Below, in pieces: positions 1 through 64,000 of a stretch of DNA of 64,000 nt. A model generated the notes under the pieces. It was not told the origin of the DNA and made no database searches. It worked only from the letters and a program-made list of their open reading frames with translations. The stretch's first letter is position 1. Each line of letters opens with the position of its first letter. Position numbers and translations under genes: made by a program. Source of the DNA: Chryseobacterium shigense (GTDB taxonomy: Bacteria; Bacteroidota; Bacteroidia; Flavobacteriales; Weeksellaceae); NCBI RefSeq assembly GCF_014207845.1, contig NZ_JACHLC010000002.1, forward strand, positions 434,001-498,000, written 5' to 3'.

Positions 1-1
1 A

Positions 2-400
2 TCCTTTATTCCGGCGAGTAATACAACCGGTTCTGAAGATATCAAGCAGCTGATCAGAAAAGAGAAATCTACACTTTCCAGGGTTCTGGTAAAAATAGGA
101 TACAACCTTAAAATTGTTCAGGCCCATGAAATAAGCTGTTTTTTCAGTGAAAACAAGATTGTATATCTTCAGACCGCAGAGCGTGTTTATCCCTCAGATT
201 TTACGCTGGATGAGCTGGAAGAGATCCTGGAAGAGAAAAAGTTTTTCCGTGTGAACAGGCAGTTTATCATCAATTCGGATTATATAAAAAATATCCATAC
301 CTCACCCTATTACAAAGTGGATATAGAATTTCAGCCGCAGGAAGAAATCACAGTAAGCCGCGACAGGGTAAAAGACTTTAAAGAGTGGCTGGTGGGATAA
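2..400 (+). CDS. LytTR-type response regulator, C-terminal part (5' end outside window)
   Basis: An open frame enters from the left edge and stops at 398-400, giving about 132 residues. The second half matches the LytTR DNA-binding domain: a strand with YLQTAERVY, the helix DELEEILEEKKFFRVNRQF, then IINSDYIKNI, and a final strand ending in VSRDRVKDFKEWL. Such proteins normally carry an N-terminal receiver domain phosphorylated by a LytS/YehU-type histidine kinase. That part, and any kinase gene, would lie to the left of the window. Assignment of the LytTR domain is firm; the target genes cannot be told. Confidence 0.85.
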   Translation, partial: SFIPASNTTGSEDIKQLIRKEKSTLSRVLVKIGYNLKIVQAHEISCFFSENKIVYLQTAERVYPSDFTLDELEEILEEKKFFRVNRQFIINSDYIKNIHTSPYYKVDIEFQPQEEITVSRDRVKDFKEWLVG

Positions 401-483
401 TATTACTATATTTCAAACCAGGCAATCATAATGATATGATACCTTCTAACCCGGATCACGAACCCCGCAACCCGTAACCCCAT

Positions 484-1380
484 CTACCTGTAATCTATCC
501 TGTTAGACTCAGTATCTTCAAGCTGTTTTACAATAGAATGAGGAATCTCATCGCTGTCAATAGGAAAGCTGATAGAATCTGAAATAAAACTTTTTCTGTC
601 CGCCTTCTGGAATATTTCAAACAGGGCAATAGGTTCCTGATTAAAACTGATACACGTACTTATAAAATGCAACTCATGGAGCTTATATTCTGGATTTTTG
701 AGCTTTTCCTTGATATCTTTTATCCTTGAGATAAAATGCCTCTGGCGTATAAATGTATTGCTGTTCATAATGATGAATACGTAGTCGGAATAAGCCGTTA
801 CCTTCCCAAAATACTTATGGTGGTCCCCACCGCTTCTTTCAATATAATATTCTCCGGAAGTCTCTGATTTGTAGATTTCCATCGCAGAACGCCAGATCCG
901 GTCGTCTTTGACCTCTGAAGGATTATCCGGCAGATTCCTGTTATAAGAATACCAGTAACCCACCAAACGGTCCAGAAGGGCAGTATTTTGTTTCGCATTA
1001 TCCATATCAATCCTCAGGTCGCTGAAATTGAATGCTCCCGTATGGGAATTGATGAAATCAATATAATTTGAGTATCCCAACACTTTAACGATAAGACTTA
1101 ATTTCGCCAGATTCGGTTTGCTTAAAGCCGAATTTTCATTTTGATGATATTTCTTTAATTTATTGATTATCAGGTGTTCGTAGAGATAGTTTGAGCCTAA
1201 GATATCCGCTTTCTTTTTAATGTTCTTTTCCTCATTATCAGTGATGATGAGGTCATTAATTTCTGTCACAATATAAGACCACTCGGTTTTCGTGACATCT
1301 TCCCAGTGATTCTTTTTTAAAAAATGCAGACTCAGGAAATTCATCAGTTTTTCAAGGTGCAGGATATCTTCTTTTTTCAT
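484..1380 (-). CDS. Hypothetical protein, 298 aa
   Basis: Function not recognised. The product is soluble-looking, with no signal peptide or membrane segment. The N-terminal ~130 residues are Lys- and Leu-rich and predicted helical; the C-terminal half is mixed, with segments such as YWYSYNRNLPDNPSEVKDDRIWRS and ALFEIFQKADRKSF. It stands alone between the LytTR gene (convergent) and the + strand flotillin operon, which starts about 100 bp from its start codon. The ATG at 1380 opens with MKKEDILHLEKL and has an A-rich upstream stretch. Length and codon use look like a real gene. Confidence 0.75.
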   Translation of the reverse strand: MKKEDILHLEKLMNFLSLHFLKKNHWEDVTKTEWSYIVTEINDLIITDNEEKNIKKKADILGSNYLYEHLIINKLKKYHQNENSALSKPNLAKLSLIVKVLGYSNYIDFINSHTGAFNFSDLRIDMDNAKQNTALLDRLVGYWYSYNRNLPDNPSEVKDDRIWRSAMEIYKSETSGEYYIERSGGDHHKYFGKVTAYSDYVFIIMNSNTFIRQRHFISRIKDIKEKLKNPEYKLHELHFISTCISFNQEPIALFEIFQKADRKSFISDSISFPIDSDEIPHSIVKQLEDTESNRIDYR

Positions 1381-1476
1381 AAGACTAATTTAAGATTTTT
1401 TTGAAACTAAAAAAGACTGTTGCAAGACTTTTATATTTTAAAATCAGGACATATTTGAAAAGGAAAAACAAAAACT

Positions 1477-1971
1477 ATGAAGCTTTTAAATGGCAAAACA
1501 ATAATTTATAAAGATGATCCGGCAACAGGATCAAAAAATTTTGGGATAATCTGTTTCTCTCTTCTTTTCATCATTACAACAATCTGGATCATTGGCCTTT
1601 TTTCCGAAAGTTTCTGGGACAGTGAAGATGACATTATTTTCTGTTTAGTTCTTTTTGTTTTGGATGTCATATTTTTTAGGATTCTTCTCAGATTCATTAG
1701 GAGTGCAACTGAAACTAATAATGAAAATCCTCTTGTAATCATAGAAAAATCCGGAATTACAATCTATGATACACCATTTAACTGGAAGGATATTGAAAAA
1801 ATTACACTCTGTAATGATATAGGCAATGAGTGTAAATATATTCTTATTGATAAAAAAAATAAACACAAACAGAACTTTAACCTGAACAGTATGGAAGTCT
1901 CTGAATTTATGAACCTGTCTAAATTTCAGAGGATTATAAAGCCATTCTTTGAAAACATAGAAATTCAATAA
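1477..1971 (+). CDS. Small membrane protein with two TM segments, 164 aa
   Basis: Two hydrophobic segments (about residues 22-42 and 53-73) are followed by a cytosolic-type domain of about 90 residues rich in beta strand (NPLVIIEKSGITIYDTPFNW ... IEKITLC). This arrangement resembles bacterial PH-like membrane proteins, but that is an inference from pattern only. It is the first gene of a co-oriented run to 6726 and lies 28 bp before the flotillin-like gene. A CATATTTG sequence at 1450-1457, one base off TAnnTTTG, may be its -7 box. Confidence 0.75.
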   Translation: MKLLNGKTIIYKDDPATGSKNFGIICFSLLFIITTIWIIGLFSESFWDSEDDIIFCLVLFVLDVIFFRILLRFIRSATETNNENPLVIIEKSGITIYDTPFNWKDIEKITLCNDIGNECKYILIDKKNKHKQNFNLNSMEVSEFMNLSKFQRIIKPFFENIEIQ

Positions 1972-1999
1972 TAAAAAAATAACTATTAAAACAACTATC

Positions 2000-3850
2000 A
2001 TGGAAATAGAAAACATTTTACATTCAGCCTGGTTCGTACCGGGAACCATTATCATCACGTGTCTCATATTCTACAAATTTATTTTACGTGTATTCTTTGG
2101 GCTGGTTATTATCCCCGAAGACAAAATCGGACTTGTCACTAAAAAATTTGTATTGCTTGGAAAACAGGAATTACCCGAAGGTAGAATCATCGCTACAAAT
2201 GGCGAAGCAGGATTCCAGGCACAGACTCTCGCTCCGGGAATATACTTCTGGAAATGGATCTGGCAGTATTCCATCCATTTTCAGCCCTTTACTATCATTC
2301 CCACCGGAAAAATAGGGTTGATACTGGCAAAAGACGGGCGTGAGCTTGAAACGGGAAGAATATTAGCCAGAAAAGTGGAATGCGATTCCTTTCAGGACGC
2401 AGAAGCTTTTTTAAAAAACGGCGGGAGAAAAGGAAGACAGACCGGAGTAATTGCCCCCGGATCATACAGAATCAATACCCTGTTATTTGAAATTTCTTTA
2501 ACAGATATGACCCAGATTCCGGACAATGCAGTAGGAATTATTACCACACTGGAAGGAAAACCTTTGGAAGAAGGCCAGATTGCAGGAAAAATAGTGGAGG
2601 AACACAACAAATTTCAGGATGTTGATGCCTTTTTGAATAACGGTGGTTACAAAGGCTTACAGGAGCAGGTGATTTTAGCCGGCTCTTATTTTTTAAACCC
2701 CTGGTTTGTTCTTCTGGAAATGGTAAAGATGACTGAAATTCCGATTGGCTCCGTAGGTGTGGTCATCAGCTACGTAGGAAATGAAGGAAAAGATTTAAGC
2801 GGAGCAGAATTCAAACATGGAAATATTGTTGAGAGAGGCTGCAAAGGAGTCTGGGCAGAAGCGCTAGGGCCCGGTAAATATCCTATCAACCCATACATTA
2901 TGAAGACAGAGCTGGTACCCACTACCAACCTTGTATTGAACTGGGCATCAGCAAGAAGCGAATCCCATCAGCTGGATAAGAACCTTTCAACCATTACAGT
3001 GCGGAGTAAAGATGGTTTCCCTTTTAATCTGGATGTTTCCCAGATCATTCACATTCCCTCCAACGAAGCCCCGAAAGTGATTGCCCGCTTCGGGAATATG
3101 ATGAATCTGGTAGGGCAGGTTCTGGAACCAACCATTGGAAATTACTTCAGGAATTCCGCCCAGGACAGTGATGTGATTGCTTTCCTCGGAACCCGTAAAG
3201 AACGCCAGCAATCAGCAAGGGAACATATCAGCAATGTACTGGAACAATACAATGTTTCTGCGGTGGATACGCTTATCGGGGACATTGTTCCCCCGGATAC
3301 GCTGATGAAAACATTGACAGACAGGAAGATAGCTGAAGAACAGAAAACAACATTCGAAGTGCAGAAGCTGGCCCAGGAAACCCGCCAGAGCCTTGAAAAA
3401 GAAACCGCAGTCGCAGATATCCAGAAAGAGATCGTAACAGCAGATCAGGGAGTACTGATTGCGGAAAGAGTAGCCGCAGCTGCTGTTAAAAAAGCCAACG
3501 GGGAAGCTGAGAAAACAAGATTACTTGCCAAAGCCAACGCAGAACAGATCTCTTTAATGGGTAATGCAGAAGCGGAAAAAATCCTGGCTATCGGAAGATC
3601 CAATGCGGAAGCCTATAAACTTTCAGTTGAGGCAATGGGAGATGATAATTTCACCCAGCTTAAAGTAATGGAATCTATTGCCAGCCAGAATGTTAAGATA
3701 ATGCCCGATATACTCATCGGAGGAAGCGGGGATAGTGCAAACGGAGGAATAAGCGGACTTCTTGGACTAAAGCTTTTAGAGCAATTGGATGCAAAAAAGC
3801 CGGTTAAAAGAACCGAAAAGAGAAATTTTGATGATACTTCCCAGGATTAA
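2000..3850 (+). CDS. Flotillin-like SPFH/band 7 domain protein, 616 aa
   Basis: A membrane-anchored scaffold of the flotillin type. A single hydrophobic segment lies at about residues 11-37. Then come repeated beta-rich units containing GRxLARKVECDSFQDAEAFL and GQIAGKIVEEHNKFQDVDAFL, which look like an internal duplication. The SPFH core follows, and a long Ala/Glu/Lys-rich coiled coil (about 430-570) carries EAEKTRLLAKANAEQ and NAEAEKILAIGRSNAEAY, typical of flotillins. Known flotillins organise membrane microdomains. The flanking genes encode small membrane proteins, which may be its partners. The ATG at 2000 follows an A-rich stretch. Confidence 0.88.
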   Translation: MEIENILHSAWFVPGTIIITCLIFYKFILRVFFGLVIIPEDKIGLVTKKFVLLGKQELPEGRIIATNGEAGFQAQTLAPGIYFWKWIWQYSIHFQPFTIIPTGKIGLILAKDGRELETGRILARKVECDSFQDAEAFLKNGGRKGRQTGVIAPGSYRINTLLFEISLTDMTQIPDNAVGIITTLEGKPLEEGQIAGKIVEEHNKFQDVDAFLNNGGYKGLQEQVILAGSYFLNPWFVLLEMVKMTEIPIGSVGVVISYVGNEGKDLSGAEFKHGNIVERGCKGVWAEALGPGKYPINPYIMKTELVPTTNLVLNWASARSESHQLDKNLSTITVRSKDGFPFNLDVSQIIHIPSNEAPKVIARFGNMMNLVGQVLEPTIGNYFRNSAQDSDVIAFLGTRKERQQSAREHISNVLEQYNVSAVDTLIGDIVPPDTLMKTLTDRKIAEEQKTTFEVQKLAQETRQSLEKETAVADIQKEIVTADQGVLIAERVAAAAVKKANGEAEKTRLLAKANAEQISLMGNAEAEKILAIGRSNAEAYKLSVEAMGDDNFTQLKVMESIASQNVKIMPDILIGGSGDSANGGISGLLGLKLLEQLDAKKPVKRTEKRNFDDTSQD

Positions 3851-3889
3851 ACAGTCTCTGTAAATAAAGATAATTTAAACTTAAAAACC

Positions 3890-4324
3890 ATGTATAAACA
3901 AATAGTAAAAGACACCAATCCAAAGAAAATTATCATTGAAAAATATATGAAGGAAGCCGGTTTCTTGGGGCTGGGATATTTTTTCGGAGACTATAAACTT
4001 CAGGTAACCCTTACGCTTGATTTTGAAAAGAAAAAAATCACAGAAGTGCATAAAAAGAAAACCACTGAACTATTTTTTAAAGAAATCACTTCAATATGGG
4101 TATATAAAGCCCGGTTTATAGAAGGGGACAGTTTGGATTACCGGGTAGCGGTATTTCTTGATAAAGGAACTTTCTTCGGCCTGTATGTTTTTGAAGAACC
4201 TCATTTCGGCAGAGCTTTTTTTGAAATGCTTGAACTTCAGATAACCGGAACCAATGAACCTTTCAGAATTCACTCTTTTCAGGAGGTTGATCAGCGAATG
4301 AAAAAGCCTTCAGGAAGAAAATAA
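3890..4324 (+). CDS. Hypothetical protein, 144 aa
   Basis: Not recognised. No signal peptide or membrane helix is seen. The predicted fold is mixed alpha/beta, with aromatic-rich strands (FLGLGYFFGDYKLQVTLTLD, ALFFGLYVFEEPHFGRAFFEM-like segment near residues 100-125). It lies 39 bp after the flotillin gene and 30 bp before the next gene, so it is probably in the same transcript. A role in the flotillin-associated complex is a guess from position. Confidence 0.7.
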   Translation: MYKQIVKDTNPKKIIIEKYMKEAGFLGLGYFFGDYKLQVTLTLDFEKKKITEVHKKKTTELFFKEITSIWVYKARFIEGDSLDYRVAVFLDKGTFFGLYVFEEPHFGRAFFEMLELQITGTNEPFRIHSFQEVDQRMKKPSGRK

Positions 4325-4354
4325 TTTAAACACCAACCAATAAAATATTAAAAA

Positions 4355-4819
4355 ATGGCAACCATTCAATTCTACAGACCTGTAGGTCATCCACGTGATA
4401 ACAGCAGATCTTACATCATTAAAATAAACGGGATAAAAAAAGCAGAACTTTTTAACGGCGATACCCGGTCCTTCGAAATTAAAGAAGGCATCCATGAAAT
4501 TAAGGCAAAAGTAGCTATGGATACGGCCGGAAGTAAACCTTTAAAGATCAACGTTCAAAAAGATCAGGTATTGAAATTTGAAGTTATACAAAATGAAAGT
4601 AGTGTGAACCTTTTATCTTTTTTCAGTATTGCCATATTTGCAATCGGAGGCCTGTACAGTCTTTTTGGCGGAATATTTTTTTTACTCCTGGCAATTCCTT
4701 TAATTCTCTTCGGCATTCCCATGCTCATTGCAAAAAACGGCAATTACTTATTATTTAAACAGATTCAGCAGATAAATGAAGATAAAATCGTGAAAAACAA
4801 TAGTATGGATAATCATTAA
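4355..4819 (+). CDS. Hypothetical membrane protein, 154 aa
   Basis: The N-terminal ~85 residues look like a small beta-sandwich (SYIIKINGIKKAELFNGDTR ... HEIKAKVAMD). They are followed by two tightly packed hydrophobic stretches (about residues 88-108 and 110-127) and a charged tail of about 25 residues. Topology suggests a domain on one side of the inner membrane with a hairpin anchor. It lies 11 bp before the Gly/Cys-rich gene. No family could be named. Confidence 0.7.
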   Translation: MATIQFYRPVGHPRDNSRSYIIKINGIKKAELFNGDTRSFEIKEGIHEIKAKVAMDTAGSKPLKINVQKDQVLKFEVIQNESSVNLLSFFSIAIFAIGGLYSLFGGIFFLLLAIPLILFGIPMLIAKNGNYLLFKQIQQINEDKIVKNNSMDNH

Positions 4820-4830
4820 ACCAATCAGAA

Positions 4831-5586
4831 ATGAACACCAAAACACTGATAACAGATCATGAACTGTGGCAAAGAATCTCAGATTTTTCCATAGACCAAC
4901 CGGGAGCTGTGTTTCCGTTTTCGAGGAAGCTGGCCAGAGAAGAAGGGTGGACATCAGACTTTACTGAAAGAGCCATTGAAGAATATAAAAAATTTGTTTA
5001 TCTCTGCTGTATTCTGCCCAACGGGGCTTCACCCAGCGAAACAGTGGATAAAGTGTGGCATATGCACCTTATGTATACCCAAAATTACTGGGAAGAATTC
5101 TGTCCCGGTATTTTGAGAAGAAAACTCCATCATCATCCGTCCAACGGTGGAATTTCCGAAAAAAACAGACATCAGAACTGGCTGCAGGATACATTAGAAA
5201 AATATAAAGAGGTTTTTCAGCAGGATGCGCCCGGTGAAATATGGCATAACAAAAATAAAGGACCAAAACCTGAAAAGAGAAACATATGGATCAAAAGCAT
5301 CAGTGTTTTTTCTTTACTATCCCTGTTACTTCTGATGGCCTCCTGTTCAGACAACAGTGATCCATTTTTCCCGGTCCTTTTTATACTTATTATGGCATTC
5401 ATTTTCTTTATTACACTCGTTTCATGGTCCTCGGGTATAAATAATTTCCAGGATGGAGATCAGTATAAAAATAAGGGTAAAGATGACGGAAGCAGTGGAG
5501 GGGGTGGAGGCTCGGGCTGCGGAAGTAGCTGTGGCGGAGGCTGCGGAGGTGGTTGTGGGGGTTGTGGGGGTTGCGGAGGCGGTTAA
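4831..5586 (+). CDS. Glycine-rich-domain-like protein with TM segments and Gly/Cys-rich tail, 251 aa
   Basis: The N-terminal half carries the block EYKKFVYLCC ... ETVDKVWHMHLMYTQNYWEEF. This resembles the conserved WHxHlxxTxxY block of the glycine-rich-domain (GRDP/DUF1399-like) and TIGR04222-type families. Two hydrophobic segments follow (about residues 157-172 and 180-203). The C-terminus (about 225-251) is almost only Gly, Cys and Ser, with repeated GGCGG units. Such tails are seen in TIGR04222-type membrane proteins, where their function is unknown. It belongs to the flotillin-centred run. Confidence 0.72.
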   Translation: MNTKTLITDHELWQRISDFSIDQPGAVFPFSRKLAREEGWTSDFTERAIEEYKKFVYLCCILPNGASPSETVDKVWHMHLMYTQNYWEEFCPGILRRKLHHHPSNGGISEKNRHQNWLQDTLEKYKEVFQQDAPGEIWHNKNKGPKPEKRNIWIKSISVFSLLSLLLLMASCSDNSDPFFPVLFILIMAFIFFITLVSWSSGINNFQDGDQYKNKGKDDGSSGGGGGSGCGSSCGGGCGGGCGGCGGCGGG

Positions 5587-5597
5587 AAATAAAAATT

Positions 5598-5954
5598 ATG
5601 AAAACAATATTATTTCACTCAGCATCAGTTGTGATAAGTATGGTATGGCTTATTACAGAGTATCAGACCTGGAATCCGGTTTCTTTAAGAGGTCCCCGGT
5701 TTTTGAAATTTTATCTGATTCTTTTGGTTCTCTTCTATACTTCCTTTTTTATTCTGAAGAAGCTTAAAGAACAGACATCAAAGGCAACACTTTTCTTTAT
5801 GATCTTCATTTTTCTTACGGGAATCATTAAACTGATCAGGGGCATTACTTTAGGAAAACCGGTTGGATTCCTGCTGATGATTCTGCTCGCAGAGATTATT
5901 GTGACTTGTTTATACATTTTCATCAACAGGAAATACGGATCATATTATGGTTAG
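5598..5954 (+). CDS. Small integral membrane protein, 118 aa
   Basis: Three to four hydrophobic segments cover most of the length. The start was set at the ATG at 5598 (MKTILFHSASVV), preceded by an A-rich stretch just after the stop of the Gly/Cys-rich gene. A longer reading from 5553 would run into the low-complexity codons of that gene and is rejected. The stop overlaps the next start by 8 nt, suggesting translational coupling. Family not recognised. Confidence 0.7.
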   Translation: MKTILFHSASVVISMVWLITEYQTWNPVSLRGPRFLKFYLILLVLFYTSFFILKKLKEQTSKATLFFMIFIFLTGIIKLIRGITLGKPVGFLLMILLAEIIVTCLYIFINRKYGSYYG

Positions 5955-6726
5955 AAAATTTAGCGGAACAGAGAAGGATATCCTTTACAAAGGAGCTCCT
6001 TTACATGTGAAGAAAAACGGATGTGGCGGAATTTTCCTTTTCGTGATTGTGTGTCTTGCACTATTTTTTCTGGAAATGTATATGTTGCTTTCGGGGATTG
6101 ATCAGGAACAGAAAGACTCTGTATTTACAGATTTGATAATTGTTTTTTTGCTGATTGTGGGATGGACGGTTCAGCCTGTTCTGCTATTCTTTTTTTTCAG
6201 GAATCAGTTTGTGTATGCCAAATACGGAGAATATGCTGTGGAAAATACATTTACAATCGAAAGAATTCATATCACCGGAAGTAAAAGCAAACATGATTTT
6301 ATTATTCAGTTATGGAATGATCAGGGAAATAAAATAGAAATAAAGACAGACATCAGACTGACTGCAGATTCACTTGACAAAAGTATGATTATGGCCGAAC
6401 TTGAAAAGTACAGGATACCCGGCTTCAATACAATCAATATGACTCTTGAAGAAATTGAAGGAGTGAAAAACAGATATGGCACTTCCTATATCCAATCCTG
6501 GATAGAAAACTTTTCCACTCCTGCAGCATTTGATTTTACCAGTAATGTATCCAAGTACAATGAATTGCTGAAAACAGAATACGGACTCATTTACAGTGAG
6601 AAAACTAAAGAACTTCTCTTTATTGATCTACACAAGGGCAAAAAACACAATTTTCAGAACGGTTTTATGATAAATAATGTCGAAAAAGAGATAGAGTATA
6701 TGTCCCATGAACCCTATGAGATGTAA
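5947..6726 (+). CDS. Hypothetical membrane protein, 259 aa
   Basis: Two hydrophobic segments (about residues 28-48 and 60-85) precede a ~170-residue soluble domain. The short motif HVKKNGCGG lies directly before the first membrane segment. The soluble part has no motif I can name. It is the last gene of the + strand run from 1477; mnmA converges on it with only 6 bp between, and no terminator hairpin is visible there. Confidence 0.7.
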   Translation: MVRKFSGTEKDILYKGAPLHVKKNGCGGIFLFVIVCLALFFLEMYMLLSGIDQEQKDSVFTDLIIVFLLIVGWTVQPVLLFFFFRNQFVYAKYGEYAVENTFTIERIHITGSKSKHDFIIQLWNDQGNKIEIKTDIRLTADSLDKSMIMAELEKYRIPGFNTINMTLEEIEGVKNRYGTSYIQSWIENFSTPAAFDFTSNVSKYNELLKTEYGLIYSEKTKELLFIDLHKGKKHNFQNGFMINNVEKEIEYMSHEPYEM

Positions 6727-6732
6727 ATTAAA

Positions 6733-7920
6733 TTATCCGATCACTCCGCTTCCGATCAGTTCCTCACCAATATACCATGCTGCAAACTGTCCTTCTGCAA
6801 TCGCAGATTGGGCTTCCTCAAATTCAATATAAAAAACATCTTCAAACTGGTAAAGCGTCGCTTTCTGTAAAGGCTGTCTGTACCTGATCTTTGCCGTTAC
6901 TTCCATAGATTCACCGTTTTTCATCCTTAAATCTTCCCGTACCCAATGCAGTTCAGAATTATCAATTTTCAGCGCTTTTTTATGCAATCCCGGAAACTGA
7001 TGTCCTTCTCCTACGAAAAGAATATTATTTTCCATATCTCTGGAGATGATAAAACAGCTTTCTTTATGTCCGCCTATCCCAAGCCCTTTACTTTGTCCGA
7101 TCGTGAAAAATTGAGCTCCCTGATGTTTGCCAATTATTTTTCCATCGGTTTTTTTATAATCGATTTTCTGGGACAGGAATTCAAGTTCTTTCTCTTTTGA
7201 AGAAAATTCAGGTTTTTCTGCTGAAAATAATGGCGAATCTTTGAAAATTTCTACAATTTCGCCCTCTTTTGGTACCAATTGCTGCTGCAGAAACTGAGGA
7301 AGACTTACCTTTCCGATAAAGCATAACCCCTGAGAATCTTTTTTATCAGCAGTTACAAGCCCAATCTCTTTGGCAATTTCCCTCACCCGAGGCTTTGTCA
7401 GTTCCCCGATAGGAAATAGAGCTTTAGACAGTTGATCCTGACTCAGCTGACACAGAAAGTAAGACTGGTCCTTATTATCATCTTTCCCAGCCAGTAAATG
7501 GAAAGTTTCTTTACCATTCTCATCAAAAGTAGAGTTAACCTGTGCATAATGCCCTGTAGCCACCTTATCAGCACCTAAAGACAATGCAGTTTTCATAAAA
7601 ACATCAAATTTTACCTCCCTGTTGCACAGGACATCCGGGTTCGGGGTTCTTCCTTTTTCATATTCAGCGAACATATAATCAACGATACGTTCTTTATAAA
7701 GATCACTCATATCGATCACCTGAAAAGGAATTCCAAGCTTCTGGGCTACCATCAGGGCATCATTGCTGTCCTCAATCCACGGACATTCATCCTCAAGCGT
7801 TACGGAAGCATCATTCCAGTTTCTCATGAACAAAGCCACTACTTCATGGCCCTGCTGTTGCAGCAAATATGCCGTAACACTGGAGTCTACACCTCCGGAT
7901 AATCCTACTACTACTTTCAT
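6733..7920 (-). CDS. mnmA: tRNA-specific 2-thiouridylase MnmA, 395 aa
   Basis: Installs the 2-thio group on U34 of tRNAs for Lys, Glu and Gln, using ATP and a persulfide relay. The N-terminal PP-loop SGGVDSS is at residues 8-14. The catalytic cysteine lies in [11 protein letters not shown] (Cys99) and the second active-site cysteine in [10 protein letters not shown] (Cys200), the spacing expected for MnmA. The C-terminal barrel region contains [13 protein letters not shown]. Length is slightly above E. coli MnmA, as usual for the Bacteroidota form with an insertion after the first strand ([18 protein letters not shown]). Single-gene unit with its own promoter. Confidence 0.97.
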
Positions 7921-7969
7921 CTTATTTCAATTTTACGAAACTCTTAACGGGAGTTCTTAGTTGACGGGG

Positions 7970-7977
7970 CAAAAATA
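7970..7977 (-). promoter_or_regulatory. -7 box of mnmA promoter
   Basis: Read on the - strand this is TATTTTTG, a full match to the Bacteroidota -7 consensus TAnnTTTG, about 50 nt upstream of the mnmA start codon. Confidence 0.6.
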
Positions 7978-8036
7978 CAACTAAATAAATTCGTAAAAAA
8001 ACCATAATTTTAAACATTGATAAAAACGATATTAAT

Positions 8037-8564
8037 ATGAAAAAGTTTATTATTCCTTTGATGCTGATGTTTTCAGGATCAGTATTTTCCCAGATTTCAG
8101 TCGGCACACAGGCGCAGGAAAATAACAGATGGACCTTTGGTGGTGGAATCGGCCTAGGATTCGGAAGCAACAGTGCATTTTATCTGCAGGCCTCACCAAG
8201 AGTAGGATACAAAATTACCGAAGATCTTGAAGGAGGCGTTATAGGAAGTATTTCATGGCAGACTTCCAATTATTATAAATCCACGATGTTTGGTGTGGGG
8301 CCTTTTGCCAATTATTATATTGCAAGATCTTTCTATGTAGGGGCGAACCTTCAGCAATATTTCATCAATTATAAGGACAAATTCTACGATTATAAAGTGA
8401 ATGAACAGGAAACGGCTTTATATCTTGGCGGGGGTTATATGCAAAGGATAGGGACTAATTCTTTTATGCAGCTGGGCATCATGTATAATGTGCTTTGGAA
8501 GGAAAATTCAAGTGTGTTTTCAAGCGGGCTTGTACCCAATATAGGTTTTGTTGTGGGGCTTTAG
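8037..8564 (+). CDS. Outer-membrane beta-barrel protein, 175 aa
   Basis: A signal peptide (MKKFIIPLMLMFSGSVFS, cut near QISVG) is followed by alternating amphipathic strands with Gly and Tyr/Phe at turns (FGGGIGLGFGSNSAFYLQ, GVGPFANYYIARSFYVGANL) and a hydrophobic C-terminal end, IGFVVGL. This is the pattern of small 8-stranded porin-like barrels (OmpW/outer-membrane beta-barrel families). It stands alone between mnmA (divergent) and a repeat-filled spacer. The substrate is unknown. Confidence 0.8.
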   Translation: MKKFIIPLMLMFSGSVFSQISVGTQAQENNRWTFGGGIGLGFGSNSAFYLQASPRVGYKITEDLEGGVIGSISWQTSNYYKSTMFGVGPFANYYIARSFYVGANLQQYFINYKDKFYDYKVNEQETALYLGGGYMQRIGTNSFMQLGIMYNVLWKENSSVFSSGLVPNIGFVVGL

Positions 8565-8609
8565 TCTTCCAGATATTCCGGAGATTAATTGATGCTACAA
8601 ATTTTTTTA

Positions 8610-8746
8610 CCACGGATTTCACAGATTTACACAGATGATTATGGATAATAGATCGTATATTATTAAAAGAATAATTTAATGATCAATGAAAAAAATATTT
8701 TCACAAATAAAGCGCAAACATCCGTGTAAATCTGTGAAATCCGTGG
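8610..8746. repeat. 28-bp inverted repeat flanking an 81-nt AT-rich spacer
   Basis: The left arm at 8610-8637 and the right arm at 8719-8746 are reverse complements over 28 bp with a single mismatch. Both arms carry the core CCACGGATTTCACAGATTT. No ORF lies between them. I recall similar arms as dispersed repeats in Bacteroidota genomes. It may be a small non-autonomous element or a structured RNA. Confidence 0.7.
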
Positions 8747-8780
8747 TTAAAATAAGAAAGTATTATTATATATGAATAGA

Positions 8781-8837
8781 AACGGGCTTTAGCCCGCTTA
8801 ATTTTCACACATCTGAAATGGCTTTAGCCAAAACCTA
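8781..8837. repeat. REP-like dispersed element, copy A
   Basis: Two short palindromes: CGGGCTTTAGCCCG at 8783-8796, and GGCTTTAGCC at 8820-8829 followed by AAAACCTAC. The same two-palindrome layout recurs at 60172-60233. No coding frame. It sits in the gap after the convergent barrel and clpC genes. Confidence 0.7.
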
Positions 8838-8842
8838 CCTAA

Positions 8843-8873
8843 AAACAAAAAGCACCGGGAAATTCCCGGTGCT
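8843..8873 (-). terminator. Rho-independent terminator of clpC
   Basis: A perfect inverted repeat AGCACCGGGAA/TTCCCGGTGCT at 8851-8873. On the - strand it is followed by TTTTGTTTTT, directly after the clpC stop codon. Confidence 0.85.
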
Positions 8874-8896
8874 TTTCTATATTAAATTATTTATTC

Positions 8897-11431
8897 TTAA
8901 GATTGAGAAGACTTCTCAGTCGTTTTTTTTGTTTTCGGAGCTTTTCCAACTAATGCATCTTTTGCATCATTAAGATCCAAAATCACGGTTTCTCCTTCAG
9001 ATAACTGCTTGTTTACGAGCATTTCTGCCAATAAGTCTTCAATATATTTCTGGATAGCACGTTTTAATGGTCTTGCACCGAAATCTTTATCCCATCCTTT
9101 TTCAGAAATAAAGTCTTTTGCCTCATCTGTTAGCTCTACTTTATAGCCTAATTTTTCAAGTCTGCCATAAAGTTTGTTCAGTTCAATATCAATAATTTTC
9201 TTGATATCATCCTGTACAAGAGAGTTGAAGATCACAATATCATCAATTCTGTTTAAGAACTCAGGAGCAAATGCTTTCTTAAGAGCGTTCTCAATAGTGC
9301 TTCTTGCTCTTGTGTCTGAAGTTGTTTTCTTTGCAGAAGTTCCAAATCCTACACCGTCTCCGAAATCCTTAAGATCTCTTGTTCCGATGTTTGAAGTAAG
9401 GATGATAATTGTATTTCTGAAATCAATTTTTCTTCCTAAACTGTCTGTAACGTGTCCTTCATCCAGGATCTGTAACAGGATATTGAATACATCAGGGTGA
9501 GCTTTTTCAATCTCATCCAGAAGAACCACAGCATAAGGCTTTCTTCTTACCGCTTCAGTTAACTGTCCGCCTTCTTCATATCCAACGTATCCCGGAGGCG
9601 CTCCAACTAATCTGGAAACTGCGAATTTCTCCATGTATTCACTCATGTCAATTCGGATCAGGGATTCATCGGACTCGAAAAGCTCTCTAGCCATTACTTT
9701 CGCAAGCTCGGTTTTACCAACTCCGGTTGTTCCTAAGAAAATGAATGTACCGATTGGGCGGTTCGGATCTTTAAGACCAGCTCTGTTTCTTTGAATTGCC
9801 TTAACAACTTTTTTCACAGCATCTTCCTGGCCGATTACTTTTCCGTTCAGCTTTTCGTCCATCTGAGCTAATTTATCAAGCTCATTTTTGCCGACTTTCG
9901 TTACCGGAACACCACTCATCATAGAAACCACTTCCGCTACATTTTCTTCCGTTACGGTTTCTTTCTTCTCTTTTACGTCTTTGTCCCACTTTTCCTGAGC
10001 TACATTCAGTTCCATTTGAAGACGTTCTTCTTCATCTTTAAGCTTTCTGGCTTCAAGGTAATCCTGAGCTTTTACAGCTTTCTGCTTCATTTCTTTGATA
10101 TCCTCGATTTTTTTCTCAAAATCAATGATTTCGGTTGGAACTTTCATGTTTTTAATATAAACACGGGAACCTGCCTCGTCCATGGCATCAATAGCCTTAT
10201 CCGGTAAGAAACGGTCCGTAATGTATCTCGATGTCAAATTGACACACGCCAGGATAGCTTCCGGAGTATACACTACATTATGATGCTCTTCGTACTTATC
10301 TTTAATCTGGTTCAGGATCTGGATCGTTTCATCAATGGAAGTAGGTTCCACCATTACTTTCTGGAATCTTCTTTCCAAAGCTCCGTCTTTCTCAATATAC
10401 TGACGGTATTCATCCAGGGTAGTAGCCCCGATGCATTGAATTTCACCTCTTGCCAAAGCTGGTTTGAACATATTGGAAGCATCTAAACTTCCTGTAGAAC
10501 TTCCTGCCCCTACAATGGTATGAAGCTCATCTATGAACAGGATTACATCTCTGTTTTTCTCCAGCTCGGTCATGATCGCTTTCATTCTTTCTTCAAACTG
10601 GCCACGGTATTTAGTTCCGGCAACTAAACTTGCCAGATCCAGCGTGATCACTCGTTTTCCGTAAAGAACCCTTGAAACTTTCTTCTGCTGAATTCTTAAA
10701 GCCAGTCCTTCTGCAATGGCAGATTTACCAACTCCGGGTTCACCGATAAGAAGTGGGTTGTTTTTCTTTCTTCTTGATAAAATCTGAGAAACTCTCTCAA
10801 TTTCTTTCTCACGCCCGATTACAGGGTCTAATTTTCCATCCCTTGCCAAAGAAGTCAAATCTCTGCCGAAGTTATCCAGGGTAGGAGTTTTGCTTTTTGC
10901 AGAGCCTAAATTTCCTGTAGGCTTTCTCATCTGCTCGAATTCCTCTCTTTCATCGTCATCATCATAAGCACTCATCTGTGGTGACTGCCCGGAATTTTTA
11001 AGCATGGTCTGGTACTCTTTTGAAACTCCTTCATAATCTATGTCGTAAGCTCCCAGAATATTTGAAGTAGGGTCCTCATATTTGTATAGAATGCCTAAAA
11101 GCAGGTGAACGGTATTAATTTCATTGCTTTTGTATTGTCTGCATTCCAGTTCAGCACGTTTGATTGCATGATCTGCCATCTTGGTGAAAGAAATATTAGT
11201 AACCTCCTCAGAAATAGGATTAAGACTTGCTGTATTTAGAGTTTCAATTTTTCTTCTGATTTGTGTTAAATCCGCATTAAGGTTTTGAAGGATTTCTTTT
11301 GCAGAGTTTTCTGTTTTTATAATACCTAAAAGTAGATGTTCTGTATTAAGAAATTCACTTTTGAGCCTTTTAGCTTCGCTTTTGCTTTGTTTGAACACCT
11401 GGCTCAAACCTTGTGAAAACTTATAATCCAT
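8897..11431 (-). CDS. clpC: ATP-dependent Clp protease ATP-binding subunit ClpC, 844 aa
   Basis: AAA+ unfoldase that feeds substrates to ClpP. Two Clp_N repeats occupy the first ~145 residues (FLNTEHLLLGIIKTEN and INTVHLLLGILYKYED). The first AAA module has Walker A GEPGVGKS and Walker B VILFIDELH. A UVR-like middle coiled coil (EARKLKDEEERLQMEL) follows, then the second AAA module with GTTGVGKT and VVLLDEIEKAH. I chose the ATG at 11431 (MDYKFSQGLSQVF), the usual ClpC N-terminus. An in-frame ATG at 11473 would add 14 atypical residues, and a near-consensus -7 sequence AATATTTG lies just upstream of it. Confidence 0.97.
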   Translation of the reverse strand: MDYKFSQGLSQVFKQSKSEAKRLKSEFLNTEHLLLGIIKTENSAKEILQNLNADLTQIRRKIETLNTASLNPISEEVTNISFTKMADHAIKRAELECRQYKSNEINTVHLLLGILYKYEDPTSNILGAYDIDYEGVSKEYQTMLKNSGQSPQMSAYDDDDEREEFEQMRKPTGNLGSAKSKTPTLDNFGRDLTSLARDGKLDPVIGREKEIERVSQILSRRKKNNPLLIGEPGVGKSAIAEGLALRIQQKKVSRVLYGKRVITLDLASLVAGTKYRGQFEERMKAIMTELEKNRDVILFIDELHTIVGAGSSTGSLDASNMFKPALARGEIQCIGATTLDEYRQYIEKDGALERRFQKVMVEPTSIDETIQILNQIKDKYEEHHNVVYTPEAILACVNLTSRYITDRFLPDKAIDAMDEAGSRVYIKNMKVPTEIIDFEKKIEDIKEMKQKAVKAQDYLEARKLKDEEERLQMELNVAQEKWDKDVKEKKETVTEENVAEVVSMMSGVPVTKVGKNELDKLAQMDEKLNGKVIGQEDAVKKVVKAIQRNRAGLKDPNRPIGTFIFLGTTGVGKTELAKVMARELFESDESLIRIDMSEYMEKFAVSRLVGAPPGYVGYEEGGQLTEAVRRKPYAVVLLDEIEKAHPDVFNILLQILDEGHVTDSLGRKIDFRNTIIILTSNIGTRDLKDFGDGVGFGTSAKKTTSDTRARSTIENALKKAFAPEFLNRIDDIVIFNSLVQDDIKKIIDIELNKLYGRLEKLGYKVELTDEAKDFISEKGWDKDFGARPLKRAIQKYIEDLLAEMLVNKQLSEGETVILDLNDAKDALVGKAPKTKKTTEKSSQS

Positions 11432-11582
11432 AATATATCTCATTAGAATAACGGCGGTGGTGCCATTATCCATTATCTAAATTACAAATATTTTACCAAA
11501 AATCAATTAATGACTTTATGGCAGAAAAAATTTTATTATCTTATTGAAAATGATTAAGTTTGTGATCCCTTAAAATTTCCCC

Positions 11583-11807
11583 ATGAATCCCGAAATTACT
11601 ACCTATATCGGTTATTCCGCATCAATATTTATAGTCCTCAGCTTTATACTGAAAGATATAAGAAAAATTAGAATAGTCAATATGATAGGCTGTATCTGCT
11701 TTGTCATTTATGGTATTTTTAATGGAATGCTCTGGCCTGTGATTATTCCAAACGGGTTAATTTGCTTTATTCAGGTTTATCATTTACTGGCTGGAAACAA
11801 AAAGTAA
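11583..11807 (+). CDS. YgjV/SemiSWEET-like small membrane protein, 74 aa
   Basis: Three hydrophobic segments in 74 residues, with IGYSASIFIVLSFILKDIRKIR and a final half-helix PNGLICFIQVYHLL. The pattern fits the bacterial YgjV (Imp-YgjV) family, related in shape to SemiSWEET transporters. The stop overlaps the next ATG by one base (TAATG), so it is probably co-translated with the glycosyltransferase gene. Substrate unknown. Confidence 0.72.
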   Translation: MNPEITTYIGYSASIFIVLSFILKDIRKIRIVNMIGCICFVIYGIFNGMLWPVIIPNGLICFIQVYHLLAGNKK

Positions 11808-12901
11808 TGAAGAAAAAAATAATTACATCTGCTTTCAGTAACCTGTATACAGACCAGCGTATCGAAAAGGTCTGCAGAACCTTACATGAGGCGGGATACC
11901 AGGTGGAACTTATTGGGAACGACTGGAAAGGAGCAGAACATATGGAGCGTCCTTATCCTTTTTCCAGGATACATTTATCTTCCGGGAATTTAAAAACAGG
12001 ATATTTCGAATTTAACTGGAAATTATACCATCAGCTAAAGGAAAAAGCAGATCAGAATACCATTCTTCATGCCAATGATGTTGATGCTTTGCTGCCCAAT
12101 TACCTTATTGCCAAGAAATTAAATATTCCTTTGGTTTTCGACAGTCATGAAATTTTTTCAGAAATGCCTGCAATTCAGGGCAAAATGTCACAAAAAATTT
12201 GGAGATACCTGGAAAAGAAGGTAATTCCCAATCTTAAATTCATGATTACGGCGAGCGGAAGCTATGCAAAATGGTTTCAGAAAAAATACGGAATTGACCC
12301 TGTTGTTATTCAGAATGCGCCAAAAAAACAAGATTTTACTATGGAAATCCCGGAGAACAATCCTAAAATATTTTTGTATCAGGGATCAATTAATCCTTTC
12401 CGGGGGATTGACAAGGCTATTCTGGCAATGCATCATCTGGATGGGGTAGTTTTTAAAATTGCAGGGGACGGACCAAGAAAAGATGAATATGAAGATCTTG
12501 TTAAAAAAGAAAAACTTGGCCATAAAGTACAGTTTCTTGGAAAATTAAAACCGGACGATCTAAGGAAGATAACGGTAACGGCAGATGTGGGAATGAGTAT
12601 CGAAGAAAACGGTGGAGAAAGCTACTTCTACTCACTTCCGAACAAGGTTTTAGATTGTATCCAGTCCCGCGTACCTTTGATACTGGCGAATCTTCCTGAG
12701 ATGCAGAACATCATGAACCAGTTTGATGTAGGGGAGATTGTTAAAGATCATCAGCCTGAAAATATTGCTGCTGCCGTGAAAAATGTTCTTGAAAAAGGAA
12801 GAAAAAACTACCAGCATGAACTTGAAAAGGCATCCGGTGCTTTCTGCTGGGAAAATGAAGAAATAAAACTATTGAAAGTTTTTGAAAAGGCATCAGAATA
12901 A
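11807..12901 (+). CDS. Glycosyltransferase, GT4-like (group 1), 364 aa
   Basis: Two Rossmann halves are visible. The N-terminal half contains LHANDVDALLPNYLIAKKL and VFDSHEIFSE. The C-terminal half has the nucleotide-sugar-binding features GSINPFRGIDKAI, IAGDGPRKDEYE and the motif SIEENGGESYFYSLPNKVLDC, with the Glu-x7-Glu-like region of retaining GT-B enzymes. Start set at 11807 (MKKKIITSAFSNLYTDQRIEK); a longer frame from 11762 overlaps the previous gene. Probably acts on cell-surface polysaccharide; acceptor unknown. Confidence 0.85.
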   Translation: MKKKIITSAFSNLYTDQRIEKVCRTLHEAGYQVELIGNDWKGAEHMERPYPFSRIHLSSGNLKTGYFEFNWKLYHQLKEKADQNTILHANDVDALLPNYLIAKKLNIPLVFDSHEIFSEMPAIQGKMSQKIWRYLEKKVIPNLKFMITASGSYAKWFQKKYGIDPVVIQNAPKKQDFTMEIPENNPKIFLYQGSINPFRGIDKAILAMHHLDGVVFKIAGDGPRKDEYEDLVKKEKLGHKVQFLGKLKPDDLRKITVTADVGMSIEENGGESYFYSLPNKVLDCIQSRVPLILANLPEMQNIMNQFDVGEIVKDHQPENIAAAVKNVLEKGRKNYQHELEKASGAFCWENEEIKLLKVFEKASE

Positions 12902-12920
12902 ATAATCTTTATAAAAATGA

Positions 12921-12928
12921 TATCTTTG
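12921..12928 (+). promoter_or_regulatory. -7 box of sufE promoter
   Basis: TATCTTTG, an exact match to TAnnTTTG, 21 nt upstream of the sufE start codon. Confidence 0.6.
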
Positions 12929-12949
12929 CATTAAAAATTTGTTAACAAA

Positions 12950-13369
12950 ATGACCATTAAACAAAAACAGCAGGAAATAATCGACGAGTTTGCATTTCTG
13001 GATGACTGGGAACAAAAATATGAGTATATTATTGATCTTGGAAAAGAACTGAAAGGACTTCCCGAAGACCGCAAAACCGATGATAATTTAATCAAAGGCT
13101 GTCAGAGTAAGGTATGGATTGATGCCGAATTCAAAGATGGTAAACTTTTTTTTAATGCAGATTCTGACGGGATTCTTCCTAAAGGAATCGTTTCTCTTTT
13201 AGTGAGCATTTACAGTGGTCACTCTACCCAGGAAATCTTAGATTCTGATTTTGAATTTATTTCAGAGATCGGACTTCAGGAGTTTCTTTCACCATCCAGG
13301 GCAAATGGCTTGATGGCGATGACAAAACAAATTAAATTTTACGCAGTTGCCTATCAGCTAAAATCGTAG
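12950..13369 (+). CDS. sufE: Cysteine desulfuration protein SufE, 139 aa
   Basis: Accepts persulfide sulfur from the SufS cysteine desulfurase for Fe-S cluster assembly. The family pattern is clear: FAFLDDWEQKYEYIIDLG near the N-terminus, then the active cysteine in NLIKGCQSKVWI (Cys51), and SPSRANGLMAM near the C-terminus. Length is typical. The next gene, a GT9 glycosyltransferase, begins 2 bp after its stop. No other suf genes are in the window. Confidence 0.95.
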   Translation: MTIKQKQQEIIDEFAFLDDWEQKYEYIIDLGKELKGLPEDRKTDDNLIKGCQSKVWIDAEFKDGKLFFNADSDGILPKGIVSLLVSIYSGHSTQEILDSDFEFISEIGLQEFLSPSRANGLMAMTKQIKFYAVAYQLKS

Positions 13370-13371
13370 CC

Positions 13372-14343
13372 GTGACCAGAATTCTAGCATATCGTTTTTC
13401 TGCTTTTGGCGATGTCGCGATGACGGCGCCTGTTTTTAGGGAATTTCTGGAACAGAATCCGGATGTGGAAATCGTTATGGTTTCCAGAAAGAATTTTGAG
13501 GGTTTATTTGCTGATATTCCGAATGTTACATTTAAAGGAATCAACCTTGATGATTATAAAGGTGTCTTTGGATTGAGAAGGCTTGCCAATGAACTGGCCA
13601 AAGAATTTAATCCTGATCTTGTAGCTAATCTTCATGATGTAATCAGAACCAAAATCCTGGACAGAATTTTGAGAAGGAAAGGATTTAAAGTTTTTAAAAT
13701 CAACAAAGGTAAAGAAGAAAAAGAAGAACTTACAGATGTCTGGAACCTGAATAAAGTTCAGCTAAAAAAAACCGTTGAGCGTTATGCAGATGTTTTCCGT
13801 GCCATGGGGTTTCAAGTAGAGCTTTCTCATAGGCTCAGACCGGTTCCGGGAGTGAAATCAGGAATAGGACTGGCTCCTTTTGCACAGCATAAAGGAAAAA
13901 TGCTTCCCCTGGAAAAATCCTACGAACTGGCAAAAATCCTGGCTCAGAATCACACTGTATATTTCTTTGGAGGAGGTAAAAAAGAAACGGAGACCCTTGA
14001 AAAATGGGAAAATGAGATTCCTAATACGAAAAGCCTTTCAGGAAAATTAAACCTTTCAGAAGAACTTCAGAAGATCTCCGGACTGGAGCTTATGATCTCT
14101 ATGGATTCTGCCAATATGCACCTCGCAAGTCTTATGGGAACCAGGTGTATATCCGTTTGGGGTGCAACTCATCCTTATGCGGGATTTCTGGGCTTCGGGC
14201 AGAGTGAAAGTGATGTTATACAGGTGAAGGATCTTACCTGCAGACCTTGCTCTGTTTTTGGGGATAAAGAATGCTATCGTGGCGATTGGGCCTGTCTTGA
14301 GGAACTTAATGTTCAGAAAATAGTGAAAGCTGTTAATTCCTGA
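13372..14343 (+). CDS. Glycosyltransferase family 9 (heptosyltransferase-like), 323 aa
   Basis: GT9 fold. The N-terminus RILAYRFSAFGDVAMTAPVFR matches the usual 'R.sa.GDv..t.P' start, with a central TKSLSGKLNLSEEL. The C-terminal block LMISMDSANMHLASLMGTRCISVWGATHPYAGF contains the conserved D(S/T)xxxHxA segment. Family members transfer heptose or other sugars to lipopolysaccharide core. The reading starts at GTG 13372 with no stop between it and sufE. The 3' end overlaps the convergent glycosyltransferase gene by 11 bp. Confidence 0.9.
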   Translation: MTRILAYRFSAFGDVAMTAPVFREFLEQNPDVEIVMVSRKNFEGLFADIPNVTFKGINLDDYKGVFGLRRLANELAKEFNPDLVANLHDVIRTKILDRILRRKGFKVFKINKGKEEKEELTDVWNLNKVQLKKTVERYADVFRAMGFQVELSHRLRPVPGVKSGIGLAPFAQHKGKMLPLEKSYELAKILAQNHTVYFFGGGKKETETLEKWENEIPNTKSLSGKLNLSEELQKISGLELMISMDSANMHLASLMGTRCISVWGATHPYAGFLGFGQSESDVIQVKDLTCRPCSVFGDKECYRGDWACLEELNVQKIVKAVNS

Positions 14344-15454
14344 AAATAATTTTACTTATTTCCTCCGCGTTGGCATTATCTGAATAATTTTTTTCTAAAA
14401 CTTCTTTTCTGGTTTCGTATTCATTATAATCCTGTGATGCAGTTTCATTGATCAGCTGGCGGATTTCATTCGATGTTGTTCCAAAATGGCATAAACCCAT
14501 CAGCGTTTTGTCGTCAGTAATATTCTGATTTACAATTATATATCTGCTATTGTATAATGCGTTGAACAGCTTTACCTTCGTGCCTGAATTCTGGTAGGAG
14601 AGAAGGATATTGGCATGGGCGTTTTCAAAGAGTTTATTAAGATTTTCACTTGTTTCAATGGGAACGATACTTATATTTTCAATGCTTTTGATTTTCTTTT
14701 TTAAATCTTCACCAGCACGGTCAGAGGCCACTACAAGTTTATGCCGGGGAAGAGTTTTGAAGATATTGATCGTTTCCTCCAATGCTCTTTTATTGTCTGA
14801 AATACTTAAATCACCATGAAAAAGAAAATAATTCCCTTTTTTATCCAAATGTTTCACAGATTTATTACCATGGAAAATATGGATAAGATGCGCATTTTTT
14901 GAATAAGATTCCACATCATGGAATTCTTTTTCAGAAAGGCAGAATACACCTTCAAATTCTTTTAAAATTCTTTTCTGGTAACCGGAAAATTTTAAAGACT
15001 CTATTTTGTAGATAATCTTTTTGAAAATATTTTTTTCTGAGGAAGAAAGCCCTTTATAGTATTCAAATTCATTATTATGATACCGGAGATAAAGCTTTTG
15101 GTCTTTATTTTTTAATCTGCTGATAATCTGGGTTGTTTGCAGTCCTTCAAACAATATCGGAGCTTTTATAGTCTTCAAGTTTTCAAAAAGATCATCGGAA
15201 GTTCTTATGGCTGCAGCAAAAGGAACAGAGGAAAAATAATAGAAAGGATTCTTCTTTTTTTTGTAAAAGAAAACGTTTTCTGTAATACTTTCAATTTCCT
15301 GATCAATAGTTTCCGGAATATGGTCTACAAAACAGTGAAGATGGATTTTTATACCGATGTCTGCTAATGCCCTGATTTTATAATAAACATCAATAATACC
15401 GCCGTAAGAGGGAGGATAAGGATAATTGAATGATATAAGATGAAGTTCCTTCAA
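14333..15454 (-). CDS. Glycosyltransferase, GT-B type, 373 aa
   Basis: N-terminal half with LISFNYPYPPSYGGIIDVYYKI and an acceptor-domain Rossmann fold. The C-terminal half has YFLFHGDLSISDNKRALEE, KLVVASDRAGEDLKKKI and a nucleotide-site region LLSYQNSGTKVKLFNALYNSRYIIVN. The N-terminal GGI loop and the GTKVKLFNAL segment fit group-1 glycosyltransferases that act on surface glycans. It faces the GT9 gene and overlaps its end by 11 bp. The specific sugar cannot be told. Confidence 0.83.
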   Translation of the reverse strand: MKELHLISFNYPYPPSYGGIIDVYYKIRALADIGIKIHLHCFVDHIPETIDQEIESITENVFFYKKKKNPFYYFSSVPFAAAIRTSDDLFENLKTIKAPILFEGLQTTQIISRLKNKDQKLYLRYHNNEFEYYKGLSSSEKNIFKKIIYKIESLKFSGYQKRILKEFEGVFCLSEKEFHDVESYSKNAHLIHIFHGNKSVKHLDKKGNYFLFHGDLSISDNKRALEETINIFKTLPRHKLVVASDRAGEDLKKKIKSIENISIVPIETSENLNKLFENAHANILLSYQNSGTKVKLFNALYNSRYIIVNQNITDDKTLMGLCHFGTTSNEIRQLINETASQDYNEYETRKEVLEKNYSDNANAEEISKIIFRN

Positions 15455-15511
15455 AAATGGAGTATTTAAGGCTGTGAAAATACAAAGATAAGAATATCAC
15501 GATGGTTTAAA

Positions 15512-15543
15512 TAAAAAAGATCTCTCAATTTCCTGAGAGATCT
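15512..15543 (-). terminator. Rho-independent terminator after the tRNA pair
   Basis: The inverted repeat AGATCTCTCA/TGAGAGATCT at 15518-15543 is followed, on the - strand, by TTTTTTAT. It ends the tandem tRNA-Val transcript. Confidence 0.85.
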
Positions 15544-15546
15544 TTG

Positions 15547-15621
15547 TGGGTCCTGAGGGATTCGAACCCCCGACCCTCTGGGTGTAAACCAGATGCTCTG
15601 AACCAACTGAGCTAAGAACCC
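15547..15621 (-). tRNA. tRNA-Val (anticodon TAC), copy 2
   Basis: Full cloverleaf on the - strand. The acceptor stem GGGTTCT/AGGACCC, D arm GCTC/GAGC, anticodon loop TTTACAC (anticodon TAC, stem TCTGG/CCAGA) and T arm with TTCGAAT are all present. CCA is not fully encoded. Identical in sequence to the copy at 15655-15729, 33 nt upstream. Confidence 0.96.
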
Positions 15622-15654
15622 GAATTTTTTTGAAAGGTTTCGTTTCCTTTTCTG

Positions 15655-15729
15655 TGGGTCCTGAGGGATTCGAACCCCCGACCCTCTGGGTGTAAACCAG
15701 ATGCTCTGAACCAACTGAGCTAAGAACCC
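15655..15729 (-). tRNA. tRNA-Val (anticodon TAC), copy 1
   Basis: Same cloverleaf and anticodon TAC as the copy at 15547-15621. Being upstream on the - strand, it is transcribed first. The two copies share one terminator. Confidence 0.96.
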
Positions 15730-15771
15730 TCTATACTTGTATTCTCGTTTAGAGTGGTGCAAATATACGAC

Positions 15772-17016
15772 TTATTCGGAAATCTCCAAATTTTTTTCTA
15801 AAAATTCTCCCACGACAAAATTACTTCCGCCGATAAAAATCATTTCTTCTTTTGTACATTGCTCTTTTGCAGAAAGATACGCTTCCTGTACCGAATTGAA
15901 AATTTTATAAGAAATTTTTGCCTCCTGTAAAAGATTTTCATAGTCTTTGGGATGCCTTCCCCGGTTAATGGACGGCTTTGCAAAATAAAACTCTGAATTT
16001 TCAGGAAGGAGAGTCATTACTTCATCTATTTTTTTATCATTCACAAACCCCAAAATAACATGTTTATGTTTGTCAATGGAATTCAGCTGGGAAAATACAT
16101 ACTCCAATCCTGCCTGGTTGTGGCCGGTATCACAGATGGTAAGAGGATCTTTTGAAAATTCAAACCATCGTCCGATAAATCCGGTGTTCCGGTGTACATA
16201 TAATAACCCCTGTTTAATATTTTCTTCAGAAATATCAACATTCAGTTTTTTTAATTCTTCTGCCAGGGCAAGCACAACACGGATATTTTTTGTCTGATAA
16301 TTTCCTTTGAGATCGGAGCCCAGATCAGATTTTACCATTGTGGAATCAATGAAAGGAGCTTTTTCTTTTTCAGCTTTCTGCCGGATGATATTTTTAACAG
16401 CTTCATTCTCATCTCCTGAAATAATGGGAATTCCATTTTTAACAATTCCTGCTTTTTCTGCAGCAATTTCTTCAATCGTATCACCTAAAATATTCTGGTG
16501 GTCTAGCTGTACATTCGTGATGGCAGCAACCAGAGGTTTAATGATATTTGTTGAATCCAGCCTTCCGCCAAGTCCTACCTCAATAATAGCGAAATCTACC
16601 TTCTGCTGGTAGAAATATTCAAAAGCCATGATAGTTGTAAATTCAAAAAAAGAAGGGAGGATATCTTCAGGTAACGTTTTCAGCTGCTGGATAAAATTAT
16701 AAACAAACTCTTTACTGCAGTTTTTACCGTTTACTTTGATACGTTCCGTAAAATCTATAAGATGGGGAGAGTTGTACAGGCCTACTTTATATCCTGCTTC
16801 CTGAAGAACAGAGGCCAGCATATTGCTTGAAGATCCTTTTCCGTTCGTACCCCCGATATGGATACATTTTATCTTCTCCTGTGGGTTTCCGAAGAAAGCA
16901 CATAGCCTGGTGATGTTATCCAATCCCGGTTTATAGGCTTTAATGCCATCAATTTGATAATTGGGAGCCTGTACGAAAAGCCAGTCGACAGATTCCTGAT
17001 ATTGTTCGGTTGTCAT
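15772..17016 (-). CDS. folC: Folylpolyglutamate synthase/dihydrofolate synthase FolC, 414 aa
   Basis: Mur-ligase-family enzyme that adds glutamate to dihydropteroate and to folates, using ATP. The P-loop GGTNGKGSS lies at residues 55-63. It is followed by the omega-loop region YNSPHLIDFTERIKVNG, the central VEVGLGGRLDSTN and the C-terminal ligase domain containing CDTGHNQAGL. All are hallmarks of FolC. Single gene, upstream of the tRNA pair on the same strand and divergent from the TolC-like gene. Confidence 0.95.
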   Translation of the reverse strand: MTTEQYQESVDWLFVQAPNYQIDGIKAYKPGLDNITRLCAFFGNPQEKIKCIHIGGTNGKGSSSNMLASVLQEAGYKVGLYNSPHLIDFTERIKVNGKNCSKEFVYNFIQQLKTLPEDILPSFFEFTTIMAFEYFYQQKVDFAIIEVGLGGRLDSTNIIKPLVAAITNVQLDHQNILGDTIEEIAAEKAGIVKNGIPIISGDENEAVKNIIRQKAEKEKAPFIDSTMVKSDLGSDLKGNYQTKNIRVVLALAEELKKLNVDISEENIKQGLLYVHRNTGFIGRWFEFSKDPLTICDTGHNQAGLEYVFSQLNSIDKHKHVILGFVNDKKIDEVMTLLPENSEFYFAKPSINRGRHPKDYENLLQEAKISYKIFNSVQEAYLSAKEQCTKEEMIFIGGSNFVVGEFLEKNLEISE

Positions 17017-17079
17017 GACACAAAATTCTCAAAAGTTTTATTAAAATGAAACAATAATTTTTTTAAACTGTAACTTTTT

Positions 17080-17087
17080 TATATTTG
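17080..17087 (+). promoter_or_regulatory. -7 box of TolC-like gene promoter
   Basis: TATATTTG, matching TAnnTTTG, 27 nt upstream of the chosen start codon at 17115. This supports the shorter start, because the ATG at 17085 lies inside this box. Confidence 0.65.
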
Positions 17088-17114
17088 ACTCGTCTAATTG
17101 GGAAAATTATTAAT

Positions 17115-18449
17115 ATGAAAAAAGTTTGGATTATCGTTTTTGGATTAAGTTGTCTGGGACTAAGCGCTCAGAAAAAATGGTCCTTAAGAGAATGTGTAGA
17201 CTATGCTGTAGAGCATAATCTTCAGGTTATCCAAAATCAATATTCTAAACAAATTCAGGACTCTAACCTTAAAATGGCTAAGAAAGAATACCTGCCGTCC
17301 GTATCTGCAGGAATGTCTAATTCTGTAAGTTTTGGACAGCTTTCTCTGGGAACCGGAAGTATCAGGAATGATAGATTCAGCAACAGTGCTAATGTGGGAG
17401 CAGATATCCTGGTTTATAACAACGGCAGATTAGAAAAAAATATCAGAAAAATACAATTTGATGTAGAAGCCAGTCAATATGACATAGAAACCATTAAGAA
17501 TGATATTTCCCTCCAGATTGCACAGCAATATCTTACAGTTCTTCTGAACAAAGAAATCGTTAAGATCTCCCAGAGCGCGGTAGAAAATGCACAAAAACAA
17601 TATGACAGGGCAAAAATAACCACTCAGGTAGGAACTACTGCACAGACCATTCTTGCTGAAGCGGAGGCTGCTCTTGCAAGAGAAAAGCAAAACCTGAAAA
17701 CAGCAGAAATTAATGTGGGAAGAGCTTTATTTGCTATTGCCCAGCTTCTTCAGCTTTCGGATTACAAAGGATTTGATGTGGAAGATGTAACTGTTTCTGA
17801 GACATTACCTGCCCAATTAAAATCGGTTGATGATGTGCTTACCACAGCTTATGAGAACCAGCCACAAATAAAGGCCGCAGAAAGCAGAATAAAATCAGCA
17901 GAAGCTCAGACGGAAGTTACCAAAACCGGATTTTGGCCGACATTAACTGCCAACGCCGGTCTTTCTTCCTTCTACAATAATCTGTTGAATAGCCGGGGTA
18001 ATGGGACTTCCAGTACAGATCAAATCGGGTTTTTCCAGCAGTATAAAGATAATTTCGGACAGAATGTAGGACTTTCCCTGAATATTCCAATTTTTAACAA
18101 AGGAATTACCAGGCTGCAGGTAGAACAGTCCGTAATTAACCAAAGTGTTGCAAAAAATACACTCGAACAGCAGAAAAATGCAGTGAGACAAAATGTACAG
18201 AAAGCCCAGTTTGATGTGGATGCCAATTATGAAACTTTCCTTTCGGCAGTAGAGACGGAGAAAAGTACTAGGCTGGCTCTGGAATTTGCAGATAAAAGCT
18301 ATGCAGCAGGAAGATCCACAATTTATGATGTGAATGTAGCAAGGAATAACTACGCCAACGCACAGGGATCGGTTGCGCAGGCAAAATACAATTATCTTTT
18401 CAGTCTTAAACTGCTGAATTTCTATTCAGGAATTCCATTAACTTTGTAA
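17115..18449 (+). CDS. TolC-family outer-membrane efflux protein, 444 aa
   Basis: Outer-membrane channel of the OEP family, normally the exit duct of RND or ABC export systems. A signal peptide (MKKVWIIVFGLSCLGLSAQ) is followed by WSLRECVDYAVEHNLQV, the standard opening of Bacteroidota TolC proteins. Two long helical repeats follow (residues about 25-225 and 240-444), with typical NxAQ/AxA periodicity. No membrane-fusion or pump gene is adjacent; the next gene encodes a SprT-like protein 1 bp later. Start at 17115 chosen because of the signal peptide and the -7 box. Confidence 0.92.
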   Translation: MKKVWIIVFGLSCLGLSAQKKWSLRECVDYAVEHNLQVIQNQYSKQIQDSNLKMAKKEYLPSVSAGMSNSVSFGQLSLGTGSIRNDRFSNSANVGADILVYNNGRLEKNIRKIQFDVEASQYDIETIKNDISLQIAQQYLTVLLNKEIVKISQSAVENAQKQYDRAKITTQVGTTAQTILAEAEAALAREKQNLKTAEINVGRALFAIAQLLQLSDYKGFDVEDVTVSETLPAQLKSVDDVLTTAYENQPQIKAAESRIKSAEAQTEVTKTGFWPTLTANAGLSSFYNNLLNSRGNGTSSTDQIGFFQQYKDNFGQNVGLSLNIPIFNKGITRLQVEQSVINQSVAKNTLEQQKNAVRQNVQKAQFDVDANYETFLSAVETEKSTRLALEFADKSYAAGRSTIYDVNVARNNYANAQGSVAQAKYNYLFSLKLLNFYSGIPLTL

Positions 18450-18450
18450 A

Positions 18451-19050
18451 ATGTCTATTCAGTCATTAGAAAAATATTTACCTCAAAATACCCATAAATA
18501 CTTAAGGATCTGGTTTGCGGATCACTTTATTCATATTAAAGTTACCCGCGGAAGAAATTCTAAACTTGGGGATTACAGAAAACTTCCTGATAATTCCCAT
18601 GAAATAACCGTCAATTCTACATTGACGCCGCCACTTTTTTTCTTTGTCCTTACCCATGAACTGGCCCATCTGATTGCTTTTGAAAGATATGGACGGAGAA
18701 TATCACCACACGGAAATGAGTGGAAGGAAACATTCAGAAATATGCTTCTTGAAAGTCTTGAAGTATATGATGAGGATCTGAGGCCCATTATTGTAAGGTT
18801 TTCGAAATCTCCGAAAGCCAATTTCATGGCCAGTCCGGACCTTGTAAGATATTTTCATACTGAGAAACAGGATGATAGTCTGAATTTTATTGAAGAGCTT
18901 CAGAAAGGAGAATTTTTTATGTACCGGAATGAAAAGTATTTGTTAGAAGGACTGATTAAAAAAAACTATCTTTGTAAGAATCTGGCTACAGGAAGAAAGT
19001 ATTCTTTCAAGCCTCTGGCTAGGGTTGAAAAATGTAGGCAAGAATGTTAA
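18451..19050 (+). CDS. SprT-like domain protein (putative zinc metallopeptidase), 199 aa
   Basis: The zinc-peptidase motif HELAH lies at residues 69-73, and a likely third ligand His87 is in SPHGNEWKE, as in SprT/Spartan-like proteins. The C-terminal ~60 residues (YFHTEKQDD ... YLCKNLATGRKYSFKPLARVEKC) form a small beta-rich domain, as in bacterial SprT. Its start follows the TolC stop by one base, and its end overlaps the next gene by 7 bp, so the three genes are probably one operon. The biochemical role of bacterial SprT is not settled. Confidence 0.85.
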   Translation: MSIQSLEKYLPQNTHKYLRIWFADHFIHIKVTRGRNSKLGDYRKLPDNSHEITVNSTLTPPLFFFVLTHELAHLIAFERYGRRISPHGNEWKETFRNMLLESLEVYDEDLRPIIVRFSKSPKANFMASPDLVRYFHTEKQDDSLNFIEELQKGEFFMYRNEKYLLEGLIKKNYLCKNLATGRKYSFKPLARVEKCRQEC

Positions 19051-20126
19051 AATCAGATAGATACTGTGTCATCATGGCGGGAGGAATCGGGAGCCGGTTC
19101 TGGCCTATGAGTACACAGAAATTTCCAAAACAGTTTCAGGATATTTTAGGAACAGGGCGTACCATGATTCAGCAGACTTATGACAGAATCAGCCGCATCA
19201 TTCCTAAAGAGCAGATATTCGTAATCACGAATAAAGAATACGTTGCGCTTTCCCATCAGCAGCTTCCGGAAGTTCCTGAAGAGAATATTGTGGGCGAGCC
19301 TCTTATGAAAAATACGGCAGCCTGTAACCTGTATATGGCGAACAAGATTGCTGAAATTAACCCGGATGCAACAATGATTGTTCTTCCGGCAGATCATTTG
19401 ATTTTAAAAGAAGATGTATTCCTGGAGAAAGTGGAACTGGCTTTTGACCTTGCTGCAAAACATGAATATCTGGTAACTTTGGGAATTACCCCTACAAGAC
19501 CTGATACAGGCTACGGATACATTCAGTTCGTAGAAAAGAAAGGTTCAGATTATTTTAAAGTAAAAACCTTTACGGAAAAACCTATTCTTGAAATTGCACA
19601 AAGCTTTTTGGAAAGTGGGGATTTCCTCTGGAATGCAGGAATATTTATCTGGAATGTAAAAAGTATTCACCATGCATTTGAAATGTACCTTCCCGAAATG
19701 ATGCAGCACTTCATGGCCTGCGAATATAATTCTGCGAAGGAAAACAGCTGCATTGAAACCATTTATCCGAAAGTCCAGAAAATTTCTATCGATAACGGAA
19801 TTCTGGAAAAAGCAAAGAATGTTTATGTAATTCCGTCAGATTTAGGCTGGAGCGATTTGGGAACATGGACTTCGGTGTATGAGAACACGGAAAAGGATAA
19901 AGATGGAAATGCCGTAAATCTGAAATATTTCCTGAACTATAATTCCAAAGGAAATATTATACGTTTAAAAAATAACAATAAAGCCGTGATCATTGACGGG
20001 CTTGAAGATTTTATTGTTGTAGACACAGATAAAGCATTGTTGATTTGCCCGAGAGAGAACAATCAGCTCATCAAAGACTATGTTCTTGATCTGAAAAGTT
20101 TTAAGAAAGGAGATAAATTCATGTAA
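19044..20126 (+). CDS. manC: Mannose-1-phosphate guanylyltransferase, 360 aa
   Basis: Makes GDP-mannose from mannose-1-phosphate and GTP, a precursor of surface polysaccharides. The N-terminal signature VIMAGGIGSRFWPMSTQKFP is at residues 9-28 and is followed by EKPILEIAQSFLESGDFLWNAGIFIW and the WSDLGTWTS segment of the family. Length (~360) is that of the single-domain enzyme, with no fused isomerase domain. It overlaps the SprT-like gene by 7 bp. The glycosyltransferases at 11.8-15.5 kb are plausible users of its product. Confidence 0.93.
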   Translation: MLKSDRYCVIMAGGIGSRFWPMSTQKFPKQFQDILGTGRTMIQQTYDRISRIIPKEQIFVITNKEYVALSHQQLPEVPEENIVGEPLMKNTAACNLYMANKIAEINPDATMIVLPADHLILKEDVFLEKVELAFDLAAKHEYLVTLGITPTRPDTGYGYIQFVEKKGSDYFKVKTFTEKPILEIAQSFLESGDFLWNAGIFIWNVKSIHHAFEMYLPEMMQHFMACEYNSAKENSCIETIYPKVQKISIDNGILEKAKNVYVIPSDLGWSDLGTWTSVYENTEKDKDGNAVNLKYFLNYNSKGNIIRLKNNNKAVIIDGLEDFIVVDTDKALLICPRENNQLIKDYVLDLKSFKKGDKFM

Positions 20127-20159
20127 AATATGGGTATATTTCTATTGATTTTTTGAATT

Positions 20160-20822
20160 ATGATAAAAACCTCAATACGATTAACAGTCCTTGTATTTCT
20201 GCTTTTGGGATTCTTCGGACATTCCCAGAACAAGAAGAATTTTTCCGGAATCCCGAATATTTTACAGCGAATTATCCCGAATGACAGGATTGATTCCTGG
20301 GTGTTGGTTTACAATACCTACGGAAAAGACCAGGAAATTAAAATCTCAGGTGGAAAAACGGATTATACACCCCAGTTTTCCGGTTTTGATTTATTCCCCG
20401 ATGAAGACAGCTTTTACTATATTGCTTATGAATCTGCCGGAAAAACGAATTACATAACGGACCTTGAAGGGTTGAAAAAATTCGTCGGGAAAATTGATAA
20501 TGCTGAAGAAGCAGCCATTGCCCTGACTGTTGACGGCTATATGGTAGATGAAGAATTTAAAGATGTTGCAGGGAACTATTATGAAGATTCTGCCAATTAT
20601 TATCTGGATATTGGGAAACTTACCTCAAAAGAATGCCCTTACCAGAAAACACATTATACTGTAACGGTAAACAAATCTTCCGGAGCTGTATCCAAAGTAA
20701 AGGAAAACGGAACTTATATTGAGCTTTACAATAAGAAATGCGCAAATAATCCAAGACTTTTAAAAATCCCGAAAAAAGAAGAACCAAAAGATGAGCCTAA
20801 AAAATCAACCAAACGGAAATAA
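20160..20822 (+). CDS. Secreted hypothetical protein, 220 aa
   Basis: A signal peptide (MIKTSIRLTVLVFLLLGFFGHSQ) precedes a ~160-residue domain with many Tyr and Asp (QFSGFDLFPDEDSFYYIAYE). The C-terminus is strongly Lys-rich (KKEEPKDEPKKSTKRK). No family recognised. The end overlaps the start of the acetyltransferase by 32 nt in another frame, implying coupling or a later start for that gene. Confidence 0.7.
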   Translation: MIKTSIRLTVLVFLLLGFFGHSQNKKNFSGIPNILQRIIPNDRIDSWVLVYNTYGKDQEIKISGGKTDYTPQFSGFDLFPDEDSFYYIAYESAGKTNYITDLEGLKKFVGKIDNAEEAAIALTVDGYMVDEEFKDVAGNYYEDSANYYLDIGKLTSKECPYQKTHYTVTVNKSSGAVSKVKENGTYIELYNKKCANNPRLLKIPKKEEPKDEPKKSTKRK

Positions 20823-21327
20823 TAACGTTTACGAAACGGAAAGACTGATCTTGAGACCAATGTCTGTGGATGACAGGGAGTTTATTTTTGAACTTTACAA
20901 CAGCCCCAGTTTTATCAAATATATCGGGGACCGTAATATTAAAACCCTTTCTGATGCTGAAAATTATATCAGAAACAGGTTCATGCCGCAATTTGAAAAA
21001 TTAGGTTTTGGAAATTACCTGATGCTTACCAAAGATAAGGGCGAGAAAATAGGAGGCGTGGGAATCTTTGAAAGAGAAGGGCTGGATGTGGTAGACATAG
21101 GATTTTCCCTGCTGGAAAGGTTTGAAGGGAAAGGTTATGCATATGAAGCCGCTCAAAAGGTTAAATCTATAGGAATGGACGAATTCGGATTGAAGAAGAT
21201 TTCTGCCATTACTTCCAAAGATAATTTTTCTTCCCAGAAGCTGATCAAAAAATTAGGGCTTGAATTCAAAAAATACGTTACAATTCCTGATGATGATGAA
21301 GAGCTAATGTATTATGAAACAGAGTAA
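20791..21327 (+). CDS. GNAT-family N-acetyltransferase (RimJ/RimL-like), 178 aa
   Basis: Opens with ETERLILRPMSVDDREFIFELYNSPSFIKYIGDR, the standard start of the acetyltransf_3 (RimJ/RimL) group, and has the acetyl-CoA-binding stretch GFSLLERFEGKGYAYEAAQ. The ATG at 20791 lies inside the upstream gene. I see no better ATG before the conserved ETERLILRP, so it is kept. Substrate unknown. Confidence 0.87.
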   Translation: MSLKNQPNGNNNVYETERLILRPMSVDDREFIFELYNSPSFIKYIGDRNIKTLSDAENYIRNRFMPQFEKLGFGNYLMLTKDKGEKIGGVGIFEREGLDVVDIGFSLLERFEGKGYAYEAAQKVKSIGMDEFGLKKISAITSKDNFSSQKLIKKLGLEFKKYVTIPDDDEELMYYETE

Positions 21328-21355
21328 TATTAAATATATTTCTGATAGTGTAAAA

Positions 21356-21391
21356 ATAAATCCGGCGGCCATTCGGCCGCCGGATTTTTAG
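21356..21391. terminator. Bidirectional terminator
   Basis: Strong GC-rich hairpin with arms TCCGGCGGCC and GGCCGCCGGA (21361-21384), followed by TTTTTA on + and by TTTATTTT-like sequence on -. It serves the acetyltransferase gene and the convergent beta-helix protein gene. Confidence 0.88.
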
Positions 21392-21400
21392 TAAAAACAA

Positions 21401-23320
21401 TTACTTTTTAAGTATTTTAAGAGCTTTTGTGGAGCCGTTTTCAAACTGGAAGGAAATAATATATAATCCGGTTTTCAAATCCCTTAAATCAAGTTCAGCA
21501 GCAGGAATAAGTGTTTTAAGGCTTCTTCCTGAAACATCATTAATTTGAATTGATTTAATTCCTTTTACATCTGATATTTTCACGACATCAGTGAAAGGAT
21601 TCGGATAAACAGACATTTTAATTTTATCTGAATTCACATCTGATACCGCAAGAGCAGTAGCTGTAAACTCGTATGCCCCCATATCAGGTACTGCGCCTCT
21701 CGCTGTTCCGCTGAAATCTACCGTTACTTCAGGTAAGGTCATGCCTTTATTATCAAGTCCGGGATTTGAGCTTGGGTTTAAGTGAAGGTCCGTAGCGCTC
21801 ACAAAAACAGGAGCTACGCTTAGTGAGTTGGCATTACCTCCAAAACCAGACTGGATATCTGCAAGTGTTGTTTTGTTGGCTCCTCCTATATAGCCTAATG
21901 CTGTTCCGGTGCTATAATAATCATTATAATTAATATTTCCGAATACCGAACTGGCTGCTGTAGAGTAAATTGCAAATCTGCTTCCACTTGTTCTGGTGTT
22001 GGCAAAAATATTATTTCTGATATCCAGGGCTCCTGCAGCAGTTATATTGGTTCCGTACACATACATGGCTGAAGAGACCCCCGTTTCAGAATTAACGGTA
22101 TTAATGTTTATGGTATTGTTATAAATTTTATATCCTGCTCCCGAGAAAGCATATATTCCCTGAACCTGAGCTGTACCACTTCCCAGAATGTCGGAAATAA
22201 CATTATTGTAGACAATACTGTTAGCAGCTGTAGAGGAAGAGCCCAAAAGAATTCCCTGCATCGGTGTTCCTGTTGTATTGTTGTTTTTAAGGCCGGATAT
22301 CTTATTGGAATATATATTTACATTGGGAGTGGCACCGCCAAGATATATTCCGTTACTGTTAATATAAGTAAGTATCCCGCTGACTTCAGTAATGGTGTTG
22401 TTGTAAACTTTAGTCAGAACATTTGTTGCTCCGGGAGAAATATAAATTGCTGACGCATAGCTGACTCCGGTGGCTGATGTGGATGTGTTTTTAACACTGA
22501 TTGTATTTCCTGAAACGGAAGCATTATTTGTTCCTGTACTAAGGCTGATTCCAACAGAAGCAACGGGTGAAGCAGAAGTTCCTGCATTTGTACGTACCAC
22601 AGCTATTGTATTGTTGGTAACATTAGAAGATCCGCCAACTCCGGAAAGCAAAATACCATTCTGAACAATATTAGTGTTCACGGTATTGCCTGTAACTAAT
22701 AAGTTATTTCCGTTTCCGGCAGTGGCTGCATCTGCAAGAATGAAAATACCGTTATATCCTGTATTGATCTCGTTATTCTGTACAGTAATATTATTAAAAT
22801 ACCCTGCAGCTGTTGTTCCGTTGGCAACTACGAAATTGGTTGAGCCATTGCTTCCATTAATAAAGATCGCGTTTTTAACTGTTACATTAGCGATTGGGGC
22901 TGAACTGGTAGCTGATCCCATAAACAATACAGACGGTGATGTGGTAGCTGTATTACTGAATGTAAGATTTCTTGTGGTTCCTCCGGCAGTAGTAGAGCCG
23001 TCAATAGTAACATTTGAGCCTAAGATACGCACTACAGGATTCGAAGCAATAGAACCGGTGATAGTAGCGGTAACTGTTGGCTTAATCACAACAGAAGAAT
23101 AGGTTGTAACGGCATTTAAAACCGCCGTAGCTGTTTCTGTAGTGTTTGCAGTAATACTCAGATTGATGCTTCCTTGGTGGGTTCCTGCGTTGATCGCATC
23201 AAATGCATCCTTTAAAGTAGTATAGGTTGCGGTTGATGTTCCGGCGCTAGCTGTCAGATTAATCTGTGCATTCGCACATAGCCCAAGAAGTACCAGGCTA
23301 GAAAATAGTATTCTTTTCAT
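21401..23320 (-). CDS. T9SS-sorted right-handed beta-helix surface protein, 639 aa
   Basis: A signal peptide (MKRILFSSLVLLGLCANAQ) is followed by about 500 residues of Asn/Thr/Gly-rich parallel beta-helix turns (repeated N-x-[IV]-x-x-N-x-[IV] as in TVQNNEINTGYNGIF). The C-terminal ~80 residues form a type A T9SS sorting domain (VYPNPFTDVVKISDV ... KTGLYIISFQFENG). It is predicted to be exported through the Por/T9SS pathway to the cell surface. Start set at 23320, 15 codons inside the longest frame, because of the signal peptide and the -7 box just upstream. Confidence 0.9.
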   Translation of the reverse strand: MKRILFSSLVLLGLCANAQINLTASAGTSTATYTTLKDAFDAINAGTHQGSINLSITANTTETATAVLNAVTTYSSVVIKPTVTATITGSIASNPVVRILGSNVTIDGSTTAGGTTRNLTFSNTATTSPSVLFMGSATSSAPIANVTVKNAIFINGSNGSTNFVVANGTTAAGYFNNITVQNNEINTGYNGIFILADAATAGNGNNLLVTGNTVNTNIVQNGILLSGVGGSSNVTNNTIAVVRTNAGTSASPVASVGISLSTGTNNASVSGNTISVKNTSTSATGVSYASAIYISPGATNVLTKVYNNTITEVSGILTYINSNGIYLGGATPNVNIYSNKISGLKNNNTTGTPMQGILLGSSSTAANSIVYNNVISDILGSGTAQVQGIYAFSGAGYKIYNNTININTVNSETGVSSAMYVYGTNITAAGALDIRNNIFANTRTSGSRFAIYSTAASSVFGNINYNDYYSTGTALGYIGGANKTTLADIQSGFGGNANSLSVAPVFVSATDLHLNPSSNPGLDNKGMTLPEVTVDFSGTARGAVPDMGAYEFTATALAVSDVNSDKIKMSVYPNPFTDVVKISDVKGIKSIQINDVSGRSLKTLIPAAELDLRDLKTGLYIISFQFENGSTKALKILKK

Positions 23321-23347
23321 ATTGATTATTATATATAATGTTTTTAC

Positions 23348-23355
23348 CAAATATA
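23348..23355 (-). promoter_or_regulatory. -7 box of the beta-helix protein promoter
   Basis: TATATTTG on the - strand, matching TAnnTTTG, 27 nt upstream of the start codon at 23320. Confidence 0.6.
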
Positions 23356-23508
23356 TAACAATCAATTAAATGTTTTGTTATTTATTTTAAAAAATACAGT
23401 TTTAGTGGTATTATTAATAAGTTTTATTACAAGAGACCAGTAATTCTGTGAACAAAGAAATAAAAGATTGCTTCTGTTTTATCAGCCTGCCCCTTTCCCT
23501 ATTTAAGA

Positions 23509-23958
23509 TTATTTCTCTAAAATCTGCTCTGCTGCTGTTTTTGATGTCACTTTCTCTATTACTCTGGTACAAACTCCGTTTTCATCAAAAATAAAGGTTG
23601 TTCTTACAATTCCCATATAAGTTTTTCCAAATGTCTTTTTCTCCTGCCAAACACCGAATTTATTAATAACATCATGGTTTTCATCAGCAATAAGATCATA
23701 GGGGAATGAAAATTTGCTGTGGAAATTCTTCTGTTTCTTTACAGTATCTCCGCTTATACCAAGTAATTGAAATCCAGCATTTTTAAGCTTTGAGTAATTG
23801 TCGCTCAGGTTACATGCCTCTACTGTACACGTGGGGGTATTGGCTTGAGGATAAAAGAAAATGATTAATTTCTTTCCGGCTAATTTCGATGAGGTTATTG
23901 TTTTTCCATCCTGATTTATTCCTTCAAATTCAGGTAATTTATCTCCAACTTTCAGCAT
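23509..23958 (-). CDS. bcp: Thioredoxin-dependent peroxiredoxin (BCP/PrxQ type), 149 aa
   Basis: Reduces hydroperoxides with electrons from thioredoxin. The peroxidatic cysteine is Cys44 in ANTPTCTVEACN, with a likely resolving Cys49 five residues on, the PrxQ arrangement. The opening MLKVGDKLPEFEGINQDGK and FGKTYMGIVRTTFIFDENG are typical. It diverges from nth, with only ~33 bp between the start codons, so the two promoters overlap. Confidence 0.95.
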   Translation of the reverse strand: MLKVGDKLPEFEGINQDGKTITSSKLAGKKLIIFFYPQANTPTCTVEACNLSDNYSKLKNAGFQLLGISGDTVKKQKNFHSKFSFPYDLIADENHDVINKFGVWQEKKTFGKTYMGIVRTTFIFDENGVCTRVIEKVTSKTAAEQILEK

Positions 23959-23991
23959 AATGAATTAATTTTGTTCAAATTTAATGGTTAC

Positions 23992-24612
23992 ATGACAAAA
24001 AAGCAAAGAGCCGGGCTTGTTCAGCAGGAATTGGACAAATTATATCCCACAACACCTATTCCGTTAGATCACACAGATCCTTATACCTTGATGGTTGCTG
24101 TAGCGCTTTCTGCACAGACCACAGATAAAAAAGTGAATCAGGTAACTCCTGATCTTTTCAAGGTGGCCGGAACCCCTCAAAGGATGGCAAGGCTGGAAGA
24201 GTTTGAAATTAAAGAACTTATCAAAGAAATAGGACTGTCCAATACAAAAGCCAAAAACCTGAAAAGAATGGCCGAACTTTTACTGGAAAGGCACAATGGT
24301 ATAGTTCCGCAGACTTATGAAGAATTGGAGGCACTTCCGGGTGTGGGGCATAAAACAGCATCTGTAGTTATGAGCCAGGCATTCGGGCTTCCTGCTTTTC
24401 CTGTCGATACGCATATTCACAGGCTGATGACACAGTGGAAGCTTACTTCAGGCAAAAACGTGGTAGAAACAGAAAGAGATGCCAAAAGTCTCTGGAAGGA
24501 AGAGGTGTGGAATAAGCTTCATCTCCAGATTATTTATTACGGCAGGGAATATTCGCCGGCCAGGGGAAAAGGGGAGAAAGATTTTATTACTAAAATGCTG
24601 TTTGACAAGTAG
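23992..24612 (+). CDS. nth: Endonuclease III, form without the iron-sulfur loop, 206 aa
   Basis: Base-excision-repair glycosylase/AP lyase. The helix-hairpin-helix LEALPGVGHKTASVV carries the catalytic Lys121, and the essential Asp139 is in FPVDTHIHRL. The protein contains no cysteine at all. The C-terminal region, where other Nth proteins carry a C-x6-C-x2-C-x5-C [4Fe-4S] loop, reads YYGREYSPARGKGEKD. Start at the ATG 23992 (MTKKQRAG); a TTG 7 codons earlier is less likely. Confidence 0.93.
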   Translation: MTKKQRAGLVQQELDKLYPTTPIPLDHTDPYTLMVAVALSAQTTDKKVNQVTPDLFKVAGTPQRMARLEEFEIKELIKEIGLSNTKAKNLKRMAELLLERHNGIVPQTYEELEALPGVGHKTASVVMSQAFGLPAFPVDTHIHRLMTQWKLTSGKNVVETERDAKSLWKEEVWNKLHLQIIYYGREYSPARGKGEKDFITKMLFDK

Positions 24613-24615
24613 AAT

Positions 24616-24978
24616 TTATTTCTTCTGTAAACTTTTTTGTATAAAATCCCGGTTTTTAATTTGTGTAGACAGCTCTCTGTAGAGCACAGAAGCCAGATCA
24701 ATGCTGATATCTGTAAACGGATCTTCATACACCATAGAAAGAGATCCGGTGTCATTTACTGAAATAATAACATGGCAGAGATCATCTTGTATAAAACTAT
24801 CTACTTCAATGTTGAATTCTTTACAAAGATTAATGAGTCCAGTATAGATATCCGCGTTCTTAATACCCTGATCAATGATATTGACAACCAGCGTGCTGTT
24901 TCCTTCGTTTCCTTGTTTTTTTAAAATCAGCTCTTCAAAGCTGGAGATATTGATTACAGGGGTAAATGCTTTTTTCAT
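24616..24978 (-). CDS. Hypothetical protein, 120 aa
   Basis: Small soluble acidic protein. It opens MKKAFTPVINISSFEELIL; the middle looks like alternating strands and helices (NSTLVVNIIDQGIKNADIY). No motif or family recognised. The DinB-like gene ends 3 bp before its start, so the two are probably translated from one mRNA. Convergent with nth (3 bp apart). Confidence 0.68.
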   Translation of the reverse strand: MKKAFTPVINISSFEELILKKQGNEGNSTLVVNIIDQGIKNADIYTGLINLCKEFNIEVDSFIQDDLCHVIISVNDTGSLSMVYEDPFTDISIDLASVLYRELSTQIKNRDFIQKSLQKK

Positions 24979-24981
24979 ATT

Positions 24982-25428
24982 TTACATATCAAGCAATCTT
25001 CTGTGATAGTTAATCTGCCCCAGATGATAATCCAGGTGTGCAACCAGATGGATCAGAAAATATCCTGTTGTCATTTTATCTTCAAAAACCACAAGTGGAT
25101 ACTCTTTTTCAAGGTCTTCGGGAGCTAATTGGCTGAGGGTATGATCAACCATTATGATAGTTGCTTCTACCTTTTCAATAAGCTCTTTTCCTGGAACGTC
25201 TTTTAATGAAAATTCCAGTTCTCTGTTTCTGATATAGCCGGTCTTTCCAAGTTCTGCACCTATAAAATGGTTAAGGTTTCCAACCAGATGCAGACAGAGG
25301 TTTCCTGCAGAATTGGAAATGTTTTTATCAATTTTCCAAAGATTTTCTTCGTTTTGATAGGCTTCTATTTCTGTTTTTAATTTATTTAAATCTCTGGTAT
25401 AGAGAGATTTCAGGCTTTCCAGGATCAT
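24982..25428 (-). CDS. DinB/DUF1572-like protein, 148 aa
   Basis: Four-helix-bundle protein of the DinB/YfiT superfamily. The likely metal-binding histidines are in NLCLHLVGNLNHFIG (about residues 47 and 53) and in LIHLVAHLDYHLGQINYHR (about 127-136). Related proteins are often metal-dependent thiol transferases or of unknown role. It starts 12 bp after the stop of the secreted protein gene upstream. Confidence 0.82.
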   Translation of the reverse strand: MILESLKSLYTRDLNKLKTEIEAYQNEENLWKIDKNISNSAGNLCLHLVGNLNHFIGAELGKTGYIRNRELEFSLKDVPGKELIEKVEATIIMVDHTLSQLAPEDLEKEYPLVVFEDKMTTGYFLIHLVAHLDYHLGQINYHRRLLDM

Positions 25429-25440
25429 ATTTTGCTTGAA

Positions 25441-26178
25441 TTAGTTATAGTTTCCATTTTTTGAATCTGTCAACTTCCAGAGATTATCAACGTACCTGTA
25501 AGTTTGTATATAATTTTTTGCAGGATTATTTTCAAAAACAAAATTAATGTGTATTTCTTTAGAATTTGAGTGCTGCACAAATGTCTGTACAGTATCCGTA
25601 TCCAGAAATATATTAGATGTTGAAATTTTTGTAATAATTAAAGGTTTTGCATTCTTCCTGTAGGGGAAATAGTAGAAAGTTCTGCCTTTGCGTGCAAGTT
25701 CTGAACCGTCATTTATTTGCCAGCTTACTTTCTGCAGCCCTTTTTTAAAGTCCTTATTTTTGAACTGATGGTAAAAACCGTCTTCTTCCGTATAAAAATT
25801 TAGGCTGGAAATAGGGATAATATTTTTTTTTGCTTTTTCACGTAAAGTCAGAATTTGATCAGCAGTCCACAGTTTTTCCTCATTAAAATGATACGCGGTA
25901 TCTTTAAATACCGGACATGGATTTTTTGGAACACCAGCAGGGCAGTATTCTGTAACATTGCTTACATATAAAACAATATTTTTTTCTGTAAACCTACTCA
26001 TATCAAGGTTTTCAAGAATCGTTTTACCCAAACCGGAATAATCTACACTTGCATTATTCCCAAAGTTTTTTTCAAAATTTTCTTGAGCTTCAGTATAGAG
26101 TTTTTCACAATCAATGTCCTGTCCAAAAATTTGAAGTGATAATAAAAGAGGTATGGAGAACAGGAATTTTCTGATCAT
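25441..26178 (-). CDS. Secreted hypothetical protein, 245 aa
   Basis: Signal peptide MIRKFLFSIPLLLSLQIFGQ, cut near DIDCEK. The mature part has four cysteines (one in DIDCEKLY, others around VTEYCPAGVPKNPCPVF) and no recognised domain. It heads a likely three-gene unit with the DinB-like protein and the 120-aa protein. Confidence 0.7.
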   Translation of the reverse strand: MIRKFLFSIPLLLSLQIFGQDIDCEKLYTEAQENFEKNFGNNASVDYSGLGKTILENLDMSRFTEKNIVLYVSNVTEYCPAGVPKNPCPVFKDTAYHFNEEKLWTADQILTLREKAKKNIIPISSLNFYTEEDGFYHQFKNKDFKKGLQKVSWQINDGSELARKGRTFYYFPYRKNAKPLIITKISTSNIFLDTDTVQTFVQHSNSKEIHINFVFENNPAKNYIQTYRYVDNLWKLTDSKNGNYN

Positions 26179-26259
26179 GAGCGGATAATTTTTTGTTAAA
26201 AATAAAAAAATTGAAGTAACCGTTCAGAAAAAAGATACCCGAATATAAAAAGGCTAAAC

Positions 26260-26286
26260 AAAAAAGCCACAAATTGCTTTGTGACT
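26260..26286 (-). terminator. Terminator of the DUF1398 gene
   Basis: Hairpin with 9-bp arms AGTCACAAA/TTTGTGGCT (one G-T pair) read on the - strand, followed by TTTTTG, just after the DUF1398 stop codon. Confidence 0.75.
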
Positions 26287-26294
26287 TCTATAGC

Positions 26295-26684
26295 TTAATG
26301 AGGAATTTCCTCTACTAAAATTTCATTTCCTGTTTTATCATAATAGGTACAGGTAAACTCATCAAGGCAGACAAACCATTTTTCAATTCCTGTTTCAGCA
26401 CAGTGCTGGCAGAAAGTCATATAATCTGTTTCTCCTTTCTGATGGCTTTTAAGATATTGAACGAATTTTTCTTTATCAGATTGATCTTCAATAGTTAAAT
26501 CCGGATATTTTGGTTGAGACTTCGTGTTGAAATCATTGTCTCCGAAATATTCAGTGTGGCTGTCCTTTACCCATGTTTCAAAAGACTTTACCCCTAATTT
26601 TTTAATTTCCTGAATATAATCTGGAAAATCTGCTCCTGATTTTACTTTGCTGTGAGCTTTTTCAATTTGTTCTACTGTAAACAT
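26295..26684 (-). CDS. DUF1398 family protein, 129 aa
   Basis: Matches the DUF1398 (YbcV-like) pattern: MFTVEQIEKAHSKVKSGADF, then a central GVKSFETWVKDSHTEYFG, and a C-terminal YMTFCQHCAETGIEKWFV with TCTYYDKTGNEILVEEIP. The start at 26684 fits the family length; an in-frame ATG 14 codons upstream adds atypical sequence. Function of the family is unknown. Confidence 0.85.
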   Translation of the reverse strand: MFTVEQIEKAHSKVKSGADFPDYIQEIKKLGVKSFETWVKDSHTEYFGDNDFNTKSQPKYPDLTIEDQSDKEKFVQYLKSHQKGETDYMTFCQHCAETGIEKWFVCLDEFTCTYYDKTGNEILVEEIPH

Positions 26685-26753
26685 TTTTTCTGGGTTTTTA
26701 TTACAGTGCAAAGATGGGATATTCAAAAATCTTTTGATTGTAAAAAATCGTTT

Positions 26754-27518
26754 TTATAAAAATCGTTTAAAATTTTCCGGCGTATCTCCTGTGTATTGCT
26801 TGAAATCTTTAATGAAATGAGCCTGATCGAAAAAGTTATTGTCAAAACAGATCTCTGCCAAGGATTTCCTGTCATTCAGATCATCTATAACAGAATTGAA
26901 CCGGATAATTGAAGCAAATTTTTTGGGAGAAGTCCCTACATATTTTCTGAAACGTTTTTCAAGCGGGCTCTGACTTATAAAAAGCTTTTCCGAGAGCTCT
27001 CTAATCCTGATGTTTCCTTTTGCATGATAAATCATAGTTAAAGCTTCCATAATGAGCTTATCCGTCTGAATATTTTTGAGCTGCGACAATAAAAAATACT
27101 CAACAATGGAAATTCTCTGGCGGTCTGTTTTTGCAAAGAATAACTTCTCTTCTGTCTCGGAAACTTTGCTTTTATCAAAAATATTTTCAAGTGAAATACT
27201 CTGATTAAAAAGCTCATTGGCGGGATTAGCAGCAAACTGTGAAAAACCTAATTCTGTAAAATATACCAGAACCGTTCCTGTATCGCGGGAGTTCCTGAAA
27301 ATCTTATAACTGTCTGTAATACCTGTAATTCCGGCAGAAGAAAGTGCTGTTTCCCCCAGATCCTGTATGGCAGATAATTTGCCCTTATATTGAAAGCCAA
27401 TTACAATTCCCGCAGATGGAAACACTTTGTACTCGGACTCAAATTCATTTTCTGAAAGTACGAAGTATTTCACATAAGGCTTAAGCCTGTCTGACGGTGT
27501 AAATGTATCGAAACGCAT
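26754..27518 (-). CDS. AraC-family transcriptional regulator, 254 aa
   Basis: The N-terminal region (FTPSDRLKPYVKYFVLSENE ... FPSAGIVIGFQYKG) is the AraC-associated domain found in many Bacteroidota regulators. The C-terminal ~100 residues form the double helix-turn-helix (IRIRELSEKLFISQSPLEKRF and LAEICFDNNFFDQAHFIKDFK, ending TPENFKRFL). The ligand is unknown. It lies just upstream of the DUF1398 gene on the same strand and may control it. Confidence 0.9.
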   Translation of the reverse strand: MRFDTFTPSDRLKPYVKYFVLSENEFESEYKVFPSAGIVIGFQYKGKLSAIQDLGETALSSAGITGITDSYKIFRNSRDTGTVLVYFTELGFSQFAANPANELFNQSISLENIFDKSKVSETEEKLFFAKTDRQRISIVEYFLLSQLKNIQTDKLIMEALTMIYHAKGNIRIRELSEKLFISQSPLEKRFRKYVGTSPKKFASIIRFNSVIDDLNDRKSLAEICFDNNFFDQAHFIKDFKQYTGDTPENFKRFL

Positions 27519-27527
27519 TGCCCGTGA

Positions 27528-29324
27528 CTATTTCTGTTTCTTCGCCCAAAGTTCCATTTTTCTGTTCAGAACATCAAGGGGAAGGCATCCCTGGTTTAAT
27601 ATCTCGTCGTGGAAGCTTGCCAGATTAAACTTATTTCCAAGCTGCTTCTGGTACTGATTTCTAAGTTCACGGATTCTTAAAGACCCGATTTTATAGCCCA
27701 AAGCCTGTCCCGGCATTGCCATATATCTTTCCACCTCTGCGGTAGCGCCAGCTTCATCATAAGAGATATTGCTCAGGAAATATTTTATGGCTTCTTCTCT
27801 GGTCATGGTTCCCGTATGAATTCCTGTATCTACAACCAGTCTTACAGCTCTCAGCATCTGGTCGCTCAGGTAACCCATTTTCTGATAAGGATCCGTATAC
27901 AGTCCGAATTCAGGGCCCAGCGTTTCGCAGTAATGTGCCCAGCCTTCACCATAAGCTCCAAACCAGCCAAATCTCATAAACTTTGGAAGCTTGGTATTTT
28001 CCTGTTGCAGAGAAACTTGATAATGGTGTCCCGGAATCGCTTCATGAAGGAAAAGAGATTCCATTCCGGAAGTTACATTGAATTTGGAAGGATCGGGAAG
28101 GGGAACATAAAATATTCCCGGTCTTTTTCCGTCAGGAGTTCCCTGAATGTATTCTGCGCTGGCACTTGCTTCCCTGAACTTTTCTGTCTGTCTGATCTCA
28201 AATTTCGTTTTGGGAGTTACACTGAACATTGTTTTCAGTTTGGGAGTGATCTTTGCTAAAATTCCGTTAAATCCATCCAAAACTTCCTTAGATGTTTTGT
28301 AAGGCATTGCTTTAGGGTCTGTTTTCACGAAATTGATGAATTCTTCCAGGGTTCCGGAAAATCCTACCTGCTGTTTTACCTTTTCCATTTCTGCTCGGAG
28401 CATAGCCACCTGCTGTAATCCGATTTTATTAATTTCTTCCGGCGTTTTCTTTGTGGTCGTCCAGCTTTTGGCGTAGTATCTGTAAATTTCATTCCCGTTC
28501 GGAAGACTGTTGTAGCCGTCCGTATCTCTTGCTTTCGGAAGATATTCCTTCTCCAGGAATGTTCCCATTTTAGTATATGCAGGAATAATTTTCTTGGTAA
28601 TTGCATCAGCATAAAGAGCCGAAAATTTATCTTTCTGGGCTTTTGTAAAGTCTTTCGGGAAATTTTTAACAGGCCCGTAAAAGATATTTTTATCCATATC
28701 TGTTGTGGTAATCTCCTCGGCTTTCATTTGAGGGATCATTTTGACAACCAGTTTTTTAGGAAGAACAAATTTATTGTTGATTCCTTCACGGAAGTTTTCA
28801 GTTGCGGCGTTCATCCAGTCCGGGAATTTTTCCATTCTTTTCAGCCAGTCACTATAATCTTTTTCAGTTTTGAAAGGCTGGCTGCCCTGTCCGCTTCCAT
28901 ACAGCGGAAAACTCAGGGGAAGGCCTCCGAACTGTGTAAACGGGATGTATTCCGGATGATAGGCATATGCTTCAATTCTATCTTTTAAAGTATAATCCAG
29001 AACATCATAAACTACTTTTTCTTCATCTGAAAGACCTTTATAATTAACATTTTCCAGCTGTTTCTGAACGGAATTGTAGAAAGAAATCTCTCCGGAAATA
29101 AAATCCCTGTCGATATTAATAGGAAGCTGGTCATTATATCTTGTATCTCCCTGAGAAGTAGCCTCTAAAGGATACAATTTAAGATACTGCTCATAATAAT
29201 TGGATGCAATGGAATCCATATTTGTGGGAGTCACTTTCGTTAACGGAGAATCAGCTTTTTTACAGGATGCCAGGCCGATCACCAGCCCCAGTCCTAAAAT
29301 GCTTTTTAATAAAATGTTTTTCAT
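27528..29324 (-). CDS. DUF885 family lipoprotein (putative metallopeptidase), 598 aa
   Basis: Lipobox VIGLASC within the first ~22 residues after MKNILLKSILGLG indicates a lipid-anchored protein. The DUF885 core has LFLHEAIPGHHYQVSLQQE, an HExxxGHH zinc-site-like motif, plus GEGWAHYCETLGPEFGLY. The length (~600) matches the family, whose members are peptidase-like. Start at 29324 chosen for the lipoprotein signal; the longest frame adds 27 unlikely residues. Confidence 0.9.
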   Translation of the reverse strand: MKNILLKSILGLGLVIGLASCKKADSPLTKVTPTNMDSIASNYYEQYLKLYPLEATSQGDTRYNDQLPINIDRDFISGEISFYNSVQKQLENVNYKGLSDEEKVVYDVLDYTLKDRIEAYAYHPEYIPFTQFGGLPLSFPLYGSGQGSQPFKTEKDYSDWLKRMEKFPDWMNAATENFREGINNKFVLPKKLVVKMIPQMKAEEITTTDMDKNIFYGPVKNFPKDFTKAQKDKFSALYADAITKKIIPAYTKMGTFLEKEYLPKARDTDGYNSLPNGNEIYRYYAKSWTTTKKTPEEINKIGLQQVAMLRAEMEKVKQQVGFSGTLEEFINFVKTDPKAMPYKTSKEVLDGFNGILAKITPKLKTMFSVTPKTKFEIRQTEKFREASASAEYIQGTPDGKRPGIFYVPLPDPSKFNVTSGMESLFLHEAIPGHHYQVSLQQENTKLPKFMRFGWFGAYGEGWAHYCETLGPEFGLYTDPYQKMGYLSDQMLRAVRLVVDTGIHTGTMTREEAIKYFLSNISYDEAGATAEVERYMAMPGQALGYKIGSLRIRELRNQYQKQLGNKFNLASFHDEILNQGCLPLDVLNRKMELWAKKQK

Positions 29325-29686
29325 GTTCGGAAACTTTATTGAGCAAAAGTAAATATTAATTGTTTTAAACGGGTTAAAAGCAATCATTAAAACTACGGAA
29401 CCCAAAAACTTTTATTTCCACAAAATACTCTTTATGAAAACAGGGTTGAAAAAAAATATTTTTCACACTATTGTTGAGTAATTGAAAAATTTTATATATT
29501 AAACAATTGCTAATCAGTAATTTTAAGTGTTGATCGCAATCTGATTTGATAAAATTTGCTAGTGATTTTTGTTCGTAAAAAATCATTTTTGATGGAATTA
29601 TTTTATCTTAAATCTTTAAAAGAAATTAAATATGAAACAAAAAAATTACAATTAATTAAAAGTCAAATTATTAAAAGCTAATACCT
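29325..29686. other. AT-rich intergenic region without a gene
   Basis: About 360 bp between divergent genes. Only very short frames are present, and no hairpin or repeat stands out. It must hold the promoters of the DUF885 gene and of the surface protein, but no clean TAnnTTTG box could be placed; a TAAAATTTG sequence near 29550-29560 is one base too long. Confidence 0.5.
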
Positions 29687-31837
29687 ATGAAAAAAAAATT
29701 ATCAAGTTTGGTAGCAGCAGTTGCTACTTTTTCAACAATTTACGCTCAAATTGGTGTGAACATAGCTTCACCTAATGCCACGTTCGACATCACACCTAAG
29801 ACCACAGGCTCACAGCCTGAAGGAATATTGATTCCGCGGTTAACAGGAGATCAGATCAAATCAATGGAGGCACAGTTGGGGATCAACCAAAACTCAATGA
29901 TGATCTATGCTACAAGTGCGGCGACAGTACTGTCGTTAAGCACTATTGATCTTACATCTCCCGGATTTTATTACTATAATTCCGGCTTAACAAAATGGGT
30001 AGCGGTAAACAATGGTGGAGTTGCAGCTAAAATACCTATTTCCGGGCTTATTGACGGAACGGCTGTTAACGCTCTTGACAGTAAAAATTTCGCCCAGACC
30101 TGGAACTGGACAACTGCAAGTACACAAACACCTTTAACATTAAGGGCAAATGCATTAACAACCGGAACTTTGCTGGATATAGCAACCGCCAGTACAGCTT
30201 TAAATTCCACTAACGGGTTGGTAAGAATTATCAACAATGCGGCACCTTCCACAACAACCGGAATTTTTGCAAGATTACAGCCCAACAGTACCTCGGGCAG
30301 CGGAATTTCACTTTTAAATAATGGTAATTCCGGGTTTGGAATATTGCTTCCCACAGCAAAAATTCATGCATCGGAATCCGGAACAACAAATCAGCCTGCT
30401 GCTATTTTAAGCCAGACAAGCAGTGCTGCAGATGCGGGAAGTATTACAGGCACGGGATCTAAAGGAATGTATATCGATATGGGAGCGGCTACTCTGGACA
30501 GAGCTTTGGCAATTAATCAGAATGGGGTGGCCGCCAACTCAAGGGGATTAAATATTACGATGGCTTCTGCCAATAATGCTTTTGCCGGATTTATAAACCA
30601 CACAGGTACGGGCGAGGGATTTAGAATTCAAAACAATAATGCAGCAAATAATAGTGATGGTATTTTAATCATACATGACGGAAATTCCACCGGAAACGGA
30701 ATCAGGATACAAATGGAAGCAACCGGCAATACAGGGAATGGCGTAAATGTACTGGAATCAGGTGCGGCCACTTCCATATATGCCACTTCGAGTATTACAG
30801 GATCAGTGGATCCCACTACTGCAGTCTCTACAAAAAGAGCTGGTGTATGGGCGGATAGAACCATTGGAAGTGCTGCCGGTAACAATGCCGGAAGTGGTTA
30901 TTCGGGACCTGCTTCAACGGCGACTACTTCAGCCCACACTTCGCTCTATGGTGTTATGGGAAATGCAACAACGTCCTCAACAACAGATTCTTATATTTTC
31001 GGAGTAATAGGTGAAGTATTGTCATCCGGAGGAGCGGCAGCTGTTGACCGCTCCGGAGGAGTGTTAGGAAACGGACAGGTGTCAGGAACCTTTGGTATTT
31101 TGGGATATAAAACATCTGGTTCTGCGAGTGTTGGTGTTTATGGAAATGCTGCAATGGCTACAGGTACAGGTAAATCAGCAACCGGTACAACGGCAACAGG
31201 ATTTGGGGTGATGGGTGTAGGAGATCTTATGGGAGCTGCTTTTAAAGGTGATGTATATGGAATGAATGTAAGCGGGAGCCGTTACGGAATGTACATTGAC
31301 GGTGCTGCATATACCAATAATGTAATTGCCAACGTAAGCAATACGGAGAGTATGGAAAGAATTGCGACCTATGTTCCCACTTCAACAACTGTAGACGTAT
31401 ATACAAGAGGTACGGCAACGATTGATGCCAATGGAAGAGTGGATGTAAGGTTTGACAAAAATTTCTCAAACTTAGCAGCAGAAAACTCTGTTGTTGTAAC
31501 CATCACACCTATTGGAAAAAGCTCTCAGATATACCTGGAAAAAGAGCCTACAGCTTCGGGTTTCAGTGCAAAAACAGATGATAATAATCTTGTGAAGTTC
31601 TCATATATCGCAGTAGGAACCAGAAGAGGATTCGAAAATGTTTCAGTGCCAAAAGAAATTTTAGCAGGAGATTATGACGAAAAAATGTCTAAAGTTCTGC
31701 ATAACGAGGGCGATATCAATTCAGAAGGAAAACCTGTACACTGGAATGGGAATGAATTGAAATTTGAAGAATCAGAGAATTTAAAAAGCAATACAAAATT
31801 AGATATTCTGCATAAAGCTGCGAAAAAAACAGAATAA
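29687..31837 (+). CDS. Large secreted surface protein, 716 aa
   Basis: Signal peptide MKKKLSSLVAAVATFSTIYAQ, followed by IGVNIASPNATFDITPKTT and GILIPRLTGDQIKSM, an opening common in Flavobacteriia surface proteins. The middle ~450 residues are Gly/Thr/Asn/Ala-rich with an irregular repeat-like texture (TGNGVNVLESGAATSIYATS). The C-terminal ~150 residues look globular (NSVVVTITPIGKSSQIYLEK). I see no canonical T9SS sorting domain. Function unknown; adhesin-like by composition only. Confidence 0.75.
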   Translation: MKKKLSSLVAAVATFSTIYAQIGVNIASPNATFDITPKTTGSQPEGILIPRLTGDQIKSMEAQLGINQNSMMIYATSAATVLSLSTIDLTSPGFYYYNSGLTKWVAVNNGGVAAKIPISGLIDGTAVNALDSKNFAQTWNWTTASTQTPLTLRANALTTGTLLDIATASTALNSTNGLVRIINNAAPSTTTGIFARLQPNSTSGSGISLLNNGNSGFGILLPTAKIHASESGTTNQPAAILSQTSSAADAGSITGTGSKGMYIDMGAATLDRALAINQNGVAANSRGLNITMASANNAFAGFINHTGTGEGFRIQNNNAANNSDGILIIHDGNSTGNGIRIQMEATGNTGNGVNVLESGAATSIYATSSITGSVDPTTAVSTKRAGVWADRTIGSAAGNNAGSGYSGPASTATTSAHTSLYGVMGNATTSSTTDSYIFGVIGEVLSSGGAAAVDRSGGVLGNGQVSGTFGILGYKTSGSASVGVYGNAAMATGTGKSATGTTATGFGVMGVGDLMGAAFKGDVYGMNVSGSRYGMYIDGAAYTNNVIANVSNTESMERIATYVPTSTTVDVYTRGTATIDANGRVDVRFDKNFSNLAAENSVVVTITPIGKSSQIYLEKEPTASGFSAKTDDNNLVKFSYIAVGTRRGFENVSVPKEILAGDYDEKMSKVLHNEGDINSEGKPVHWNGNELKFEESENLKSNTKLDILHKAAKKTE

Positions 31838-31869
31838 ATCATTGATATGCAGTTTTATAAGCTTTAAGG

Positions 31870-31898
31870 AGTGCCGCAGATTTATCTGTGGCATTTTT
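31870..31898 (+). terminator. Terminator of the surface protein gene
   Basis: Hairpin TGCCGCAGA-TTTA-TCTGTGGCA (31872-31893) with a T run to 31898, about 35 nt after the stop codon. Confidence 0.85.
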
Positions 31899-31983
31899 TA
31901 TTCTAATATATCCTGTGTGGGAAAATTTAAGCTGATTTTTTAAAAATAATTTTCAAAAAATTTTTCACATTCAATCAATTTTT

Positions 31984-31991
31984 TATCTTTG
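31984..31991 (+). promoter_or_regulatory. -7 box before the acidic 153-aa gene
   Basis: TATCTTTG, matching TAnnTTTG, 48 nt upstream of the start codon at 32040. Confidence 0.55.
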
Positions 31992-32039
31992 TTGAAAACG
32001 TTTAACAATCATATTATTACAGTTCTTTTTTAAGAAATA

Positions 32040-32501
32040 ATGAAAGGGATTTTAAAAATTTACCATCCGGAAGAGACGCTAAAATACAATATCAGAAATA
32101 CTTATTGTAAAGCAGTCTATAGCAACCAGCAACATTTTTTAGAGGTTGAAATCATAACGGATGACAGTTTGGATCATGTAGATGATGATTCATTACAGTA
32201 CAACTTTCCACAGCTTTCACTTGAAGTTTTTGATTTTCCTATCGAATCTAAGGAGATCGAGGGAAAAACAATCAAAATCAGTGATTCTGATGAAGAAACC
32301 TACACAGAGGTAGATTTATTTGATGATGAAGAAGCCTTTATCTACGATAATGAACTTCAGTTTGAGAAAAATGAAGAAGGCGAGCTTCAGGTTATATGGA
32401 AAGGAACTATTGACGATTTCTATACAGGGTCAGATACGCCGATCCCATTCCGTTTAAAATGCGAATTTAAGGAGGATGATATTAACGTAGACGAGGACTA
32501 A
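32040..32501 (+). CDS. Very acidic hypothetical protein, 153 aa
   Basis: Unusually rich in Asp and Glu, with clusters such as DSLDHVDDDS, DSDEETYTEVDLFDDEEAF and a C-terminal EDDINVDED. No signal peptide. Predicted mostly beta. Has its own promoter and is flanked by a surface-protein terminator and the exbB promoter, so it is probably monocistronic. Family not recognised. Confidence 0.72.
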   Translation: MKGILKIYHPEETLKYNIRNTYCKAVYSNQQHFLEVEIITDDSLDHVDDDSLQYNFPQLSLEVFDFPIESKEIEGKTIKISDSDEETYTEVDLFDDEEAFIYDNELQFEKNEEGELQVIWKGTIDDFYTGSDTPIPFRLKCEFKEDDINVDED

Positions 32502-32526
32502 CCTTTTTCTCTTCTTTTTATAATAA

Positions 32527-32564
32527 CAAATTTCTTTTCAAAATCTCTTTTGGAAAGAAATTTG
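32527..32564. terminator. AT-rich stem-loop after the acidic gene
   Basis: Arms at 32527-32539 and 32552-32564 pair over 13 bp apart from G-T wobble (CAAATTTCTTTTC with GGAAAGAAATTTG). There is no clear T run on +, so it may be an mRNA 3'-end stabiliser rather than a true terminator. Confidence 0.45.
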
Positions 32565-32636
32565 CTGTCTCTGAACCATAACAAATTTTAAGTTGTTTTT
32601 AAGCAATTTTTAAGAGAGCAATTCATAATATTCCAC

Positions 32637-32644
32637 TACATTTG
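32637..32644 (+). promoter_or_regulatory. -7 box of the exbB operon promoter
   Basis: TACATTTG, matching TAnnTTTG, 29 nt upstream of the exbB start codon. Confidence 0.65.
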
Positions 32645-32673
32645 TCGTTAAATTTTTATAAAAATTCACATTA

Positions 32674-33378
32674 ATGCTGTTAACGGAACTTACTCAGATT
32701 TTATTTGCACAGATTACTGCCCCGGCAGTTGCAACAGACGATTTAGAATTTTCATTTTGGAAGATCATGTTCCACGGAGGGGCTTTCGCTAAAATAGTGA
32801 TGGTTACCGTTTTGGCGTTGGGTGTATTTTCAGTGTATCTGTTTTTTGAACGCTTTTTCTTTATTAAAAGGCTGACTTCAAAAACAGATGCCAATTTTAT
32901 GGACAATATCGAAGACTTTATTAAAGAAGGAAAGATAGAATCGGCGGCAGATTACTGCAAAAGACAGAATTCTCCGGAAGGAAGAATCCTGGAAAAAGGA
33001 ATTTCAAGACTGGGGCGCCCGGTTTCAGATATTGTAAGTGCTATGGAGTCTCAGGCACAGGTGGAAGTTGCCAATATGGAGAAAAACCTGAACCTTTTGG
33101 CTGTAGTACCAAGTATTGCTCCGATGTTGGGGCTTTTGGGAACGGTTATCGGGATGATCATTGCATTCTTTAACCTTTCGCATGCAACAGGATCTTTCTC
33201 ACCAAAAACACTTTCTGAGGGTATTTATACAGCATTGGGACAAACTGCGGTAGGTTTGGCCGTTGCAATTCCTGCCAACTTTTTCTACAATATTCTTTTA
33301 ACAAGAATTGATAAGTTTGTATTGAAGGCACAGAATATGTCGGGAGAGTTTTTAGACCTTATCAACAAACCTTTATAA
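32674..33378 (+). CDS. exbB: ExbB/TolQ/MotA-type proton channel, 234 aa
   Basis: Inner-membrane channel that converts proton flow into energy for TonB-dependent outer-membrane transport. Three membrane segments are visible: about residues 35-55, 130-155 (LLAVVPSIAPMLGLLGTVIGMIIAFF) and 175-200 (LGQTAVGLAVAIPANFFYNI). The LGLLGTVxGMI and TAVGLAVAIP blocks are the family signatures. exbD follows 12 bp later and a TonB-like gene follows that. Confidence 0.93.
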   Translation: MLLTELTQILFAQITAPAVATDDLEFSFWKIMFHGGAFAKIVMVTVLALGVFSVYLFFERFFFIKRLTSKTDANFMDNIEDFIKEGKIESAADYCKRQNSPEGRILEKGISRLGRPVSDIVSAMESQAQVEVANMEKNLNLLAVVPSIAPMLGLLGTVIGMIIAFFNLSHATGSFSPKTLSEGIYTALGQTAVGLAVAIPANFFYNILLTRIDKFVLKAQNMSGEFLDLINKPL

Positions 33379-33390
33379 ATCTTTCTTACG

Positions 33391-33789
33391 ATGAAAATTC
33401 AGAGAAGAAATAAAGCAAATCCGGAATTCAGTTTAGCAGCGATGACAGACGTTATCCTATTGATGCTGATATTCTTTATGATAACCTCTTCAGCAGCAAA
33501 CCAAAGTGCTATTGATGTGAAGCTGCCAAAAGCGGGTGCGGTAGAAGATAATATTCCCAATCCTTTAACGGTAAGCATTAAACCGGACGGATCTTATTTT
33601 GTAGATGACAGTCCTGTGACAAGAGATCAGTTAGAGCCTTTGATTATCAGTAAATTAAATGGTCAGGCTAACAAATCTTTTACCATCCGGGCAGACGAAA
33701 ATACGATGCATAAAGATGTTGTTTTTGTAATGGAAATTGCAGAAAAGAATAAATTTAATATTGCTATTGCAACGGTTAAAGATAAATAA
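33391..33789 (+). CDS. exbD: ExbD/TolR biopolymer transport protein, 132 aa
   Basis: One membrane segment (about residues 15-36) in FSLAAMTDVILLMLIFFMITS, with the conserved membrane aspartate (MTDVILL, Asp20). The periplasmic domain contains VSIKPDGSYFVDDSPV and SFTIRADENTMHKDVVFVM. It works with ExbB and TonB. Confidence 0.94.
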   Translation: MKIQRRNKANPEFSLAAMTDVILLMLIFFMITSSAANQSAIDVKLPKAGAVEDNIPNPLTVSIKPDGSYFVDDSPVTRDQLEPLIISKLNGQANKSFTIRADENTMHKDVVFVMEIAEKNKFNIAIATVKDK

Positions 33790-33822
33790 TGTCTCCGGAA
33801 CTGCCGGAAAGAATCCTTTAAG

Positions 33823-34710
33823 ATGAGAAGTTACACCGTAAACAAAGATGAGCAGAATAAAGACAGGATAAAAAGTGCTATACTTTCTATCCTTATCTGG
33901 TCTGCAATTTTACTTTTTGTTTTTCTATATAAACTGAAGCCGGAACTGGATAAACAGCCGGATGAGGTAATTACAACAATGCTTGTTAACTTCGGGGACA
34001 ACAGAAATGGAAAAGGCATTGAAGAACCGGCAGACCAGCCGGGGAGCCTAGCTGCAGCTAAAGAAGAAGTAACTCCTGAACCGGTTGAAACACCCGTGCC
34101 GGAAACGAAAACAGTGGTAAAACCTGAACCCGCTCCCGAACCAAAGAAAACAGAGGTTAAGGAAAAGGTAATCACAGGAAATAATTCTAAAACAAGCGTT
34201 CCTAAGAAAGAAGAATCAAAAAAAACAAATAATAAAGCAGCAACAAGCGCAAGTGCTTCAAAGAGTACTAAAAAAGCAGGGGCAACTACTGCCAATTCCA
34301 AAACTGGAAACGGGGATGGAAAAGGAAATGCTGCCATCGGAAACCTGATCAGGGGTAGAGGAACAAAAGCCGGAAGCCAGGGTACAGGTGATGGAATAGG
34401 AAATGCAGGAGATCCTTTAGGTGGGGACGGAAATGGTGACAGTAAAGTGGGAATTGACAGAAAACTTATTGGGTACATTCCCGGAACTATGGGAAGAGGA
34501 GGTTCCCAGCCTTCACACAGCTGTACAGCAGGAGGATCCATTACTATTGCTTATACAGTGGATAAAGCAGGAAATGTGGTGTCCGCAAGAAGGGCCGGAG
34601 GAACTTCAGATCCGTGTGTGTCTTCCACATCAGTAGCATGGGTCAAAAAGTACGTTAAAGCAGAAAAGGCAAGTACCTCTTCTACCGGAACCTATAAAAT
34701 TACATTCTAA
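33823..34710 (+). CDS. TonB/TolA-like energy transducer, 295 aa
   Basis: One N-terminal membrane segment (about residues 18-38, SAILSILIWSAILLFVFLY). A long Pro/Glu/Lys-rich spacer follows (for example PVETPVPETKTVVKPEPAPEP), then a Gly-rich stretch and a C-terminal TonB-like domain (CTAGGSITIAYTVDKAGNVV ... GTYKITF) with a probable disulfide pair. The third gene of the exbB-exbD operon, 33 bp after exbD. The domain order matches TonB; which outer-membrane receptors it serves cannot be told. Confidence 0.88.
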   Translation: MRSYTVNKDEQNKDRIKSAILSILIWSAILLFVFLYKLKPELDKQPDEVITTMLVNFGDNRNGKGIEEPADQPGSLAAAKEEVTPEPVETPVPETKTVVKPEPAPEPKKTEVKEKVITGNNSKTSVPKKEESKKTNNKAATSASASKSTKKAGATTANSKTGNGDGKGNAAIGNLIRGRGTKAGSQGTGDGIGNAGDPLGGDGNGDSKVGIDRKLIGYIPGTMGRGGSQPSHSCTAGGSITIAYTVDKAGNVVSARRAGGTSDPCVSSTSVAWVKKYVKAEKASTSSTGTYKITF

Positions 34711-34715
34711 AATAC

Positions 34716-34742
34716 AAAAGCACTTTATTCAAGTGCTTTTTT
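34716..34742. terminator. Bidirectional terminator at the convergent gene ends
   Basis: Hairpin AAAGCACTT ... AAGTGCTTT with T runs on both strands, just after the TonB-like stop and overlapping the last codons of the 130-aa gene at 34725. Confidence 0.82.
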
Positions 34743-35117
34743 CATTTCGTTGATTCTGTTGATGACAGGAAGGGCAAAAATTCCGCTGGTCTGGAGATAA
34801 AGCTCATAGAATGTCTTTGACTTGTCTAAAAAGTCTTTATTATCTTCCAGTTTGCCCTTATAATAAAAAAGGTTTCCCAGCATCTCATAATAATCTTTAT
34901 GATCTCTTTCCTGTCTTTCACTGACGATTTCAATGATTTCTTCTTTCGCTTTTGAAGAAATTTCGGTAAAATCTATCTTGAAAATATCTTTCATTAAAGA
35001 ATCGAAGTCTAGTTCTTTCTGCATTAAACTTTCTTCAGGTTTGTCTAAAATCAGTTTTTCCAATGCTTGAGTTAACTGGCGTATTAATCTTAATGTGAAT
35101 TCTTTATCTGTGATCAT
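34725..35117 (-). CDS. Hypothetical helical protein, 130 aa (DUF6483-like)
   Basis: All-helical pattern. It opens ITDKEFTLRLIRQLTQALEKLI, resembling DUF6483 proteins, and continues with ISSKAKEEIIEIVSERQERDHKDYYEMLGNLFYYKG, a TPR-like helix pair. The family assignment is a tentative reading. Convergent with the TonB-like gene; their terminator overlaps its 3' end. Confidence 0.68.
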   Translation of the reverse strand: MITDKEFTLRLIRQLTQALEKLILDKPEESLMQKELDFDSLMKDIFKIDFTEISSKAKEEIIEIVSERQERDHKDYYEMLGNLFYYKGKLEDNKDFLDKSKTFYELYLQTSGIFALPVINRINEMKKALE

Positions 35118-35169
35118 GATCGTTTACTATTTAAAGTTTAAGGTTTTCGCTATACCAACTATTCTATTG

Positions 35170-35718
35170 TCACTTCTTTTTATGCATCAGCTGAATGGAA
35201 TCATAATATGCTGAATGCTCGATAGGGTTGTCAAATACTTTTAAGCCTAAAGAATTAAAAAAATCCCGGAAGTTTTTCATGCTTGCCAATGATGGCTTGC
35301 TTCCTTTAATTCGATTACATTCAAAACAAACCACAATGTGATTAACCAGCTTATTTTTATTTAGAAATATAATGTTATGTCTTGGGTAAAAACAGTCGGC
35401 TATTGCAGCAACAGAATATATTTTCTGATTTTTTCTTCCACTCAGAATATCATTGAGTTCCCTTATCTGAGCCGGATTCAACTTCCTGCTGACAGTATCC
35501 TTAAATTTTTTTACATTTAATTCTCTATCGAAATCACCATCATAGTAATCCATTGGGTTTACACTTGCAAAGGCAATCACTTCATCATATTCAAAATCAA
35601 TATAATCTTTCAGATTTTTATTTTGGGTGATCTTAGTTTTTACAACCTTATTTTCACTGTCTTTTTTACAACCGGCTATTAATAAGCATAAAACGATAAG
35701 AGAAAACAACTTTATCAT
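35170..35718 (-). CDS. Lipoprotein of unknown function, 182 aa
   Basis: Lipoprotein signal with lipobox LLIAGC (cysteine near residue 16), starting at 35718 (MIKLFSLIVLCLLIAGCKK). The mature part has three further cysteines (IADCFYPRH and VVCFECNRI). The longest frame adds 16 residues overlapping the upstream gene end and is rejected. It follows the SpmA/SpmB-type gene directly and is probably co-transcribed with it. Confidence 0.75.
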   Translation of the reverse strand: MIKLFSLIVLCLLIAGCKKDSENKVVKTKITQNKNLKDYIDFEYDEVIAFASVNPMDYYDGDFDRELNVKKFKDTVSRKLNPAQIRELNDILSGRKNQKIYSVAAIADCFYPRHNIIFLNKNKLVNHIVVCFECNRIKGSKPSLASMKNFRDFFNSLGLKVFDNPIEHSAYYDSIQLMHKKK

Positions 35719-35719
35719 A

Positions 35720-37126
35720 CTATTTCGCAAAAAACAAATATGCCAGTGCAATAGCAGTAATAACACCCACTAAATCCGCAAGAAGCATAGCAATAACCGT
35801 ATATCTCGTATTCTTTACAGCTACGGCTCCAAAATAAACCGCAATCACGTAGAATGTCGTATCTGAGCTTCCCTGAAGAACTGCTGCCAATTTTCCCTGG
35901 AAACTGTCTGCTCCGAAAGTTGACATAGTATCTACCATCATTCCTCTGGCGCCGGATCCGGAAAGAGGCTTAATTAATGCAGTCGGAAGACCGTCTACAA
36001 ATCTCGGGTCAAATCCGGCTGTATTGGCGACCCATTTCATTCCGTCTATGATAACATCAAAAACACCTGAAGTTCTTAAAAGGGATATGGCAATCAGCAT
36101 TCCTACCAGGTAAGGAATAATTTTGACGCAGGTGGTAAAACCTTCTTTTGCCCCTTCAATAAACGCATCAAAAACATTGATCTTTTTATAGACGGCTCCA
36201 AGAACGATTGCGAGGAAAATAAAGAGAATCAGGCCATTACTTAAAACTTTACTGAAAGTGTCTAATTCATCTTTACTTAACTGAACCAAATAGACCACCA
36301 AAAGAGCTATAACAGCTGAAATTCCTCCTACGTACGCAATTACTACCGGACGAAGAAGATTGATCTTTTGATAAAGAGAAACAATAATCATGGCTGCCAG
36401 TGTCGCTGCAAAAGTAGCGATCATGCAGGGAAGGAAAATATCGGTTGGGGTTTTTGATCCCATTGAGGCCCTGATAGCGATAATAGAAACCGGAATAAGC
36501 GTCATTCCGCCCGCATGAAGACACAGGAACATGATCTGTGAATTGCTTGCGGTATCTTTATTGGGGTTTAAGGTCTGTAAACTTTCCATCGCTTTTAAAC
36601 CAAACGGCGTAGCGGCATTGTCGAGCCCCAGAAGATTGGCGCTGAAATTCATGAGCATATGTCCGAAGGCAGGATGGTTTTTGGGGATTTCAGGAAATAA
36701 TTTCGAGAAGAAAGGCTGAATAAAACGGCTTAAAAGATTAATTCCACCTGCTTTTTCAGCAATACTCATGAATCCCATAAACAAAGTCATAATCCCAATC
36801 AGGCCAATACAGATCTTTACTGCGGTTTCGGAAGTTCCGATAACGCCATCTGCTTCCTGAACCCTGTAGACCTTGACATTCTGTTTTAAAGAATCTGTCT
36901 TGTAATGAATCCTGCTGTCCGCAAAATCATTCTTTTTCATCAGGCTGTCCCTGACAACCGGGGTTAGCATGTTCATGGGCTGTGAAGCGATCTGAACTGT
37001 ATCGCCACCTTTTCCTACAACCATATCATTATAGATGGTTTTGTAGTGGCTTGATGAAATGTATTTTATACTTGCAATCCCGATAGCAATGATAATAAAT
37101 GCTGACCAAATTCTGCTGAGAACCAT
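35720..37126 (-). CDS. SpmA/SpmB-type nucleoside-recognition membrane protein, 468 aa
   Basis: Many membrane segments (8-10). The two halves read as a fusion of the spore-maturation-protein families: an N-terminal SpmA-like half (GIIGIMTLFMGFMSIAEKAGG-like stretch, LGLDNAATPFGLKAMESLQ) and a C-terminal SpmB-like half (GAKEGFTTCVKIIPYLVGMLIA, PLSGSGARGMMVDTMSTFG). Such fusions are common in non-sporulating Bacteroidota, where they are annotated as nucleoside recognition proteins. Substrate unknown. Confidence 0.88.
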   Translation of the reverse strand: MVLSRIWSAFIIIAIGIASIKYISSSHYKTIYNDMVVGKGGDTVQIASQPMNMLTPVVRDSLMKKNDFADSRIHYKTDSLKQNVKVYRVQEADGVIGTSETAVKICIGLIGIMTLFMGFMSIAEKAGGINLLSRFIQPFFSKLFPEIPKNHPAFGHMLMNFSANLLGLDNAATPFGLKAMESLQTLNPNKDTASNSQIMFLCLHAGGMTLIPVSIIAIRASMGSKTPTDIFLPCMIATFAATLAAMIIVSLYQKINLLRPVVIAYVGGISAVIALLVVYLVQLSKDELDTFSKVLSNGLILFIFLAIVLGAVYKKINVFDAFIEGAKEGFTTCVKIIPYLVGMLIAISLLRTSGVFDVIIDGMKWVANTAGFDPRFVDGLPTALIKPLSGSGARGMMVDTMSTFGADSFQGKLAAVLQGSSDTTFYVIAVYFGAVAVKNTRYTVIAMLLADLVGVITAIALAYLFFAK

Positions 37127-37180
37127 TTGAATTTATTTTGGTCTTAAATGTAGTGAAATTTGATAAATTTGGATAAACCT

Positions 37181-37303
37181 TTACCAGAAAAATAAAACTT
37201 TAAAAGCCAGTATTAATGCAAGGATACTCAGAATAATAATAATAATTCCTAAGCCAGTAAAATAACTGGGAATTTTTCCCATTAGATCTTTTTTGTTTTT
37301 CAT
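37181..37303 (-). CDS. Single-pass membrane microprotein, 40 aa
   Basis: Reads MKNKKDLMGKIPSYFTGLG, then a hydrophobic stretch IIIIILSILALILAF, ending KVLFFW. A charged N-terminus, one membrane helix and a short aromatic tail are clear. Its ATG follows the stop of the ABC exporter gene by a single base (TAA-T-ATG), so translation is almost certainly coupled. As last gene of the RiPP operon it could be an immunity or export helper peptide; this is inferred from position only. Confidence 0.7.
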   Translation of the reverse strand: MKNKKDLMGKIPSYFTGLGIIIIILSILALILAFKVLFFW

Positions 37304-37304
37304 A

Positions 37305-39467
37305 TTATAATCCCAATTCTAATTGATTCTGTATCAGTTCAAAATATTTCCCTCTTATCATGATTAATTCATCATGTGTGCCTTGCTCAGAAATGACCCC
37401 ATTGTCTAATACAACGATCTGGTCTGCGTTTTTTACGGTAGACAGGCGGTGCGCAACCACAATCATTGTTTTGTTTTTAAAAAAGTTATCGATATTTTGA
37501 ACAATGATCCGTTCATTTTTTGCATCTAATGAGTTGGTTGCTTCATCAAAAAACAGGTAATCCGGATCTTTATAGATTGCACGGGCTATGAGTATGCGTT
37601 GTTTTTGTCCCTGGCTTATTCCTATACCTTCAGAACCGATAATGGTATTGTTTTTCAATGGAAGACTGTTGATAAAGTTACTGATATTAGAAAGTGAAAT
37701 AGCAATTTGCAGTTTTTCTTCATCCGGATTTTCTTCAAGAGATATATTGTAGGCAATAGTATCTGAAAATATATAACTGTCCTGGAGTATAACACCACAT
37801 TTTTGCCTCCAAATAGTATTCTCTACTTCTTCTAAGGGGATGTTTCCAAGAAAAATAGTGCCCTGCTGCGGTTTATAAAATTTTAAGATTAATTTTAAAA
37901 GAGAGGTTTTTCCACTACCGCTTGCCCCTACTATTGCTGTGGTTTTGCCGCTTGGGATATTTAAGTTTATATTATTTAAAATATAATTTGAATCGTCATA
38001 TGCAAAGCTCACATTTTGAACAGAAATATCAGATATTTCATTCAATGAGTCAACTTTACTGATATTTTCTTCGTCATTTTTATTGTGAATTTCATTAAGT
38101 CTTTCAAAACTAATTTTAACTAGGTGATAACGCAGGAAGAATGTTATTAATTGGGAAATAGGGTTGTTCATACCACCGATAATGTACATAATGGAAAGCA
38201 TTGTCCCGATTGTCATGTTCTGATTCATTACAGCGATCGATGATGTGAAGACCACTAAAATATTTTGAAAGAAATTTATAAATTTATAGCTTTCATATTT
38301 CTGATTAACTTTAAGTTTTTCGATGTTATTGAGGTAAATGTTAGATTGAATTTCCCCCCATTCATGGCGCTTATAATCTTCGAGATTATTAAGTTTGATT
38401 TCCTGCATAGAATTGATGATTTCATAGATCTTGTTTTGATCAGTAGACTGCAGAGAAAATGTTTTTTGATCAAGGATTTTAATTTTTTTGAAAAAATTAA
38501 ATATCCATGAAAGTTCAAGAGTTGTTCCAATTAAAACAATCAGAAATACAGTGGTATTAAAATAAAATAATACGAAAGAATATATTATAATACTAAATAA
38601 AGAGAATACAGTTTGAATCAAATCTTGTGATAAAAACTCTTCGATCCTTTTGTGGTCCTGAATTCTCTGTATCAAATCTCCCGTATTTTTACTGTTGAAA
38701 AACTTCAACGGAAGCTTCATAAGCTTTGCTAAAAAATCAGAAATAATAGACAAACTGATTCTGCTGCTGATGTGAATAAATAGCCAGGAGCGGTAATATT
38801 CTAACCCTATTTTACTTATAAATAGAACGATTTGGGCAATTAAAATTAGATATATAAGATTGACCTGCTTTAAAGCAACTCCTTTGTCTAGAATTTTTTG
38901 GGTAAAAAAAGGAAAAACCAACTCAATGCAAGACGATACTAATAATGTGAGTGCTATGAGAATAAATTGAGTTTTGTGTTTTTTTATATATTGAATGACG
39001 TATTCAATGTTCTTGGCTGATTTCTTCTGGTTTTTAACTGATTTCTCATATAATTTTTCCGTAGGATTTAATATTAGAATGACTCCTTCTTCTTTATCCT
39101 GTGTCCAGCCTTTTAAGAATTCTTGCTTTGTATATGTGGTTTTGCCAAAAGCAGGATCCGCTACATACACTTTATCTTTAGTAATCTTATATACAACAAG
39201 AAAATGATTTTGATTCCAGTAAAATATAGAGGGTAAAGAAATATTTTGAAGGGCATTTTCATAAGTTAGTTTAACGGGTAGTGTTTCAAAACCGAGCTCT
39301 TGTGCTGTATGATTGAGATCGGAAATAGTGATTCCTCTTTTTGAAAGATTGATGTCAGAAAAAATAGAATTAGATAGCAAAACACCATAGTACTTACTTA
39401 TCATTTTGAGGCAGGCTAAGCTGCAGTCTTGGCTATCTAATTGTTTTATAAAAGGAAATTTTTTCAT
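37305..39467 (-). CDS. Peptidase-containing ABC transporter (C39 + TM + NBD), 720 aa
   Basis: Processes and exports peptides with double-glycine leaders. The N-terminal C39 protease has catalytic Cys15 in DSQDCSLACL, His88 in NQNHFLVVYK and Asp104 in VADPAFGK. Six membrane segments follow (about 165-460). The nucleotide-binding domain has Walker A GASGSGKT (514-521), signature ISQGQ (617-621) and Walker B YLFFDE (637-642). It sits directly downstream of two precursor-like peptides, so it is probably their exporter. The microprotein gene follows 1 bp after. Confidence 0.94.
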   Translation of the reverse strand: MKKFPFIKQLDSQDCSLACLKMISKYYGVLLSNSIFSDINLSKRGITISDLNHTAQELGFETLPVKLTYENALQNISLPSIFYWNQNHFLVVYKITKDKVYVADPAFGKTTYTKQEFLKGWTQDKEEGVILILNPTEKLYEKSVKNQKKSAKNIEYVIQYIKKHKTQFILIALTLLVSSCIELVFPFFTQKILDKGVALKQVNLIYLILIAQIVLFISKIGLEYYRSWLFIHISSRISLSIISDFLAKLMKLPLKFFNSKNTGDLIQRIQDHKRIEEFLSQDLIQTVFSLFSIIIYSFVLFYFNTTVFLIVLIGTTLELSWIFNFFKKIKILDQKTFSLQSTDQNKIYEIINSMQEIKLNNLEDYKRHEWGEIQSNIYLNNIEKLKVNQKYESYKFINFFQNILVVFTSSIAVMNQNMTIGTMLSIMYIIGGMNNPISQLITFFLRYHLVKISFERLNEIHNKNDEENISKVDSLNEISDISVQNVSFAYDDSNYILNNINLNIPSGKTTAIVGASGSGKTSLLKLILKFYKPQQGTIFLGNIPLEEVENTIWRQKCGVILQDSYIFSDTIAYNISLEENPDEEKLQIAISLSNISNFINSLPLKNNTIIGSEGIGISQGQKQRILIARAIYKDPDYLFFDEATNSLDAKNERIIVQNIDNFFKNKTMIVVAHRLSTVKNADQIVVLDNGVISEQGTHDELIMIRGKYFELIQNQLELGL

Positions 39468-39521
39468 TGATCAGTACAGCAATTTTATAGATTCAATATT
39501 TTAGAGTAGGAAATAAAGAAG

Positions 39522-39743
39522 CTACATGTTGATAACTTTTGAGAAGCCTATTCTGTCAAATACAACCTGGGTATATACTAGTTGGCCATAAAGCGGAGTT
39601 TGATTGATATATGAATTGTTTTCTAAAAAATATTGCCTTTCAATTACATTTTGTAGAACAACAGGAAGTTTTTCAATTTCTTTTTTTTCCTTAATTAGAT
39701 GGATAATTGGTGTCTTTAGATAAAAAAGGTTATTAGTTCTCAT
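39522..39743 (-). CDS. Second precursor-like peptide with three aromatic-x-x units, 73 aa
   Basis: A leader of about 55 residues (MRTNNLFYLKTPIIHLI ...) is followed by the core YTQVVFDRIGFSK (Y57-T-Q, F62-D-R, F67-S-K). This lines up position for position with YSQVVYDRIIYTR in the 68-aa peptide at 41453-41659. It has no GG leader-cleavage motif, so cleavage may differ or it may not be exported. Two genes separate it from the first precursor. Likely a second substrate of the radical SAM enzyme, or a divergent copy. Confidence 0.78.
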   Translation of the reverse strand: MRTNNLFYLKTPIIHLIKEKKEIEKLPVVLQNVIERQYFLENNSYINQTPLYGQLVYTQVVFDRIGFSKVINM

Positions 39744-39754
39744 ATATTTTAATT

Positions 39755-40108
39755 TTATGGTGTTAGGGTTTCATTTTGAAAGTTAATTGAGGGACATTTT
39801 TTACAAATTTCAAGTCCGTCCTGATGATACCATCTACAGTCTTTTCTGATGGGACAGTTTTCTGCCAGATGCATGAAATTCTGATGTATCTTCGTCAATA
39901 TTTTTTCTGGGACATTACATTTTTTTCCAGTCCAATTGTAACAAGATTTTGTTTCACAAGCGTTTATACTTCTGTAATGTTTTTTATTTCCGCCAAATAC
40001 TTCATCAATAGAGACCGGAGTACCTAAAAAATTTAATAATCCGTTTTCATAAAATCCAATTATTTGGTCTTTATCATCCCCAAGCTCACTATTAGGACAA
40101 ATTTTCAT
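39755..40108 (-). CDS. Cysteine-rich protein, 117 aa
   Basis: Eight cysteines at 4, 51, 56, 64, 85, 91, 102 and 105, in the pattern ACETKSCYNWTGKKC ... NCPIRKDCRWYHQDGLEICKKC. The spacing suggests metal or Fe-S binding, and the last half recalls SPASM-like cysteine clusters. No name can be given. It lies between the radical SAM gene (39 bp upstream) and the second precursor-like gene (11 bp downstream), so a partner or activator role in the RiPP pathway is plausible but inferred. Confidence 0.72.
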   Translation of the reverse strand: MKICPNSELGDDKDQIIGFYENGLLNFLGTPVSIDEVFGGNKKHYRSINACETKSCYNWTGKKCNVPEKILTKIHQNFMHLAENCPIRKDCRWYHQDGLEICKKCPSINFQNETLTP

Positions 40109-40147
40109 AGCTGCAGTTTTTGAATAATTCTTAAAAGATAAAAGAAA

Positions 40148-41383
40148 TTAGTTACTTAAAGCGAAACTCTCTAATTTTTTTGCATAAGCAGGTTCTGGAA
40201 TGGTAGGAAGTTTCTCTTCAATCAGTTTTACGGCGTCTTGGTATGTCAGTTTTTGTATTCCTGTCTCTTCAATAAGGTTTTCTGGAAGGCTGTCAATAAC
40301 CCTATTCTGAATGTGAGTAATAAGCATTAATAAATCATCACAGTAGACCGAAGGGTTATTAAATCCATTCTTTGAACTGTATCTGTGAGGTAAATATCCG
40401 CCTCCGCACACCTCATTTACAGGGCAGGCCAAACATTTTTTGCACAGCATCTGCTTACTGTTATAATATACATCTATCAGGTCACTTTGGAAGATATCGT
40501 CAAATTCATTTGTATGAAGATTAAATTTATGCTTGGTGAAGCTCTCTCCACAGATCTTCAATACATCAAGAGATTCAATATCGCCGTTTGTTTCTATGAC
40601 AGCTAGCTTATTATAGCCTTTTCCTGCGCTCTCAGAACTTGATTCTGATCCAAAAATAAGATTGATAAAGTCTTCAAATTTAATTATGGATGTTTTTTTA
40701 TTTCCTTCAAGGTCATACCAATAATTAAACAGTTCAATTAGCCAGTCGGCATTTTTGAGCCTTGGTACCTGATCTATACTATCATAATTTTCATCCAATA
40801 ATAAGAGATTAATGGTGGAAAAGCCTAAAGACCTGTAAGCTTCATAGAGATCAATCGGGGAGGATTGGAAATTTATAACAGACAGACAGCCTAAGGGAAA
40901 TTCCATGTGCTCCTTTGCCACATTGATGCCTTGTTTTACTCTCTCGAACGTTCCGTTGCCTTTTTTGTCTATCCGGTACATATCGTTCACCTCTTTGTCG
41001 CCATCAAGGCTTATTCCTACACCTACATTATATTTATTAAATAGTTCACAGTGCTGCTTGCTGATCAGCATTCCATTGGTCTGCATTGCAAAAATTATGT
41101 TTATTCCATCTTCATGCAAAGAGTGCAGGGTTTCTAAAAAGAAAGCCAGATCTTTTACGCTGGAAAGCAGAGGTTCTCCTCCATGCAGAACGACAAAGAA
41201 ACTGTTTAAATTATGGGATAAGCAATGGTTTTTGATTTTTTCTTTCAGCGCCTCTACAGTACTTTTCGACATAAACTTGGGCTGGACCAGATAAGATTGA
41301 TCGGCATGATTATACATATAGCAATATGTACAATTAATATTACATCGGCTGGCAACTTTTACTACTAATGCCTGTATATTCAT
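40148..41383 (-). CDS. FxsB-like radical SAM/SPASM peptide-modifying enzyme, 411 aa
   Basis: The radical SAM motif CNINCTYC is at residues 14-21 (Cys14, Cys18, Cys21). It is followed by YMYNHADQSYLVQPKFMS, matching the 'CYxYxxxDxS ... P..MS' region of FxsB/GrrM-type cyclophane-forming enzymes. The C-terminal SPASM region has LCKKCLACPVNEVCGGGYLPHR and NPSVYCDDL, as in FxsB. These enzymes join an aromatic ring to the beta carbon of a residue two positions later. Here the substrate is inferred from the neighbouring precursors. Confidence 0.93.
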   Translation of the reverse strand: MNIQALVVKVASRCNINCTYCYMYNHADQSYLVQPKFMSKSTVEALKEKIKNHCLSHNLNSFFVVLHGGEPLLSSVKDLAFFLETLHSLHEDGINIIFAMQTNGMLISKQHCELFNKYNVGVGISLDGDKEVNDMYRIDKKGNGTFERVKQGINVAKEHMEFPLGCLSVINFQSSPIDLYEAYRSLGFSTINLLLLDENYDSIDQVPRLKNADWLIELFNYWYDLEGNKKTSIIKFEDFINLIFGSESSSESAGKGYNKLAVIETNGDIESLDVLKICGESFTKHKFNLHTNEFDDIFQSDLIDVYYNSKQMLCKKCLACPVNEVCGGGYLPHRYSSKNGFNNPSVYCDDLLMLITHIQNRVIDSLPENLIEETGIQKLTYQDAVKLIEEKLPTIPEPAYAKKLESFALSN

Positions 41384-41415
41384 GGGTATAAGTTTTAATG
41401 AGATAATGTAAATTA

Positions 41416-41440
41416 GAGAGGTATAAATTTTATACCTCTC
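41416..41440 (-). promoter_or_regulatory. Intra-operon hairpin between precursor and maturase
   Basis: Perfect 10-bp inverted repeat GAGAGGTATA/TATACCTCTC with a 5-nt loop, in the 69-nt gap between the precursor stop (41453) and the radical SAM start (41383). No run of T follows. It is probably an attenuating or mRNA-stabilising hairpin that makes precursor mRNA exceed enzyme mRNA, as in other RiPP operons; that role is inferred. Confidence 0.7.
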
Positions 41441-41452
41441 ATAATTTATTTG

Positions 41453-41659
41453 TTACTCAGAGATAGTAGCTCCTGTAACGTGTCTTGTATATATGATTCT
41501 ATCATATACTACTTGCGAATAGCCTACTAGGTCACGAGAAGTACCTCCTATTCCGTTTTCTGCTTCAAGCTGTAAAACAGCTTTTTTTAGAACATCATTT
41601 TTGATTAAACCTGAATGCTTCGCTAAATTTTTAGCTTCTTTTTTGTTAAATGTAAACAT
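41453..41659 (-). CDS. RiPP precursor peptide, 68 aa, GG leader and three-fold aromatic-x-x core
   Basis: Opens MFTFNKKEAKNLAKHSGLIK. A GG pair at residues 38-39 (in ENGIGGTSRD) marks the likely C39 cleavage site. The predicted core contains YSQVVYDRIIYTRH, with aromatic residues Y47, Y52 and Y57 exactly five apart, each followed by a polar residue and then Gln or Arg. Such aromatic-x-x units are what FxsB-like enzymes convert to cyclophanes. Upstream of the enzyme gene and the first gene of the operon after a 141-bp spacer. Confidence 0.85.
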   Translation of the reverse strand: MFTFNKKEAKNLAKHSGLIKNDVLKKAVLQLEAENGIGGTSRDLVGYSQVVYDRIIYTRHVTGATISE

Positions 41660-41800
41660 GTTAAATAGTTTTTAAATTAAACGATAGAATCATTGTTTAG
41701 AGAGTATAATTCTGTGAGTTTCACTCTTGCTTGCAAGCGTTTTATTTAGTTGCCGCTTATGCTATATGTGCACTATAGTATTTGCGGAAATCAAATCAAA
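41660..41800. promoter_or_regulatory. Spacer upstream of the precursor gene, with two palindromes
   Basis: It contains the palindrome GCTTGCAAGC at 41729-41738 and the near-palindrome CTATATGTGCACTATAG at 41762-41778. I could not find a clear TAnnTTTG box at normal spacing, and no terminator is certain, so read-through from the barrel gene is possible. Confidence 0.5.
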
Positions 41801-44179
41801 TTAATTGACTCTTTTCTTTTCTTCGTCATTACTTAGCTTTCTAGACTGAATCTTTAAGGATTTTCCAAAATTCCAACTTAATGATAATCTTATTTTTTGG
41901 GTATCACGGTAATCATAATTCTCCTGCTTTATATTATTAACGATTTGGGTAAATGTCATTTTGTTGGTTTTGAAAATGTCCATTGCATTGAGCGCTATCT
42001 GAAGTTTTTTTTCTAATAATGATAGCTTTATACCTGCATTGAAATAATAAAAAGATGATATTTTATAGCTGTTGGCAATTGAAGGAGATTGGTAAGTGAA
42101 ACCAAGTTCTGCTCTAAGTGTTTTTGAAGAATTCAAAACAAAACTGTTATTTGAGCTTACAGAAACGGTCCAGGCTTCAATATCATTTAATGTATTCGTG
42201 AGATCAGATATTGTTTTAGAATAGAAAATATTTGCCTGATTATTGCTTTCCCACCAGCTCCATTGATTCAAAACATAACTTTCCAATATACCCCAGTTTG
42301 CCTGTTTAAAAAAATTAGTAGGAATTACAGCCTGAACAGGATTGCTGCTGGAAACATAGGTTACTTGGTCAAACCCATTCGTGATATAGCTCGTATAGAC
42401 TGCGGTATAATAATTTTTATAGCTATAGGACAATTCAAGATTGTCCGTAAAATAAGGCTGTAAAAAAGGGTTTCCTTCTCCATAATTGTATTTCGTGGTG
42501 TAAAATCTGAAAGGATTTAAATCCCCATACGTTGGGCGGTCTATCCGTCTGTTGTAGTTAAGGCCCAATACACTATTCTCACTGATTAAATAATTTAAGT
42601 AAAATGTTGGAAAAAGTTTTATATAATTGTTTTTATTCGTTTGATGAAGAGTTTCTGAAAACCCTTTGGTCTGGGTGCTTTCCCATCTTAGCCCCAATTG
42701 TGTCTCCCATTTTGAAGATAATTTTTTGTTACCCGAAATATACACGGACTGTGTGTTTTCTTTATAATTAAACCCGTTGCTCTTCCCCAAATCTAAACTG
42801 GAATTTCCATTACTTGTATCATAATAGAACACCTTGCTGTCATTATTGATAAAGGATAGTTTTGCCCCAAATGATAGATTAATCCATTTCAGCGGCGTTT
42901 CAATATCTATTTTTGATGAGTATATATCAATGTCCTGGCTGCTGAGATTATTTGCTGATAAAAATTGGCTAGGTGTGCTTTCATTAGGTAGAAAGCTGGA
43001 TGACGAAAACTTATTATCGGCATTAGAGTCAAATTTAAAATAATCTAGATCAAAGGATATCTGTCTTCCTAAAGTATCCAATTTTGTTATTGAATGGAAA
43101 TTCAGTGCATGATTTTTTTTATTTACTTTTAGGTATGACGGAGTGTAAACCAGAGAATCTAAAACATTCTTTGAACTTCTAATGTAAGATGTATTTGTTC
43201 CTTTGCGCATAGGGTTATTTATTCCTCCGAGGTACTGTATACCTATTGTTGTTTTATTAGTGAGAGCATAGTCTAAAGAAAGCCTGCCACTTAAATTATT
43301 TCTAAAGTTTCTTGAGTTATTGATTTCAAACCATGTGTAATTTGGATAATGTAAGGTATATTCCTGGTAGGGAGCAATACTTCCATTTTCATAATCTAAG
43401 CTCGATGTCAGCGTTACTTTTTTCTTCTGATAATTAATCCCAAGACCGTAATTCCCCAATGAATATTTGGCTTGAGTATAACTAGATTTTATTGTTCCGC
43501 TAAGATAATTTTGCTTGGCTTTTTTCAGCTTGATATTTATGATTCCACTATTGCCTTCCGATTCATATTTTGCCGGAGGGTTATTAATGATTTCAATACT
43601 TTTAATATCTTCAGACCTTATGCTTTTTAAAAAACTTATTAAATCTGCATCTGAAAGCTGAATAAGCCTGTCATCTACCATAATGGACACTTTATTTTTC
43701 CCGACTATACCTATTTGGTCGTTAAGTATTTTTACACCCGGTGTTATACCTAAAGCTTCATATGCGTCTGCGCCTGTGGCAGATACGGAATTCTCTACAT
43801 TAAATACAAGTCTGTCAATTTTTCTTTCAATTAATTTTTTCCTTACAGAAATAACTACATCCTGAATCTTTGTTTCCTTTAGATCTATGATAATATCCTT
43901 TTTCGTTTGATTTAAAATACTGATGTTTTTTTCATAAATCATTCTTCCATCCTTCAGTACAGATATTTTATAATCTCCGTTATGTGGCAATTGCATAAAA
44001 AAATTTCCATGCTCGTCACCTATTGCGGAGACTTTTATTTTGTCCTGACTTAAAGAGACTTCTGCATAGCTGATTTCTTCTTGATGGGGGGTTAATAACT
44101 TTCCTGTTATGCTCTGCCCGCTTACAGCTGCTCCGGCCAAAAGAATAATTATTTTGAAAAGAATTACAATATTTTTCAT
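41801..44179 (-). CDS. OMP_b-brl_3/TonB-receptor-like outer-membrane protein, 792 aa
   Basis: A signal peptide (MKNIVILFKIIILLAGAAVSGQ) is followed by a carboxypeptidase-regulatory-like domain (SITGKLLTPHQEEISYAEVSL) and a plug-like segment (RLVFNVENSVSATGADAYEAL). A large barrel with FLKSIRSEDIKSIEIINNPPAKYE completes the typical Bacteroidota OMP_b-brl_3 layout. Start at 44179 rather than 44191 because of the -7 box at 44189-44196. Two operator palindromes lie upstream, inside the end of the acyltransferase gene. It may take up or sense the signal or the exported peptide; that is inferred. Confidence 0.88.
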   Translation of the reverse strand: MKNIVILFKIIILLAGAAVSGQSITGKLLTPHQEEISYAEVSLSQDKIKVSAIGDEHGNFFMQLPHNGDYKISVLKDGRMIYEKNISILNQTKKDIIIDLKETKIQDVVISVRKKLIERKIDRLVFNVENSVSATGADAYEALGITPGVKILNDQIGIVGKNKVSIMVDDRLIQLSDADLISFLKSIRSEDIKSIEIINNPPAKYESEGNSGIINIKLKKAKQNYLSGTIKSSYTQAKYSLGNYGLGINYQKKKVTLTSSLDYENGSIAPYQEYTLHYPNYTWFEINNSRNFRNNLSGRLSLDYALTNKTTIGIQYLGGINNPMRKGTNTSYIRSSKNVLDSLVYTPSYLKVNKKNHALNFHSITKLDTLGRQISFDLDYFKFDSNADNKFSSSSFLPNESTPSQFLSANNLSSQDIDIYSSKIDIETPLKWINLSFGAKLSFINNDSKVFYYDTSNGNSSLDLGKSNGFNYKENTQSVYISGNKKLSSKWETQLGLRWESTQTKGFSETLHQTNKNNYIKLFPTFYLNYLISENSVLGLNYNRRIDRPTYGDLNPFRFYTTKYNYGEGNPFLQPYFTDNLELSYSYKNYYTAVYTSYITNGFDQVTYVSSSNPVQAVIPTNFFKQANWGILESYVLNQWSWWESNNQANIFYSKTISDLTNTLNDIEAWTVSVSSNNSFVLNSSKTLRAELGFTYQSPSIANSYKISSFYYFNAGIKLSLLEKKLQIALNAMDIFKTNKMTFTQIVNNIKQENYDYRDTQKIRLSLSWNFGKSLKIQSRKLSNDEEKKRVN

Positions 44180-44188
44180 CAATGAAAT

Positions 44189-44196
44189 CAAAGGTA
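44189..44196 (-). promoter_or_regulatory. -7 box of the outer-membrane barrel promoter
   Basis: TACCTTTG on the - strand, an exact TAnnTTTG match. The palindrome at 44219-44234 begins 22 nt upstream of it. The likely start site lies only ~5 nt before the ATG at 44179. Confidence 0.8.
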
Positions 44197-44218
44197 TAGA
44201 ATAGGGTTTTTATAGGCA

Positions 44219-44234
44219 CTACACAAAAGTGTAG
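44219..44234. promoter_or_regulatory. Operator palindrome, copy 1 (barrel gene)
   Basis: CTACACAAAAGTGTAG, a perfect inverted repeat with 6-bp arms and a 4-bp centre. It overlaps the stop codon of the acyltransferase gene, 22 nt upstream of the barrel -7 box, so its centre is near -43. Confidence 0.85.
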
Positions 44235-44884
44235 TATTGATGAGGGGTTGATAAAACTACACTTTTGTGTAGATTTTCTTCATGACAGCTTAGAAAATGG
44301 AGATTGTAATCAAGGAAATTTTTTAAAGTCTTATAGGTTAAGATAACGGGTACTGTTTCAGATCCTAAATAATGGATAGAATTTGTAATGGCTGTTGTTT
44401 CTATGCCTAGTGCTTTCAGTATTCTTAACAGCTTAACGTCGCATTCTGCTATGGCTAAAGAATTCGTATTAGTGCAGACATCATTAATAGCATGGACCAT
44501 TAATGTTTTAAACAGACTGAATCCAGATCCTTCAGCTCCTTTTTTTATTGCAAACCTTCCGATGTGCCAGATATCTGTTTTTTTCGTTTCTAGTATGTTT
44601 TTAAGATCAATGGCAAACATTTTTTCTATAGGCAGGATATCCAGTGTATTCCACTTTAATGTTCTTATAGATCCTATGATTTTGTTCTCACTGTTTGTTG
44701 CTACTAAAACTTTTGAATTGGAAAATTTTGATTCTTCTTCATAAATATATTCAATTTCTTTTTCTATAAAGGCTTGATTATGTGCGGGTTTTTCAACATG
44801 GTGTGATAAATTTTCTTCTACTACAAACTTTGCAAGGTGTTTTAAGTCTGATTTTTTTAAAATAGATAATTTGATTGTTTTCAT
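44219..44884 (-). CDS. FeeM/AHL-synthase-like N-acyltransferase, 221 aa
   Basis: GNAT-superfamily protein with the layout of N-acyl amino acid synthases and LuxI-type enzymes. IIGSIRTLKWNT (about 69-80) is followed by IWHIGRFAI (105-113), AECDVKLLRILKALGIE (147-162) and HYLGSETVPVI (171-181). It probably joins an acyl chain to an amino group to make a small lipid signal. The donor and acceptor are unknown, and the family call is from pattern only. Divergent from the LuxR-type regulator; its 3' end holds two operators of the next gene. Confidence 0.75.
   Translation of the reverse strand: MKTIKLSILKKSDLKHLAKFVVEENLSHHVEKPAHNQAFIEKEIEYIYEEESKFSNSKVLVATNSENKIIGSIRTLKWNTLDILPIEKMFAIDLKNILETKKTDIWHIGRFAIKKGAEGSGFSLFKTLMVHAINDVCTNTNSLAIAECDVKLLRILKALGIETTAITNSIHYLGSETVPVILTYKTLKNFLDYNLHFLSCHEENLHKSVVLSTPHQYYTFV
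44257..44272. promoter_or_regulatory. Operator palindrome, copy 2 (barrel gene)
   Basis: CTACACTTTTGTGTAG, the same 6-4-6 palindrome, 38 bp upstream of copy 1 and wholly within the coding region of the acyltransferase. Confidence 0.82.
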
Positions 44885-44903
44885 TATTTTGGTTTAGTTT
44901 TGA

Positions 44904-44911
44904 TAAATTTA
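44904..44911 (-). promoter_or_regulatory. -7 box of the acyltransferase promoter
   Basis: TAAATTTA on the - strand, one base off TAnnTTTG at the last position. The palindrome at 44934-44949 begins 22 nt upstream, the same spacing as at the barrel and ThiF-like genes. Confidence 0.75.
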
Positions 44912-44933
44912 TTATGATTTTAATAGTATTTTG

Positions 44934-44949
44934 CTACACTTTTGTGTAG
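44934..44949. promoter_or_regulatory. Operator palindrome, copy 3 (divergent promoters)
   Basis: CTACACTTTTGTGTAG, perfect. It sits between the acyltransferase and regulator genes. It is 22 nt from the acyltransferase -7 box and overlaps the regulator -7 box at 44947-44954 by three bases. Confidence 0.87.
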
Positions 44950-44954
44950 ATTTG
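44947..44954 (+). promoter_or_regulatory. -7 box of the LuxR-type regulator promoter
   Basis: TAGATTTG on +, an exact TAnnTTTG match that shares TAG with the end of operator copy 3. A protein bound to the operator would block this promoter, suggesting autorepression. Confidence 0.72.
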
Positions 44955-45012
44955 ATGTAAAATGCTTAAAAATACAAACGGGTGTGGAGGGCGTTTATAT
45001 AACTGGAATTAT

Positions 45013-45771
45013 ATGGAGGAAATCAACAAATTTTTTTCAGAGAAAAATACGGTGCATAATTTATCACAAAATGAATTGATGCAGACGTTTAACTATCTGG
45101 AACCTATAAAAGCATTTGCGAGGATCACTTACAAAAGCATATATGTTATAGATTATCAAAAGAAAACGTTTGAATACGTGTCAGATAATCCGTTATTTTT
45201 ATGTGGCCATAGCCCGGATGAAGTGAAAGAATTGGGGTATGCTTTCTATTTCAAGCACGTAAAAGAAGAAGATTTAGAACTTCTGATCACTATAAATGAA
45301 ATTGGATTCAATTTTTATGAAAGCATTCCTATAGAAGAAAGAAAGCAACATACCATATCATATGATTTTCATTTGGTGAAAAAGAATAAAAAAAGTATTT
45401 TAGTAAATCACAAACTTACCCCTCTGTTCTTAACAGAAGATGGAAAGATCTGGAAAGCAATATGTATTGTATCACTTTCTCAAAATAATTCTTCAGGGAA
45501 TATCCAAATTTTTAAAGATGGAAGCGATACTATCTGGAAGTTTAATCTTTCTGAAAATGAATGGATAAAAAAGACCAAAATAAAACTTACAGATCGGGAA
45601 ATAGAAATTTTACTGCTTTATGCACAGGGCTTGACTATCAATGACATTGCAGAAAAAATTTATCTTACGGCTGATACAATTAAATTCCATAGGAGAAAGC
45701 TTTTTGACAAGATCGGTGTACAAAATATCACAGAAGCGCTATCTTACGCTACAAATAATAAGCTCATTTAA
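45013..45771 (+). CDS. LuxR-type transcriptional regulator with N-terminal PAS-like domain, 252 aa
   Basis: N-terminal ~150 residues look like a PAS fold (SIYVIDYQKKTFEYVSDNPL and the following helices). The C-terminal ~65 residues are the LuxR helix-turn-helix: LTDREIEILLLYAQGLTIND, TADTIKFHRRKLFDKIGV. Start set at 45013 (MEEINKFF), because the -7 box at 44947-44954 puts transcription near 44961; the ATG at 44962 would be nearly leaderless. Divergent from the acyltransferase and convergent with the ThiF-like gene. Probably binds the palindromes near both. Confidence 0.9.
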   Translation: MEEINKFFSEKNTVHNLSQNELMQTFNYLEPIKAFARITYKSIYVIDYQKKTFEYVSDNPLFLCGHSPDEVKELGYAFYFKHVKEEDLELLITINEIGFNFYESIPIEERKQHTISYDFHLVKKNKKSILVNHKLTPLFLTEDGKIWKAICIVSLSQNNSSGNIQIFKDGSDTIWKFNLSENEWIKKTKIKLTDREIEILLLYAQGLTINDIAEKIYLTADTIKFHRRKLFDKIGVQNITEALSYATNNKLI

Positions 45772-45773
45772 GA

Positions 45774-46523
45774 CTATTCCATGATGGTATTAAAATAAAA
45801 ATCGGGGAACTGCTTGACCTTTTTATTGGTAATAATATTATACATTATAGTTGTACAGATCCCTGCGATGATCCAAGAACCAATAGCAAGCTGGGGAGGA
45901 GGGAGGGTTTCTTTCTCATCCTTGTAGCTTTTAAGTATTTTCTCAAGCCATAAGTTGGGTTCCATTATATGTTTTAATTGTTCAGCAAAAAATTCAACAA
46001 CACTCAATTCATTGATACGGGTGCTGCTGTTCAGGCTTTCTAAGGACAAGCCGTCGGGAGTAATGACCATTACCAATCCGCCCCAACCCAGATTGTAAGG
46101 GTGTAAAACGGGTATTCTTTTTTCTTTGCAAAGAGTATCGAAATGTAAAGGAATATCAGAAGTAAAATCTAAAGCATTAATAGCAATTGAATGGCCTTCA
46201 ATTATTTCTCTGATATTTTTTTCTGTTATAAATTCATTGATGTATTTGATTTCAGCTCCAGGATTAATACTTTTTAATCTGTTGTATAACGTTTCGGCTT
46301 TAGGCTTTTCTACGTCGTAATAAGTGAAATTTTGGCGGTTAAGGTTTGAAATTTCTATTTTGTCCCCATCTATGACGGTGATGTTTTCAAATCCAAAACG
46401 AAGAGCACATTCTGCAATATTGCTTCCGATCCCGCTTCCGGCAATTAATATAGGGTGTTTTTTAATTAAATCCTGTTCATCATTATTTACATATAATCTA
46501 TTTCTTGAGTATCTTTCTTCCAT
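45774..46523 (-). CDS. ThiF/E1-like adenylating enzyme, 249 aa
   Basis: Rossmann fold with the ATP-binding loop GSGIGSN (29-35) and the E1 hallmark DGDKIEISNLNRQ (52-64). The CxxC zinc pairs of ThiF and MoeB are absent, and no cysteine sits in a catalytic position, so it is unlikely to serve a sulfur carrier protein. It could adenylate a small carboxylate or a peptide C-terminus. Its own promoter carries an operator copy (46570-46585), tying it to the acyltransferase and regulator. Confidence 0.88.
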   Translation of the reverse strand: MEERYSRNRLYVNNDEQDLIKKHPILIAGSGIGSNIAECALRFGFENITVIDGDKIEISNLNRQNFTYYDVEKPKAETLYNRLKSINPGAEIKYINEFITEKNIREIIEGHSIAINALDFTSDIPLHFDTLCKEKRIPVLHPYNLGWGGLVMVITPDGLSLESLNSSTRINELSVVEFFAEQLKHIMEPNLWLEKILKSYKDEKETLPPPQLAIGSWIIAGICTTIMYNIITNKKVKQFPDFYFNTIME

Positions 46524-46539
46524 GGGTTAGTTTATAATG

Positions 46540-46547
46540 TAAAATTA
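46540..46547 (-). promoter_or_regulatory. -7 box of the ThiF-like gene promoter
   Basis: TAATTTTA on the - strand, TAnnTTTA. The degenerate operator at 46570-46585 begins 22 nt upstream. Confidence 0.65.
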
Positions 46548-46569
46548 TAATTAGATAACTAGAAATACC

Positions 46570-46585
46570 CTACACTCAGGTTTAA
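46570..46585. promoter_or_regulatory. Operator palindrome, copy 4 (degenerate)
   Basis: CTACACTCAGGTTTAA: one perfect arm, and an arm with two mismatches against GTGTAG. Same position relative to the ThiF-like -7 box as copies 1 and 3 have to theirs. Confidence 0.65.
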
Positions 46586-46618
46586 ATTTTATATATAAAT
46601 AAAATAATCTTAGAATAT

Positions 46619-47125
46619 TTATTTTAGAAATACTAAATGACCTGCAAAATCGTCGTCTAGATTCTGCAACACCTTTGCATCGTCCATTTTTTTTGCCAGA
46701 TTATCAATAAAAAATCCTTTTTCAAAAAACTGCCGGTGGATTCCCGGAAGGAGTTCCATAAAGTAATCCATACCGATTTTGTTGTTATGAAGATCCATTT
46801 TGGTTTCCAGTGGCTCGTTGGGAAAAAGCTCTTCATGCATATCTGTTATTCTTTTACAGAAATCCAATGCTTTTTGGGGAGAGGATACTTTGCAACAGTA
46901 CATCATAATGAAACTACACCATAAAGCATGTCTGTAGGCATTTCCAATCCCATTGTTAGATGCGGTTTCAGGATACTTTTTCTGGGCAATAGTGAAAGCC
47001 TGCACGGTTGCATATAAACTTAATAATGCAAAAACAGGGTGGGGAAGAAGGAGCGATAAAAGACGCATGATCTTTTTCAGGCTCATGCTTTTGATGGTAT
47101 TAAAAAATATCTTAAAGGTCCTCAT
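46619..47125 (-). CDS. DUF6973-like protein, 168 aa
   Basis: Contains a short hydrophobic N-terminal segment (about residues 28-50) and the block NGIGNAYRHALWCSFIMMYCC, then MDLHNNKIGMDYF. These NAxRHAxW and LHNNxxG features recur in the DUF6973 family. The function of that family is unknown. The start codon lies only 8 nt after the accD terminator hairpin, so its promoter position is unclear; it may depend on read-through. Confidence 0.75.
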   Translation of the reverse strand: MRTFKIFFNTIKSMSLKKIMRLLSLLLPHPVFALLSLYATVQAFTIAQKKYPETASNNGIGNAYRHALWCSFIMMYCCKVSSPQKALDFCKRITDMHEELFPNEPLETKMDLHNNKIGMDYFMELLPGIHRQFFEKGFFIDNLAKKMDDAKVLQNLDDDFAGHLVFLK

Positions 47126-47155
47126 AAAAAAAATCTCTCCCTAATTAGAGAGAGA
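47126..47155 (-). terminator. Terminator of accD
   Basis: Inverted repeat TCTCTCTCTAATTAGGGAGAGA (47134-47155) read on the - strand, followed by eight T at 47126-47133, just before the DUF6973 start codon. Confidence 0.85.
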
Positions 47156-47178
47156 CTGTATAATGTTTGTTACAGATC

Positions 47179-48033
47179 TTAAGCTTTAACGGCTAATAAA
47201 TTTACTGTTTTGGCTATTGTATCTTTAATTTCAGTTCTTTTTACGATGAAATCCACGAACCCTTTTTCCTGTAGGAATTCAGAGGTCTGGAAGCCTTCCG
47301 GAAGATCTCTTCCGATGGTTTCACGGATTACTCTTGGACCTGCAAAACCGATCAGTGCTCCCGGTTCAGCCATAATAATATCTGCTGTCATAGCGAAAGA
47401 AGCGGTAATTCCTCCAAAAGTAGGGTCGCAAAGGTAAGCAATGTATAAAAGTCCTGCTTCAGAAAGCTGGGCAAGCTTGGCCTGTACTTTGGCAAGCTGC
47501 ATCAGTGAATAGGTTGCTTCCTGCATTCTTGCTCCTCCGGACTGGCAGATGATCATGTAAGGAAGTTTGTTGGCAATGCAATAATCTATTGCTCTTCTGA
47601 TCTTTTCTCCCATTACAGAACCCAGAGATCCGCCGATAAATGCAAAATCCATACAGGAAACTACCATTTCGGTCCCTTTTACGGTTCCTACTGCATTTCT
47701 GATGGAATCTGTAAGCTTTGTCTTAGCTTTTACTTCTTTCAAACGGTCTTTATAAGGTTTTGTATCCTTGAAATTTAAGATGTCAATACTTTCAACATTG
47801 GCATCCAGTTCTGTAAACTTACCTTCGTCAAAAAGGATGTCAAAAAATTCTGCACTTCCTATTCTTACATGAAATCCGTCTTCAGGAGAAACGTAATTGT
47901 TTCTTCTCAGTTCATCATGTTCCACGACTTTTCCTGACGGGGTCTGATGCCATAGGCCTTTGGGAACATCCTTCTTTTCATCAGTAGAGGTTGTAATGTT
48001 TTTTGCCTGTCTTTTAAACCACTCGAATGCCAT
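47179..48033 (-). CDS. accD: Acetyl-CoA carboxylase carboxyltransferase beta subunit, 284 aa, without zinc-ribbon cysteines
   Basis: Carboxyltransferase subunit of acetyl-CoA carboxylase, first step of fatty acid synthesis. The crotonase-like core is intact: [43 protein letters not shown] and GFAGPRVI. The N-terminal zinc-ribbon cysteines of typical AccD are replaced by Thr31, Gly34, Ser49 and Asp52. The region still reads [19 protein letters not shown] and [13 protein letters not shown]. Preceded by fbaA 89 bp upstream. Confidence 0.95.
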
Positions 48034-48061
48034 ATTGTCTGTATTAGTGTATAATGTAAAA

Positions 48062-48110
48062 TGTATCAGTGTAAACGGTATCCCTGAAGAATATTATTTA
48101 CACTGATACA
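48062..48110. promoter_or_regulatory. 14-bp inverted repeat between fbaA and accD
   Basis: Perfect arms TGTATCAGTGTAAA at 48062-48075 and TTTACACTGATACA at 48097-48110, with 21 nt between. It lies at the fbaA 3' end and overlaps the accD -7 box. It may be the fbaA terminator or a control hairpin in the accD leader. Only a weak T run (ATTTTAC) follows. Confidence 0.7.
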
Positions 48111-48116
48111 AATGTA
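48109..48116 (-). promoter_or_regulatory. -7 box of the accD promoter
   Basis: TACATTTG on the - strand, TAnnTTTG, 76 nt upstream of the accD start codon and overlapping the right arm of the inverted repeat. Confidence 0.6.
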
Positions 48117-48122
48117 CAGTTC

Positions 48123-49193
48123 TTATTTTAAAGTATTTACGTTGTTTAAGTCTTCAAACGCTTTAACCAGTCTTGTAGAGAAAGTTTCTTCACCTTTTCT
48201 TACCCAAACTCTCGGATCGTAGAATTTCTTGTTCGGTTTTTCTTCACCTTCAGGATTTCCGATCTGAGCTCTTAAATAATCAATATTGTTAACCATATAA
48301 TCTCTTACGCCTTCTGTGTAAGCGAACTGAAGATCAGTATCAATGTTCATTTTGATAACTCCATAGTCAATCGCTTCTCTGATTTCTTCCAAAGTAGATC
48401 CGGAACCTCCGTGGAATACAAAGTTTACCGGCTTGGCAGCTGTTCCGAATTTCTCCTGAACATATTTCTGAGAGTTGTCAAGGATTTTTGGGGTAAGAAC
48501 CACATTTCCTGGCTTATAAACTCCGTGTACGTTGCCAAATGCTGCTGCAATAGTGAAGTTTTCAGAAATAGCTTTTAATTTTTCGTAAGTATAAGCGATG
48601 TCTTCAGGCTGGGTGTATAATTTGGAATTATCTACATCAGAGTTATCTACACCATCTTCTTCACCACCTGTAACACCAATCTCAACTTCTAAAGTCATCT
48701 GCATTTTAGCCATTCTTTCGAAATATTTAGCAGAGATTTCTAAGTTTTCTTCTAAAGATTCTTCAGACAGATCCAGCATGTGGGAAGAATAAAGAGACTT
48801 TCCTGTCTGCTTGTAATGTTCTTCACTTGCATCTAATAATCCGTCAATCCAGGGCAATAATTTCTTTGCGCAGTGGTCTGTATGTAAAATTACAGTAGCT
48901 CCGTAAGCTTCTGCAAGGGTATGAATGTGTTTAGCGCCGGCAATAGAACCTAAAACTGCAGCTCTCTGACCGTCATTGTTTAATCCTTTTCCTGCATTGA
49001 ACGCAGCTCCACCGTTTGAAAACTGGATAATTACAGGAGAGTTTAATTTCGCTGCAGTTTCCATCACAGCATTTACATTGCTTGAACCAATTACATTTAC
49101 TGCAGGCAGTGCGAATTTGTTTTCTTTAGCATACTGAAAAATATCGGTAACCAATTGACCTGTGGCAACTCCTGCCGGAAAAATTCTGCTCAT
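48123..49193 (-). CDS. fbaA: Class II fructose-bisphosphate aldolase, 356 aa
   Basis: Zinc-dependent aldolase of glycolysis and gluconeogenesis. The zinc-binding segment VILHTDHCAKKLLPW and the phosphate-site loop NFVFHGGSGSTLEEI are present, with VEIGVTGGEEDGVDNS between. Length is typical of class IIA enzymes. A near-consensus -7 box TACCTTTA lies at 49240-49247, about 47 nt upstream. Its end is followed by the 14-bp inverted repeat before accD. Confidence 0.96.
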   Translation of the reverse strand: MSRIFPAGVATGQLVTDIFQYAKENKFALPAVNVIGSSNVNAVMETAAKLNSPVIIQFSNGGAAFNAGKGLNNDGQRAAVLGSIAGAKHIHTLAEAYGATVILHTDHCAKKLLPWIDGLLDASEEHYKQTGKSLYSSHMLDLSEESLEENLEISAKYFERMAKMQMTLEVEIGVTGGEEDGVDNSDVDNSKLYTQPEDIAYTYEKLKAISENFTIAAAFGNVHGVYKPGNVVLTPKILDNSQKYVQEKFGTAAKPVNFVFHGGSGSTLEEIREAIDYGVIKMNIDTDLQFAYTEGVRDYMVNNIDYLRAQIGNPEGEEKPNKKFYDPRVWVRKGEETFSTRLVKAFEDLNNVNTLK

Positions 49194-49265
49194 GTTTTAC
49201 TTTGTTATTTTAAATTATTAGGCGTTTTTAAAATTCCTGTAAAGGTAATCATTTTTGAGGAATTA

Positions 49266-50132
49266 CTAATTTCTTTTGTCTCTGCCCCAAAGCAGCTTCT
49301 GACGGATCGTTTCGTAGAAGCTCAAATGGTTTGGCTGTACCAGAAGGATTTGAAAATCTGCCTTTTTGATGATAATTTCTTTGTCGGTTTCTATATGGAC
49401 CAGTCTTGAGTCCAGGGAAAGGGAGTACTGTGGCACTCTGCTTTCCACTTTAAATTTTATTTCCACCCTGTCATTTACAACCAGAGGTCTTACGTTCAGA
49501 TTGTGTGGAGCAATAGGGGTAATGACAAAATTTTCGTTGTTCGGAGAAATAATCGGTCCGCCACAGCTTAAAGAATAAGCTGTAGATCCTGTAGGGGTGG
49601 AAACAATTACCCCGTCTCCCCAGAATACATTTAAAAATTCGTTATTGATATATGAATCTACCGTGATCATGGATGTTGTTTCTTTCCTTGAAACGGTAAC
49701 ATCATTCAACGCATACGGGAAAAAATCATCAGATTCCGGAGAAACCACTTGAATAACTGCACGGCGGCTTGTTTTTACATCACCTTTTAAAATAGCATCA
49801 AGTTCTTTGAATGCTTCTTCTTTTGTAAAGCTGGCCAGAAACCCCAGTCGTCCGGTATTTACACCTACAATCGGGATTTCAAGGTCTTCAATAAAGGTTA
49901 ATGAATTTACAATGGTTCCGTCACCTCCAAAGGTAAAGAAAAGATCTACTTTCTTGTCCAGAAGATCCTGTTTGCTGTTGAATGTTTCAAATATCTTTGA
50001 GAACTGAAGCGCTTCAGCCATTTCATCATACAGAACAGATTTTACGCCTCTGGTTTCAAGTTCTGAGATAAACTTGCTTAAATATAAAAAAGTATCGAGG
50101 TCTTTTTTCTGAGAATATATGGCTGCCTTCAT
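49266..50132 (-). CDS. nadK: NAD kinase, 288 aa
   Basis: Phosphorylates NAD to NADP. The hallmark GGDGT is present in FFTFGGDGTIVNS (about residues 70-74), with the NxGxxGFL-like loop VNTGRLGFLASF and the C-terminal GDGVIVSTPTGSTAYSLSCGGP. It starts 1 bp after the stop of the CBS-domain gene, so the two are probably translationally coupled. Confidence 0.96.
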   Translation of the reverse strand: MKAAIYSQKKDLDTFLYLSKFISELETRGVKSVLYDEMAEALQFSKIFETFNSKQDLLDKKVDLFFTFGGDGTIVNSLTFIEDLEIPIVGVNTGRLGFLASFTKEEAFKELDAILKGDVKTSRRAVIQVVSPESDDFFPYALNDVTVSRKETTSMITVDSYINNEFLNVFWGDGVIVSTPTGSTAYSLSCGGPIISPNNENFVITPIAPHNLNVRPLVVNDRVEIKFKVESRVPQYSLSLDSRLVHIETDKEIIIKKADFQILLVQPNHLSFYETIRQKLLWGRDKRN

Positions 50133-50133
50133 G

Positions 50134-50784
50134 TTATATTTCTATGAATTTTTGGAAAAACCCGAATCTGTCCTTAAACAGATCTGATTTTTCGTCAGAA
50201 TAGTATTTTTCAACAATTCTATAGTCGTAACGGTCAAAAGTGGCGTCTATCGAAGACAGGTTTTCATTGCTGATCTTAATGGTTACATGGATTACCTCAT
50301 CAGACATAAAGGTGATGAATCCGCCGTAGAACTTCGAGTTGTTGCTTTCCACAATATTGGCAATCTCCGTCATTGAATACTTTCTGGCCGGGGTTTCAAT
50401 CGTGAGAATGGCCCCGCTTTCTGAAAACAGGGGATAACGGGAAAAATTCTGAAAAATATCATCGCAGGTAATATATCCTAGGTATTTTTCATTTTTATTG
50501 ATCACCGGAATCACATTGGCATTGAAAGTATAGAAAAGACGGATACTATCCATAATATTATTGTCATCCAGAATAGCAAAACGCTCGATCTGATGTTCAA
50601 GATCTTTTAATATCCCATCACCTTCATAAAGGAAATCCTCTGCGATGGCCCCATAAAAGTGGTGAGATTTTTTTATAAAAACATGGGAATAGCCAAAATC
50701 CTCTAACATATTCCTTGCTGATTCTATTGAGTCAGTCAGGCTAAAACATGGAAAGTCTTTTGAGATATAATCCTTGATAAACAT
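50134..50784 (-). CDS. CBS-domain protein, 216 aa
   Basis: The N-terminal ~120 residues carry two CBS repeats (for example ESARNMLEDFGYSHVFIKKS and IRLFYTFNANVIPVINKNEKYLGYIT). The C-terminal ~70 residues form an ACT-like alpha/beta domain (VESNNSKFYGGFITFMSDEVI). CBS pairs bind adenine nucleotides, so it may sense energy or NAD state. That would fit its position directly upstream of nadK, but this is inferred. Confidence 0.88.
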   Translation of the reverse strand: MFIKDYISKDFPCFSLTDSIESARNMLEDFGYSHVFIKKSHHFYGAIAEDFLYEGDGILKDLEHQIERFAILDDNNIMDSIRLFYTFNANVIPVINKNEKYLGYITCDDIFQNFSRYPLFSESGAILTIETPARKYSMTEIANIVESNNSKFYGGFITFMSDEVIHVTIKISNENLSSIDATFDRYDYRIVEKYYSDEKSDLFKDRFGFFQKFIEI

Positions 50785-50868
50785 TGTGCTAATTTATAAA
50801 AAATTAAATGAAACTTTTTCTCAAAACATCACTTTTTTTCATGAAAAATAAAAAAAATGATATTAAAA

Positions 50869-50899
50869 TTTGTTTGTAAGGAAAAAAAAGGTACCTTTG
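50869..50899 (+). promoter_or_regulatory. Strong promoter facing right, no + gene downstream
   Basis: TTTG at 50869-50872, 19 nt, then TACCTTTG at 50892-50899: the ideal Bacteroidota TTTG-N19-TAnnTTTG arrangement. It fires towards a terminator at 50936-50973. The nearby protein genes are on the - strand. Confidence 0.8.
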
Positions 50900-50904
50900 T
50901 CGCC

Positions 50905-50973
50905 TTTCATTTTTACTTTTTATTAGATTTATTTCAAACTGCACTGTCTACTAAAGACATATGCAGTTTTTTT
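50905..50973 (+). ncRNA. Candidate small RNA, about 65-70 nt
   Basis: Bounded by the promoter at 50869-50899 and a terminator hairpin with arms AAACTGCA (50936-50943) and TGCAGTTT (50962-50969), an inner GTCT/AGAC pair, and a T run to 50973. No start codon with a usable frame ends inside it. The 3' end slightly overlaps the stop of the antisense rRNA/tRNA methyltransferase gene. Exact ends are estimated from the promoter and hairpin. Confidence 0.65.
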
Positions 50974-51502
50974 ATTTTAGGGCTTTTGCAAACTCCCACA
51001 TCACAATTCCACCGCATACGCTTACATTCAGGGAGTGCTTTGTTCCAAGCTGGGGAATTTCCAGAAAGGTATCAATATTCGGAAGAGCCTCATCACTTAT
51101 TCCTTCCACTTCATTTCCCAGGATCAGCGCATATTTTTTTGATTTGTCGATGCTGAAGTCTGTTATCATTTGGCTGTCTGTAGTCTGTTCGATCCCTATA
51201 ATTTCATATCCTCGGCTTTTATAATCGCTGATGGCAGTGTTGATATCACTTTCATGGCTCCATTCTACACTTTCTGTAGCTCCGAGAGCTGCTTTATGGA
51301 TCTCGCGGTGTGGTGGCTTCGGAGTAATGCCGCAAAGGATTATTTTTTCGATCAGAAAAGCATCTGCCGTTCTGAAAGATGCCCCTACATTATGCATGCT
51401 CCTTAGATTATCTAAAATAATGACCAATGGAATTTTCTCAACTTTCTTAAATGTTTCCACATCTATCCTGTTAAGCTCTTCCAGTTTTAGTTTCTGTACC
51501 AA
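50972..51502 (-). CDS. SpoU/TrmH-family RNA methyltransferase, 176 aa
   Basis: SPOUT-fold 2'-O-methyltransferase. Motif 1 is VIILDNLRSMHNVGASFRTAD, motif 2 KYALILGNEVEGIS and motif 3 LGTKHSLNVSVCGGIVMWEFA. The length (176) matches the small TrmH/TrmL-like group without the N-terminal substrate-binding domain. Target RNA unknown. Starts 5 bp after the stop of the MORN-like gene. Confidence 0.92.
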   Translation of the reverse strand: MVQKLKLEELNRIDVETFKKVEKIPLVIILDNLRSMHNVGASFRTADAFLIEKIILCGITPKPPHREIHKAALGATESVEWSHESDINTAISDYKSRGYEIIGIEQTTDSQMITDFSIDKSKKYALILGNEVEGISDEALPNIDTFLEIPQLGTKHSLNVSVCGGIVMWEFAKALK

Positions 51503-51507
51503 TTGTT

Positions 51508-52128
51508 TTATTTTGTTGAGATTAATTTTCCGTCTTTGTAGATTTCCGTTTTTTCAACGCTTCCGTCTTCACGGTAATGAATACGGGTTCCGTTCCATTT
51601 ATCGTTGGCAAACTCTGTTTCGCGCTGTATTTTTCCTGACGGGTAAAGTGCTTTCCATTTTCCTACGGCAATTCCGTTTTCGTACTGGCCGATCTGCTTT
51701 ACAGATTTTCCGTCCTCATGGAAAAGTCTGGTTTCACCATTCAGTTTTCCTAATCTGTAGTTGGAAATTTCAGTTATTTTTCCGCCTGGAGAATAAAACG
51801 TAGCGAGAGAACTGTCATCATACACATTTTTTTCGCCGTTTCTGAAAACTTCTTTGGATGTAAGAACACCATTTTTGTCGTAGTAAGACCATTCTTTTGC
51901 TTTATAACCTTTCTTATTTTCTCCTTTGGCCTGTACTTTTCCGTTATCGTAATAATAAACGGCTTCACCGTCTATTTTACCTTTTTTCCATTCCACTACC
52001 TGTTTTACCTGTCCGTTTTCGTAGAAATCTTTACAGGACCCTTCCTGCAGCCCGTCTTTAAATCCGCATGGTTTTTGAGCTATAACCCACGATGATGTGG
52101 TTATCAATAGCAGAAAAAAGTATTTCAT
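51508..52128 (-). CDS. Secreted MORN-repeat (YwqK-like) protein, 206 aa
   Basis: Signal peptide MKYFFLLLITTSSWVIAQ, then about seven copies of a 22-24-residue unit of the form YxxxGxVxxxGxYxNGKxxGxW (for example YENGQVKQVVEWKKGKIDGE and ENGIAVGKWKALYPSGKIQ). These units define the MORN-repeat variant (toxin-antitoxin system YwqK) family, whose role is unknown. Head-to-head with the 199-aa secreted protein gene. Confidence 0.85.
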   Translation of the reverse strand: MKYFFLLLITTSSWVIAQKPCGFKDGLQEGSCKDFYENGQVKQVVEWKKGKIDGEAVYYYDNGKVQAKGENKKGYKAKEWSYYDKNGVLTSKEVFRNGEKNVYDDSSLATFYSPGGKITEISNYRLGKLNGETRLFHEDGKSVKQIGQYENGIAVGKWKALYPSGKIQRETEFANDKWNGTRIHYREDGSVEKTEIYKDGKLISTK

Positions 52129-52183
52129 AGATATTTTTATTTCAAAAATAGCAAATTACTTATATTTGATTTAAATTATTATC

Positions 52184-52783
52184 ATGAAAAAAATATCCGT
52201 TTTACTGTTGTTGGTATTCACCTTTATATTTTCACAGGCGCAGAACACGTATTATCCACAGGCTTTTTTTGATAAAAAGATGGCCCGTGAAATGCTCAGC
52301 TTCGGAAACTCTACCATAGAAGGAGTAGCTTCCACAAAACAGAAGAACAATTGGGGGATCAAGCCTTTACTGGGGCAAAAGCATTATGCTCCCAAAGGAA
52401 CTGTAGTGATGCTTTTTCCTGTAACACCTTATTTTGATGAGTTTTACAGAATGAGGAGAAAGTATGAGAATAAGAAAACAACCGTATATATGTCTGAAGA
52501 AGCTTTTAAATACAGATTGGAAGCTTTAACGGATGATTACGGAAGATTTAAGTTTGAAAAGCTGAAGCCCGGGAAATATTACCTGGAAACCATTGTTAAT
52601 TTTACAGCAACAGCAAGTTACCAGCAGCAAACAGGAACATCGGATGCCTATAATGGATATGGGGGATATCTGTATTCCACCCCGATATATCAGACTTTTT
52701 TCTACGGATATTCTACAGCAAACCGCGAAAGCAAGTTTGTAGAAGTAAAAGAAGATGGCGAACTCAAAGAAATCAATCTCTAA
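52184..52783 (+). CDS. Secreted hypothetical protein, 199 aa
   Basis: Signal peptide MKKISVLLLLVFTFIFSQAQ. The mature protein has a small beta-sandwich-like segment ending in DDYGRFKFEKLKPGKYYLETIV, the sequence seen at the end of carboxypeptidase-regulatory-like (DUF4198/Cna-B-like) domains. A Tyr/Gly-rich stretch (GYGGYLYSTPIYQTFFYGY) follows. Function unknown. Confidence 0.75.
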   Translation: MKKISVLLLLVFTFIFSQAQNTYYPQAFFDKKMAREMLSFGNSTIEGVASTKQKNNWGIKPLLGQKHYAPKGTVVMLFPVTPYFDEFYRMRRKYENKKTTVYMSEEAFKYRLEALTDDYGRFKFEKLKPGKYYLETIVNFTATASYQQQTGTSDAYNGYGGYLYSTPIYQTFFYGYSTANRESKFVEVKEDGELKEINL

Positions 52784-52792
52784 GGTTGATTT

Positions 52793-53674
52793 TTATTTTT
52801 TCAACCCCATGATCTGATGAACGCTTCTTTCAATATTTTGTGCCAGAGCTTCCATAGGAATATCATTTTCATCATTATTGAACGGGTCTTCAATTTCCTC
52901 GGCAATCAGCTCCAGGCTCATCAGGACATAATAAACAAATACGGTAAGCGGAATCATCAGAAGCCCGATTGTAATGACATAGGCAACAGGAAGCGCCAGT
53001 ACATATAAGATGATGAACTTTTTCACAAACGAAGAATAAGAATAGGGAATAGGGGTATTTTTAATTCTCTCACAGCCACCACAAACGTCCAGGAAACCGG
53101 AAAGCTGGGTATCCAGATACAGCAATTCAATATCTGAGATTTTTCCTTCTTTTTTAAGCTGGTTCAGTTTATGGGTTAGCAGAATAACAATTTCACTTGG
53201 GCCATGATGCTTCAGTGATTTTTCAATTTCGGAATAATCTTCATCCAATGCCAGCCTTGTAGATTCCTTAGAAAGGTGTTTGGCAAGGAAATGAGGAAAA
53301 TATTTTAAATACCTTGAAATCTGTTCTGCATTCTGGCGGTCATCTCCTAAAATTGTACTGATTTTTACAGCAAAATTCCGGGTATCATTCACCAGTTTTC
53401 CCCAGAGTTTTCTGCCTTCCCACCATCTGTCGTAGGCCGTATTCGTTCTGAAAACAAGCAGTAGAGAAAGTACAAAGCCCAACAAGGAGTGAATCATTCC
53501 AACATTACTTACCCCCGATTTTGTGGTAAGGTGGAGATATTCCACTTCCAGATACTGAATTCCCCACGAATAAAGCCCCACAAGAATCATTGTAGGGAAA
53601 AGGATCTTCATGGTGTCACTTTTGTGCATGCTGAAAAGAATCTTCAGGAAATGTTTGGTATTGTAAACTCTCAT
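52793..53674 (-). CDS. Bestrophin-like ion channel, 293 aa
   Basis: Four or more membrane segments (MKILFPTMILVGLYSWGIQ, VGMIHSLLGFVLSLLLVFRTN and two near residues 215-255) with the bestrophin blocks AYDRWWEGRKLWGKLVNDTRN and DPFNNDENDIPMEALAQNIE. Family members are chloride or cation channels in bacteria. I chose the start 53674 (MRVYNTKHFLKIL), matching the family; the longest frame adds 111 residues over an opposite-strand gene and is rejected. The end faces the 199-aa gene (convergent). Confidence 0.9.
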   Translation of the reverse strand: MRVYNTKHFLKILFSMHKSDTMKILFPTMILVGLYSWGIQYLEVEYLHLTTKSGVSNVGMIHSLLGFVLSLLLVFRTNTAYDRWWEGRKLWGKLVNDTRNFAVKISTILGDDRQNAEQISRYLKYFPHFLAKHLSKESTRLALDEDYSEIEKSLKHHGPSEIVILLTHKLNQLKKEGKISDIELLYLDTQLSGFLDVCGGCERIKNTPIPYSYSSFVKKFIILYVLALPVAYVITIGLLMIPLTVFVYYVLMSLELIAEEIEDPFNNDENDIPMEALAQNIERSVHQIMGLKK

Positions 53675-53776
53675 AAATTCGCTTGGTCTTACAAAGATAA
53701 TTTTTTTCGTTTTAACTGCTCTTTTACGGAAAACCATAAGATTAATAAAGGTAGAGGTAATTTCTTTACGGAAAAA

Positions 53777-53938
53777 ATGAGTTACTACAGAAAAGGACAT
53801 TTCAGGAACGGAAAATGGGTAAGCGGGCATCGTGTAAATACTTTTGGGAGAAAAAGAAAAAGAGCAAACAGTCCGCAGGGATGTGCTGTCTTGATCTTTG
53901 GAGGAATCATTTCTGTTTTGCTTTATTTGCTGGACTAA
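53777..53938 (+). CDS. Small basic protein with one membrane segment, 53 aa
   Basis: Reads MSYYRKGHFRNGKWVSGHRV, then an Arg/Lys-rich stretch, and one hydrophobic segment AVLIFGGIISVLLYLL at the end. The RKGHFRNGKWVxGH unit recurs, as I recall, in short Bacteroidota proteins with tandem VRGHxRNGxYVxxH-like motifs. The gene starts about 100 bp from the bestrophin start on the opposite strand. Function unknown. Confidence 0.65.
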   Translation: MSYYRKGHFRNGKWVSGHRVNTFGRKRKRANSPQGCAVLIFGGIISVLLYLLD

Positions 53939-54041
53939 ATGACGTGTAATAGAATTATCAGACTTGTTTTTGCTTTGCATATTTTTACAGATTTTAAAAA
54001 AAAGCACTATTTTTATTTCATATTAAATAACAAAAAACAAG

Positions 54042-54920
54042 ATGATCCTCGAAAACGTAGATGTAGTCAGCGATATCAGTAAAGAAGATTTTCAGAAGAA
54101 TTATTTCAAAAAACATAAACCGCTTCTGATCAAAAATTTCGCCAGCAGATGGGAAGCTTTTGACAAATGGAATCTTGCCTATATCCGGGAAAAAGCGGGT
54201 GATCAGGAAGTTCCTTTATATGATAATAAACCTGCTGATGCTTCCAAAAGTTCAGATGCACCTGTGACGCATATGAAAATGAAGGATTATATTGATACCA
54301 TAAAAAGTAAACCTTCAGATCTGCGGATCTTCTTTTATATTATTACAGACAGGCTTCCTGAACTGCTGAAAAACTTCACGTATCCTGATATGGGAATCAA
54401 GTTTTTCAAAAGACTGCCAACCCTTTTCTTCGGAGGAAGTGAAGCTCATGTACTGATGCATTATGATGTGGATCTGGGAGATTTTCTTCATATTCATTTC
54501 GAGGGTAAGAAGAGAATATTGTTATTTGACCAGAAACAATCTGAATTCCTATATAAAGTGCCACTTTCGGTACACACAGTATACGACATAGATTATGAAA
54601 ATCCTGATTATGAGAAGTTTCCGGCTTTACAATATGCCAAAGGCTACGAAATTTTGATGGAACATGGTGATGCGCTTTTTATTCCCGGAGCATTCTGGCA
54701 TTTCAACAGGTATCTGGAACCGGGCTTTTCCATGTCGCTCAGGGCACTTCCCAATAAACCGGGTGTTTTTGCCAATATGATGTATCACGTTTTCATCATG
54801 AGGTATACGGATAAGCTTCTTCGTAAAGTTTTTAAAGCTAAGTGGGTGAATTACAAGCAGAAGTGGGCCTGTAAAAATGGGGCAGCGGCTTTTGAAAAGA
54901 AGAGGAATATAAAGAGTTAA
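54042..54920 (+). CDS. Cupin/JmjC-like protein, 292 aa
   Basis: Jumonji-like cupin of the 'cupin-like domain' group. Fe-binding residues are plausibly in VLMHYDVDLGDFLHIHFEG (H and D two apart) and the later His in GDALFIPGAFWHFNRYL. The opening IKNFASRWEAFDKWNLAYI is the usual start. Family members hydroxylate proteins or small molecules using 2-oxoglutarate; the substrate here is unknown. Stands alone, downstream of the small basic protein. Confidence 0.87.
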   Translation: MILENVDVVSDISKEDFQKNYFKKHKPLLIKNFASRWEAFDKWNLAYIREKAGDQEVPLYDNKPADASKSSDAPVTHMKMKDYIDTIKSKPSDLRIFFYIITDRLPELLKNFTYPDMGIKFFKRLPTLFFGGSEAHVLMHYDVDLGDFLHIHFEGKKRILLFDQKQSEFLYKVPLSVHTVYDIDYENPDYEKFPALQYAKGYEILMEHGDALFIPGAFWHFNRYLEPGFSMSLRALPNKPGVFANMMYHVFIMRYTDKLLRKVFKAKWVNYKQKWACKNGAAAFEKKRNIKS

Positions 54921-55086
54921 AAGAGGGAAGTTTGAAGAAAGAAGATGGGAAAACTAAATCTCACTGTACTTCTGGCAGTAATATTTAATAAATTATAATT
55001 AAAAGACATTGAAGATTAATTAAAGCAGACATCAATGATTTCTGTGAACTTCAGAAACCTTCATCTTCCGGCATCCTTTCTTCCAT

Positions 55087-55617
55087 CTACTCATTAATAA
55101 GCCCGAAAATTTTTGCATCTACAAATCTTCCTTTTTCGAAGAAATAATCCCGGAGAATTCCCTCATCTTTAAAATTTAAAGAATGTAAAAGTTTTTCTGA
55201 AGCAATATTGGCAGGATCTGTGAAAGCATCTATGCGGTGAAGCCTCATGCTTTCGAAACCGAAAGTGAGAATAGGAAGAACAGCTTCTTTCATATAAGAA
55301 TTTCTCCAGAATTTAGGATTGAGCTCATAGCCGATTTCTGCCCGGAAATGTTCCTGGTGCCAGTTATGATAGCCGCATGTTCCAATAACCTTTTTCTCAG
55401 ATTTTAATTCCAGTGCCCATCGGAATCCCTTTCCTTTTTCGAATTCACTGTTGAAATGATGGATGATATTGTGGGCATCTTCCAATGTTTTAAAAGTTTC
55501 CAGATCATAATATTCCATGACTTCATCCTGGGAAAAATATTCGAAAAGGTCTTCCGCATCACCAGGGGTCAGCTGCCTTAAAAGAAGTCTTTCTGTTTCT
55601 AAAACAGGATACATCAT
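55087..55617 (-). CDS. GNAT-family N-acetyltransferase, 176 aa
   Basis: Opens VLETERLLLRQLTPGDAEDLFEYFSQDEVMEYYD, the RimJ/RimL-type start, with the acetyl-CoA site RAEIGYELNPKFWRNSYMKEAV. Either of two adjacent ATGs (55617 or 55614) may start it. Substrate unknown. Single gene, divergent from mutS. Confidence 0.88.
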   Translation of the reverse strand: MMYPVLETERLLLRQLTPGDAEDLFEYFSQDEVMEYYDLETFKTLEDAHNIIHHFNSEFEKGKGFRWALELKSEKKVIGTCGYHNWHQEHFRAEIGYELNPKFWRNSYMKEAVLPILTFGFESMRLHRIDAFTDPANIASEKLLHSLNFKDEGILRDYFFEKGRFVDAKIFGLINE

Positions 55618-55737
55618 AGAATTTTATTTTACTGAAAATTACAATAAATATTTTGTTCCGAAACAGATAAGCGGAAATTTTGATCCCCAGAAAGAGATTA
55701 ATTGTTCACGAATTTCAATCCCTGAATTTATTTTATT

Positions 55738-55745
55738 TAAATTTG
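55738..55745 (+). promoter_or_regulatory. -7 box of the mutS promoter
   Basis: TAAATTTG, a match to TAnnTTTG, 16 nt upstream of the mutS start codon. Confidence 0.6.
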
Positions 55746-55761
55746 GGGCTCATTTTTTATT

Positions 55762-58353
55762 ATGGCAAAAGCAGCGAAGAAAGAAACCCCATTAATGACG
55801 CAATATAATACCATCAAGGCAAAATACCCTGATGCATTATTGTTGTTCAGGGTTGGTGACTTTTATGAAACGTTCGGGCAGGATGCAGTGAGAACCTCCC
55901 AGATTTTAGGTATTGTTCTTACCAAAAGAGCCAATGGGGATGGGCATATAGAGCTGGCAGGATTTCCGCACCACTCGGTAGATTCTTATCTTCCAAAACT
56001 GGTAAGGGCTGGGATGAGAGTGGCTATCTGCGATCAGCTGGAAGACCCGAAAATGGTCAAAGGAATTGTAAAACGAGGAGTTACCGAGCTTGTGACGCCC
56101 GGAGTTACCTTTAATGATCAGGTATTAAATTCAAAAAAGAACAACTTCCTCCTTTCCCTGCATAAAGAAAAGGAAAAATACGGAATTGCGCTGGTAGATG
56201 TTTCTACCGGAGAGTTTCTGGTAAGTGAAGGAAACCTGGAAAAATTGCTGCATATTGTCAATACTTTTGATCCAAGCGAAATTATTTTTCAGAGAAGCGT
56301 TCAGCTGCCGGAACAGTTAAAAAACAAAAGTGCTTTTAAGCTTGAAGACTGGGCTTTCCAGTATAATTTTGCCTATGAAAAACTGACATCCCACTTTAAA
56401 ACGAACTCTTTAAAAGGTTTCGGAGTTGAAAATCTTCCGCTTGCCATTACGGCTGCAGGCGCTATTTTCGCTTATCTTGTGGAAGATACCCATCATAACC
56501 TTCTTGCCCATATTACAAAACTTCAGATCATTCCACAGGAAGATTATCTGATGATGGATAACTTTACCCTACGGAATCTTGAAATTGTTTACCCAAGCAA
56601 TCCACAGGGAAAATCGCTGCTGGATATCATTGATAAAACATCTACCCCGATGGGCGGAAGATTGTTGAGAAGAAGGATCATTCTTCCTTTAAAATCAGTG
56701 AATGAGATCATGAGAAGGCTTTCCCTTATTGATTTCCTGAATGAAAACGACCAGTTGAAATATGAAATCTGCCAGCTGCTGAAATCCATCTCCGATCTGG
56801 ACAGACTGATGGGAAAACTGGCCGCAGAAAAAATATCACCAAAAGAATTGGGTTATCTTCGTCAGAGTCTTATCAATATTCATCATATCAAGGGATTACT
56901 CCACCCGCATGCTGATGTTCTGGCATGGCTGGAGCCATTGTTTGATATGGAAGAGCTGATTAAATTTTTACAGAATCACCTTAATGAAGAACTTCCTGTA
57001 AACCTTTCCAAAGGAAATATTATCAGAGAAAGCATCTCGGAAGAGCTTGACAGGCTGAGAGGGCTTCAAAGCAAAGGCCGTGGCTTCCTGGATGAAATGT
57101 GCCAGAGAGAAATAGAAAGAACAGGTATATCAAGCCTTAAAATAGATTTCAATAATGTTTTCGGATATTATATAGAAGTGAGAAATACCCATAAAGACAA
57201 AGTTCCGGCTGACTGGTTGAGAAAGCAGACATTGGTGAATGCAGAACGTTATATCACCGAGGAGCTGAAAGAATACGAAAACCAGATCTTAGGCGCAGAA
57301 GAAAAGATCAGTGTGCTGGAAAATGAGCTGTACCGAAATGTATGCTCCGAAACAATGGTGTATATGGATCAGATCCAGGGAAATTCCAATATCATTGCAC
57401 AGCTTGATGTAGCGGTAGGGTTATCTGAACTTGCTGTTTCTGAGAGTTATACAAAGCCTGTTCTTAACGAAGGTTATGCCATTGATCTTAAAGAAGCAAG
57501 ACACCCGATTATTGAAAATGCCCTTCCTTTGGGAGAAAAGTATATTCCAAACGATATCTTTTTAGATAAAGATTCCCAGCAGATTATTATGGTTACCGGA
57601 CCGAACATGGCCGGTAAATCCGCAATTCTGCGTCAGACGGCTATTGTATGTCTTTTAGCCCAGATAGGAAGTTTCGTGCCTGCGAAACATGCCGAAATCG
57701 GAGTGCTGGATAAAATCTTCACAAGAGTAGGGGCAACCGACAATATTTCTGCCGGAGAATCTACTTTCATGGTGGAAATGAATGAAGCAGCTAATATTCT
57801 TAATAATATTTCGGACCGCAGCCTTATCCTTCTGGATGAAATAGGCCGTGGAACATCCACCTATGATGGGGTTTCCATTGCTTGGGCTATCGCAGAATAC
57901 CTTCACCAGCATCCTACACAGGCAAAAACGCTCTTTGCAACCCATTACCACGAGCTGAATGAAATGACTGTAAATTTTGAAAGGGTAAAGAATTTCCATG
58001 TTTCCATCCAGGAGAATAAAGGGAATATCATCTTCTTAAGAAAGCTTATTCCGGGAGGAAGCGAGCACAGTTTCGGTATCCATGTGGCCAAGCTGGCGGG
58101 AATGCCTGCCAAAGTAGTCAACAGGGCTAATGAAATTCTGAAGACCCTTGAAGCAAGCCGCTCACAAACTACAAATACTTCCGAAAGTATTAAAAGGGTA
58201 ACCGAAGAAAATATGCAGCTCTCTTTTTTCCAGCTGGATGATCCTGTTTTAGAGAATATCCGTGAAGAGCTTACGAAAATAGATATTAATACGCTCACCC
58301 CCATTGAAGCTTTAATGAAGTTGAATTCGATAAAAAAAATGATAGGAGGGTAG
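55762..58353 (+). CDS. mutS: DNA mismatch repair protein MutS, 863 aa
   Basis: Mismatch-recognition ATPase. The N-terminal mismatch-binding motif GDFYETFG (Phe34, Glu36) is present. The C-terminal ATPase has Walker A GPNMAGKS, the Q-loop region, Walker B LILLDEIGRGTSTYDG and FATHYHELNEM. The length and order are those of MutS1. No mutL is in the window. The + strand end shows no good terminator; the nearby hairpin serves the - strand peptides. Confidence 0.97.
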   Translation: MAKAAKKETPLMTQYNTIKAKYPDALLLFRVGDFYETFGQDAVRTSQILGIVLTKRANGDGHIELAGFPHHSVDSYLPKLVRAGMRVAICDQLEDPKMVKGIVKRGVTELVTPGVTFNDQVLNSKKNNFLLSLHKEKEKYGIALVDVSTGEFLVSEGNLEKLLHIVNTFDPSEIIFQRSVQLPEQLKNKSAFKLEDWAFQYNFAYEKLTSHFKTNSLKGFGVENLPLAITAAGAIFAYLVEDTHHNLLAHITKLQIIPQEDYLMMDNFTLRNLEIVYPSNPQGKSLLDIIDKTSTPMGGRLLRRRIILPLKSVNEIMRRLSLIDFLNENDQLKYEICQLLKSISDLDRLMGKLAAEKISPKELGYLRQSLINIHHIKGLLHPHADVLAWLEPLFDMEELIKFLQNHLNEELPVNLSKGNIIRESISEELDRLRGLQSKGRGFLDEMCQREIERTGISSLKIDFNNVFGYYIEVRNTHKDKVPADWLRKQTLVNAERYITEELKEYENQILGAEEKISVLENELYRNVCSETMVYMDQIQGNSNIIAQLDVAVGLSELAVSESYTKPVLNEGYAIDLKEARHPIIENALPLGEKYIPNDIFLDKDSQQIIMVTGPNMAGKSAILRQTAIVCLLAQIGSFVPAKHAEIGVLDKIFTRVGATDNISAGESTFMVEMNEAANILNNISDRSLILLDEIGRGTSTYDGVSIAWAIAEYLHQHPTQAKTLFATHYHELNEMTVNFERVKNFHVSIQENKGNIIFLRKLIPGGSEHSFGIHVAKLAGMPAKVVNRANEILKTLEASRSQTTNTSESIKRVTEENMQLSFFQLDDPVLENIREELTKIDINTLTPIEALMKLNSIKKMIGG

Positions 58354-58381
58354 CTTTACCTTTAAATCAATATATAATTGC

Positions 58382-58410
58382 ATAAAAAATGACCGGATAA
58401 TTTCCGGTCA
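58382..58410 (-). terminator. Terminator of the bacteriocin-like peptide genes
   Basis: Hairpin ATGACCGGA-AATTA-TCCGGTCAT (58389-58411 approx.), followed on the - strand by TTTTTTATG. Lies about 25 nt after the 50-aa peptide gene stop. Confidence 0.78.
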
Positions 58411-58436
58411 TTCATATGTATATCGTACTGCAAAAA

Positions 58437-58589
58437 CTAGCAGCAGTATCCGTCTTTACCTCTCGGGCCGATAATCATAAAATGACTGCCCACTCCTCTG
58501 AGTTTGCATGGTCCTTCCGTGCAGGCAGCTCCTCCGTTGATCTCTTTCAGTTCTTTTTTACTGAGCTTTTTGATGTTTGAATTTTTCAT
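58437..58589 (-). CDS. Bacteriocin-like peptide, 50 aa, GG leader
   Basis: Leader MKNSNIKKLSKKELKEINGG, then a core AACTEGPCKLRGVGSHFMII and a C-terminal GKDGYCC. The 'LSKKELKEINGG' leader with GG is that of the small bacteriocin-like/RiPP precursors widespread in Chryseobacterium. Four cysteines could form disulfides or be modified. Follows a similar gene at 58621-58782 with 31 bp between. No dedicated maturase or exporter lies beside it. Confidence 0.85.
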   Translation of the reverse strand: MKNSNIKKLSKKELKEINGGAACTEGPCKLRGVGSHFMIIGPRGKDGYCC

Positions 58590-58620
58590 ACAATTCTGGT
58601 TTAATATTGATCATCACGTT

Positions 58621-58782
58621 TTAACAGCAGTATCCATCCTGAACACCGGTAACACCGTATAATTCTACTCCGCTGTCAGGGTCAATACAGCTTATTACTC
58701 TTGGGCAGACAGGCCTTGCTCCCTTAATCTCTTTCAATTCCTTTTTTGAAAGTCTTTTTTTCTGAAAATTTAATTTTTTCAT
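58621..58782 (-). CDS. Bacteriocin-like peptide, 53 aa, GA leader
   Basis: Leader MKKLNFQKKRLSKKELKEIK ending in GA, then RPVCPRVISCIDPDSG and the C-terminal VQDGYCC. It shares both the leader and the DGYCC end with the 50-aa peptide downstream, and also has four cysteines. The cleavage motif is GA, not GG. Start at 58782; the longest frame adds 45 unlikely residues. It diverges from the TlpA-like gene, whose start is 150 bp away. Confidence 0.83.
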   Translation of the reverse strand: MKKLNFQKKRLSKKELKEIKGARPVCPRVISCIDPDSGVELYGVTGVQDGYCC

Positions 58783-58932
58783 AATAATTTTAATTTGGTT
58801 GTAGGCTAATTTACATTTTATTTCATATAATTCAATTAAAAGTGATAAAATATTAATGAAAATTCCAATCCCATTAACAAAGTTTAACAGATTGATTCTT
58901 AAAGAAAAGGAAAGCATTTGCTACCTTTAAGC

Positions 58933-59421
58933 ATGAAGAATTTGTTAAGCATATTTGCTCTTTTTATTTGCCTGTTAACAGTGAAAGCACAGCAGGCAGA
59001 AGTTGCTTCCGTGAAATATGAAGAGCTTGAAAAAAGAATACAAAAAGAAAATGATAAGCTGCTGGTAGTGAATTTCTGGGCTACAACCTGTGCTCCATGC
59101 GTAAAAGAACTGCCTCACTTTATGGAAGTTAACAACAAATACAAAGACAACCCGAAATTCAAAATGATCCTTGTTTCACTGGACAGGCTGGTAGATAAAG
59201 AACGCGTCATTAAATTTATCAAAAATAAAAATCTTACCGCTGAGGTCATTCTACTAGACGATATTAAAAGAATGAATACCTGGATTCCAAAATTTGAAAA
59301 AAACTGGGACGGGAATATTCCGGTGACCATTTTTTATAAAAACGGTGAAAAAGTACATTTTAACGATGGCGAAATGAGTAAGGAAGACCTTGAAAAGACC
59401 ATCACCGAACATTTAAAATAA
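58933..59421 (+). CDS. TlpA-like thioredoxin-fold protein, 162 aa
   Basis: Signal peptide (MKNLLSIFALFICLLTVKAQ) and a thioredoxin fold with the redox pair Cys53/Cys56 in FWATTCAPCVKELP. TlpA-like proteins act outside the inner membrane, handling protein disulfides. The second gene of a likely operon follows 10 bp later. Being beside two Cys-rich peptides, it might act on their disulfides; that is an inference. Start at 58933, preceded by a TACCTTTA near-consensus -7 box at 58922-58929. Confidence 0.9.
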   Translation: MKNLLSIFALFICLLTVKAQQAEVASVKYEELEKRIQKENDKLLVVNFWATTCAPCVKELPHFMEVNNKYKDNPKFKMILVSLDRLVDKERVIKFIKNKNLTAEVILLDDIKRMNTWIPKFEKNWDGNIPVTIFYKNGEKVHFNDGEMSKEDLEKTITEHLK

Positions 59422-59431
59422 AAAATATCAT

Positions 59432-60091
59432 ATGAAAAATCTGAAAATTTTAATGGCAGTATTCATTGCAGGATTGGGACTGTTAAGCTTTACAACGCCG
59501 GATCATGAGAAAAACAATTCTCCAGAAATCAATTCAAAAACTCCCGTAAAAGGCTATGAAATAGGAGATGAAGCGGCTGATTTTAAACTGAAGAATATAG
59601 ACGGGAAAATGGTGTCTTTAAGCGATTTTAAATCTGCAAAAGGATTTATAGTAGTTTTCACCTGCAACCATTGCCCCTATGCCAAAAAATATGAAGACAG
59701 GATCGTGGAGCTGGATAAAACATTTAAAGAGCAGGGTTACCCGGTGATTGCCATTAACCCCAATGACCCGAATGTACAGCCGGAAGACGGTTACAGCAAG
59801 ATGATAGAAAGAGCCAGGCAAAAAAGCTTTACTTTTCCGTACCTGGTAGATGAAGGGCAAAAGATATACCCGCTTTACGGAGCTACTAAAACTCCCCATG
59901 TTTTTGTTCTGCAGAAAGAAAATGGAAAGAATATCGTAAAATATATCGGCGCTATCGACAATAACTACGAAAATCCTAAGGATGTCTCTGAATACTATGT
60001 TCAGGATGCGGTAAATGCACTGATTAAAGGAAATCCGGTAAGCATGACAAAAACAGTAGCAATAGGTTGCACAATAAAAGCAAAGAAATAA
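59432..60091 (+). CDS. Thioredoxin family/AhpC-TSA-like secreted protein, 219 aa
   Basis: N-terminal hydrophobic signal (MKNLKILMAVFIAGLGLLSF), then a peroxiredoxin-like fold with VVFTCNHCPYAKKYEDR (Cys78, Cys81) in place of the usual TxxC. The CNHCPYA form is typical of a Bacteroidota thioredoxin family. It also carries the segment TKTPHVFVLQKENGK. A terminator follows at 60117-60145. Electron donor and substrate unknown. Confidence 0.85.
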   Translation: MKNLKILMAVFIAGLGLLSFTTPDHEKNNSPEINSKTPVKGYEIGDEAADFKLKNIDGKMVSLSDFKSAKGFIVVFTCNHCPYAKKYEDRIVELDKTFKEQGYPVIAINPNDPNVQPEDGYSKMIERARQKSFTFPYLVDEGQKIYPLYGATKTPHVFVLQKENGKNIVKYIGAIDNNYENPKDVSEYYVQDAVNALIKGNPVSMTKTVAIGCTIKAKK

Positions 60092-60116
60092 TATATTTGC
60101 TTCATGGTTTACATAA

Positions 60117-60145
60117 AATCGGTGTTCTCTGAATACCGATTTTTT
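60117..60145 (+). terminator. Terminator after the two thioredoxin-fold genes
   Basis: Hairpin AATCGGT ... ACCGATT (60117-60141) followed by TTTTTT, 26 nt after the stop codon. Confidence 0.82.
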
Positions 60146-60171
60146 ATGACCTTAATGCTGATTCAATAGGA

Positions 60172-60233
60172 GCGGGCTTTAGCCCGCTTAAACAAACAAT
60201 AACCAATCCTCAAAAGGCTTTAGCCAAAACATA
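60172..60233. repeat. REP-like dispersed element, copy B
   Basis: GCGGGCTTTAGCCCGC at 60172-60187 and GGCTTTAGCC at 60216-60225, followed by AAAACATAC. Same layout as copy A at 8781-8837, with a similar ~25-30 nt spacer. It ends just before the DUF2809 start codon. Confidence 0.75.
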
Positions 60234-60241
60234 CATTAGAA

Positions 60242-60640
60242 ATGAAATTACAATTCAGCCTGAAATACCTTATTCTTACAATTATTATTTTCCTGATAGA
60301 AGTTTTAATTGCTACAAAACTGGCGCATATTTTCCTTGTAAGGGCCTATCTTGGTGATGTTATAGTTGTGATGCTCCTATACACATTTGTTAAAAGCTTT
60401 GTAAAAATAAATAATGAAAAACTTATTTTGGGGATTCTTTTCTTTTCATGTATTGTGGAATTTGCACAATATTTCACCATTGCAGAAAAACTGGGATTCC
60501 GTTCTGGAAGCCTGATGTATATTGTAATCGGAAATTCTTTTTCCTGGATAGATATTCTGTGTTATGCGGCAGGATGCTTACTGCTTTTTCTTTGGGTAAA
60601 GCTGAAGCCTTCGAAACATCAGCAGACTATTGCAGATTAA
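60242..60640 (+). CDS. DUF2809 family membrane protein, 132 aa
   Basis: Four hydrophobic segments with the DUF2809 pattern: HIFLVRAYLGDVIVVMLLYTF, CIVEFAQYF and GNSFSWIDILCYAAG. Function unknown. Its 3' end overlaps the convergent TonB-domain gene by 14 bp. The start codon at 60242 lies 8 bp after REP copy B. Confidence 0.87.
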   Translation: MKLQFSLKYLILTIIIFLIEVLIATKLAHIFLVRAYLGDVIVVMLLYTFVKSFVKINNEKLILGILFFSCIVEFAQYFTIAEKLGFRSGSLMYIVIGNSFSWIDILCYAAGCLLLFLWVKLKPSKHQQTIAD

Positions 60641-61040
60641 ATACCAAAGGCTGCCTCATTACATTTCTGACCCTTTTACCATCCTGTTCTGCAGGAACCC
60701 ATGGGGTTTTTATCATTTTCAGAGCTCTCAGAAATTCATCTTTTACCATTTCAGATTCATAGGATTCTATTTTAATGTTCACCATATTTCCATCCGTATC
60801 TACAATAAAACTAGCAACAGCCCTGGCACTCATGACCCCGGCTTTTACCAATGGAGAAGTCCGGAAATTCTTTAAAATTGCGGCAACAAAAGCCTGATGT
60901 CCACCGGGAAATTCAGCAGATTTAGTTGGTGCAGATTCAGCATAGACTGATGGCTTTACCGCAGGAACTACATCGGAATCTTTCTGGGCGGCAACAGCTG
61001 CAACCCAGAATATCAGAATAAAAACCAGATACTTTTTCAT
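60627..61040 (-). CDS. Secreted protein with TonB C-terminal-like domain, 137 aa
   Basis: Signal peptide (MKKYLVFILIFWVAAVAAQ), a short linker and a TonB C-terminal-like domain with the motif SAEFPGGHQAFVAAILKNF and FIVDTDGNMVNIKI. This short form lacks the membrane anchor and spacer of true TonB. It is a paralogue of the 139-aa protein at 62608-63027. Start at 61040, 25 codons inside the longest frame. Confidence 0.8.
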   Translation of the reverse strand: MKKYLVFILIFWVAAVAAQKDSDVVPAVKPSVYAESAPTKSAEFPGGHQAFVAAILKNFRTSPLVKAGVMSARAVASFIVDTDGNMVNIKIESYESEMVKDEFLRALKMIKTPWVPAEQDGKRVRNVMRQPLVFNLQ

Positions 61041-61050
61041 ACTATAAAAA

Positions 61051-61968
61051 TTACCTTCCGAAACTGTCATACTTATCTTCCGCATATTGGATAAAGCGGT
61101 TAAGCAAAGCCACATTTTCTTTTTCCATTGGGGTAAGATCCTTATCTACATTATTGGCAACGGGGATATACCAGTCAGTTTGTTCAAAGAAATACCTGTA
61201 GGTTTCTTTTTTGAAAGAATAGCCGTGCCTTGCGAAAACAGAATTCTTAATAATTTCAAGGTCTAATTTCCTTAAATTCTTCAATTCCTTTTCAGTTAAT
61301 TTCTGTTTGGAAGCATTCAGGCTGAAAATAGCCTCGGAAGCCACTCTGTTTTTAGAGGTAGTATAGCTTTCGGTTTTTCCGGTTTCTTCATCCGTATATT
61401 TTTCTACAAAATCTTTTGGATTAGACCAGTCTACCAGGTCAGAATCCTTATCCAGCATAAAATTCGGGTTATATACGAACTCCTTTTTTGAAAGCTTAAT
61501 GGTTTTTAAAGGTGATTTTACTGCTGTTTTGTTAAAAGCATTCCATTTTCCGGTGATGCTGTCACCATTTAATTTTATTTCAAACCTGCCATCTGTTTTA
61601 TCATTTCCAGGTTCATCCAGCACAAAAGACTTTGTACTTTCATTGAAAATACCTCTGAACGGACGCTGGTTACCATTAACAATACTTTGTCCGTAAACAC
61701 TGTCTTTGGTTATCCTGTTGATCTTCAGAGAAATTCTCTTATTGACATAATCCTCATATTCCTCACCATCTTCAGCTGTAATCTTTTCTTTTCCTGCAAA
61801 ATTTCCCATGTAAATCCCGTAATATTCCTTATAAATTTCAGGAACAGCCACAGAATCCTTTTTTGCAACCACAGAATCCTTTCCTGTTTCGCTTATTTTT
61901 CCATCTTTTTTACAACTCAACAGGGAAACTGCGAGTAAAGAAGCAAGGGTGTAATTTAGAATTTTCAT
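61051..61968 (-). CDS. YARHG-domain lipoprotein, 305 aa
   Basis: Lipobox SLLSC at about residues 15-19 (MKILNYTLASLLAVSLLSCKK). The C-terminal ~80 residues hold the YARHG domain: NLRKLDLEIIKNSVFARHGY and FFEQTDWYIP. The middle is beta-rich. YARHG proteins are extracytoplasmic and of unknown function. The start overlaps the end of the DUF2306-like gene by 4 bp (ATGA). Confidence 0.88.
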   Translation of the reverse strand: MKILNYTLASLLAVSLLSCKKDGKISETGKDSVVAKKDSVAVPEIYKEYYGIYMGNFAGKEKITAEDGEEYEDYVNKRISLKINRITKDSVYGQSIVNGNQRPFRGIFNESTKSFVLDEPGNDKTDGRFEIKLNGDSITGKWNAFNKTAVKSPLKTIKLSKKEFVYNPNFMLDKDSDLVDWSNPKDFVEKYTDEETGKTESYTTSKNRVASEAIFSLNASKQKLTEKELKNLRKLDLEIIKNSVFARHGYSFKKETYRYFFEQTDWYIPVANNVDKDLTPMEKENVALLNRFIQYAEDKYDSFGR

Positions 61969-62603
61969 ATATGTTTTTTTGTAATTAAATATTCAATCAA
62001 AAGGATATTGGGAATCCAGCCCAGCCATGCAATAATCTGGTAAACGTCCATAGGATTCGGGTGGAATAAATATACAATAATTACCTTCCAAATTCTTAAA
62101 GTGAGGGCAGATATTGTAAGGGCAAAGCTTCTCCACATCCATTGCTTGTGTTCCTTAAACTTTTTTTGTCTGGCAGCCTGGTATGCTTTATATGTAGAAA
62201 ACCACCATAAAGAGCCCAGAATAACAAATGAAATTTTTGACAGAAAACCACCATTGGCAAAAAATCCCATATAAATTCCGGAAGGTGCGGCAAGGATCAG
62301 GATTAAAAAAATATAAACCTTACCCATATTCCTGTGAAAATTTTTTAAGCCGAAATCTTTCCTGAGAATAGCCAGAAATCCGGAAAGCAGAACAAAAATA
62401 CTCGTATATACATGTGTATAGAAAAAGGTAAGATATTCCGGTCTTTCCACAACTTCCGTCTGTTTGATCATCAGGAAACTTACATTTGGGTTAAAAGGAA
62501 TATATTCCAGTGTAATTTTAAGCATTAACCAAAAGAAATATCCGAACCCGGCAATTAGAAGGGTTTTTAATAAAATAGAAATATGTTTTTTAGTTGTAAG
62601 CAT
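61965..62603 (-). CDS. DUF2306-like membrane protein, 212 aa
   Basis: Six hydrophobic segments. The pattern FYTHVYTSIFVLLSGFLAIL, NFHRNMGKVYIFLILILAAPSGIYMG and KEHKQWMWRSFALTISALTLR fits the DUF2306 family of predicted membrane proteins. Histidines in THVYT, FHRN and EHKQ are conserved-looking and could bind a cofactor. Coupled to the YARHG gene by a 4-bp overlap. Confidence 0.85.
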   Translation of the reverse strand: MLTTKKHISILLKTLLIAGFGYFFWLMLKITLEYIPFNPNVSFLMIKQTEVVERPEYLTFFYTHVYTSIFVLLSGFLAILRKDFGLKNFHRNMGKVYIFLILILAAPSGIYMGFFANGGFLSKISFVILGSLWWFSTYKAYQAARQKKFKEHKQWMWRSFALTISALTLRIWKVIIVYLFHPNPMDVYQIIAWLGWIPNILLIEYLITKKHI

Positions 62604-62607
62604 TTAT

Positions 62608-63027
62608 CTAATCCATGCTTATAGTCATGGGCATTCGAAACGTTGATTCAACTGGTTGCCCATTGCGGGTTGCTGGCTTCCATTTCTTTTTAATTGTTCT
62701 CATAACCCGGGTCATTTCTTGATTCATAGCAGGACTATTTCCTGTTGTAGAAATAGCACTCATACTTCCATCGGGAAGAATCAAAAATTTGGTTACAGAC
62801 TTAAATATTCCTGTGCCTTTAAGATTAGACGTCTTAAACTCATTACCAATATGATTTCTCAGGGCTGATAATCCACCAGGAAACTCAGCAGAAACCATTG
62901 TGTCACTAAGTTTTTGAATACCTGAGGCTGAATCTGTTTGTATCTGTGACTCTTCTTTTTGTAATGTCTGAGAAAAGGCAAGCTGAAGTCCTAAAAGTAA
63001 AATTAGTAGTAATGTTTTTTTCATCAT
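62608..63027 (-). CDS. Secreted protein with TonB C-terminal-like domain, 139 aa
   Basis: Signal peptide MMKKTLLLILLLGLQLAFSQ, then a domain with VSAEFPGGLSALRNHIGNEF and TKFLILPDGSMSAISTTGNS. It parallels the 137-aa paralogue at 60627-61040 in length and layout. It overlaps the end of the flavoprotein gene by 4 bp and precedes the DUF2306-like gene by 4 bp, so the four genes probably share a transcript. Confidence 0.8.
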   Translation of the reverse strand: MMKKTLLLILLLGLQLAFSQTLQKEESQIQTDSASGIQKLSDTMVSAEFPGGLSALRNHIGNEFKTSNLKGTGIFKSVTKFLILPDGSMSAISTTGNSPAMNQEMTRVMRTIKKKWKPATRNGQPVESTFRMPMTISMD

Positions 63028-64000
63028 GATAAGTTATTTAAATGTTGTGCAATGAGCCATCCTTCACTCCAGCATGCCTGAAAATTGAAACCTCCTGTTA
63101 CGGCGTCTATATTTAAAACCTCACCGGCAATATAAAAATTAGGAAGCAATTTCGAAGACATGTTTTTGAAGTTAATTTCCTTTAAATCAATACCTCCGGC
63201 GGTTACAAACTCGTCTTTAAAAGTAGACTTACCTGTTACATTCAATTTCTTTCTGCATAGATTTTCAAGGATCTTCTGCATTTCCTTTCCTGAAATATTG
63301 GAGATCTGCTTATTCAGATCAATTTGTGAAACATCCAATATCTTCTGCCAGAACCTGTTGGTAATTTCAAAGATTTTCGACTGTCCGATAGTCTTTTTCG
63401 GGTTCAATTGTTTAAAGTTCTGGAAAGCCTGCTCGGCATCCTCTATGGATTTTGAGATAAAGTTCACCTCAATTTCAAAATTATATTTCGCTTTTGCAAG
63501 GCTTATGGCTTCCCAGGCTGAAATCTTCAAAACAGCTGGCCCTGAAAGGCCCCAATGGGTAATAAGCAAAGGTCCGTTTTCCTCTGTTTTTAATTTCGGA
63601 ATTGAAATTTCAGCATTTTCAAAACTGGTTCCTGCCAGATCTTTGAGCAGTTCGTCTTTAATATTGAATGTAAAAAGTGACGGAACAAGATCAATGATTT
63701 TATGGCCCAGATTTTCAACAATTTTCAGTGACTTTGGAGAACTTCCGGTGGTATAAACAACATAATCTGCCTGGAAATCGCCCAAACTCGTTTTTACCAC
63801 ATACTTTTCACCCTGTTTTACAACTTCCTTAACGGAACATTTCGTTTTGACCTCTGCTTTTTTATTCTGAATTTCATTCAGTAAAGTATTGATAATGGTC
63901 TGTGAAGAATTGCTTTCGGGGAATACCCTGTTATCATTCTCAATTTTCAATGGAACATTACGTTGGTCAAACCATTCCATAGTATCTCCCGGTTGAAATT
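63024..64000 (-). CDS. HI0933-type flavoprotein (BaiN/RdsA family), C-terminal part, truncated by window end
   Basis: The frame runs off the right edge without a start. The seen ~325 residues match the C-terminal two-thirds of the HI0933/BaiN-like NAD(P)/FAD oxidoreductases: ENDNRVFPESNSSQTIINTLL, THWGLSGPAVLKISAW, and the C-terminal FAD block NFYIAGEVLNIDAVTGGFNFQACWSEGWLIAQ. The N-terminal FAD-binding GxGxxG would be in the missing part. Function in this family is mostly unknown. Confidence 0.9.
   Translation of the reverse strand, partial: FQPGDTMEWFDQRNVPLKIENDNRVFPESNSSQTIINTLLNEIQNKKAEVKTKCSVKEVVKQGEKYVVKTSLGDFQADYVVYTTGSSPKSLKIVENLGHKIIDLVPSLFTFNIKDELLKDLAGTSFENAEISIPKLKTEENGPLLITHWGLSGPAVLKISAWEAISLAKAKYNFEIEVNFISKSIEDAEQAFQNFKQLNPKKTIGQSKIFEITNRFWQKILDVSQIDLNKQISNISGKEMQKILENLCRKKLNVTGKSTFKDEFVTAGGIDLKEINFKNMSSKLLPNFYIAGEVLNIDAVTGGFNFQACWSEGWLIAQHLNNLS

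Follow-up and report, generated by a model that had tools for sequence, protein, structure and literature searches.

We consider it probable (roughly 0.7) that a LuxR-type regulator encoded at 45013-45771 in Chryseobacterium shigense binds the palindrome CTACAC-N4-GTGTAG and, from 22 nt upstream of a -7 box, activates the genes of a FeeM-like acyltransferase and a ThiF-like enzyme as well as, likely, an exported-peptide operon, thereby closing a loop of autoinduction in which both enzymes together make a small acylated signal. The site geometry shared by three genes, together with the recurrence of both the site and the gene trio throughout the phylum, makes a chemical-signalling circuit likely. 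What can be read from the DNA itself is a predicted operator in a fixed geometry, its conservation in the phylum, and the co-occurrence of operator with regulator and of FeeM with ThiF. Autoinduction appears to be the simplest account of an acyl-synthase fold, a LuxR-HTH regulator placed head-to-head with it, a conserved operator and a co-occurring second enzyme.

Operators and promoters of the locus

The window, i.e. the whole stretch of 64,000 nucleotides that was analysed, contains the following features.

37305..39467, minus strand: C39-peptidase ABC exporter
39522..39743, minus strand: putative precursor peptide 2 (VVFDRI), role presumed
40148..41383, minus strand: radical SAM/SPASM maturase, closest in type to the FxsB/YhhB cyclophane enzymes, with scores under both cut-offs
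41453..41659, minus strand: putative precursor peptide 1 (GG leader, VVYDRI core), role presumed
41801..44179, minus strand: outer-membrane beta-barrel protein (PF14905), encoded at the head of the likely peptide operon
44189..44196, minus strand: TACCTTTG, the -7 type box for the barrel operon (22 nt to operator 1)
44219..44234: operator 1, a perfect palindrome and the proximal of the two barrel-promoter sites, conserved in relatives
44219..44884, minus strand: acyltransferase of FeeM/LuxI fold, predicted to make the signal
44257..44272: operator 2, a perfect palindrome and the distal barrel-promoter site, 38 bp away from operator 1
44904..44911, minus strand: TAAATTTA, the -7 type box for the acyltransferase (22 nt to operator 3)
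44934..44949: operator 3, a perfect palindrome within the divergent acyltransferase/regulator promoter
44947..44954, plus strand: TAGATTTG box of the regulator, overlapping operator 3
44972..44987: decayed second operator, three mismatches, 38 bp from operator 3
45013..45771, plus strand: regulator, PAS-like with LuxR-type (GerE) HTH, start chosen by conservation
45774..46523, minus strand: adenylating enzyme, ThiF-like (E1-type), that constantly accompanies the acyltransferase
46540..46547, minus strand: TAATTTTA, the -7 type box for ThiF (22 nt to the degenerate operator)
46570..46585: degenerate operator, two mismatches, upstream of ThiF

The original prediction had listed three perfect copies of the palindrome (44219, 44257 and 44934) and a degenerate one at 46570; all were found again in the sequence, the last with two mismatches. 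It had also given 22 nt between the edge of the palindrome and a promoter box at three genes (barrel, acyltransferase and ThiF). Re-measured on the minus strand, where all three lie, this distance to the TAnnTTT(A/G) box proved exact. A fifth site, absent from that prediction, is the decayed one at 44972, 38 bp from 44934, of which the three closest relatives keep an intact copy at the aligned position. The prediction likewise did not include the FeeM/LuxI-like character of the acyltransferase, its constant association with ThiF or the spread of the circuit through the phylum. Operator 1 also encodes the last residues of the acyltransferase (YTFV) and its stop codon, operator 2 lies within the same reading frame, and the TACCTTTG box lies just 9 nt ahead of the barrel ATG.

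The three exact copies are the only ones in the genome of 4,154,632 bases, for which base composition predicts 0.16 (0.0025 for the window), and copies with one mismatch were not found anywhere in it. Allowing up to two mismatches reveals no genome-wide enrichment of the palindrome (41 vs 85 for a reversed control), so that the copy at 46570 counts only for its place and its box. When operator, 22-nt spacing and box were searched as one composite pattern with up to three mismatches, the three promoters of this locus came out as the best matches genome-wide, with 0, 0 and 2 mismatches; three other matches had three mismatches each, which is control level (control: 10), and no further regulon sites above control were found elsewhere in this genome.

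The reading of the palindrome as a LuxR-type activator site near -43, in place of a -33 element, is strongly supported by conservation. The 22-nt spacing is found phylum-wide, and TTG, the consensus of the upstream promoter element, stands 17-19 nt upstream of the box at 2 of 114 sites only, suggesting that the operator replaces this element. A fixed operator position and a missing upstream element, both characteristic of class II LuxR-type activators, are found at the predicted site, and class II-like activation by the regulator, with the site centred near -42, is predicted. Autorepression of the regulator had also been proposed and finds partial support. Its TAGATTTG box (44947) indeed overlaps the palindrome, but an overlapping TAnnTTTG box is present on the regulator strand in just 8 of the 34 loci scored, so that autorepression may be lineage-specific.

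Conservation of the site and the gene trio

The acyltransferase is present in 35 of 173 genomes of the genus, with profile and single-sequence searches agreeing on the same 35. For the promoter survey, 35 fetched loci and the window were scanned for sites with up to two mismatches. A site precedes the acyltransferase in 34 of 36 loci, the two exceptions being a second copy lacking a regulator and a contig edge; a site likewise precedes 21 of 23 barrel-type genes and 20 of 26 ThiF genes. The box stands at exactly 22 nt in all 75 of these cases, which are not all independent because about ten loci are near-identical. The operator arms are nearly constant and the four central bases variable. Two sites 38 bp apart occur in 20 of the 21 site-bearing barrel promoters, and the acyltransferase/regulator region carries one or two sites, spaced by 28, 38 or 39 bp. 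That the three closest relatives show no site at ThiF with up to two mismatches counts against our reading.

The composite pattern with at most one mismatch matches 101 of the 173 genus genomes (reversed control: 2). Compared with the presence of a strong regulator homologue, 95 genomes have both, 66 neither, and 6 + 6 are discordant, corresponding to an odds ratio of 174 with a cut that was chosen after the table was seen. This near-coincidence links the operator to the regulator.

A phylum-wide genome scan returned 122 relatives, and 80 loci holding the acyltransferase were kept. They stem from Chryseobacterium, Cruoricaptor, Kaistella, Riemerella, Flavobacterium, Tenacibaculum, Aquimarina, Kordia and Zobellia, and also from other Flavobacteriaceae, Saprospiraceae, Spirosomataceae, Marinoscillum, Saccharicrinis and one Parabacteroides record. 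In front of the acyltransferase, the box at 22 nt was found in 74 of 80 loci when up to three mismatches were allowed (59 at two, 35 at one); in ten loci an offset of 50 is explained by another site lying 28 bp farther upstream, and other offsets occur once each. With up to two mismatches the 22-nt box was also found for ThiF (32/62) and the barrel (23/34), for both of which base-shuffled upstream regions contained no 22-nt sites.

The regulator is placed head-to-head with the acyltransferase in 78 of the 80 loci (in L188 it is split over two frames), and ThiF converges on the regulator in 62 of 80. Acyltransferase, ThiF and regulator co-diverge with r values of 0.81 to 0.87 (62 loci) and the barrel more loosely with each of the three (0.57 to 0.62, 34 loci), all values being computed without a species-tree control. 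The same site and the same gene trio recur phylum-wide, the trio being constant and the neighbouring cassette variable.

Enzymes, regulator and cassettes

By fold search the acyltransferase appears to have the AHL-synthase (GNAT-derived) fold, its best structural match being FeeM, an N-acyl amino acid synthase (2G0B), in a tie with LasI. The Pfam family FeeM (PF21926) is matched by 14 of 22 members at E<=0.1 (best 1.3e-8), the window protein scoring 24.5 against a cut-off of 27. Autoind_synth (PF00765) matches 1 of 22 members, below the cut-off, and the window protein does not reach it either (16.9 bits vs 24); a sequence search of the PDB gave no chain at E<=1. Among the matches listed (120 of 735) the source names are mostly 'hypothetical protein' and sometimes a generic GNAT/N-acetyltransferase. 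From its modelled fold, the enzyme is predicted to be a signal synthase.

The ThiF-like enzyme matches its family with 118.4 bits (cut-off 28.1), and the residues G29, G31, D54, R63, K75 and D119 are invariant in 24 sequences; we take their catalytic roles in the nucleotide site to be those known from MoeB. At E<=1e-40 ThiF was found in 34 of the 173 genus genomes, all 34 with the acyltransferase, and the sole acyltransferase genome of the genus without it is 73% complete. In a sample of the order comprising 395 genomes, acyltransferase and ThiF are each present in the identical 25 genomes from six genera, 11 of which are Chryseobacterium already included in the genus count. Two multi-copy genomes contain FeeM and ThiF in equal numbers (3 and 3, with one ThiF partial; 2 and 2); the numbers are unequal in G346 (one FeeM, two ThiF), in G010 (two and one) and in the record of L197 and L206 (two and one).

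No ThiF lies beside the regulator in the loci with NHLP-like peptides. Six operators about 12 kb off were suspected to mark ThiF genes, and a search then found ThiF directly downstream in all six; the remote ThiF genes of G012 and G071 showed no site at one mismatch. Twelve other phylum loci without a converging ThiF were checked, and 11 have ThiF elsewhere in the genome. By sequence relationship, three solved structures (9EGB, 9EGC and 9EGD) fall into this ThiF family, and at least one group has therefore worked on this enzyme; no literature on them was found among the matches listed, in a search with subscription papers mostly outside its coverage.

All 21 regulator members carry the LuxR-type HTH (GerE), and the autoinducer-binding domain (PF03472) is absent among the 21 families that they match at E<=0.1. 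The N-terminal fold is predicted to be PAS-like instead. VqmA is among the best fold matches, with an alignment that runs through both domains, and LOV and haem PAS domains were also retrieved with the modelled fold. A strong regulator homologue occurs without the acyltransferase in 66 of 101 genus genomes. Twenty further regulator loci (L080-L099) were fetched: 19 come from genomes without FeeM, the genome of L099 has FeeM elsewhere, and the FeeM profile has no match in the 20 loci. In all of them an operator lies upstream of the regulator (14 exact, 1 with one mismatch, 5 with two), in 16 of 20 the 22-nt composite points away from the regulator, and in 8 of 20 a small exported protein of no known family is present. 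In the regulator tree, solos fall into several groups among the paired regulators, with four label changes.

The barrel-led operon with its putative precursor peptides, radical SAM maturase and C39 exporter is likely a local cargo. Neither precursor peptide has a Pfam or NCBIfam match, and the maturase stays below the cut-offs of the cyclophane families (349.6 vs 445 for YhhB, 320.4 vs 370 for FxsB). In other loci the trio is followed by barrels with lanthipeptide enzymes, by radical SAM enzymes, by C39-type exporters (by similarity), by NusG-led or HTTM-like cassettes, or by NHLP-like peptides, named by eye without a Pfam match, together with a DUF4135 enzyme.

The proposed circuit, its alternatives and known systems

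In the proposed circuit, the regulator would bind the palindrome near -42 and, once bound, activate the synthase genes and the cassette. FeeM would transfer an acyl chain to an amino acid or a similar amine, ThiF may adenylate the carboxylate of the FeeM product for cyclisation or condensation, and the PAS domain would sense the acylated product, so that the loop switches on both its own signal and the exported peptides. According to the accessible text of PMC12250964, other ThiF-like enzymes act by adenylating a carboxylate and form thiolactones, imides and further rings on peptides. By analogy, ring closure on an N-acyl amino acid could give an acyl-ring signal that needs no S-adenosylmethionine. 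A bolder version, which we put forward tentatively and would not bet on, is a SAM-independent quorum sensing system throughout the Bacteroidota: FeeM acylates an amino acid, ThiF adenylates it and closes an acyl-ring autoinducer (lactone-, oxazolone- or imide-like), PAS-LuxR reads this at CTACAC-N4-GTGTAG, the portable three-gene cassette precedes whatever antimicrobial the strain exports, and relatives lacking the synthases keep receptor and operator to eavesdrop.

It is unlikely that FeeM and ThiF are instead tailoring enzymes which acylate and cyclise the exported peptide, with a regulator that senses another cue and does no more than control the cluster. Cyclisation of ribosomal peptides by ThiF-like adenylating enzymes is known (PMC12250964, accessible part), acylated lanthipeptides exist (PMC13060382, as excerpted, a paper in which the word GNAT occurs 26 times) and peptide-type cassettes often lie downstream of FeeM. 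However, the cassette class changes by locus while FeeM and ThiF stay, ten NusG-led loci share no peptide maturase family within the flanks examined, and ThiF is located across the regulator from the cassette or, in six genomes, about 12 kb off with its own operator; the regulator also co-diverges with FeeM and ThiF more than the barrel does. That both enzymes make a lipid or secondary metabolite as an end product, with the PAS domain sensing redox, haem, flavin, a host metabolite or some other cue, would be in line with the many ligands of PAS domains, with the LOV and haem PAS fold matches and with the 66 of 101 strong-regulator genomes without FeeM. We nevertheless regard it as quite improbable: both FeeM and ThiF count among the targets of the operator, in a divergent layout resembling that of LuxI/LuxR, as synthases of an autoinduction loop should be, and the PAS-LuxR quorum receptor VqmA is among the best fold matches.

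Finally, the palindromes might form weak terminator hairpins, or a different protein might bind them as a repressor. In a simple scan, 44257 (on both strands) and 44934, two of the three exact copies, look terminator-like (6-bp stem, 4-nt loop), and one copy overlaps the FeeM stop codon; yet at three kinds of genes they keep exactly the same distance upstream of the box, and their presence tracks the regulator gene, which makes this explanation hardly credible. The hairpin reading was dropped because the loop sequence varies, the distance to the box is fixed and the sites follow the regulator.

Small-molecule sensing by a LuxR-type protein has been proposed in the Bacteroidota before, namely for a Dyadobacter LuxR solo sensing dialkylresorcinols; it differs from the autoinduction circuit proposed here in that biosynthesis is by the dar operon, and the part of the source seen mentions no FeeM, ThiF or operator (PMC9606717). 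Another report, in its available portion, found LuxR in Bacteroidetes but no matching synthase, leaving open a yet unknown synthase family (PMC6000730). In a survey that included only four Bacteroidetes genomes, all LuxI and LuxR came from Proteobacteria, and the same excerpt cites an earlier report of LuxI/LuxR genes in Bacteroidetes (PMC11069264). A Tenacibaculum lanthipeptide and a Kordia proteusin cluster, but not the FeeM-ThiF-LuxR system, are mentioned in the accessible passages of PMC10734526. Among the matches listed from the open-access literature, with subscription papers mostly outside, no description of this system in the Bacteroidota was found.

Our finding provides the LuxR-type proteins of the Bacteroidota with a candidate synthase, an unexpected second enzyme, an operator and target genes. 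The short signature of operator, 22 nt and box finds candidate regulated promoters phylum-wide, and the circuit is a possible switch for silent exported-peptide clusters.

Like LuxI/LuxR of the Pseudomonadota, the system has an acyl synthase of the same fold beside a LuxR-HTH regulator, with the synthase gene among the targets. The lux box is an inverted repeat near -42 that replaces the upstream promoter element, and the predicted operator would do the same here. Unlike in LuxI/LuxR, the synthase matches FeeM and not LuxI, the receptor has no match to the autoinducer-binding domain, and a ThiF-like partner is present in the same genomes, of which we know no counterpart in LuxI systems. Although a LuxI/LuxR-like mode of working is predicted, we set the system apart from those families because it lacks two of their defining marks: the synthase stays below the Autoind_synth cut-off, and the receptor gives no match to the autoinducer-binding domain. 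FeeM (2G0B) is the best structural match, tied with LasI, and gives its name to the Pfam family of 14 of 22 members, but identity to it is about 12%, and to our knowledge FeeM has not been linked to a LuxR or ThiF partner. VqmA, the DPO receptor of Vibrio, likewise combines PAS and LuxR HTH, and both domains could be aligned with the modelled regulator, whereas identity is 15-17% and the interdomain angle differs; we know of no acyl synthase paired with its gene. Finally, TcdA, MccB, MoeB and 9EGB/9EGC/9EGD are sequence relatives of known fold of the ThiF-like enzyme, and carboxylate adenylation is the chemistry common to ThiF-like adenylating enzymes. In contrast to TcdA, MccB and MoeB, the enzyme described here co-occurs with an acyltransferase and not with a carrier protein, a tRNA or one peptide class.

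Operator within the acyltransferase gene and the barrel promoter

The operator CTACAC-N4-GTGTAG at 44219-44234 is also coding: the FeeM/LuxI-fold acyltransferase takes its final YTFV and its stop codon from this site. The same C-terminus is found in 4 of 21 aligned relatives, and the tail that it forms has low confidence in the predicted model.

At the outer-membrane beta-barrel gene, the -7 box precedes the ATG by only 9 nt (44179-44196), and three relatives have a distance of 6-9 nt; the barrel transcript is therefore probably nearly leaderless. The gap that separates putative peptide 1 from the radical SAM gene contains an inverted repeat of 11 pairs (41416-41440), possibly an attenuator or a processing site.

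Solo regulators and distant operator-promoter sites

The regulator without an adjoining FeeM was present in 20 loci fetched from relatives (L080-L099), which are considered candidate eavesdroppers. Fourteen of these carry an exact operator 5' of the regulator, and in 16 a composite of operator and -7 type box at 22 nt points away from it. A small exported protein with the motif GRHxYRNxW is encoded in eight of the 20 loci; the one such protein that was scanned gave no Pfam match.

Exact composite sites distant from the respective FeeM or regulator locus were located in four genus genomes (genome:contig:positions):
G035:C2:4403797-4403842
G140:C2:317741-317786
G093:C6:125993-126038
G158:C15:120811-120856

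In Chryseobacterium balustinum (L048 / L162), an operator-promoter lies immediately 3' of a second acyltransferase copy that adjoins neither regulator nor ThiF.

Neighbouring cassettes and solved ThiF structures

DUF3667 proteins adjoin the regulator in two loci:
L052 10602-11342, locus with NHLP-like peptides
L083 5400-6089, solo regulator

A NusG-like antiterminator gene within the cassette behind the acyltransferase, as found in ten loci (L155, L160, L168, L170, L171, L186, L193, L196, L197 and L206), suggests long operons of another product class.

Structures of the ThiF family found here have been solved and deposited under a generic name (PDB 9EGB, 9EGC, 9EGD). Among the papers listed by searches of an open library, none gave their publication or purpose; judged by eye, they are closest to Tenacibaculum sequences.
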